Source: a virus
Strand: one strand, 5' to 3'
Length of the DNA stretch: 23,894 nucleotides
Virus record (IMG/VR): IMGVR_UViG_3300037502_001361
Span: 1 to 23,894 of that record
Position 1 is the first letter of the stretch. Each line of letters starts with the position of its first letter. A program made the position numbers and the translations under genes. The notes beneath the pieces are model-generated. The model ran no database searches. It was given only the letters and a program-made list of their open reading frames with translations, and was not told the origin of the DNA. Shown here piece by piece: positions 1-23,894 of the stretch.

Positions 1-256
1 AGCTAAACGTGATTGGTTAGACCAATATAATACGGGCACCTCAGGTTCTGCTATCTTTACATCAGCCAAATTCAAGTATGCGATGAAGGATGGACAACCT
101 CAAGTTTTGGTAGATGATTTTGGCCCATATTTACAAAAATGGAGTGACGCAGGTGGCATTGCAGTCAAACATGAGGACGAACATGAGGATCCTGATTCTG
201 CACAAAAGACGATTGCCACCTTAGAAAAGATATATTCTCCATATTTGAATAAATAA
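1..256 (+). CDS. HAD-like phosphatase/nucleotidase, C-terminal end (partial)
   Basis: The 5' end lies outside the window; 84 residues remain, ending at a TAA at 254. The segment around residues 36-60 reads VLVDDFGPYLQKWSDAGGIA, followed by a His and acidic residues. This is the usual form of HAD motif IV (the metal-binding DD) and its following helix in phage 5'-nucleotidase-like proteins. Motifs I-III would lie upstream and cannot be checked. The next gene starts 17 bases later with its own ribosome site, so the two are probably co-transcribed. The family call rests on one motif, and a fused or larger protein is possible. Confidence 0.5.
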   Translation, partial: AKRDWLDQYNTGTSGSAIFTSAKFKYAMKDGQPQVLVDDFGPYLQKWSDAGGIAVKHEDEHEDPDSAQKTIATLEKIYSPYLNK

Positions 257-272
257 AATATAGGAGAATAAC

Positions 273-746
273 ATGGAAATTCGCAATATACTGGATCTCA
301 TTGAAGATATAGAATCACACCCTGAAATAGGTGATGTATTTGAATTAGAAATGGGAGACACATTAATAGAAACTACTATTAGTGATATTACCGAAGATGG
401 CATAGTTTTACACATCGATGAACAGGCACTTCGTTTAATGATTGACGCTAAAAAGCAATTGAATGAAGGTAGTTATATACCCGAAGTTGATGATACTGAT
501 ATTGAAGAAGCTAAATACCAAGGACGTGAAGTTCCGCTAGGCAAACCTATGGCAGGCGACGTTAAAAAATCCAAAGTATACGTCAAAGGTCCTAAAGGAA
601 ATGTCGTTAAAGTTAACTTCGGTGACAAAAACATGCGTATTAAAAAGTCTAATCCGGGACGCCGTAAAAACTTTAGGGCGCGCCATAATTGTGACAACCC
701 CGGGCCACGTTGGAAAGCACGTTATTGGTCTTGTAGAGCATGGTAA
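273..746 (+). CDS. Phage protein with conserved Cys/Trp/Arg-rich C-terminal motif
   Basis: 157 residues, with AGGAG six bases before the ATG. The N-terminal 60 residues are acidic and helical (a LIEDIESHPEIGD stretch). Residues about 90-157 turn strongly basic and end in a motif with RHNCDNPGPRWKARYWSC. I recognise this Cys-x-N-P-G-P...ARYWSC ending from many phage and marine viral proteins, where it caps otherwise different N-terminal regions. The two cysteines suggest a small metal- or nucleic-acid-binding knob, but that is inference. It sits with virion-type genes. I know of no established function. Confidence 0.75.
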   Translation: MEIRNILDLIEDIESHPEIGDVFELEMGDTLIETTISDITEDGIVLHIDEQALRLMIDAKKQLNEGSYIPEVDDTDIEEAKYQGREVPLGKPMAGDVKKSKVYVKGPKGNVVKVNFGDKNMRIKKSNPGRRKNFRARHNCDNPGPRWKARYWSCRAW

Positions 747-770
747 AATTATCGGATACAGATAACGTTA

Positions 771-778
771 TTAAATAC
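771..778 (+). promoter_or_regulatory. Possible T4-late-like box (TTAAATAC)
   Basis: TTAAATAC lies just before the ATG at 783, which has no Shine-Dalgarno sequence. It resembles the T4 late consensus TATAAATA and the boxes near 2778 and 4199. With only a few bases to the start codon, any transcript beginning here would have almost no leader. Weak evidence. Confidence 0.25.
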
Positions 779-782
779 ATAC

Positions 783-965
783 ATGAAAAAAGATAAAAAT
801 CTTAATGTAAGGTACGAAGTCATCACTCAGGAAGACCCCGAAACCGGAGACATTATTGTTCCCATACCACCTCATATTTTAGAATCATTGGGATGGAAAG
901 AAGGTGATGATATTGAATTTGAAATCGGTAAAGACAATAACGTTATATACGTAAAGAAGAAATGA
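783..965 (+). CDS. AbrB/SpoVT-like small DNA-binding protein
   Basis: 60 residues. The centre, with DIIVPIPPHILESLGWKEGD followed by DIEFEI, is the swapped-hairpin AbrB/MazE/SpoVT pattern: a beta strand, PxxxxxxLGW, then xGDxIEFE. Proteins of this fold form dimers that bind DNA as transition-state regulators or antitoxins. No toxin-like partner is adjacent: the next gene overlaps by four bases (ATGA) and is a virion-type coiled-coil protein. A phage regulator is therefore likelier than an antitoxin. The start lacks a clear ribosome site. Confidence 0.75.
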   Translation: MKKDKNLNVRYEVITQEDPETGDIIVPIPPHILESLGWKEGDDIEFEIGKDNNVIYVKKK

Positions 966-1369
966 ACCCACAAGACTACGACTACATCACTATTACGGAT
1001 GATATGTCTGTAACAACCACAGACCAGATAAAGATAGATCCGTTATTAATGTCTAACACTTGGTCTATCAATTCAACTACAATAGCAAACATAGGATTAG
1101 ACACATCCACTATAACATTAACTGATTATGGTTATAATAATTTTCCATTAGATGTGCGAGGGGATGCTAACTTTGAAGGCGATCTAAAAATTAAAGGAAA
1201 AAGTCTCACCGAGACCTTAGACAGAATAGAAGAAAGATTAGCTATATTGCGTCCAAACGAAGAACTAGAAGAAAAATGGGAAAATCTGCGTGGTTTACGC
1301 AAAGCCTATATGGAACTCGAAAAAGAGATCATCGAAAAAGAAAAAATTTGGGAAATACTTAAAAGGTGA
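962..1369 (+). CDS. Virion-type protein with C-terminal coiled coil, function unknown
   Basis: 135 residues, starting inside the stop codon of the preceding gene (ATGA overlap). The N-terminal half is Thr/Asn-rich and beta-like. Around residue 65 comes LDVRGDANFEGDLKIKGKSL, then LTETLDRIEERLAILRPNEE and a charged heptad helix to the end. This order (a GDA.FEGDL..KG segment, ETLxxIEERLAIL, a helix of about 40 residues) is common in T4-like phage proteins near structural genes. I infer a small structural or assembly protein that trimerises or dimerises through the C-terminal helix. Confidence 0.7.
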   Translation: MNPQDYDYITITDDMSVTTTDQIKIDPLLMSNTWSINSTTIANIGLDTSTITLTDYGYNNFPLDVRGDANFEGDLKIKGKSLTETLDRIEERLAILRPNEELEEKWENLRGLRKAYMELEKEIIEKEKIWEILKR

Positions 1370-1371
1370 TC

Positions 1372-1400
1372 TTGACAGTAATTTCCTTTTCTGTTAGAAT
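1372..1400 (+). promoter_or_regulatory. Sigma-70 promoter (TTGACA-17-TAGAAT)
   Basis: TTGACA at 1372-1377 and TAGAAT at 1395-1400 are separated by 17 bp, starting immediately after the preceding stop codon. The predicted start is near 1407, giving a leader of about 22 nt that contains AAGG before the ATG at 1430. It would drive the gene at 1430 and, through close spacing, the IF-1 and SGNH genes. Confidence 0.85.
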
Positions 1401-1429
1401 ATGCATGTAATAACTACTAAGGTATCGTT

Positions 1430-1816
1430 ATGACCATGCATCTTGCACATCCTGCCCTTTCTATGTCAGGCAAGCGTAAGGGTAAGCAAAAATTTCGCAA
1501 TGCTGAGGAAGCACGTAAGGCACGTGAGCTTGCACAAGAATGGGAGCGCAAGCAAGCCGAATGGAAATCAATGTCCAAACCTGTTCCCAAATCTTTTACT
1601 GTACAGCGTGAGTCAATCACCCCTAGAGTTCCTCCGGGCCGCGAGTCTCCCAAAATTCCTAGCCTAGATACATGGGTCACTGGCGCGGTGACCACTAAAA
1701 AGACCGAGCAATACACAGGTAACAACCTTTTGGGCATTACTATTGTCCACAAAAGTTGCCTGCAACCTGTGTTCAACAAGGAACAAGCTGAAGATGCAGC
1801 GAAAATGCGCCGTTGA
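1430..1816 (+). CDS. Conserved phage protein, basic, function unknown
   Basis: 128 residues, led by a clear sigma-70 promoter and an AAGG ribosome site. The N-terminus HLAHPALSMSGKRKGKQKFR is followed by a helix rich in Glu, Lys and Ala, a Pro-rich linker, a PPGRESPKIPSLDTWVTGA segment, and a final QAEDAAKMRR. I recognise this architecture (HLAHPAL, GKRKGKxKFR, PSLDT, a late K..Y.G motif, A..MRR end) from many phage genomes, always without a known role. The strong separate promoter suggests abundant or early expression. Charge and small size fit a nucleic-acid-associated protein, which is inference only. Confidence 0.75.
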   Translation: MTMHLAHPALSMSGKRKGKQKFRNAEEARKARELAQEWERKQAEWKSMSKPVPKSFTVQRESITPRVPPGRESPKIPSLDTWVTGAVTTKKTEQYTGNNLLGITIVHKSCLQPVFNKEQAEDAAKMRR

Positions 1817-1818
1817 AT

Positions 1819-1839
1819 ATTTGTAAGAAGGAGACAAAT
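1819..1839 (+). promoter_or_regulatory. Hairpin displaying the IF-1 Shine-Dalgarno in its loop
   Basis: ATTTGT (1819-1824) and ACAAAT (1834-1839) form a 6-bp stem whose 9-base loop AAGAAGGAG holds the ribosome site of the IF-1 gene. The ATG is 14 bases past the AGGAG. That is long for a linear leader and longer than for neighbouring genes, so the stem may decide how the site is presented. Confidence 0.4.
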
Positions 1840-1847
1840 TTAAACAT

Positions 1848-2063
1848 ATGCCAAAAGAAGATGTAGTTAAAGTAGAGGGCGAGGTAGTCGATGTGCTACC
1901 CAACGCCACATTTAGAATTAAATTAGAAACTGGTAATTCTATATTAGGACATATTTCAGGAAGGATGCGTCAGCATGATATTAAAATCCTATTAGGTGAT
2001 AATGTTGATGTAGAAATGAGTCCATATGATCTTTCCAAAGGTAGAATAGTTCGTAGACGATGA
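1848..2063 (+). CDS. infA: Translation initiation factor IF-1
   Basis: 71 residues, exactly the usual IF-1 length, a single OB-fold. It keeps the family pattern from end to end: [20 protein letters not shown], then [35 protein letters not shown] and RRR. IF-1 binds the 30S A site during initiation with IF-2 and IF-3 and helps select the initiator tRNA. A phage copy could favour viral messages or replace a depleted host factor; this is inference. The stop codon overlaps the next ATG (ATGA). The window also encodes an initiator-like tRNA at 16554-16629, so two initiation components are present. Confidence 0.93.
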
Positions 2064-2782
2064 AATTTCATAAGTATGGATTTATAGGTCACGAAGATAC
2101 AAACGTTGAGACTGAATGGTCAGGCGGCGACAATCTACAAAATTTTGAAAGAAGTTTACGTGCTGATCCAAATTGGCATTTCAAAGATCGGCATATAACC
2201 TATAAAATAAATTCTTTAGGACACAGGTCTAAAGAAATTGAAGAAATAAATTTGGATAATTACATCCTGTTCATCGGATGTAGTCACACCGAAGGTATAG
2301 GATTGGGTATAGAATATACATACCCGCACTTAGTATCTCAACAATTAAATTGTGATTACTATAACTTAGGTTTGGGTGCAACTGGAATAGATGTTGTAGT
2401 GCATAATTTAGTTATTTGGTTTACTAACATCGAGAAAAAGCCCAAGTTAGTAGTCATACAGTGGCCCGATCCCACTAGAGTTACTACCGGAACATCCTGT
2501 AACCATTTAACTCCCCGAGGAATGTGGGAGAATACTGAAGATTTCAACAAGTTTGTCCATCATGGTTTTGAGGTTAATTTTTTTGAAGGTAGAAAATTAT
2601 TAGCAAACACTATTGTGCAAAACATGATAAAAGTTCCCGTCATATATTTTGGTATTGAAAAAGTAATGCCCTTTAATGACTACACCGTTATGAGCAAAAT
2701 AATAGACAAAGCACGTGATAACGGACATGCAGGTATTCAATCACACATACTATTTGCACAGCTAATACTAGATTCACTATAA
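2060..2782 (+). CDS. SGNH/GDSL-like hydrolase
   Basis: 240 residues, translationally coupled to infA. After about 65 N-terminal residues, [15 protein letters not shown] carries the block I nucleophile Ser75. [10 protein letters not shown] supplies the block II Gly, and WPDPTR may correspond to block III. Near the C-terminus [10 protein letters not shown] (Asp220, His223) fits the block V Asp-x-x-His. SGNH enzymes cleave or transfer esters such as acetyl groups on glycans. The substrate cannot be read here; capsule, LPS or virion glycan modification is plausible. A second, different SGNH protein lies at 18469-19287. Confidence 0.7.
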
Positions 2783-2786
2783 ATAC
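2778..2786 (+). promoter_or_regulatory. T4-late-like promoter box TATAAATAC
   Basis: TATAAATAC matches the T4 late consensus TATAAATA exactly. It overlaps the SGNH stop codon and ends three bases before the SOD start codon. If it acts as a late promoter, the SOD gene would have almost no leader, or the transcript would mainly serve the following genes. Confidence 0.35.
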
Positions 2787-2789
2787 TTA

Positions 2790-3332
2790 ATGTTTGAGTT
2801 TTTAAGTGAAGGACGAAGAAAAAAATTACATACGGCAGAATTGCCGTATTCCCACATTGACCTTCAACCTGTTTTAAGTAAAGAAACGTTAGAATATCAT
2901 TATGATAATCTAGCTAAAGGCTATGCCAAACGTTACAATAATAACGAAGGTGATAGCGATTTTAATTATGCAGGTTGGTTTCTACATGAGATATATTTTA
3001 GTCAGTTTCAAACACCACAAGAAAGTGGTACTCCAAATGGTCCTGTTTTAAATCTCATCAAACGTAAGTATGGTTGGTGGAGAGACTTTAAAGACCAGTT
3101 CAAAGAAGAAGCAATGAAGATCCAAGGTTCGGGTTGGATCTATATGTCGTATAATGGCGACATAAAAACAATTGTAAACCATGAAGTTCGGGACGATATA
3201 CTCATACTTGTAGACTGGTGGGAACATGCATGGGCCTTAGACTATCAATCAGACAAGAAACAATACTTAGAAAACACTTGGAAAATTATGAATTGGAGCC
3301 ACATAAATACTAGATGGGGTAAAAATTTATGA
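2790..3332 (+). CDS. Superoxide dismutase, Fe/Mn family
   Basis: 180 residues. The four metal ligands are present in family order: His37 (in EYHYDNLAKGY), His66 (in AGWFLHEIYF), Asp142 and His146 (in VDWWEHAWALDY). Tyr45, eight residues after the first His, matches the gateway Tyr34 of SodB, and GSGWIYMSYNGD matches the family GSGW segment. The enzyme converts superoxide to oxygen and peroxide. The first 16 residues (MFEFLSEGRRKKL) resemble N-termini of phage proteins rather than host SOD. It lacks the second histidine pair typical of SodB helix 1. It overlaps the next gene by ATGA. Confidence 0.9.
   Translation: MFEFLSEGRRKKLHTAELPYSHIDLQPVLSKETLEYHYDNLAKGYAKRYNNNEGDSDFNYAGWFLHEIYFSQFQTPQESGTPNGPVLNLIKRKYGWWRDFKDQFKEEAMKIQGSGWIYMSYNGDIKTIVNHEVRDDILILVDWWEHAWALDYQSDKKQYLENTWKIMNWSHINTRWGKNL
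3303..3310 (+). promoter_or_regulatory. Possible T4-late-like box (ATAAATAC)
   Basis: ATAAATAC lies inside the end of the SOD gene, 18 bases before the ATG at 3329. Its placement is more usual for a late promoter than the other boxes, but it is embedded in coding sequence, so chance is a real alternative. Confidence 0.25.
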
Positions 3333-3880
3333 GATTGTTTGAGTTTGCATTACCAAAAAATACTTGGGAATTGCTAATGGCTAATTCTGACAAAGAAGAA
3401 GTAGGTCATGAATTGGTAGATTTAGTTAAAACTGCCTATACCAATACACCTAAGGGGAGTTTTGTTAACTCTTTAAAAGATGTAATCCCTAGCGATTGGA
3501 ACGTTATTGATTGGGACAAAGATCCGGACATTGATAGTTGTGTATTTTATAGACACAATAGACCAAACGAATCATGGGTAGGATACAAAATACAGGGAGT
3601 GGGACACGACGGTACTAGAACTAGTAAGGATTACGCTATAAGTAAGGTTCAAGAATTGTTGCAAAAAAATGGTGTTTGGATTGAATCCAGTGATGCAATG
3701 AGAAGTATTCTTAAAAAACTCAACAGTGTTCCTGTAACCGACGAGGTCTTTTTACAAAAATTGTTTAATGACGATCAATTAAAAATGATAGATGAAGATA
3801 CGTATAGGCGCAAACTAAATGATGGAACAGTTATTGAAGAAACCGTGTTCGGTAAACCAAGATTAAAGGAGACAAAATGA
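3329..3880 (+). CDS. Conserved phage protein of unknown function
   Basis: 183 residues, coupled to SOD upstream and to the A-type carrier downstream by ATGA overlaps. It starts MRLFEFALP, the kind of short N-terminal tag common in this gene group (compare MFEFLSEG in SOD and MRYREFLIE at 20571). The middle has a distinctive block around [20 protein letters not shown], then [15 protein letters not shown], and the end has [21 protein letters not shown] recognise this pattern from other phage genomes, without a characterised member. There are no membrane segments and no catalytic motif I can name. Confidence 0.7.
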
Positions 3881-4200
3881 TTATAATTACAGGTGCTGCT
3901 CAAAGTAAAATAGCAGAAGTTTTAGCTGAAGAAGATAATCCAAAAAGTAAATTGCGTATGTTTGTGCAAGGAGGCGGTTGTGCAGGATTCAGCTATGGAT
4001 TTACTATTGATGAAGAACAAAACGAGGACGACTTTGAAATACCGGCAGGCTCAGCAAGTGTCCTGGTTGACAGTATGAGCATACAATACTTGCAGGGAGC
4101 TATCGTTGATTACAAGGATGATTTAGAAGGATCTAGGTTCAGTATTTCCAATCCTCAAGCTTCTACTACCTGCGGTTGCGGTAGTTCTTTCAGCGTATGA
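3877..4200 (+). CDS. A-type iron-sulfur cluster carrier (IscA/ErpA/HesB family)
   Basis: 107 residues, the usual family length. The three ligand cysteines are in place: Cys35 in [12 protein letters not shown], and Cys99 and Cys101 in [30 protein letters not shown] also follows the family. A-type carriers accept Fe-S clusters from the assembly scaffold and pass them to target apoproteins. Phage copies are known in aquatic T4-like phages. The SOD two genes upstream and the ferredoxin reductase at 21401 give a redox/Fe-S theme. I cannot decide between IscA, ErpA and SufA types. Confidence 0.9.
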
Positions 4201-4207
4201 TAAATAC
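4199..4207 (+). promoter_or_regulatory. T4-late-like box GATAAATAC before the fibre-like gene
   Basis: GATAAATAC overlaps the preceding stop codon and lies 18 bases before the ATG at 4225, with GAGG between them. Position and sequence are right for a late promoter of a virion gene, differing from TATAAATA only in the first base. Confidence 0.45.
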
Positions 4208-4224
4208 GTTGTGAGGATTTTATA

Positions 4225-5340
4225 ATGGCGATTTCAGGTCTACAGGTAATTAATATTGGTGTGCAAAATGAATCAACGGGCAGTGATTCATTATACACAG
4301 CATTCAATAAAACTAAAACAAACTTTGCAACATTGTTTGGAAATGCCAGTCCTTTTAACACCTTTACAGGTAATACAGGAATAACCGTAAACGCTAATTC
4401 TACATTGGGGACGGTAGATGTACTTAACACAGGGGTAACTTATCTACAAGCTGGTACAGGCATTACGCTATCGGGGAATACAGGAAATATAACTATTTCT
4501 TCCACAGGTGGAGGAGGCAATGGTGGCGGAACCGTAACTAGTGTAGGAGTTCTTAGTGCTAGTGCATCACGTATAACTGTATCAGGATCACCTATAGTCA
4601 GTGCCGGAAACATTACCTTAGATTTAGCTACCAGTGGTGTTACTGCGGGAACGTATACCTATCCCACGATGACTGTAGATTCTTACGGAAGAGTAACTTC
4701 TGTATCGAACGGATCTAGTACTGGTACTGTCACAAGTATAGGAATAACACCCGGATTTGGCATACAAGTAACAGGAAGTCCTGTTACTACTAGTGGTAAC
4801 ATCACTGTTTTAAACACCGGTGTTACTAGACTTAATGCTGGAACTGGAATCAGTTTAAGCGGCAGCAACGGGAACGTCACTATATCCACGGCAACGGGAG
4901 CAGGTACGGTCACTAGCGTTGGAGTGTCCAGTTCTACCCTTACCGTAACAGGAAGTCCGGTAGTTGCTGCGGGAACTATAGGAATAGAATTACCTTCTAA
5001 CATTTCTCTAAGTGGAAATTTGACTACAAGTGGAACGGTCTTCTTTAATGGTAGCGAAGATTTAGCACCATCTGGTGCAGCCAATCTTGCTCTAACAGCT
5101 AGCTACTTCAGTACATCAGGTGCTGAAACTGCTACGCTAGCAGCAGGTACTGATGGTCAAATCAAGACCTTCATGATGGTAGCAGACAGCGGTGATATGG
5201 TTATCACTGTTACCAATGCAGGTTGGAAAAGTAGTGGCACCGGTACTATCACATTCGATACGATTGGTGACAGTTGCATTCTGCAATACATAGCTAGCAA
5301 GTGGTTTGTCGTAGGTAATAACGGCTGCACATTTGCCTAA
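4225..5340 (+). CDS. Repetitive fibre-like virion protein
   Basis: 371 residues, Gly/Ser/Thr/Val-rich. The N-terminal 35 residues (GLQVINIGVQNESTGSD, AFNKTKTNF) resemble attachment segments of T4-like fibre proteins. Residues about 45-260 carry imperfect repeats of the forms TGITLSGNTGNITIS, GTVTSVGV and VTGSPVxxxGNIT. The pattern suggests a beta-structured shaft. The last 100 residues are non-repetitive, with a final CILQYIASKWFVVGNNGCTF, typical of a small distal or trimer-locking domain. It is last in the plus-strand operon, followed directly by a terminator. Precise virion location is unknown. Confidence 0.75.
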   Translation: MAISGLQVINIGVQNESTGSDSLYTAFNKTKTNFATLFGNASPFNTFTGNTGITVNANSTLGTVDVLNTGVTYLQAGTGITLSGNTGNITISSTGGGGNGGGTVTSVGVLSASASRITVSGSPIVSAGNITLDLATSGVTAGTYTYPTMTVDSYGRVTSVSNGSSTGTVTSIGITPGFGIQVTGSPVTTSGNITVLNTGVTRLNAGTGISLSGSNGNVTISTATGAGTVTSVGVSSSTLTVTGSPVVAAGTIGIELPSNISLSGNLTTSGTVFFNGSEDLAPSGAANLALTASYFSTSGAETATLAAGTDGQIKTFMMVADSGDMVITVTNAGWKSSGTGTITFDTIGDSCILQYIASKWFVVGNNGCTFA

Positions 5341-5343
5341 AAA

Positions 5344-5366
5344 AAAGCCCTACATTGTAGGGCTTT
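5344..5366. terminator. Bidirectional intrinsic terminator
   Basis: AAAGCCCTAC and GTAGGGCTTT form a perfect 10-bp stem with a 3-base loop, flanked by an A-run on the left. It lies between the fibre-like gene (plus) and the convergent minus-strand gene ending at 5383. It can end transcription from both sides, with the better U-tract for minus-strand transcripts. Confidence 0.85.
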
Positions 5367-5382
5367 ACTATCAAACTAAGTT

Positions 5383-5580
5383 TTACTTATTCAACATAAA
5401 GGACGAATATAGGTCCTTGCACATTGTCGGGATATCTTCCCAAGGATATTCTAAATAGAACGGACAAACTTTTTTCCATTTTTTGTTTTTAACAAAAAAC
5501 TGAAACTCTGCAAGGTCTTCCCGTTTACTAGGATCGAACTTGCGTCTAACATGAAAGGTATCAAGTTTTGTATATCTCAT
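5383..5580 (-). CDS. Small conserved phage protein, function unknown
   Basis: 65 residues starting MRYTKLDTFHVRRKFDPSKR, then an acidic helix, KNKKWKKVCPFYLEYPW and DIPTMCKDLYSSFML. I recognise the TFHVRRKFDP...CPF.LE.P...IP.MCKD layout from T4-like phages; no role is known. It follows the gene at 5612 with a GAAA-capped hairpin (5588-5605) in the short gap. It is last in its transcription unit, next to the shared terminator. Confidence 0.7.
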   Translation of the reverse strand: MRYTKLDTFHVRRKFDPSKREDLAEFQFFVKNKKWKKVCPFYLEYPWEDIPTMCKDLYSSFMLNK

Positions 5581-5587
5581 TCTATAA

Positions 5588-5605
5588 GCGGCAGTTTCCT
5601 GCCGC
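5588..5605 (-). promoter_or_regulatory. 7-bp hairpin with GAAA tetraloop in the intergenic leader
   Basis: On the minus strand GCGGCAG-GAAA-CTGCCGC is a perfect stem-loop between the stop codon at 5612 and the ATG at 5580. An AGGAG lies just upstream of the stem and no T-run follows it. It is more likely an RNA stability or processing element, or a structure that brings the AGGAG nearer to the start codon, than a terminator. Confidence 0.55.
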
Positions 5606-5611
5606 TCCTAT

Positions 5612-6010
5612 TTACTCAGCGACAGGTTCAGTAGTTTGCTCAGCCTCAACCTGTGCGGTTTCAGACTTAGCGGGCTTCTTGGCACGAGCCTTGATAGCTT
5701 CAACGCTGGGCTTAGCCTTAGCTTTAGAGACCTTGACCTTGACAGTACCCTTAGTTGCTTCCTTCTCACGATCAGCAATACAATCCGCAATAGTAGCCTG
5801 ATCTTCAGGACTTGCGAACTCAGGTTGAGCAGCCATATACTTGAGTGCCTCAAGCTTGGTCATCTCACTGGGCAATTCAATGAAGTCACAACGGGTAGCC
5901 CCACCCTTCGTGAACTGTTTGATACGGCGAACCATATCATCAGTGAAGCGAACCTTAGTAGAATCGCTATGAACTGTAATGCCTACGACTTTGAAAGTTT
6001 GATTAGCCAT
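5612..6010 (-). CDS. Conserved phage protein with Lys/Ala-rich tail
   Basis: 132 residues with AGGAAA before the ATG and a near-consensus promoter upstream. The first 90 residues are a globular domain: FKVVGITVHSDSTKVRFTDD, RRIKQFTKGGATRCDFIELP, KLEALKYMAAQPEF. The last 45 are a low-complexity Lys/Ala/Glu tail resembling histone-like tails. I recognise the N-terminal pattern from other phages, without known function. A basic flexible tail suggests nucleic-acid contact, by inference. The strong promoter suggests early and heavy expression. Confidence 0.7.
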   Translation of the reverse strand: MANQTFKVVGITVHSDSTKVRFTDDMVRRIKQFTKGGATRCDFIELPSEMTKLEALKYMAAQPEFASPEDQATIADCIADREKEATKGTVKVKVSKAKAKPSVEAIKARAKKPAKSETAQVEAEQTTEPVAE

Positions 6011-6067
6011 AATGTTTCCTTTACATATTAGCTAGGTTAATGAAATTGTGCATATCGCACTATTGTT

Positions 6068-6096
6068 ATGATAACACCGGGCAATGAACTTGTCAA
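6068..6096 (-). promoter_or_regulatory. Sigma-70 promoter (TTGACA-17-TATCAT)
   Basis: On the minus strand TTGACA (6096-6091) and TATCAT (6073-6068) are 17 bp apart. The leader to the ATG at 6010 would be about 50 nt. It drives the genes at 5612 and 5383. Confidence 0.8.
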
Positions 6097-6115
6097 TGAC
6101 CGGTATTACCAAAAC

Positions 6116-6265
6116 TCAGACAACGAGAGAAGCCGACTCGGACAGTAACCGCGGACCATACATACCTAACAGCATTTGGTATGCATTGTACGGATTATCT
6201 GCCTGCACGGTCACTCGCATGAATCCACCAGGAACAGTTTCGATAAGAGCCCAATACGTATTCAT
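6116..6265 (-). CDS. Small phage protein (49 residues), function unknown
   Basis: The reading frame starts MNTYWALIETVPGGFMRVTV, continues QADNPYNAYQMLLGMYGPRL and ends SESASLVV. GGAGA lies nine bases before the ATG, overlapping the end of the upstream 35-residue gene, which suggests coupling. The pattern (beta strands, then a helix with NAYQMLLGMYG) is that of a small soluble phage protein acting on, or attached to, something else. A second copy of this layout is at 10070-10225 (a strand-rich start, then a helix reading HDAVYALQAVL). Confidence 0.6.
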   Translation of the reverse strand: MNTYWALIETVPGGFMRVTVQADNPYNAYQMLLGMYGPRLLSESASLVV

Positions 6266-6266
6266 T

Positions 6267-6374
6267 TTACGATCTCCAAATCAAAAGTGTACTAACAAGA
6301 ATTACTACTACCCAACCCACAGTATCGAACGTGTGAGCATAACTATACACCCAATTTTTAATTTTGTCAAGCAT
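6267..6374 (-). CDS. 35-residue single-span membrane protein
   Basis: Begins MLDKIKNWVYSYAHTFDTVG and continues with a hydrophobic span WVVVILVSTLLIW ending RS. GGAG precedes the ATG by five bases and overlaps the upstream stop region. The gene ends one base before the start of the 49-residue gene. A sigma-70-like promoter lies inside its first 33 bases, so the reading frame could be incidental to a promoter. Clear ribosome site and membrane pattern favour a real gene. Similar in type to the 35-residue protein at 7624-7731. Confidence 0.5.
   Translation of the reverse strand: MLDKIKNWVYSYAHTFDTVGWVVVILVSTLLIWRS
6342..6370 (-). promoter_or_regulatory. Sigma-70 promoter within a small gene (TTGACA-17-TATAGT)
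   Basis: On the minus strand TTGACA (6370-6365) starts two bases after the ATG of the 35-residue gene, and TATAGT (6347-6342) follows after 17 bp. A transcript from here would begin inside that gene and serve the 49-residue gene at 6116-6265. Confidence 0.65.
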
Positions 6375-6376
6375 AT

Positions 6377-6802
6377 TTACTCCACAATGTAGGGCTTGTT
6401 CCACTTACCAATGTTGAGGTCAACATAGTAAGCCGTATTGAAATAGTCGGTCATTGCATCAGACTCATCGTACCAGTCGGCAGACTTGAGAGCCTTGAAA
6501 GCTTCGGACAGAAAAGCCTTAGCCTTACCAGTAAAGTGCTCCTGAAACCAGTAGGGGTTGACATCCAAACTTTGGTTCTTGCGGATGTATGCAATTTGCT
6601 CAGCCGTCATGTTCTTAGCATAGGGCTTGTCAGCATCCGCTTTGATGAAATTTTCGATGAAATCGATCTTACCGGACTTGAGGGTCAGTACAATACTAGA
6701 ATGGTTGCGAACAGAAAGCGAACCCTTGACGCCATACTTTGCGAGGATGGGCTTGAGGTTGTTAGCGATACGAGCCTTGCGTTCCTGATTCATGTAAGCC
6801 AT
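6377..6802 (-). CDS. Conserved protein of unknown function
   Basis: 141 residues with GGAGA before the ATG and an ideal sigma-70 promoter upstream. The pattern is IANNLKPILAKYGVKGSLSV, RNHSSIVLTLKSGKIDFIEN, then LDVNPYWFQEHFTGKAKAFL, and an end with WYDESDAMTDYF and YYVDLNIGKWNKPY. I recognise this arrangement from phage, plasmid and bacterial proteins without an assigned role. There are no membrane segments, cysteine clusters or nuclease motifs. The strong promoter implies early expression. Confidence 0.7.
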   Translation of the reverse strand: MAYMNQERKARIANNLKPILAKYGVKGSLSVRNHSSIVLTLKSGKIDFIENFIKADADKPYAKNMTAEQIAYIRKNQSLDVNPYWFQEHFTGKAKAFLSEAFKALKSADWYDESDAMTDYFNTAYYVDLNIGKWNKPYIVE

Positions 6803-6836
6803 TTGCGATCTCCGTTAATCAACTGTCTATGTATGT

Positions 6837-6865
6837 ATTATATACCCAAATCCATTTATTGTCAA
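6837..6865 (-). promoter_or_regulatory. Consensus sigma-70 promoter, shared-spacer family
   Basis: Minus strand TTGACA (6865-6860), 17 bp, TATAAT (6842-6837). The spacer reads ATAAATGGATTTGGGTA, nearly identical to those at 7237 and 10567. The -35 box overlaps the stop codon of the upstream gene. Drives 6377-6802. Confidence 0.92.
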
Positions 6866-7203
6866 GCCTTGAGGGCCTTGAAGGATTGGATAAATTTAGA
6901 ACCTACATCCAAACTGACGTAATCGTGACCCTGCATTCCCTGCTCACTGTAGGTAACGTCCTCGGGATCCAAATTGACTCCACGCAATAGGTCGTGCAGT
7001 TCCTTGATAAATCGCCTGTCCGTGTAGATAAGGCCATGGTCATCAATGTCCCAAGAATCGGTGTCAAAATAAACACGCAATTCCCCGAAAGTTTCGCCAT
7101 GAGCAATATAGGACAGATCCAGCCCAGTCACAGGAACTTGTGCAGAACGATCCGACCAATATCCAGAACCATCAGTAGAAAGAATCTTAGAAACTAGCAG
7201 CAT
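6862..7203 (-). CDS. Conserved phage protein of unknown function
   Basis: 113 residues with GGAGA before the ATG and its own consensus promoter. The central block has FGELRVYFDTDSWDIDDHGL, then IYTDRRFIKELHDLL and YSEQGMQGHDYVSLDVGSKF. I recognise the GELRVYF...YTD..F..EL...YSEQGMQG..YVSLD layout from other phage genomes; function is not known. Acidic, soluble, mixed alpha/beta by appearance. It is one of a run of single-gene units here, each with its own promoter. Confidence 0.7.
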   Translation of the reverse strand: MLLVSKILSTDGSGYWSDRSAQVPVTGLDLSYIAHGETFGELRVYFDTDSWDIDDHGLIYTDRRFIKELHDLLRGVNLDPEDVTYSEQGMQGHDYVSLDVGSKFIQSFKALKA

Positions 7204-7236
7204 TTTTATCTCCGTGTCTTAACTGTCTATGTATGT

Positions 7237-7265
7237 ATTATATACCCAAATTCATTTATTGTCAA
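7237..7265 (-). promoter_or_regulatory. Consensus sigma-70 promoter, shared-spacer family
   Basis: Minus strand TTGACA (7265-7260), 17 bp, TATAAT (7242-7237). Both the spacer and the early leader ACATACATAGACAGTT match the promoter at 6837, so the two units share control sequence beyond the core boxes. Drives 6862-7203. Confidence 0.92.
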
Positions 7266-7276
7266 CCTTAAACTTT

Positions 7277-7561
7277 TTAAGCAGCCGACAACATGTTAGC
7301 GGGAACCCGCCAGTTGGTTAGTCCACTTCGAACGTGAATGAACTTACGCTTGACTTCAGTAACCTCGCCAATCACAGTTTGGCCTGTGCGACTAGATGTA
7401 AACTTGACCTTGGAACCTTTGATGAAGGCATTCTTATTTTGCTTTGCAATTTGCGCCCTAGCAAACTTAACTGCCGCAATTATCGAATCCAGTTGATCGT
7501 TGGTAAAATTACCAAACATGATGCTAGCATTGACTTGTTGAATTTCAGAGAACCGTTCCAT
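7277..7561 (-). CDS. Conserved phage protein, SH3-like C-terminal part
   Basis: 94 residues. The N-terminal helix has NASIMFGNFTNDQLDSIIAA and VKFARAQI. The C-terminal half has IKGSKVKFTSSRTGQTVIGE, VTEVKRKFIHVR and NWRVPANML. The second part reads like a small KOW/SH3-type beta-barrel (G.KVKFTS.RTG....GEV), a fold that often binds RNA or protein. The pattern is familiar from T4-like phages, without a known function. Upstream are CGGAG and a sigma-70 promoter. Confidence 0.7.
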   Translation of the reverse strand: MERFSEIQQVNASIMFGNFTNDQLDSIIAAVKFARAQIAKQNKNAFIKGSKVKFTSSRTGQTVIGEVTEVKRKFIHVRSGLTNWRVPANMLSAA

Positions 7562-7594
7562 TACTTGCTCCGTTGTTTAACTGTCTAAGACTCT

Positions 7595-7623
7595 ATTATA
7601 GCGCCAAAGCCATTTATTGTCAA
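7595..7623 (-). promoter_or_regulatory. Consensus sigma-70 promoter
   Basis: Minus strand TTGACA (7623-7618), 17 bp, TATAAT (7600-7595). The spacer starts ATAAATGG like its neighbours but ends GGCGC, and the leader shares AGACAGTTAA. It drives the gene at 7277 and abuts the stop codon of the gene at 7624. Confidence 0.9.
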
Positions 7624-7731
7624 CTAGTCATATACACTGGTAATTCTAAATACCTTGACTATTATCCATACAACGATGGCAATCCAAAGAGGAAAGCCTA
7701 AGATCAGTATGGCTCCGAGCGTTTCCATCAT
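7624..7731 (-). CDS. 35-residue single-span membrane protein
   Basis: Starts MMETLGAILILGFPLWIAIV, continues VWIIVKVFR and ends with a short polar tail. Almost the whole chain is one hydrophobic span. The first ATG overlaps the stop of the upstream gene (ATGA), a strong sign of translational coupling. Its role could be in lysis timing, superinfection exclusion or anchoring; none can be chosen from sequence. Confidence 0.6.
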   Translation of the reverse strand: MMETLGAILILGFPLWIAIVVWIIVKVFRITSVYD

Positions 7732-7889
7732 TCATCCCATTCTTGGTGGTTCTTGTGTTTTTGTTTTCGTTTATACTGATTCAACAAATCCTTCTTCGAA
7801 GGCGTGAATCCCTCATCATCAAAATACCCACGATTTTTCCCCTTTTGAGGCTTCTTCTTACGCCCCATAGGTTCCAGTTCCCGCTTCAT
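7728..7889 (-). CDS. Small very basic phage protein (53 residues)
   Basis: Starts MKRELEPMGRKKKPQKGKNR, then GYFDDEGFTPSKKDLLNQYK and a Lys/His/Glu-rich end. AGGA directly precedes the ATG, so the real start could be the internal Met8 (MGRKKKP), which is how similar short phage proteins usually begin. High positive charge suggests RNA or DNA contact. It overlaps the following 35-residue membrane gene by ATGA and lies six bases after the 53-residue gene upstream. Confidence 0.6.
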   Translation of the reverse strand: MKRELEPMGRKKKPQKGKNRGYFDDEGFTPSKKDLLNQYKRKQKHKNHQEWDE

Positions 7890-7895
7890 TTCCTA

Positions 7896-8057
7896 TTACT
7901 GCCAATCGGCATCCTTGTTGATAAATTTCGGCTTACGCTTGTAGCCGTCCTTACGCTCCACACGTTTCGGTTTGAAAGGTGTGTTTTCTGCAAACAGCAC
8001 GTAATGATTACGATGCTTAGTTTGCGGAACCTTGAATGAGATTGTTTGCTTACGCAT
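7896..8057 (-). CDS. Small basic phage protein (53 residues)
   Basis: Starts MRKQTISFKVPQTKHRNHYV, continues LFAENTPFKPKRVERKDGYK and ends RKPKFINKDADWQ. It is led by a sigma-70 promoter at 8086-8114 and is first of a three-gene run (7896, 7728, 7624). The PFKPKRVERKDGYKRKPKF centre is strongly basic. I recognise the general form from other phages, where such proteins are of unknown role. No Shine-Dalgarno sequence is obvious in the 28-base leader. Confidence 0.6.
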   Translation of the reverse strand: MRKQTISFKVPQTKHRNHYVLFAENTPFKPKRVERKDGYKRKPKFINKDADWQ

Positions 8058-8085
8058 TTTGAACACCAAAACTTAACTATTTCTT

Positions 8086-8114
8086 ATTATAGTACAGAAT
8101 GGTATTTATGTCAA
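8086..8114 (-). promoter_or_regulatory. Consensus sigma-70 promoter
   Basis: Minus strand TTGACA (8114-8109), 17 bp, TATAAT (8091-8086). The -35 box overlaps the stop codon of the gene at 8111. Drives the three small genes 7896, 7728 and 7624. Confidence 0.9.
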
Positions 8115-8422
8115 CCGATGGTTAGATTAACTCTCTTGATAGATTTGATGGTAAAACTGCGCCAACCCTGTGCTTCTACATCATAGACTGCCAGCACATC
8201 TTCATTGACCTTACGCTCTTTTTTGCCCTCGGTTACAGGCGCTGATGGCAAAAGCTTAGGGTCTAGAGTACATTTCATGACACGTTCGGTGCCATCCTTT
8301 TTTGTGAATGTTACTGTAGCAACATCTACCTTAAGAATACCTTTCAACCATTTACCAAACTTGTCCCAATCCTTGTCAGTAAAAGTCGTTTGGATCGTAT
8401 GGGTAACATCATTATCGCTCAT
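8111..8422 (-). CDS. SH3-fold-like conserved phage protein
   Basis: The frame is open further upstream, but the start is set at MSDNDVTHTI (8420-8422), one base after the preceding stop codon, giving 103 residues. The pattern is WDKFGKWLKGILKVDVATVT, FTKKDGTERVMKCTLDPKLL, a linker, then VNEDVLAVYDVEAQGWRSFT and IKSIKRV. This is a well-known phage family with the VTFTKKDGTERVMKCTLDP and VLAVYDVE..GWRSF blocks, predicted as a small SH3-like barrel of unknown function. Last gene of the operon 9010-8111. Confidence 0.8.
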   Translation of the reverse strand: MSDNDVTHTIQTTFTDKDWDKFGKWLKGILKVDVATVTFTKKDGTERVMKCTLDPKLLPSAPVTEGKKERKVNEDVLAVYDVEAQGWRSFTIKSIKRVNLTIG

Positions 8423-8423
8423 G

Positions 8424-8726
8424 TTATTCCTTGTCCGGGGTAAAAAAGTTTTCGATCTTTTTTTCAGTGGGCCATGATGCAGTGTAGTCATTATCCTCAT
8501 CACACAATGCAAGTGCCTCATCCATTGATACCACACGATGAGAAACAATTGTTTCATCAAGGTGCTTCTGAGAAAATTCTTTAGCGTCTCCCATGACCAC
8601 TGTATCTAGTGCCCATAGTGTTTTGTCATTGCCGTAGTCATCGATGCCAACTGGCACTTCTACTACATATCGCATACGAAACATTGAAACTGTTTCGACC
8701 AACACCAATTGTTTGCCTTCTGTCAT
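8424..8726 (-). CDS. Conserved phage protein, function unknown
   Basis: 100 residues with GAGG before the ATG. The N-terminal block has KQLVLVETVSMFRMRYVVEV and WALDTVVMGDAKEFSQKH. The C-terminal half has ETIVSHRVVSMDEALALCDE, DNDYTASW and an end with EKKIENFF. I recognise the VSMFRMRYVVE...WALD.V...EFSQ...IVSHRV...LCDxDNDY layout from other phages. It overlaps the upstream membrane gene by ATGA and is followed after one base by the SH3-like gene, so the three form one operon. Confidence 0.75.
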   Translation of the reverse strand: MTEGKQLVLVETVSMFRMRYVVEVPVGIDDYGNDKTLWALDTVVMGDAKEFSQKHLDETIVSHRVVSMDEALALCDEDNDYTASWPTEKKIENFFTPDKE

Positions 8727-9010
8727 ACTATTAACCTCACAAGTGCAACACTATCAATTAAAACAAGTAGCAAATAGTTTGCTACCATCCCTGAACTTCG
8801 TCGGGTATATGCTGCCCAACAAAAGATACCGCATTGTAAAATAAAAAGTGGATAAAGAATCAGAAAAGGGGGAGTAGGAACCGTAAGCATCATTACTATC
8901 GAACATGTAATGCTTAGTGCCCATGCAAAAATTTCTAAGATACATCGTAAAGGATTTGATTTCCAATCTTCACGTATCCAATTTATTATACCATAAAAAA
9001 TATCATTCAT
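8723..9010 (-). CDS. Small multi-span membrane protein
   Basis: 95 residues. After a short polar head (NWIREDWKSNPLR), two or three hydrophobic spans follow: FAWALSITCSIVMML, PPFLILYPLFILQCGIFCWA and MVANYLLLVLIDSVALVRLI. AYTRRSSGM lies between the last two. I recognise the ALTVPTPP..LYP and WAAYTRRS.GM.ANYLLL pattern from marine phage genomes. It would sit in the host inner membrane; role unknown. A weak -10 box lies only five bases before the ATG and no Shine-Dalgarno sequence is visible. Confidence 0.7.
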   Translation of the reverse strand: MNDIFYGIINWIREDWKSNPLRCILEIFAWALSITCSIVMMLTVPTPPFLILYPLFILQCGIFCWAAYTRRSSGMVANYLLLVLIDSVALVRLIV

Positions 9011-9057
9011 GCATTATGATAGCACAGCCATCATTTAAAGTCATGAGTTTTGGATAA

Positions 9058-9435
9058 TTACTGCGTACAAATTCTTTCGCGGTATATATTACCATCATTG
9101 AGTTGAATTTCACGCCAGCTTGAGCAAGTAGGACTAGGTCTTACAGGAAGTACTGGTACAGGAGTAATTACTTCTTCATGCACAATTACCGGTGCGGGTT
9201 GATTTCTACGATGAATTTGGTCTACGATGATCGCAGTACCAATTCCAGTAATTACTGCAGGGCCTACCCAATCACGATGCCTGTGAGGATGGTAGTGCCT
9301 AGGTTGCGGGTGGTAGTAATGATGATAGTGATGTCCATGAATACTAGGTGACCCGGGGCGCTGGTAAGGTTGAGCCTGCGCAACACTGGTCACTGTTAAC
9401 AGTGCGACGGCTACTGTAGCAAAAAGAGTTTTCAT
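9058..9435 (-). CDS. Secreted His-rich protein with signal peptide
   Basis: 125 residues. A classical signal peptide (MKTLFATVAVALLTVTSVAQ then AQ|PYQ) is followed by a His/Tyr/Pro-rich stretch at residues 30-55 (HGHHYHHYYHPQPRHYHPHR). Next comes a short hydrophobic segment (VGPAVITGIGTAIIVDQI), a Pro/Val linker and a C-terminal part with two cysteines (CSSWREIQLNDGNIYRERIC). The His cluster could bind metal or hydrogen-bond surfaces, and the cysteines probably form a disulfide in the periplasm. GGAGATATAAC precedes the ATG. Possibly host-derived. Confidence 0.7.
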   Translation of the reverse strand: MKTLFATVAVALLTVTSVAQAQPYQRPGSPSIHGHHYHHYYHPQPRHYHPHRHRDWVGPAVITGIGTAIIVDQIHRRNQPAPVIVHEEVITPVPVLPVRPSPTCSSWREIQLNDGNIYRERICTQ

Positions 9436-9453
9436 GTTATATCTCCTATAACC

Positions 9454-9990
9454 TTATTTATCACCAAACCATTCACGATTTGTTTCAATATCCTCAATAG
9501 CTTGCTTGAGGATAAGTTCTACCATTTGGTTCAATGTAATATCACGCTTATGCGCTTCCATTGCCAATTGTAACAATACATCATCTTCGAGGTCTAGCGG
9601 AACTTGAATACGACGGTCGAAAGGTTGGTTATTTAGAATTGCCTTAGCCTTTTCTAGAAAATCTTCTACTACTTCAAGATCGATCCACTTAGTGTCATCG
9701 AAGGCAATGTCTGATTCAATGTTGCGTTCCTTACACTCAGCCAAGTAAGCGTCCTTGGTATCAGGATTCAACCAACGATACGGGCCGGGCAGATTATCAT
9801 CTCCGTCTTGCATTGGATCTACTGTAGCTTCGTACACAGTCTGATTTACAGTATCGAAAACAACACTGGCAGTTGCAACCTCACTAGCATAGTCTAGATA
9901 TCGGGCGTTGGGGCCATAGCAGGACCACTGGTAATCACTACCGCCTACGATTTTATGTGACAGTGCTTCGTTGACTTGACTTAGATGCAT
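9454..9990 (-). CDS. Conserved phage protein with ribbon-helix-helix-like C-terminus
   Basis: 178 residues from the ATG at 9990; GAGG lies six bases upstream, which favours it over a TTG twelve bases earlier. The N-terminal domain reads HLSQVNEALSHKIVGGSDYQ, then PYRWLNPDTKDAYLAECKER and WIDLEVVEDFLEKA. The last 55 residues (DRRIQVPLDLEDDVLLQLAM, EAHKRDITLNQMVELILKQA) look like a ribbon-helix-helix: a strand followed by two helices, as in Arc/MetJ-type repressors. I recognise the whole form from T4-like phages; a DNA-binding role is inferred from the C-terminal part only. Confidence 0.75.
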   Translation of the reverse strand: MHLSQVNEALSHKIVGGSDYQWSCYGPNARYLDYASEVATASVVFDTVNQTVYEATVDPMQDGDDNLPGPYRWLNPDTKDAYLAECKERNIESDIAFDDTKWIDLEVVEDFLEKAKAILNNQPFDRRIQVPLDLEDDVLLQLAMEAHKRDITLNQMVELILKQAIEDIETNREWFGDK

Positions 9991-10069
9991 GATGAACCTC
10001 AATAATTAATTTGCTGTAAGTGTATAGCCAATGACAAAAATTTGCAACCAATGCTTGCCCAATTTATCA

Positions 10070-10225
10070 TTAGCTCCTATTCAACACAGCCTGTAGAGCA
10101 TACACGGCGTCATGTGTAGTAAAAAGTACGACACCATCCACAATAACGGTATAAAGATTTGGTTGAATTTCGTTTTGGTCGTTTACTGTTTTTTCAACCT
10201 TCAAAACCACAGTATTAGATTTCAT
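10070..10225 (-). CDS. Small phage protein (51 residues), function unknown
   Basis: Starts MKSNTVVLKVEKTVNDQNEI and continues QPNLYTVIVDGVVLFTTHDA, then VYALQAVLNRS. The start codon shares one base with the stop of the GIY-YIG gene (TAATG), so translation is probably coupled. The strand-rich start and final helix resemble the 49-residue protein at 6116-6265. Confidence 0.55.
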   Translation of the reverse strand: MKSNTVVLKVEKTVNDQNEIQPNLYTVIVDGVVLFTTHDAVYALQAVLNRS

Positions 10226-10560
10226 TATTTGACCCCAAAAGTATTGAGACTGGGTTGCATGGTGTTGATCAATTCAGTCTCACGTGCATGAGCAGCCTTC
10301 TTGCCACGCACAACCTCAACAACACCGAATACGAAACGCTCGGCACCACGCTCACGCAATGCACGGCTAAGACCCCAATCCTTGTTTTCAGCAAGGGCAC
10401 GTTGCATATGCTTTTGCATACGACGGGTAAGAGTCTTACGCACATTGCCCTTGAAGCAAAGTGCAGTCAGTCCGATGTAAACATCATGGGTCACAACATC
10501 CTCGATGAAGTAGATGACCTGATTACGATCGGACCTGCGCTTACGTTGTGTTTTCAGCAT
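10225..10560 (-). CDS. GIY-YIG nuclease-domain protein
   Basis: 111 residues, almost entirely a GIY-YIG domain. VIYFIED (Ile16, Tyr17) and VYIGLT (Tyr28-Ile29-Gly30) form the name motifs. TLTRRMQKHMQRA supplies the catalytic Arg region, RETELI contains the catalytic Glu, and SLNTFG the conserved Asn. Such domains make single-strand or double-strand cuts in DNA. With no separate DNA-binding domain it may be a stand-alone phage nuclease rather than a homing enzyme. Only six bases separate the -10 box from the ATG, so the message is probably leaderless. Confidence 0.85.
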   Translation of the reverse strand: MLKTQRKRRSDRNQVIYFIEDVVTHDVYIGLTALCFKGNVRKTLTRRMQKHMQRALAENKDWGLSRALRERGAERFVFGVVEVVRGKKAAHARETELINTMQPSLNTFGVK

Positions 10561-10566
10561 ATTTGT

Positions 10567-10595
10567 ATTATATACCCAACACCATTTATTGTCAA
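10567..10595 (-). promoter_or_regulatory. Consensus sigma-70 promoter giving a leaderless message
   Basis: Minus strand TTGACA (10595-10590), 17 bp, TATAAT (10572-10567). The spacer ATAAATGGTGTTGGGTA belongs to the same family as 6837 and 7237. With only six bases between the -10 box and the ATG at 10560, the expected start of transcription falls on the A of ATG. Confidence 0.9.
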
Positions 10596-11017
10596 CCGTA
10601 GGTTTCCAATATCTGTTCTAGTAGTTTTTGTTGTTTTTCTGCAACATCTACTTCCCACGGAAAACTTGAGTAAATTTTGTGGTTTTTCTCATCTAGTCTA
10701 ACGTCATGGTGCTTGCCGTCCCAATAGACACCGTGCCTTGCATGCCTCAGTCTACCGGTATGCACTTGGTTCAAGTGTAATAATTCATGAACAATCGGCG
10801 CAATAACTTCTCTGCTAGACAATGATTCATCTAATCGTATACGTGATTTGAATCTAGGGTCTAGCAACAGTTCTCCGTAATAGGTGCGTAGTTTTGTAAA
10901 CTCGATTTCTATGTATTCGGGTAGTTCTATGATAGTTGAGGCAATACGTATCACGTTGGTGATGACCAACTCTCGTTCTTTGTCGTACTTGTCTCCTGCG
11001 TAAATAAATTTGACCAT
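10592..11017 (-). CDS. HExxH zinc-metallopeptidase-like protein
   Basis: 141 residues. VIAPIVHELLHLNQVHTGRL holds a textbook HExxH site (His77, Glu78, His81) on a helix. The later PWEVDVAEKQQ segment (Glu122) is placed to give the third zinc ligand, as in SprT/WSS-like and related small peptidases. A His-rich loop (YWDGKHHDVRL) lies between. It sits directly behind a terminator, with no Shine-Dalgarno sequence and no clear promoter, so its expression is unclear. It could act on host or virion proteins; the substrate is unknown. Confidence 0.7.
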   Translation of the reverse strand: MVKFIYAGDKYDKERELVITNVIRIASTIIELPEYIEIEFTKLRTYYGELLLDPRFKSRIRLDESLSSREVIAPIVHELLHLNQVHTGRLRHARHGVYWDGKHHDVRLDEKNHKIYSSFPWEVDVAEKQQKLLEQILETYG

Positions 11018-11031
11018 AGAAATATTTAGCC

Positions 11032-11060
11032 AAAAAAATAGGGGCCGAAGCCCCTATTTT
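11032..11060 (-). terminator. Intrinsic terminator with UUCG loop
   Basis: Minus strand AAAATAGGGGC-TTCG-GCCCC-TATTTTTTT: an 11-bp stem with the very stable UUCG tetraloop and a T-run. It overlaps the stop codon of the phosphoesterase gene and ends that unit. Confidence 0.93.
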
Positions 11061-11667
11061 AATATACCAACTCAGCTGGCCATGTGTTTTTACCGTACAC
11101 TTCTTCACGTGTTTTCATTCCAACAGACCCGCCTTCGTTCTTAATTCTTTTCACTACATCTTCAAAAAGAATAGGCCTAAAGTCGATTTGTTCGACACAG
11201 ACACAGTGATAGCGAGGATCAATTTCTTGACCACGATAACCATTATCTCGCATAACTCTATGTGCGTGAAGGTGTCCGTGAATGTTAGTACCAAAACGAC
11301 CAAGATTGCTTTCATGCATAGGGATGTGACTGAGGATACAACCATTCATCACATGATAGGCACGTATATCCCTAAAGTAAGGAGTATAATCCTCAAGCTT
11401 AAAAATATCATGATTCCCTTTAATAAGAATCTTGTCACCGTTAAGTCTTGCAAGAGTCTTAAGAGCCTTGCGATTAATAACAACATCACCGAGGTGATAA
11501 ACCTTGTCGTTGGGTTTTACTGTTTCGTTCCAACGCTTAATCATTTCTTCGTCCATATCCTCAGGGGTGTCCCAAGGACGGAGCTTAGTTACACCGTCGG
11601 GCCCCATAAATTTGCAGACGCCAAGGTGTCCAAAATGTGTGTCACTTACAAGAAAAACGCTAGGCAT
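11059..11667 (-). CDS. Calcineurin-like metallophosphoesterase
   Basis: 202 residues with all metal-site motifs in order: Asp9-x-His11 (SDTHFGH), GDVV with Asp61, GNHD at 84-87, SHIPMH with His114, and HGHLHAH with His130 and His132. This is a dinuclear metal phosphoesterase of the compact type found in phages and bacteria. Candidate substrates are nucleotide phosphodiesters or RNA ends; sequence alone does not decide. It has its own promoter, an AAGGAG ribosome site and a strong terminator, so it is a single-gene unit. The adjacent Ro60-like gene lies upstream on the same strand. Confidence 0.9.
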   Translation of the reverse strand: MPSVFLVSDTHFGHLGVCKFMGPDGVTKLRPWDTPEDMDEEMIKRWNETVKPNDKVYHLGDVVINRKALKTLARLNGDKILIKGNHDIFKLEDYTPYFRDIRAYHVMNGCILSHIPMHESNLGRFGTNIHGHLHAHRVMRDNGYRGQEIDPRYHCVCVEQIDFRPILFEDVVKRIKNEGGSVGMKTREEVYGKNTWPAELVY

Positions 11668-11687
11668 GTCTTTACTCCTTAGCCATT

Positions 11688-11716
11688 ATTATATCACGTT
11701 TATTATTATTTGTCTA
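11688..11716 (-). promoter_or_regulatory. Sigma-70 promoter (TAGACA-17-TATAAT)
   Basis: Minus strand TAGACA (11716-11711), 17 bp, TATAAT (11693-11688). The leader of about 15 nt contains AAGGAG before the ATG at 11667. Confidence 0.85.
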
Positions 11717-11933
11717 GCGTGAAGTTGTCGGCTACTCGCACTACCAAGCCCCGACATGGGTGTAAGGTTCCGTCCTACTTATCTCTATATGGACAGTTAA
11801 GTTCTGCCCCACGATATTTTCAAGTAGCCCATGTTTAGCGGGCCTTAAGGTAAAGATCGTGCGTACCCGGCGGATTTGGTAACCGCCTACCCACTTTAGA
11901 TAACGTCAAAGTGTAAACCGAGTGTACTACTAT
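11717..11933 (-). ncRNA. Structured non-coding region after the Ro60-like gene
   Basis: No gene is visible in these 217 bases, yet on the minus strand they hold a run of stem-loops. CACTTT/AAAGTG is followed at once by GGCGG/CCGCC, then CACGAT/ATCGTG encloses a GCCC/GGGC helix, then GTCC/GGAC, and finally TGTC+GGCT pairs with AGCC+GACA. This is too dense for an ordinary spacer or a simple terminator; no T-run follows. It may be a structured 3' UTR or a separate small RNA processed from the message of the Ro60-like protein. RNA identity is not established. Confidence 0.5.
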
Positions 11934-13355
11934 TTAGCAGTTATAGCGATCTGCCATGATGGTCTTCATCATCATTCCTTCAGGAGTGAACTCCTGAGGG
12001 TCTGCACCAAGAATGCTTGCCATGATGCTTGGGCTGAAGCCAGAGACCAAAGCCGCACCAGACTTGTCACTCTTGACTGGAACATTACCACTGCTGTTAA
12101 GGTTCCAGAAGACCACGCTAGGAACAGTGTACCCAGCTTGTGCGTACTTACGTTCGATCATCTGCATAGCAGAATCGTCGTGACGTACACACTGGTTGAA
12201 TTGCATGTCACTCAAGATCAAGACCATGCTAGGCATGTCGCTTTGAGGAACATTGTTCTTCACAGCGGTGCTTAGGATCTTGTCGAAAGCAGCATGTAGA
12301 TTGGTACTCATACCCCAAGTGGACTTAACCATTTGGTCAACCTTCTGAACGATGTTACCCTTAAGGGTCAACAGTTCAGGCTTTTCGCTGAAAGTCAAGA
12401 ACGTGTCCTTGAACACACCCTTGTTCTTGTCAGCCAAGTACAACCCTAGCGACACAGAAACATCCAAACACGTAACCTTAGTGTCCTTACCAGCAGGGCT
12501 GGACATAGAACCGCTAACGTCAACGATAGGAAGGATATTCGCATCGTTCATGTAGTTAGGCAATGCTTCCCACTGCATAGTCAAGTGATCCAACTCAGTC
12601 TTGTTCAGAGTCTTGCGACCGTACAGACTGATGATGTCCTTCAAGACTTCATGAGGGAACACTGCGTTGGCGTTAACCTTAACGGTCTTATCGCCACTAA
12701 CCAGCTTAGCCACATATTCTGCAAACTTTACAGAATGACGGTTGAACGCCTTCTTGTAAATACGTGCGGCCTGCGAAGGCACGTGACTAAAGTTGATGTT
12801 ATCCCAGTCGTTGGCACACATTTGCGATTCGACGACCTTGGTCATACCAACAAGGGTCTTACGGTATTGCTTTGGGGTCATACCGAAGAACTCACGGATT
12901 TCACGTGCTACTTCACCCTTACGCGGAGTCCACTTTGCAGCCAACCCATTGCTTTGACGAAGGTGGTCACCCAACAGAGTGTAAGCCTTAGCCTTCATGT
13001 CTTGCGACTTGAAGACCAACAGGTCATCGAAACGACCAAGTTCAGGCACACGATTCATCAAACGAACTGCCGCATCCGGATCGGTCTTTTCCAGATGAGT
13101 AAGAATGTCACGGAACAACTGACGTTCACCTGCACCACTACGTGCGTCACGTGCCCACAATGCGATACGCAATGCGAGGTCACGGTCTTGCACATAAGCC
13201 GCAGTGAACTGCGGAACGATGTTCTTACCACGGCTTGCACCGATGTTGTAGAACAGATCAACCAATGCGTTTGCACTGGACTTGCGAGCCTTCATACCGT
13301 TAGCGGTACGTGCTTCTTGATTTGCGATTGCGTTTACAAATGCGTTCATTTTCAT
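11934..13355 (-). CDS. Ro60-like TROVE/vWA protein (DUF2828 type)
   Basis: 473 residues. Residues about 25-260 form an all-helical region (RKSSANALVDLFYNIGASRG, ALRIALWARDARSGAGERQL, NRVPELGRFDDLLVF), the TROVE/HEAT-type ring of Ro60 relatives. Residues 272-455 are a von Willebrand A domain with an intact metal site: DVSGS at 279-283, Thr351 and Asp383 (ILSDMQF). Ro60 proteins bind misfolded RNAs and Y RNAs and, in bacteria, can tether an exonuclease. The vWA metal site is complete here. AAGGAAA lies before two possible ATGs (13355 and 13349); the second has better spacing. Structured non-coding DNA lies on both sides. Confidence 0.85.
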   Translation of the reverse strand: MKMNAFVNAIANQEARTANGMKARKSSANALVDLFYNIGASRGKNIVPQFTAAYVQDRDLALRIALWARDARSGAGERQLFRDILTHLEKTDPDAAVRLMNRVPELGRFDDLLVFKSQDMKAKAYTLLGDHLRQSNGLAAKWTPRKGEVAREIREFFGMTPKQYRKTLVGMTKVVESQMCANDWDNINFSHVPSQAARIYKKAFNRHSVKFAEYVAKLVSGDKTVKVNANAVFPHEVLKDIISLYGRKTLNKTELDHLTMQWEALPNYMNDANILPIVDVSGSMSSPAGKDTKVTCLDVSVSLGLYLADKNKGVFKDTFLTFSEKPELLTLKGNIVQKVDQMVKSTWGMSTNLHAAFDKILSTAVKNNVPQSDMPSMVLILSDMQFNQCVRHDDSAMQMIERKYAQAGYTVPSVVFWNLNSSGNVPVKSDKSGAALVSGFSPSIMASILGADPQEFTPEGMMMKTIMADRYNC

Positions 13356-13422
13356 TTTCCTTTCTGAATGCGTTTTATTTCAATTACAAGTTGAATTTCA
13401 AAGTTTGCTGTTAGCATTCATT

Positions 13423-13450
13423 ATTCTAACAGGATGAGCGGGACAGTAAA
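13423..13450 (-). promoter_or_regulatory. Probable promoter of the Ro60-like gene (TTTACT-16-TAGAAT)
   Basis: Minus strand TTTACT (13450-13445), 16 bp, TAGAAT (13428-13423). It is a weaker match than others here. A leader of about 60 nt would carry AAGGAAA before the start codon. Confidence 0.5.
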
Positions 13451-13667
13451 GTTTAGTATTCTGGTCTAGCCCCATCCCCTGTGTATCGGTTCAGCCCCCT
13501 AGACCATAACAACAATTCATGTTGCCTATCTAACCTTGTGTCTGCGTTAGAAACATAGAATGTCTTTCCATTCTGTCGTCAGTTCCATTAGCGTCTAGTT
13601 TCCTAGATAAAGCCCTAGCAAGGCCACTGTCTACTGCATTTAGTGCAAGTCGTTAAAGTATTAACTT
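13451..13667 (-). ncRNA. Structured non-coding region before the Ro60-like gene
   Basis: No coding frame is convincing in these 217 bases. On the minus strand there are several clean hairpins: AAAGT-TAAT-ACTTT, GCC..GGC around TTGCTA, TCTAG-GAAA-CTAGA (a GNRA loop), AGAATG-GAAAGA-CATTCT, and GGTCTAG/CTAGACC closing a G-rich loop of about 30 bases. Transcripts from the promoter at 13878 would pass through it. Position next to a Ro60-like gene is where bacterial Y RNAs are often encoded, but I see no clear tRNA-like T-arm, so the assignment stays open. Confidence 0.45.
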
Positions 13668-13780
13668 TTATTTGCTGATATCATCCTCAAAAAAATTAAC
13701 AGGATCGTTGTTGACTGCTTTTATTATACTCAGGCCATCACTCTGAGTTCGTCCAGTGATATTTCAATATATACCTTCAC
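13668..13780 (-). pseudogene. Small frame-shifted or programmed-frameshift gene
   Basis: GGAGG lies at good distance before a GTG at 13780. The frame reads M-KVYIEISLDELRVMA and stops at TGA 13730. In the -1 frame, the next codons from the overlapping base read LSIIKAVNNDPVNFFEDDIS-K to a TAA at 13668. Joined, they give a natural-looking 37-residue chain with one amphipathic helix. Either a base has been lost recently, or a -1 shift occurs at the ATGGCCTGA site, or the short 16-residue peptide is a leader peptide. It is served by the promoter at 13878. Confidence 0.4.
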
Positions 13781-13877
13781 AGGGTTGTCCCTCCAATATA
13801 TACCATATCGTACCCAGACCATCCATAATATATGAATGTTGCTGTACCGATCCTTAATCAATCAATTCAATAAATGA

Positions 13878-13906
13878 ATTATATACTAAATTTTGTTTGT
13901 AGTCAA
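13878..13906 (-). promoter_or_regulatory. Sigma-70 promoter of the 13.4-13.9 kb region
   Basis: Minus strand TTGACT (13906-13901), 17 bp, TATAAT (13883-13878), directly after the stop codon of the PP-loop gene. It would start a transcript near 13871 covering the small frame-shifted gene and the structured region, and may read on into the Ro60-like gene. Confidence 0.85.
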
Positions 13907-14581
13907 TCAGTTTTGGGCAAAAAGAGGATCTTGTTTTTTCAACATTTCGAATCCCCAGGCCCTTTCCTCACATGCATAGCAATTATTGCAAGGTATGTGA
14001 GGTTGAACGGTGCAAGAATATGTATAAGGTAAAATATCCTCACAGTTTAGTTTATAAAAAATATCCAAAATTTGCGGTTTATGCAGAAACAAGAATGGGC
14101 TGTAAAAAACTACCCTATCTTGAACCTCTCCGTAGTCAGTGTTCAATACATTATTGAATTTCTTAATACTCTCAGGAGGCATTTTGTTATTGCCCACAAA
14201 GAACAACATGTTTTTATGTTTAATATACAAACTCAGTAACGTTTTTATGTGTATGTTAGATACCTTATCTCCGTAATTAGAAATACGGTTATGATGGTAT
14301 ATCTTCGTTTGAAACTTTCTACTTATCGCATCTAACACGGGTGTTGATATATCAACTGAATAGTCTTGCTTAATTACAGTGAAACAATGCACAGGATACC
14401 GTTCTAGGACACCCTGCATTTTTAATTCGCTGAGTAGTAGCAACAACAATGCAGTAGAATCAATACCACCTGAAAAATACACACCCAAACTATCGTATGT
14501 TTTAGGTCTTACCTGATTTGCATCTTCTATACTAAAACTGAAGTCGGTTGATAAATTTTCAGGTCCTAAAATCAATCTCAT
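13907..14581 (-). CDS. PP-loop ATP pyrophosphatase, QueC-like
   Basis: 224 residues, near QueC length (about 230). SGGIDSTALLLLLL at residue 37 is the ATP-binding PP-loop. Four cysteines near the end (Cys190, 198, 201, 204, in C-x7-C-x2-C-x2-C with ERAWGF after) copy the QueC zinc site (C-x8-C-x2-C-x2-C). QueC makes preQ0, the precursor of queuosine in tRNA and of 7-deazaguanine bases in some phage DNAs. The middle is divergent from host QueC, so a different PP-loop amidation reaction is possible. It is coupled to rpoZ by an ATGA overlap. No other queuosine gene is in the window. Confidence 0.6.
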   Translation of the reverse strand: MRLILGPENLSTDFSFSIEDANQVRPKTYDSLGVYFSGGIDSTALLLLLLSELKMQGVLERYPVHCFTVIKQDYSVDISTPVLDAISRKFQTKIYHHNRISNYGDKVSNIHIKTLLSLYIKHKNMLFFVGNNKMPPESIKKFNNVLNTDYGEVQDRVVFYSPFLFLHKPQILDIFYKLNCEDILPYTYSCTVQPHIPCNNCYACEERAWGFEMLKKQDPLFAQN

Positions 14582-14781
14582 TTTCTCAGACGTTTGAGAT
14601 AATCTCTACCTACTAGTCCTTGTTCAATCTCTTGCAGTGCAGCCAAATGAGGACCATCATTAGTGGGAATTTTAGGCTTATGACCTCTCATCAATTCACG
14701 TTGTCGTGCAGCCGCAATAAGAACCAAGTCGAATCTATTTCCAACCATTTGGACTGCTTTTTCACTACTGATTTTAGCCAT
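14578..14781 (-). CDS. rpoZ: RNA polymerase omega subunit homologue
   Basis: 67 residues, slightly shorter than host omega subunits (about 80-90). The core is unmistakable: the N-terminal SSEKAVQMVGNRFDLVLIAA, then ARQRELMRGHKP and NDGPHLAALQEIEQGLV. Omega wraps the beta-prime C-terminus, aids polymerase assembly and contributes to the ppGpp site. A phage copy could replace host omega and change polymerase assembly, sigma choice or ppGpp response; this is inference. AGGA lies six bases before the ATG. It shares ATGA with the downstream PP-loop gene. Confidence 0.92.
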   Translation of the reverse strand: MAKISSEKAVQMVGNRFDLVLIAAARQRELMRGHKPKIPTNDGPHLAALQEIEQGLVGRDYLKRLRK

Positions 14782-14799
14782 TTATTTTCCTAATAAGTT

Positions 14800-14874
14800 T
14801 GGAGCGGGTAGCGAGAATCGAACTCGCAACTTAACTTTGGCAAAGTCATGTGTTACCACTAGCACCATACCCGC
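14800..14874 (-). tRNA. tRNA-Gly(GCC)
   Basis: Acceptor GCGGGTA/TACCCGC, anticodon loop TTGCCAA on a TGACT/AGTTA stem, T-arm GCGAG-TTCGATT-CTCGC, discriminator U, CCA encoded. Reads GGC/GGT. A second, near-identical acceptor is used by tRNA-Gly(TCC) at 18415. Confidence 0.95.
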
Positions 14875-14882
14875 ATTATTAT

Positions 14883-14958
14883 TGGTGGATCGTGACAGGT
14901 TCGAACTGCCGACCTATGCCTTGTAAGGGCACCGCTCTACCAACTGAGCTAACGATCC
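14883..14958 (-). tRNA. tRNA-Val(TAC)
   Basis: Acceptor GGATCGT/ACGATCC, classical D-arm with GTTGGTAGAGC, anticodon loop CTTACAA, T-arm GGCAG-TTCGAAC-CTGTC, A73 and encoded CCA. Eight bases upstream (in transcription sense later) of tRNA-Gly(GCC), likely the same precursor. Confidence 0.96.
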
Positions 14959-14963
14959 AGTAT

Positions 14964-15146
14964 TTATTCATCTTTTTTATATTGATTTAACTTTTGCTGC
15001 TCTTGAATAAGACGAAAAGCTTCATCTTCGTTTCGTTGATCATCTAATACTCTAGGATCAGGTTTGCGGAAGATTGCATCAAAATTTTTCCCAAATTCTT
15101 CTTGTGAGACACTGAAGGGTCTAGGTTGGCTTCCTTTTCCACTCAT
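14964..15146 (-). CDS. Small conserved phage protein, function unknown
   Basis: 60 residues with AGGA eight bases before the ATG. The start MSGKGSQPRPFSV, followed by EEFGKNFDAIFRK, is a pattern I know from many T4-like phages (MSGKGSxPRP...F...WDAIFRK), without a function. The rest is a charged helix ending LNQYKKDE. It lies three bases after the glycosyltransferase-like gene and five bases before tRNA-Val, so the message probably continues into the tRNAs. Confidence 0.75.
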   Translation of the reverse strand: MSGKGSQPRPFSVSQEEFGKNFDAIFRKPDPRVLDDQRNEDEAFRLIQEQQKLNQYKKDE

Positions 15147-15149
15147 ATT

Positions 15150-16274
15150 TCATCCTAAATTTTTTACTTTATCATATAAAAAATCATAGTTACTTCTAAC
15201 AATGACACGCCTATTGTGTTTTCTAATTTCAATATCTTGATTAGCTAATCTGTTCATTTGCTCTAAACTAATATTTTTCAATTTTAGAAAAGAATTTATA
15301 AACGACTTTAATCTATGTTCGTCATTATGTATCAAATCGTAACTATAGTCAATCCATTCGGGAAACATGAACCCTTGTTTCTTAAGTTCTTCAACTATTC
15401 CGGGAGAGCCAAAAGGTAAAATGAAATGTCCTTTGACTAAAGGTATATAAGTTTTTTCAGTGAAGGCTAATACGTTACCGGTAACTTTTAAAAAGCTAGC
15501 TACTGATTCTACAAAAACAGATACGATACTGTCCGTAAAATAAGTATTTGCGATAGGAATAATTCCCACCCCAGACATACCATGTTCTGTGCCTTTGTAC
15601 GCTGAAGGCCATAATTCGCTTTCTTCAGGCATTAATTGTATGTTTTTTCTAAAATCACTATAATAGCTGTCGCTAGAATTTGTATGTTCAGATAACACTA
15701 ACCTTGCACGATTTTTAAACTCTAAAAATTCGGGTGTACCTTTCGTCCTTATAAAATTAGGTATACAGAATTTTTTGCTAGCATCAAATGGTTTTATATT
15801 AGGAAGTGTAAAAGATTTTTCAGAACAATTCGCTACCCATAGTCTATCGAATCTTAGATCATGTTTGGAATATTCAGTAAAGTGTGCTTTGACCCAATTG
15901 AAATAATAATTGTAAGAAATTTGCCTTGGACAAGAAATTAAATTAACTGATACTGCATAAACATTGTCGAACTCGGCGTAATCGCTTAGGTATAATTGAA
16001 TTACTTTTTCTCCCATTGTTTCTGTTATATGATTATGAAACATTAACAAAAATATTTTGTCCTTGTAGTTTCTAATCACGTTAAGTTGTTCATCTAACGA
16101 AATATTAATATGGTTGTAATTTCCTACTATAGGAGCTTTTACTATAGGTATAACATCCGCCTGTTCGATAGAATCAACAAACTCCCATTTGTCTCTTTCT
16201 AGGTGAAACGGTAAATCATTTTTACGCACATCCCCCATTAATGGGCCGGACTTTTTTTCAATGTAGATTTTCAT
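15150..16274 (-). CDS. Glycosyltransferase-like protein (phage family)
   Basis: 374 residues. The C-terminal third carries the recognisable part: LAFTEKTYIPLVKGHFILPF, GSPGIVEELKKQGFMFPEWI and DYSYDLIHNDEHRLKSFINS. The order SEKTxKP, PF...G.PG.......GF..F...D.SYD.I.D...R is shared by exostosin/fucosyltransferase-like phage glycosyltransferases. The N-terminal half would form the acceptor domain and is not recognisable by motif. A role in glycosylating phage DNA, virion proteins or host surface is open. It has no good Shine-Dalgarno sequence close to the ATG. Confidence 0.55.
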   Translation of the reverse strand: MKIYIEKKSGPLMGDVRKNDLPFHLERDKWEFVDSIEQADVIPIVKAPIVGNYNHINISLDEQLNVIRNYKDKIFLLMFHNHITETMGEKVIQLYLSDYAEFDNVYAVSVNLISCPRQISYNYYFNWVKAHFTEYSKHDLRFDRLWVANCSEKSFTLPNIKPFDASKKFCIPNFIRTKGTPEFLEFKNRARLVLSEHTNSSDSYYSDFRKNIQLMPEESELWPSAYKGTEHGMSGVGIIPIANTYFTDSIVSVFVESVASFLKVTGNVLAFTEKTYIPLVKGHFILPFGSPGIVEELKKQGFMFPEWIDYSYDLIHNDEHRLKSFINSFLKLKNISLEQMNRLANQDIEIRKHNRRVIVRSNYDFLYDKVKNLG

Positions 16275-16284
16275 AATACACAGG

Positions 16285-16416
16285 TTATCTTCCTTGACCT
16301 CTGTATTTCTTAAAACTATTTTTTTGTGTCTTACTCATAGTACTAGTTTTAGGTCTACTTCCACCTTGACTAGTTTTTTTAAACACTTTTGATCGTTGTT
16401 CAGTTGTTTTTGCCAT
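16285..16416 (-). CDS. Small very basic conserved phage protein (43 residues)
   Basis: Starts MAKTTEQRSKVFKKTSQGGS, continues RPKTSTMSKTQKNSFKKYRG and ends QGR. I recognise this short protein (a KVFKKTSQGGSRPKTSTM core with a KKYRGQGR end) from other T4-like phages. High positive charge and lack of hydrophobic core suggest an RNA- or DNA-binding peptide. AGAGA lies six bases before the ATG. It lies between tRNA-Pro and the glycosyltransferase-like gene. Confidence 0.75.
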   Translation of the reverse strand: MAKTTEQRSKVFKKTSQGGSRPKTSTMSKTQKNSFKKYRGQGR

Positions 16417-16436
16417 TTAATTCTCTTTATAAGTTA

Positions 16437-16515
16437 TGGTCCGGGAAGTGGGATTCGAACTCACGATCTCCTGCTCCCAAAGCAGGCGCTTTGAACCAGA
16501 CTAAGCTACACCCGG
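16437..16515 (-). tRNA. tRNA-Pro(TGG)
   Basis: Anticodon stem CCTGC/GCAGG with loop TTTGGGA, T-arm GTGAG-TTCGAAT-CCCAC, A73, encoded CCA. The acceptor CCGGGTG/TTCCCGG has one U-U mismatch near the base. C1-G72 is the usual proline identity pair. Confidence 0.94.
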
Positions 16516-16553
16516 ATATATTATTTAACTTTTCAAAAGTATTAGAAAAAATT

Positions 16554-16629
16554 TGGTTGCGGTGGCAGGATTCGAACCTGCGATTCCCAGCTTATGAGAC
16601 TGGACGGATGACCTCTTCCATACACCGCG
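16554..16629 (-). tRNA. Initiator-like tRNA-Met(CAT)
   Basis: Acceptor CGCGGTG pairs with CACCGCA except that the first pair is C1-A72, the mark of bacterial initiator tRNA. The anticodon loop CTCATAA is identical to that of E. coli initiator tRNA. A73 and CCA are encoded. However, the three G-C pairs of the anticodon stem are missing: the stem is CCAGT/GCTGG (A-U, G-C, U-G at 29-31/39-41). It may be formylated, yet it would fit the P site in an unusual way. An elongator with an accidental mismatch is the alternative. Confidence 0.85.
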
Positions 16630-16637
16630 ATTGTTAT

Positions 16638-16713
16638 TGGTGGAAGATATCGGACTCGAACCGATCACCTCCTGCTTGCAAAACAGGCGCTCTCCCAGAT
16701 GAGCTAATCCCCC
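16638..16713 (-). tRNA. tRNA-Ala(TGC)
   Basis: Acceptor GGGGGAT/ATCTTCC contains G3-U70, the alanine identity pair. Anticodon loop TTTGCAA on CCTGT/GCAGG, T-arm ATCGG-TTCGAGT-CCGAT, A73 and encoded CCA. Starts two bases after the YkgJ-like gene's stop codon. Confidence 0.95.
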
Positions 16714-16715
16714 AA

Positions 16716-17123
16716 TTATCTTTTTAATTCATACCAACTGCCATTGCGCTGGTAGTGAATGTAATCATATTTATGATTGTTGAATAGAATCATAAGTAAG
16801 TGCAATACATCCGCACTCAACAGTGAACCACTTTCAACTACATCAAGACGTTTGTTACCGTCTTCCAATGTGCGATTAACAAATATTGCTTTTATCTTAT
16901 CAGGTCTGAATGGTTCGGGAATTTCTTTATTAATTTTCCACTCACACTTGAAAGTCTTACATGGACTCTCAGGTCTATATGGATAGATTCCACAACCACT
17001 GTCTCTAACCCAATGACAAGGTTTGTTAGGACCAAATTCAAAACCATGTGCGAATCCTGTAAGATGTCCTTGACAACACATTGTACACTCGCCGCACGAT
17101 CTGTCACTATGTATTTTAATCAT
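16716..17123 (-). CDS. Cys-cluster protein, YkgJ/UPF0153-like
   Basis: 135 residues. Eight cysteines fall in the family pattern: C10-x2-C13-x2-CC16/17 (SCGECTMCCQGH), then Cys36 (KPCHW), Cys44 (GCGIYPYRPE), Cys55 and Cys60 (PCKTFKCEW). YkgJ-like proteins are thought to bind Zn or an Fe-S cluster; no reaction is firmly assigned. The C-terminal 60 residues lack cysteines. With the A-type carrier and ferredoxin reductase in the window, a cluster-binding role would fit, but this is inference. tRNA-Leu(TAG) ends 16 bases upstream. Confidence 0.7.
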   Translation of the reverse strand: MIKIHSDRSCGECTMCCQGHLTGFAHGFEFGPNKPCHWVRDSGCGIYPYRPESPCKTFKCEWKINKEIPEPFRPDKIKAIFVNRTLEDGNKRLDVVESGSLLSADVLHLLMILFNNHKYDYIHYQRNGSWYELKR

Positions 17124-17139
17124 ACTGTCTCTAGTTAAT

Positions 17140-17216
17140 TGGTGCCCCAGAGGAGAGTCGAACTCCTAAAATTTGGCTTCTAAGACCAACACGTATACCA
17201 ATTCCGTCACCGGGGC
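17140..17216 (-). tRNA. tRNA-Leu(TAG) with short variable loop
   Basis: Acceptor GCCCCGG/CTGGGGC, D-arm with GACGGAATTGGTATACGT, anticodon loop CTTAGAA on TTGGT/GCCAA, T-arm AGGAG-TTCGACT-CTCCT, A73 and encoded CCA. The variable loop is only ATTTT, five bases, where bacterial leucine tRNAs carry a long arm. tRNA-Leu(CAA) at 20671 shares this loop; tRNA-Leu(TAA) at 22534 has the normal long arm. Confidence 0.92.
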
Positions 17217-17225
17217 AAAAATCTA

Positions 17226-17323
17226 TTTATTCTAAAACACACCGTTCCTACTTCATTATTCCCGTATTAGACAAAGCAGGGTACTTTTGTGGGAACCTGC
17301 ACGTCGATGTGTTTTAGAATAAA
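17226..17323 (-). repeat. Inverted-repeat-closed element A
   Basis: TTTATTCTAAAACACA and TGTGTTTTAGAATAAA pair perfectly over 16 bp and enclose 66 bases. Inside, GCAGG pairs with CCTGC, and GTTCC can pair with a later GGAAC, so a pseudoknot is possible. It lies between the large RNA and tRNA-Leu(TAG), nine bases before that tRNA. About 98 nt in all, the size of a Y RNA. Its TGTGTTT arm resembles those of elements B and C. Confidence 0.7.
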
Positions 17324-18346
17324 GCCCAGGGCTGAGATTACACCCTAAGCTAGTAACACCTCGGACATTATTGTATTCCTTGCGAGAATACTTTCTTCCG
17401 ATATCCACTGCAACCTCATCACTGAGTATCACAGTCTGTTACCAGCATCGCCGTTTAGAGTCAGGCAGTAGACTTGACATTGTATGCTATTCTACGCTTT
17501 CCATTCCGTTGAGCTTGCGACCCATTAAGCCTTGCGGGCTACGAAACATCCTGCATAAACTGATTTCACCTTGCGAGTTACGTCAGACTTGATTACCCGA
17601 GGGTTCAAGTATTAGATGCTTTTCACATACAACCGAGGCAGTCTTTGCATTTTTAATCGATAGAAGGAGTTGAACCTTCAGCCGACTCCTTAACAGGGAG
17701 TTGATCTACCATTGATCTATATCAACCTACTATGATGTGCTGCCTCAGTTGCTACATAACCTTTTGGGCTACGTAATACAACACACCACGTACCTTTTGT
17801 CTCGCGGACTACTCAGTCGTATTTTGCGATCGGTGTCACCCTTCCATAAGTCGGATGCCACTAACCACTCATACTGCGTACACGCCCTTAGATGCGACCC
17901 TTCGGACAATATACACTACCCTTTCTCATACCAATTGACAAGTTGGTTTTGTGTTGAGGTCAGCACCACCTGTTACTCTCTGTCTGCCTGTCTTACCCTT
18001 GCGGGGACTTAAACAGACATTCTTTCCAACACACTTGCTTCATTGTTACATCCACCGGTCTTATCAGTGAACGCACCCTCGCGGGTGTGAGCAGGCTTGC
18101 ATAGATGAACCATTGCTGGCGCAGTCGTGTAGGACGATTCTGCTTTGGGCTACTCACGTAGCTTATTCTAAAGAGGCTATGCCCCCAATTCTTAACATTG
18201 TTGAACACACTATCAACGTCTTGGTAGGAGACGCATCTTTCACTGGGCTACCACCGCCAGTTACATAGCATGTAGTATGCTCAACAATGCTAAGAAAATT
18301 TCTTAGCTATAACTTTTTAAAGATCGTTGCTGATTTCTCAGCGTAT
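17324..18346 (-). ncRNA. Large structured RNA (GOLLD/ROOL-like class), about 1.0 kb
   Basis: No gene exists here on either strand. A sigma-70 promoter sits at its 5' end. Minus-strand hairpins include GCTGA-GAAA-TCAGC (18342-18329), GCTAAGAA/TTCTTAGC (18307-18289), GCTAC-GTGA-GTAGC (18162-18149), GCAG+TCGT/ACGA+CTGC (18143-18121), CACCC-GCGA-GGGTG (18087-18074), TGTCTG/CAGACA closing CCC-GCAA-GGG (18019-17981) and GTATTC/GAATAC around C-GCAA-G (17391-17373). CATTGTTGA pairs with TCAACAATG at a distance. A tRNA-Asn-like domain is held in a 12-bp stem. Size, GNRA loops, phage context and neighbouring tRNAs match GOLLD and ROOL, but I cannot test membership. Both ends are approximate. Confidence 0.8.
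17655..17726 (-). tRNA. tRNA-Asn(GTT)-like domain embedded in the large RNA
   Basis: GTTGATA/TATCGAT acceptor, D-arm GATC-AATGGTA-GATC, anticodon loop CTGTTAA on ACTCC/GGAGT, T-arm GAAGG-TTCAACT-CCTTC. Every tRNA arm is present. Unlike all other tRNAs here, no CCA is encoded (AAA follows), the first pair is G1-U72, and the discriminator is U rather than the usual G of asparagine. It is held by the helix 17740-17751 with 17630-17641. It may be a real tRNA released by processing, or a structural mimic. Confidence 0.85.
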
Positions 18347-18352
18347 GCAAGC

Positions 18353-18381
18353 ATTGTACATGCATTCGATTTATTTGTCAA
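18353..18381 (-). promoter_or_regulatory. Sigma-70 promoter of the large RNA
   Basis: Minus strand TTGACA (18381-18376), 17 bp, TACAAT (18358-18353). There is no reading frame behind it, so it must serve the structured RNA (and possibly tRNA-Leu(TAG) beyond it). The spacer begins AATAAAT, similar to other promoters here. Confidence 0.9.
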
Positions 18382-18414
18382 CTACTTTTAAAAAGTTTTT
18401 GACCATTTTGTTAT

Positions 18415-18492
18415 TGGAGCGGGTAGGGAGATTCGAACTCCTCACTTCAAGTTTGGAAGACTTACGTGCTAACCGTTAAACACTATACCCGC
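18415..18492 (-). tRNA. tRNA-Gly(TCC)
   Basis: Acceptor GCGGGTA/TACCCGC, anticodon loop CTTCCAA on TAAGT/ACTTG, T-loop TTCGAAT with one A-C mismatch at the base of the T-stem, discriminator U, encoded CCA. Its 5' 24 bases are also the last codons and stop of the SGNH gene at 18469. Confidence 0.94.
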
Positions 18493-19287
18493 ATATTTTT
18501 CTCTTAGCCAAGGAAGAATTACCTTGTCTACAAAAACCTTATGTTGGTTGGTAGTTGGATGAACCCAACTTAACCAATGATAACCATTACCATCACTGTG
18601 ATAATGTTTCCAATCTTCTTCCCATTCATGTAGTAAAACTTCGTTATCAACTAACCATTGAAACTCACTACTGACAGGTAAATAATTAGTATGATCAACT
18701 TGATCGAGAAGATATTTTATCTCTGGATTGTCAATATACCCGGGGAATACAATATTGTTATCCCCTATATTTGTAAAGAAATATGGAATATTTTTACTCT
18801 TTAAAAACCACTGAGTACGTAGTATATGTTCTAAAGAATAAATCATGTGACCAAGATCATCAAAAAAATTCTTATAATAATTCTCAGCTAGGTCATCAAA
18901 TTCAGCCCAATTCACATTTAGTATAATCCATTTTTTTAATGCGTTTTTTACAAACTGTGTTGGATTTTGATAGACATTAGCTCCCTCAAATTTATATGGA
19001 CCAGGATCTGTACACCTAAAATCATGTCTACTATATCCAGACCACATAACACCCACCAATATATCTTCTGGCTTACGTGTTTTTAGTGCTTCAATTACAT
19101 TGTAAATAACACCTCTACTTATAAGTCCATTACCTTGACTAGGCAGTGCTGAACTTTTATGTTCAGTATAACCTAGATCCTTCAATGATTCTGACAAGTA
19201 TATAGGCCAATTTTTTTGGAATGCAGGATTCTCATAATGAACACATTCAGAAAAACTGCACCCACTGGTTATTAATAGTTTACTCAT
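18469..19287 (-). CDS. SGNH/GDSL-like hydrolase, phage type
   Basis: 272 residues. LLITSGCSFSECVHYENPAF carries the block I nucleophile (Ser11). ALPSQGNGLISRG gives block II, and ILVGVMWSGYSRHDF block III. GNGYHWLSWVHPTTNQHKVF near the C-terminus supplies the terminal Asp/His region in the form W..HP....H. I recognise the W.G..R.DF and HPT..QH blocks from phage esterase-like proteins. It differs clearly from the SGNH protein at 2060. Its stop codon lies inside tRNA-Gly(TCC), a 24-base overlap. No Shine-Dalgarno sequence is seen; a hairpin precedes the ATG. Confidence 0.7.
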   Translation of the reverse strand: MSKLLITSGCSFSECVHYENPAFQKNWPIYLSESLKDLGYTEHKSSALPSQGNGLISRGVIYNVIEALKTRKPEDILVGVMWSGYSRHDFRCTDPGPYKFEGANVYQNPTQFVKNALKKWIILNVNWAEFDDLAENYYKNFFDDLGHMIYSLEHILRTQWFLKSKNIPYFFTNIGDNNIVFPGYIDNPEIKYLLDQVDHTNYLPVSSEFQWLVDNEVLLHEWEEDWKHYHSDGNGYHWLSWVHPTTNQHKVFVDKVILPWLREKYAGIVFNG

Positions 19288-19297
19288 GCAGTTATTT

Positions 19298-19321
19298 AGT
19301 GTGAGATAAGAACCTCACACT
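19298..19321 (-). promoter_or_regulatory. 8-bp intergenic hairpin
   Basis: Minus strand AGTGTGAG and CTCACACT pair perfectly around GTTCTTAT. It starts within the stop region of the YqiA-like gene and ends 11 bases before the SGNH start codon. There is no T-run, so it is likelier an RNA processing or translational control element than a terminator. Confidence 0.5.
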
Positions 19322-19890
19322 AATTCTGCAACACGGTCAACAACAAGATCCCAGTGCTTAGTAAACCTATGACCACCGTCATCCATTACAACTGTTTTAC
19401 TAGTGAAGGGAAAGTTTTCTAGCATAGATTCGAAGGGGATGACCTCATCATCACGTGCTACAAACAAACTAACCAACGCACCTGAATAGTTATCAACAAC
19501 ATGCTTACGCATCATTGCCAATTTATCTAAATGCGCTACCGACACCATGAATTCTTCGCCGGTCATATAATTGACATTTGTACCTAACCGTGCCTTAAGT
19601 GTTTCACTGGGATTGCCACTAGGATTTACTAGAACAATAGGGCAATCATAGACATGACCAAAAAAGTTTGCATAGAATGCACCTAGACTGGTGCCTACAA
19701 AAACTAACTTTTCGCCTACTTTTCGAGTCTTGATAAATTCGGAAACAATATCATTAATTAATGACATTACCTTAGTAGGATCAAAAGGAAGATCAGGCGC
19801 TAATACAGTATTATTACCGAATCGTGAACGTAATGCGTCAACTTTAGCACTAGTACCCGAACTAGCAAAACCATGTAGATAAACGATCAT
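19315..19890 (-). CDS. Alpha/beta hydrolase, YqiA/YcfP-like
   Basis: 191 residues, the usual length for UPF0227 proteins. YLHGFASSGTSAK is the oxyanion region, GTSLGAFYA contains the nucleophile Ser68, ARDDEVIPFE the acid (Asp147/148) and GGHRFTKHW the catalytic His174. The triad is therefore complete. YqiA-type enzymes are short-chain esterases of unclear physiological substrate. It has its own promoter and a GGGG near the start. The next gene downstream is another hydrolase, the SGNH protein. Confidence 0.85.
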   Translation of the reverse strand: MIVYLHGFASSGTSAKVDALRSRFGNNTVLAPDLPFDPTKVMSLINDIVSEFIKTRKVGEKLVFVGTSLGAFYANFFGHVYDCPIVLVNPSGNPSETLKARLGTNVNYMTGEEFMVSVAHLDKLAMMRKHVVDNYSGALVSLFVARDDEVIPFESMLENFPFTSKTVVMDDGGHRFTKHWDLVVDRVAELV

Positions 19891-19919
19891 AATAACCCCA
19901 AGTTTTCAGAACTAATGAT

Positions 19920-19948
19920 AGTATATCACAGTTCCCAATTATTGTCAA
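19920..19948 (-). promoter_or_regulatory. Sigma-70 promoter (TTGACA-17-TATACT)
   Basis: Minus strand TTGACA (19948-19943), 17 bp, TATACT (19925-19920). The -35 box overlaps the stop codon of the gene at 19945. Drives the YqiA-like gene and probably the SGNH gene. Confidence 0.88.
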
Positions 19949-20571
19949 ATTTCGATATTCGGGGGCAGTTCTTTTAAATCGATGCCTTTATCCTGCAAAT
20001 CTTGCAGTCCTTCATCACTTAACTTGACAAAACCATATATAACCTTTTCGTGAGGCTCACCATGAATAAGTCTAGTGTAATGATATCCGTCTTGGGATAT
20101 ATCTACTATTTTTTTACCAGTTAATAGTTCAGCATATTGATTTGGTACAGGTTTGGCTCCGCTACGTTTCATCAGTATTTCAGCAGGACCACTAACTTCT
20201 GCCCAACTACGCTTCATTTTAACATCACCTTTTTTCAGCATTTCATAGTCACTAAGACCTTGTGCTGTGGCTTTGTATCGTTCTTTTGTCGGATCAAAAT
20301 CTGTTTCAGTTGCGCTGGCTATGACCTTAAATGTTTTAGTTTTGGGAGATTTCTTGTATATATTGACCGCAGTAATCTTGTCACCACGACGAACAACCTT
20401 CCAATAACCAGGCTCATTAACTAATTCTTCTAAGCTGGCTGCACTCTTAAAGCCGCCGATTTTTTGATAACTACGTTGGAGCATATCCCATACTTGTTTA
20501 GCATATGGGATTTTATCTTCGGGTGTGTGAAGATTTAACACTCTCTCTATTAAAAATTCTCTATAGCGCAT
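19945..20571 (-). CDS. Conserved phage protein, function unknown
   Basis: 208 residues from the ATG at 20571; a TTG three bases earlier is less likely. The start MRYREFLIERVLNLH is the tag-like phage N-terminus. Then come KQVWDMLQRSYQKIGGFKSA, GYWKVVRRGDKITAVNIYK, MKRSWAEVSGPAEILMKRSG and DGYHYTRLIHGEPHEKVIYG. I recognise this sequence pattern from other phages. The alpha/beta order hints at an acyltransferase-like (GNAT) fold, but I see no clear acetyl-CoA loop. Element B ends eight bases before the ATG, and its last bases GGTGA are the only candidate ribosome site. Confidence 0.7.
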   Translation of the reverse strand: MRYREFLIERVLNLHTPEDKIPYAKQVWDMLQRSYQKIGGFKSAASLEELVNEPGYWKVVRRGDKITAVNIYKKSPKTKTFKVIASATETDFDPTKERYKATAQGLSDYEMLKKGDVKMKRSWAEVSGPAEILMKRSGAKPVPNQYAELLTGKKIVDISQDGYHYTRLIHGEPHEKVIYGFVKLSDEGLQDLQDKGIDLKELPPNIEI

Positions 20572-20582
20572 CAACTATTTAT

Positions 20583-20675
20583 CACCATATTGAAACACAC
20601 TTAAACACTGCTTCAGCCTGGATCTGGCTATCTCGGAGAGTCCATCCGCGCATGTGTATGTGTTTCAATATGGTG
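20583..20675 (-). repeat. Inverted-repeat-closed element B, sharing the tRNA-Leu(CAA) 3' end
   Basis: CACCATATTGAAACACA and TGTGTTTCAATATGGTG pair over 17 bp around 59 bases. The first five bases of the 5' arm (CACCA) are C72, A73 and CCA of tRNA-Leu(CAA). Inside, GGAT/ATCC continues into a GG/CC-CT/AG helix with a CGA loop. The plus-strand arm recurs with 18 identical bases at 23777-23794. Length 93 nt. Confidence 0.75.
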
Positions 20676-20747
20676 CCCCAAGAGGGATTCGAACCCTCAA
20701 AATTCGGATTTTGAATCCGACACGTATACCGATTCCGTCATCGGGGC
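20671..20747 (-). tRNA. tRNA-Leu(CAA) with short variable loop
   Basis: Acceptor GCCCCGA/TTGGGGC, D-arm GACGGAATCGGTATACGT, anticodon loop TTCAAAA on TCGGA/TCCGA, variable loop ATTTT (five bases), T-arm GAGGG-TTCGAAT-CCCTC, A73 and encoded CCA. Closely related to tRNA-Leu(TAG) at 17140. Its 3' end is also part of a long stem with downstream sequence (element B). Confidence 0.93.
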
Positions 20748-20752
20748 ATGTT

Positions 20753-20846
20753 TGGCGGAAGTGGTGAGATTCGAACTCACGGCCCTGGGGTTACCAGAGC
20801 GGCAGTTTTCAAGACTGCTGCAATAAACCAACTCTGCCACACTTCC
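20753..20846 (-). tRNA. tRNA-Ser(TGA)
   Basis: Acceptor GGAAGTG/CACTTCC, anticodon loop CTTGAAA on GCAGT/ACTGC, long variable arm closed by CTGG/CCAG, T-arm GTGAG-TTCGAAT-CTCAC, G73 (serine identity) and encoded CCA. A normal class II tRNA, unlike two of the leucine tRNAs. Confidence 0.96.
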
Positions 20847-20854
20847 TAAATATT

Positions 20855-20932
20855 TGGAGCACCGGGTAGGATTTGAACCTACGAATCAACGGGTTTGCAA
20901 TCCGAGCCATTAAGCCTCTCTGGTACCGGTGC
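20855..20932 (-). tRNA. tRNA-Cys(GCA)
   Basis: Acceptor GCACCGG/CCGGTGC, anticodon loop TTGCAAA, T-arm GTAGG-TTCAAAT-CCTAC, U73 (cysteine identity) and encoded CCA. The anticodon stem TCGGA/CCCGT has mismatches at both ends, so the stem is weak. Confidence 0.88.
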
Positions 20933-20933
20933 A

Positions 20934-21296
20934 TTAGATACTACTAATACTTTTCCATCCAAATTTCCTAGCACATTGAATACTAACTTTCATTGCTGCT
21001 GCACAAGGAAATTTATGATTCTTTTTGAAACGCCATCCATTCAAATAGAATGGCTTTAATACACGATCACCGTTCCACCAACTACGTTCTATTTTAATAT
21101 AACCAAGTTCTTCTAACTGATTACGCAGTTTGGTAAATTCATCATGATCTTTATTACTGATACTAACAGCCTTATCATAACCCATCAATGATTTGATAAG
21201 GTCATCGTGAGTAGGGTTGTTACGATCCTTGATAAAATCGTGTTCAGTCCTAACAACAACATCACAAATAAATTTTTCATCAATCGTAAAGTACAT
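20934..21296 (-). CDS. Small protein of unknown function (120 residues)
   Basis: The frame is open into the upstream tRNA-Ser, but AGGA six bases before the ATG at 21296 sets the start (MYFTIDEKFICDVVVRTEHD). There follows a charged helical middle (DFIKDRNNPTHDDLIKSLMG), LRNQLEELGYIKIERSWWNG and a basic end with FKKNHKFPCAAAMKVSIQCA. The LxxLEELGYIxIER part looks like a winged-helix-type unit, but this is weak. I do not recognise the family. It lies between tRNA-Ser(GCT) and tRNA-Cys on the same strand, probably in the tRNA transcript. Confidence 0.6.
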   Translation of the reverse strand: MYFTIDEKFICDVVVRTEHDFIKDRNNPTHDDLIKSLMGYDKAVSISNKDHDEFTKLRNQLEELGYIKIERSWWNGDRVLKPFYLNGWRFKKNHKFPCAAAMKVSIQCARKFGWKSISSI

Positions 21297-21307
21297 GATA
21301 TATCCTT

Positions 21308-21399
21308 TGGTGGTGAGAGTGGGATTCGAACCCACGGGCCCACTTTCGTGAACCGACGGTTTAGCAAACCGCTCCCTTAGGCCTCTCGGGCACCTCACC
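21308..21399 (-). tRNA. tRNA-Ser(GCT)
   Basis: Acceptor GGTGAGG/TCTCACC, anticodon loop TTGCTAA on GCGGT/ACCGT, long variable arm (GTTCAC-GAAA-GTGGGC), T-arm GTGGG-TTCGAAT-CCCAC, A73 where serine tRNAs usually have G, and encoded CCA. One base separates it from the stop codon of the reductase gene. Confidence 0.95.
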
Positions 21400-21400
21400 T

Positions 21401-22129
21401 TTACTTCTCAACAAATGCTCTTTCTAAGACATAATCTCCGGGTTCACGCAATGAACCTTCTATCATTCCATTACCTTCACACCATTGAGCAACTTGCTTG
21501 TTAAACTCTATATTACCGCACAACATAATTTTGTCGGTTGTAGTATTTATAGGTAATATATCTTTCAACTGCTCTGTAATTCGCTTATCACCTTCGCCTG
21601 TTACTACAGGAATATAGTTAAGAATCGGTGTAACCATATCTTCTAATTCTGTACCGGCAAAATTACTACTCAGTTCATCATAATATGCTAAATCTTTTCG
21701 ATCTCTTACACTATGTACGATACTTATCGTATCCCATGTTTCAAGTGTTTCAATATCACGTATAAGACTCATGTACGGAGCAAGTCCTGTACCTGTAGCA
21801 AGCAACCATAGATTGCCGCCTTTTTTAAGAGCATCATTACGTAATGTTCCTGTTGGTTTTTCCATTACTAAAATTTCGTCACCAATAGAAATATTCTGTA
21901 ATCTACTTGTAAGTTCTCCGTGATTTATTTTAATACTTAAAAACTCCAGTTCATTTTCCCAAGGAGGACTAACTACACTGTATGCACGTAGAATTTTACG
22001 ACCGTTAATTTGCAATCCGATCATAGCAAACTCACCTGCATTAAACTTGAAACTTTGATTTCTTGTTGTTCTAAAACTAAAAGTTCGATCACTCCAATGA
22101 TGAACCCATGTAACTGTTTCTAAAAACAT
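21401..22129 (-). CDS. fpr: Ferredoxin/flavodoxin-NADP+ reductase
   Basis: 242 residues, slightly shorter than bacterial Fpr (about 257). The FAD site has RAYSVVSPP (48-56) and HGELTSRL (70-77). The NADP(H) site has LLATGTGLAPYMS (109-121), and IMLCGNIEF marks the nicotinamide region. The end GDYVLERAFVEK is the C-terminal tail of Fpr enzymes from Proteobacteria. The enzyme moves electrons between NADP(H) and ferredoxin or flavodoxin, feeding Fe-S repair, ribonucleotide reduction or desaturases. AGGTGA is before the ATG. Likely acquired from a host and kept as an auxiliary metabolic gene. Confidence 0.92.
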   Translation of the reverse strand: MFLETVTWVHHWSDRTFSFRTTRNQSFKFNAGEFAMIGLQINGRKILRAYSVVSPPWENELEFLSIKINHGELTSRLQNISIGDEILVMEKPTGTLRNDALKKGGNLWLLATGTGLAPYMSLIRDIETLETWDTISIVHSVRDRKDLAYYDELSSNFAGTELEDMVTPILNYIPVVTGEGDKRITEQLKDILPINTTTDKIMLCGNIEFNKQVAQWCEGNGMIEGSLREPGDYVLERAFVEK

Positions 22130-22151
22130 TTCACCTACTTGAAAATAAAAA

Positions 22152-22209
22152 GGAAGTAATAAGAATTACGACCTTACTAGTTGCCATCAACTAGCATCTA
22201 TGTACTTCC
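22152..22209 (-). promoter_or_regulatory. Two-tier hairpin in the fpr leader
   Basis: Minus strand GGAAGTA (22209-22203) pairs with TACTTCC (22158-22152). Inside, CTAGTTG and CAACTAG form a second perfect stem around ATGG. TTTTTATTTT follows the outer stem, so it could act as an attenuator or terminator between tRNA-Met and fpr. The AGGTGA ribosome site comes after it. Confidence 0.6.
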
Positions 22210-22250
22210 ATGTAGTATATTTACTGTTTAATACAAGACAGTAAAATTAG

Positions 22251-22327
22251 TGGTGCCTCCGACAGGACTCGAACCTGTAACCAATGGATTATGAGTCCAC
22301 TGCTCTGACCAATTGAGCTACAGAGGC
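22251..22327 (-). tRNA. tRNA-Met(CAT), elongator, or tRNA-Ile(CAT)
   Basis: Acceptor GCCTCTG/CGGAGGC with normal G1-C72, D-arm with AATTGGTCAGAGC, anticodon loop CTCATAA on GTGGA/TCCAT, T-arm ACAGG-TTCGAGT-CCTGT, A73, encoded CCA. It is not an initiator. A CAT anticodon can be methionine, or isoleucine after lysidine modification; the sequence has traits of both. Confidence 0.93.
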
Positions 22328-22336
22328 ATTTTTGAT

Positions 22337-22538
22337 CACCATATTATAATACACTCCCACCGGGTGTCTAGTCCGATGTACCGTGTTGCCGAGCCAATGC
22401 TAGTCTAACTGATAATAAATTTATATCCTTTCGGATATAATTTGACTATTCTCGGGTTCTTTATCTTTTAAAAGAATGGGCAGGCTATGTCCCGTCAATA
22501 ATATAATATATTAGACAGAAGTGTACTATAATATGGTG
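22337..22538 (-). repeat. Inverted-repeat-closed element D, sharing the tRNA-Leu(TAA) 3' end
   Basis: CACCATATTATAGTACACT and AGTGTATTATAATATGGTG pair at 18 of 19 positions plus one G-U. As in element B, the CACCA of the 5' arm is C72-A73-CCA of the tRNA. Inside are nested helices CCGAG/CTCGG, TAGTC/GACTA and TTATATCC-GAAA-GGATATAA, an 8-bp stem with a GNRA loop. Length 202 nt. No gene is present. Confidence 0.75.
22343..22370 (-). promoter_or_regulatory. Possible promoter inside element D (TAGACA-16-TATAAT)
   Basis: Minus strand TAGACA (22370-22365), 16 bp, TATAAT (22348-22343). The TATAAT forms part of the 3' arm of element D. It would start transcription just before the tRNA-Met(CAT). Confidence 0.5.
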
Positions 22539-22623
22539 CCCGAGGCCGGAGTCGAACCGGCATGCCCCTTTCGGAAGCGACGGATTTTAAGTCCGTAGTG
22601 TCTACCTATTTCACCACTCGGGC
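22534..22623 (-). tRNA. tRNA-Leu(TAA), normal long variable arm
   Basis: Acceptor GCCCGAG/CTCGGGC, anticodon loop CTTAAAA on ACGGA/TCCGT, variable arm with CTTCC-GAAA-GGGG, T-arm GCCGG-TTCGACT-CCGGC, A73, encoded CCA. First tRNA after the promoter at 22660. Confidence 0.96.
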
Positions 22624-22659
22624 AAGAAAACTCTTGTTAGTTGTTAAAGAACAGATGCT

Positions 22660-22688
22660 AGTATATAACATCCACGTATTATTGTCAA
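22660..22688 (-). promoter_or_regulatory. Sigma-70 promoter of the tRNA array
   Basis: Minus strand TTGACA (22688-22683), 17 bp, TATACT (22665-22660). The start would be near 22653, about 30 bases before tRNA-Leu(TAA). It can drive the tRNAs and fpr down to about 20.9 kb. Confidence 0.88.
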
Positions 22689-22692
22689 TGAA

Positions 22693-22896
22693 TTTGTTAA
22701 GTGTCTGTTGCCACATACATCAACAGCATTATCCGCAAATTATGGGCCCTGCGGTTATAAGATTTCTCTCTTAGGGTACGTCACAATAGTAGTCAGCGGC
22801 AGGGTACCATGATGCGTCCTCGAACCGTCAACTTTTACTTGCTTCCGTCTTGCAAAACTTCCACAAGTGCTTTCTACTAGAGACACACTTAACAAA
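22693..22896 (-). repeat. Inverted-repeat-closed element E
   Basis: TTTGTTAAGTGT and ACACTTAACAAA pair over 12 bp (with CT/AG continuing past a two-base bulge), enclosing about 170 bases. Interior hairpins are CTGTTG/CAACAG and CCGCA/TGCGG. It starts three bases after the CCA of tRNA-Trp and ends just before the promoter at 22660-22688. No gene is present in it. Confidence 0.65.
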
Positions 22897-22899
22897 ACT

Positions 22900-22974
22900 T
22901 GGCGTACCCCGAGGGATTCGAACCCCCACCAGCGGTTTTGGAGACCGTCATGCTGCCGTTGACACCAGGGATAC
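22900..22974 (-). tRNA. tRNA-Trp(CCA)
   Basis: Acceptor GTATCCC/GGGGTAC, anticodon loop CTCCAAA, T-arm GGGGG-TTCGAAT-CCCTC, G73 (tryptophan identity) and encoded CCA. The anticodon stem ACGGT/ACCGC has one A-C mismatch at its base. The D-arm is short. Confidence 0.9.
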
Positions 22975-22982
22975 ATAAACTT

Positions 22983-23059
22983 TGGCGATGCGTACCGGGC
23001 TCGAACCGGTGACCACTTGCGTGACAGGCAAGTATTCTAACCAACTGAACTAACGCACC
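22983..23059 (-). tRNA. tRNA-Asp(GTC)
   Basis: Acceptor GGTGCGT/ACGCATC, D-arm with AGTTGGTTAGAA, anticodon loop CTGTCAC on CTTGC/GCAAG, T-arm ACCGG-TTCGAGC-CCGGT, G73 (aspartate identity), encoded CCA. Eight bases before tRNA-Trp in the same precursor. Confidence 0.96.
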
Positions 23060-23062
23060 ACA

Positions 23063-23071
23063 TATAAATAT
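23063..23071 (+). promoter_or_regulatory. T4-late-like promoter box TATAAATAT
   Basis: TATAAATA matches the T4 late consensus and lies 22 bases before the plus-strand ATG at 23093. This is the only plus-strand gene in the right half, and no sigma-70 promoter is seen for it, which supports late control. Confidence 0.5.
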
Positions 23072-23092
23072 ACTTATTATTTAACTATTCCA

Positions 23093-23680
23093 ATGTACAC
23101 TGAACTAAGCCTTCCACCACTCTCAAAGCAAATAAAAGACTATGTTAGTTATGTACAATCCAAATATAGCGATGATAGATATTTTATCAAAGCTAAGAAA
23201 TTTGCTGAAGGGAACAACCCGAATATAAATTGTGCGGGTTGTTTATATCATACTGATTATGTTTTGACATATCTACTAAAAAAAGAATTTGGTAATCTGT
23301 TCTCAGAAGATTTCAAAGGACAACTACTACAATTTAAAAACCTAAATCCATCCTTTAGCACCGCATCCTATCCGCCACATACTGACGTTGGTAAAGCGTT
23401 AAACATAAATTATGTATTAGATACCGGTGGACCAAATGTTAAGACTGTATTTTACGACACTCCGCAATTCGCTGACACCTTAGACGGTATCACACAACCT
23501 CATCAAAATTTAACAACACATACCATTTTACATACTGAACCAAACCATTGGTACATGTTGGATGTAAAAAAATTACATAGTGTCGAATCTATTGATACCT
23601 GTAGAACTGTACTGTGTTTGGGATTCAAATCCATATCTTATAACGATTTTGTCATAAAATATAACAGCCTACTTAAGTGA
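23093..23680 (+). CDS. 2-oxoglutarate/Fe(II) oxygenase-like protein
   Basis: 195 residues. YPPHTDVGKALNINYVLDTG supplies His96-x-Asp98 of a double-stranded beta-helix. LHSVESIDTCRTVLCLGF supplies the distal His162 and, nine residues later, Arg171, the usual 2-oxoglutarate partner. The order HxD...H...R at these spacings is that of small Fe(II) oxygenases, including phage hydroxylases. The N-terminal 80 residues are helical and unassigned; they include a C-A-G-C pair. The substrate (protein, base or sugar) cannot be read. It converges on the tRNA-Tyr-like gene with no gap. No Shine-Dalgarno sequence. Confidence 0.65.
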   Translation: MYTELSLPPLSKQIKDYVSYVQSKYSDDRYFIKAKKFAEGNNPNINCAGCLYHTDYVLTYLLKKEFGNLFSEDFKGQLLQFKNLNPSFSTASYPPHTDVGKALNINYVLDTGGPNVKTVFYDTPQFADTLDGITQPHQNLTTHTILHTEPNHWYMLDVKKLHSVESIDTCRTVLCLGFKSISYNDFVIKYNSLLK

Positions 23681-23768
23681 TGGTGGGTGTTGATGGTAAC
23701 GCTCCACGAACTCGACTTCCCACCTCTCAGAGTAACGGATTTACAGTCCGCCGGCGGGGGCAACACCC
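23681..23768 (-). tRNA. tRNA-Tyr(GTA)-like gene with aberrant D- and T-arms
   Basis: Acceptor GGGTGTT/AACACCC with A73 and encoded CCA, and anticodon stem-loop GCGGA-CTGTAAA-TCCGT, match tyrosine tRNA well. A variable arm CTC-TGA-GAG is present. But the D-arm region is only GCCCCCGCCG (10 bases), and the T-stem GGTGG/CCATC encloses 23 bases rather than the seven-base TTCRANY loop. It may be a degraded copy, a tRNA with an inserted segment, or a tRNA-like RNA with another role. Confidence 0.6.
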
Positions 23769-23775
23769 ATATTCT

Positions 23776-23894
23776 TACCATATTGAAACACACTCTGCCA
23801 CGGTTCTCACGTGCGACTATCCCACCCTTGCGGATCTTACACCATTTTCTGGATTGCTTATTCTCAGCCTACCTAGGATGCGGGGAGAATAAGT
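23776..23894 (-). repeat. Element C: 3' arm copy of element B plus structured sequence (runs off the window)
   Basis: AGTGTGTTTCAATATGGT on the minus strand matches the 3' arm of element B in all 18 bases and again sits just before a tRNA-type gene. The partner arm is expected beyond 23894. Within the visible part CTTATTCTC and GAGAATAAG pair around 19 bases, and GATCC-GCAA-GGGT carries a GNRA-type loop. No gene. Confidence 0.55.

Follow-up and report, generated by a model that had tools for sequence, protein, structure and literature searches.

Hairpins at RNA 3′ ends as candidate punctuation marks and exchangeable cassettes in phage tRNA arrays

What are the long hairpins that begin inside the CCA ends of two leucine tRNAs in a phage tRNA array, and what might they do there? 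The locus lies in a 23.9-kb IMG/VR virus fragment, analysed here as a whole (23,894 nucleotides, hereafter the window), which holds 16 called tRNAs on the minus strand and one GOLLD RNA, GOLLD being an RNA cage (PMC12286853). The features that bear on the question are as follows.

17227-17322, minus strand: diverged hairpin of the family, TTATTCTAAAACACATCG / CGGTGTGTTTTAGAATAA, without CCA, directly after GOLLD (inverted-repeat scan)
17329-17789, minus strand: GOLLD RNA (Rfam 3′ region, 232.9 bits)
18190-18295, minus strand: diverged hairpin of the family, 5′ of GOLLD (inverted-repeat scan)
20583-20675, minus strand: hairpin B (5′ arm 20659-20675, core 20600-20658, 3′ arm 20583-20599)
20671-20747, minus strand: tRNA-Leu(CAA) (ARAGORN; Rfam tRNA, 64.4 bits)
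22251-22327, minus strand: tRNA-Met, 9 nt downstream of hairpin D (ARAGORN)
22337-22538, minus strand: hairpin D (5′ arm 22520-22538, 164-nt core, 3′ arm 22337-22355)
22534-22623, minus strand: tRNA-Leu(UAA) (ARAGORN; Rfam, 57.8 bits)
22660-22688, minus strand: predicted promoter-like site TTGACA-17-TATACT (consensus scan, 11 of 12 matches)
23681-23768, minus strand: Tyr-like tRNA whose T arm is unusual, following the arm at 23777-23794 after 8 nt (read from the sequence)
23777-23794, minus strand: another hairpin of the family, represented by its 3′ arm AGTGTGTTTCAATATGGT (identical to the family 3′-arm sequence; the partner arm falls outside the window)

Hairpins B and D and their neighbours

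An inverted-repeat scan recovered both stems where the initial annotation had placed them, with complementary arms. On the minus strand, the arms of hairpin B, CACCATATTGAAACACA...TGTGTTTCAATATGGTG, pair at 17 of 17 positions and stand 59 nt apart, and those of hairpin D, CACCATATTATAGTACACT...AGTGTATTATAATATGGTG, form 18 Watson-Crick pairs out of 19 plus one G·U pair across 164 nt. The claim that each element starts with C72-A73-CCA of the preceding tRNA-Leu was likewise borne out: the 5′ arm of B opens with C72-A73-C74-C75-A76 of tRNA-Leu(CAA), whose encoded CCA occupies 20671-20673, and that of D opens at C72-A73-CCA of tRNA-Leu(UAA), with the CCA at 22534-22536. The span 20583-22538, presented as one feature, contains two real stems but these are two separate elements. 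Compared with dinucleotide shuffles, the fold z-scores were −4.95 for B and −4.96 for D, and in the predicted folds of both regions the tRNA acceptor stem directly adjoins the hairpin.

The promoter-like site precedes tRNA-Leu(UAA) by ~37 bp, and a scan of 20400-23894 gave no terminator-like site (a short, GC-rich stem with a T tract behind it), which makes co-transcription of tRNA-Leu(UAA), hairpin D and tRNA-Met plausible. A promoter-like match also occurs within the 3′ arm of D; it is specific to D and, by inspection, absent from the family 3′-arm consensus.

Besides B and D, the window holds three members of the same family, namely the arm at 23777-23794, next to a Tyr-like tRNA that drew no ARAGORN call, and the two diverged hairpins at 18190-18295 and 17227-17322 that bracket GOLLD. 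Homology to GOLLD reaches 5′ to ~18190 by BLAST, and the core of the 18190-18295 hairpin matches hairpin cores in loci L022, L039 and L115 (BLAST). A hairpin also stands behind the GOLLD 3′ end in five of the six relatives examined: it follows GOLLD immediately in L041 (...TCTCAGTCCTCCA), and in L125, L116, L055 and L080 a stem of the same type, with 15-16 of 16 pairs, lies within ~22 nt of the GOLLD end. The L226 GOLLD has no such hairpin, and the GOLLD region of L197 is incomplete. Several of the hairpin-followed GOLLD RNAs end in CCA.

Rfam gave no family above its gathering threshold except tRNA, GOLLD and one group I intron. A group I intron as the core of D was rejected, having no Rfam support, and the one intron detected is located within a tRNA-Leu in L028. 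A link to the Ro60-like gene at 11934-13355 was also dropped, this gene being present in only 3 of 25 records.

A hairpin family at CCA ends

Scanning IMG/VR with the 16-base arm TGTGTTTCAATATGGT as seed, and adding 26 loci through homology to the neighbouring reductase gene, yielded a catalogue of at least 223 distinct oriented hairpins. Their consensus is CCATATTGAARCACATT, a variable core of ~27-130 nt (164 nt in D), then AGTGTGTTTCAATATGG, and their helix length is narrowly distributed (interquartile range 18-20 bp). Among the at least 223 hairpins listed, the 5′ arm begins at a tRNA CCA in 113; among the matches listed, the remainder mostly stand behind sequences that were not called as tRNAs and that end in N-CCA, comprising 17 recurring families and 46 singletons. 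A few of these N-CCA sequences are missed or truncated tRNA genes. CCA is encoded by all 114 of the 114 hairpin-bearing tRNAs, and most tRNAs of the same arrays carry no hairpin.

Even in records as long as 400 kb, hairpins are confined to a short cluster of tRNAs and noncoding RNAs, and 98 of the 110 hairpins away from called tRNAs share the strand of the majority of tRNAs. Of 22 records, 7 contain the gene for a T4-type major capsid protein, and among those exceeding 140 kb only one lacks it; the predicted carriers are numerous phages, uncultured and for the most part T4-like. A search for cultured relatives gave no convincing match among 50,697 phage records, and the four exact matches in 257 Gb of bacterial genomes, two of them within tRNA clusters, are not above chance.

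Placement at the CCA end was also seen in a search that left both the 3′ arm and CCA itself unconstrained. Stems with at least 13 of 14 pairs, beginning immediately behind CCA, occurred at 180 of the 1944 tRNAs of the assembled loci, compared with 1-16 stems per 1850 tRNAs at five control offsets. In 158 of these 180 unanchored stems the 3′ strand runs on as TGG opposite CCA, which upholds, at the sequence level, the earlier claim that the stem base-pairs the CCA end. N73 mostly faces a T irrespective of its own identity, indicating a fixed sequence rather than a covarying one. In 18 cases, and in 17 more among new loci, the final GG of the 3′ arm doubles as G1G2 of the tRNA that follows; no tRNA starts 0-3 nt after this GG.

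The initial annotation had deduced selection on the helix from the different but complementary sequences of B and D. Two differing copies in one genome are insufficient by themselves for that argument; the collected relatives support its conclusion strongly. In 45 tRNA-adjacent stems lacking the search seed, taken one per core family, compensatory change occurred at 13 of 17 pairs, and 94.1% of cells were paired versus 76.0% with shuffled partners, a fraction that is partly built in by the detection threshold of 12 of 17 Watson-Crick pairs, which leaves the shuffle and slide controls unaffected. The covariation score of this set was 0.509, compared with 0.160 for shuffled partners, and none of 500 shuffles reached the observed value. 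Loss of complementarity in relatives had been named as the sign that would speak against a selected helix, and pairing was instead kept: stems deviating from the consensus formed 11.49 of 13 pairs with their own partner and 7.05 with a random one.

Counted one per core cluster, G·U exceeded A·C among non-Watson-Crick pairs by 243 to 57, an excess that arises largely at position 16, where the orientation of hairpins not adjacent to tRNAs had been scored on the same bases. In the tRNA-adjacent set, whose orientation is independent, the counts were 141 and 34; position 16 is a U·G pair in 74 of the 113 tRNA-adjacent hairpins and C·A in none. This imbalance favours, without proving, selection on the RNA strand. 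A G·U excess might also arise from asymmetric DNA arms.

Pairing of the 3′ arm with the 5′ arm of the next RNA was considered and rejected (10.9 of 13 pairs, compared to 12.6 of 13 with its own arm). The idea that the 3′ arm is a promoter for a single-subunit RNA polymerase was rejected as well, because changes in the 5′ and 3′ arms covary as hairpins.

A probable processing role, core exchange and the choice of tRNAs

On balance, we think that B and D are transcribed hairpins that punctuate phage arrays of tRNAs and structured RNAs and that recombine as cassettes; within this account, the hairpin is probably an RNA-processing mark. The ~18-bp helix starts at the CCA of the upstream RNA, with a 3′ strand ending in GG that is often G1G2 of the next tRNA. 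In the primary transcript, such a helix could shield the CCA end from exonucleases while offering a double-stranded cut site, the likely cutter being host RNase III or another nuclease. The delayed maturation or marked cut site suggested in the initial annotation may thus apply. A length of ~18 bp is compatible with RNase III cleavage; no RNase III domain was detected in 25 virus records, so the enzyme would be the host's or of an unrecognised type. Once the duplex was cut, RNase P and exonuclease trimming would follow, and a single cut might resolve the upstream RNA at its CCA end together with the downstream RNA at its 5′ end. The short conserved arms may double as recombination points at which hairpins, or blocks of hairpin, RNA and hairpin, are gained, lost and swapped.

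Punctuation of this kind is supported by the covariation, the pairing of CCA, the placement of GG, the strand bias, the confinement to RNA clusters, the position behind GOLLD and the narrow helix length. It is further supported by the finding that a hairpin-bearing tRNA is usually the sole copy of its isotype in the locus and presumably has to be matured. The same finding weakens the idea that these tRNAs are decoys. Against punctuation, both arms are more conserved than RNase III alone would need, the preference for Lys, Glu and Leu and the absence from Met are unexplained by that role alone, and most array tRNAs manage without a hairpin.

The cores behave differently from the arms in that they travel. 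Hairpin pairs with homologous cores follow unrelated upstream RNAs in 89 of 105 cases, and pairs with homologous upstream RNAs have unrelated cores in 301 of 317. L119 and L067, whose flanks are 100% identical upstream and 98.7% identical downstream, carry different hairpins (134 vs 79 nt); L111 and L048 differ in this way at two sites, and a single site is filled by a different hairpin in each of L035, L079 and L014. Where L054 is empty, L011 and L034 hold hairpins that differ from each other, and in these few cases the comparison of filled and empty sites revealed no obvious target-site duplication. The site of D itself is occupied by another hairpin (168 nt) in L006 and is empty in L132, L129 and L061. 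Larger exchanges insert whole hairpin-RNA-hairpin blocks, and one core family sits at two tRNAs within L073. The core is a separate, swappable module, free to differ between the arms and exchanged between phages, and both the unrelated upstream RNAs of the 89 core pairs and the flank-matched swaps argue for cassette exchange.

A rival explanation is a primarily mobile or recombining DNA element (MITE-, attC- or PeSL-like) that settles at CCA ends and for which RNA pairing is a by-product. Near-identical phages with different hairpins or none at identical sites, the movement of cores among unrelated RNA genes, including the L073 case, and an attC-like anatomy of conserved arms around a variable middle all point that way. 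We regard this explanation as possible, if somewhat unlikely: the Phage_integrase domain (PF00589) was found in none of the 22 larger records, with positive controls at 14 of 14, and the Y1 transposase (RAYT, PF01797) and reverse-transcriptase domains were each found in 0 of 22 records. Moreover, the hairpins are confined to RNA clusters, follow RNA 3′ ends in a single orientation, and show the excess of G·U over A·C. An integrase could act in trans, encoded outside the genome that carries the hairpin.

The hairpins are unevenly distributed among isotypes. They follow 88 of 278 Glu, Lys, Gln and Leu tRNAs and 26 of 1066 others (1344 unique tRNAs, Fisher P = 1e-42), a grouping chosen post hoc from the same data. 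Individual isotypes ranged from Lys(UUU) (23/46), Glu(UUC) (29/70) and Gln(UUG) (12/46) to Met (0/109), Asp (0/56) and Cys (0/61). Because the grouping was post hoc, we re-tested it on at least 63 further loci retrieved with another arm sequence, where hairpins followed 35 of 107 tRNAs of the favoured isotypes and 20 of 383 others (P = 8e-13). The preference was replicated for Lys, Glu and Leu and failed for Gln (1/13).

One extended proposal, which we consider distinctly unlikely, combines these strands into an RNA-cassette system of uncultured T4-like phages: CCA-ended tRNAs, GOLLD and many unnamed RNAs would be closed by interchangeable hairpins and served by a dedicated processing or recombination enzyme, and the set would track Lys, Glu and Leu tRNAs under anticodon-nuclease attack, amounting to a fast-evolving counter-defence locus. 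We hold it quite improbable that the hairpin instead regulates or shields particular tRNAs, sequestering CCA so as to delay charging or alter the turnover of anticodon-nuclease targets. The preference for Lys, Glu, Gln and Leu, replicated for all but Gln, would suit such a role, as would the precedent of PrrC, which cuts tRNA-Lys, a tRNA that T4 repairs (PMC3014915). Its weaknesses are the failure of Gln on the new loci, the presence of the hairpin on GOLLD and other RNAs, and anticodon loops that are alike in tRNAs with and without it. To our knowledge, moreover, tRNA-Leu is not a classical anticodon-nuclease target.

The cores might themselves be functional products, small structured RNAs that the stem only excises. 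The core family of B recurs after tRNA-Leu(UAA) in L062, tRNA-Gln in L096, tRNA-Thr in L014 and a non-tRNA RNA in L112, with conserved motifs and, in a short internal helix, paired substitutions (BLAST and alignment; five sequences in five contexts), and core GC content is 49% versus ~40% for the loci. As a set, however, the cores fold no better than shuffles (mean z −0.30) and fall into ~159 families among at least 223 hairpins, so that we consider this reading very improbable. Chance, or an ordinary intrinsic terminator, is given practically no credence: hairpins after tRNA genes are generally common, but 20400-23894 contains no terminator-like site, and the covariation and offset controls exclude chance.

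If punctuation by interchangeable hairpins is correct, phages would possess a general 3′-end mark common to tRNAs, GOLLD and many undescribed RNAs, and, as each RNA ends at a hairpin, the hairpin sequence could guide searches for new phage RNAs. GOLLD would be linked to tRNA-like end processing. Gene arrays would become sets of swappable cassettes, providing a mechanism for the fast rebuilding of phage tRNA arrays, and the bias towards Lys, Glu and Leu would allow a direct test of why phages encode certain tRNAs.

Comparison with known systems

In rRNA primary transcripts, long duplexes cut by RNase III set the ends of the stable RNAs. These processing stems enclose the RNA, whereas the duplex of the hairpins sits between the 3′ end of one RNA and the 5′ end of the next. 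Integron attC sites are imperfect inverted repeats with variable middles, located at the 3′ end of exchangeable cassettes; the hairpins differ from them by a stem that is nearly perfect over ~18 bp and by the lack of an integrase in 22 records. Identity with attC was rejected on the latter ground, no tyrosine recombinase (PF00589) being detected in those 22 records, and identity with REP/REPIN elements on the corresponding result for the RAYT Y1 transposase (PF01797, 0/22).

Correia elements (CREE/NEMIS) of Neisseria are likewise miniature, are bounded by terminal inverted repeats and can be bound and cleaved by RNase III (PMC2649163). They reside in bacterial chromosomes, have a conserved core and are not known to be tied to CCA ends, whereas the hairpins belong to phage arrays, have a variable core and are specific to RNA 3′ ends.

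Like the hairpins, theta ribozymes are phage RNA elements situated exactly at the tRNA 3′ end (PMC10879173). They are HDV-like self-cleaving pseudoknots proposed to form tRNA ends, and the tRNAs concerned, from phages whose hosts are Bacteroidota and Bacillota, encode CCA in only 4.5% of cases (PMC10879173). The hairpins, by contrast, follow tRNAs that encode CCA in 114 of 114 cases, and consist of one long helix around a core that is not conserved. Hammerhead, HDV and theta ribozymes were all rejected, as no Rfam ribozyme matched within 20400-23894, even with E up to 10.

PeSL cassettes, known from T4-type phages (Arbiol 2010, Comeau 2014; cited in PMC4503421), join an early promoter to a stem-loop or terminator. 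They share with the hairpins the form of small intergenic stem-loop cassettes and modular shuffling in T4-like phages, which is seen here in the flank-matched swaps, alongside capsid genes of T4 type in 7 of the 22 records; compared by description, they differ in that the hairpins have no terminator tail and are sited on CCA ends. On the features compared, none of these known systems fits the hairpins. We found no published account of the hairpin anatomy in the open-licence literature, and it matches no library family searched.

A Ro60-like gene and a promoter-like match

The window carries a gene for an RNA-binding protein and, within D, the family hairpin between tRNA-Leu(UAA) and tRNA-Met, a promoter-like match:
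11934-13355 (-), Ro60/TROVE-like RNA-binding protein (phrog_850, DUF2828/DUF7788)
22343-22370 (-), TAGACA-16-TATAAT, directed toward tRNA-Met and spanning the core and 3' arm of D

Since the Ro60/TROVE-like protein was present in only 3 of the 25 larger hairpin-bearing virus records searched for protein domains, its gene is not tied to the hairpins. By inspection, the promoter-like match is limited to copy D.

Unusual tRNA genes and a possible host

Three tRNA loci stood out:
Window 23681-23768 (-), gene for a Tyr-like tRNA whose T arm is unusual (GTGGAGCGTTACCATCA), without an ARAGORN call
L028 13185-13378 (-), group I intron within a tRNA-Leu gene
L154 1-318 (Polynucleobacter MAG contig), tRNA-Asp to which a 3' arm of the hairpin family is joined, next to bacterial-type tRNA genes

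Genes similar to the Tyr-like tRNA occur at loci L087, L111 and L048, and the intron-bearing tRNA-Leu also has a family hairpin on its CCA. The L154 fusion is either an assembly chimera or a clue to the host.

CCA-ended RNAs other than tRNAs

Family hairpins also lie 3' of GOLLD RNAs, several of which have CCA as a tRNA-like 3' end:
Window 17227-18295 (-), GOLLD RNA and family hairpin
L041 1422-2325, the same pair
L125 10545-11539, the same pair
L116 6961-7862, the same pair

N-CCA ends were also observed on recurring structured RNAs, arranged in arrays, that are not tRNAs and belong to no Rfam family (L028, L062, L112, L110, L031, L084, L023 and other loci). Some N-CCA-ended RNAs resemble tRNAs whose anticodon arm is odd or absent (e.g. 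L118, L031).
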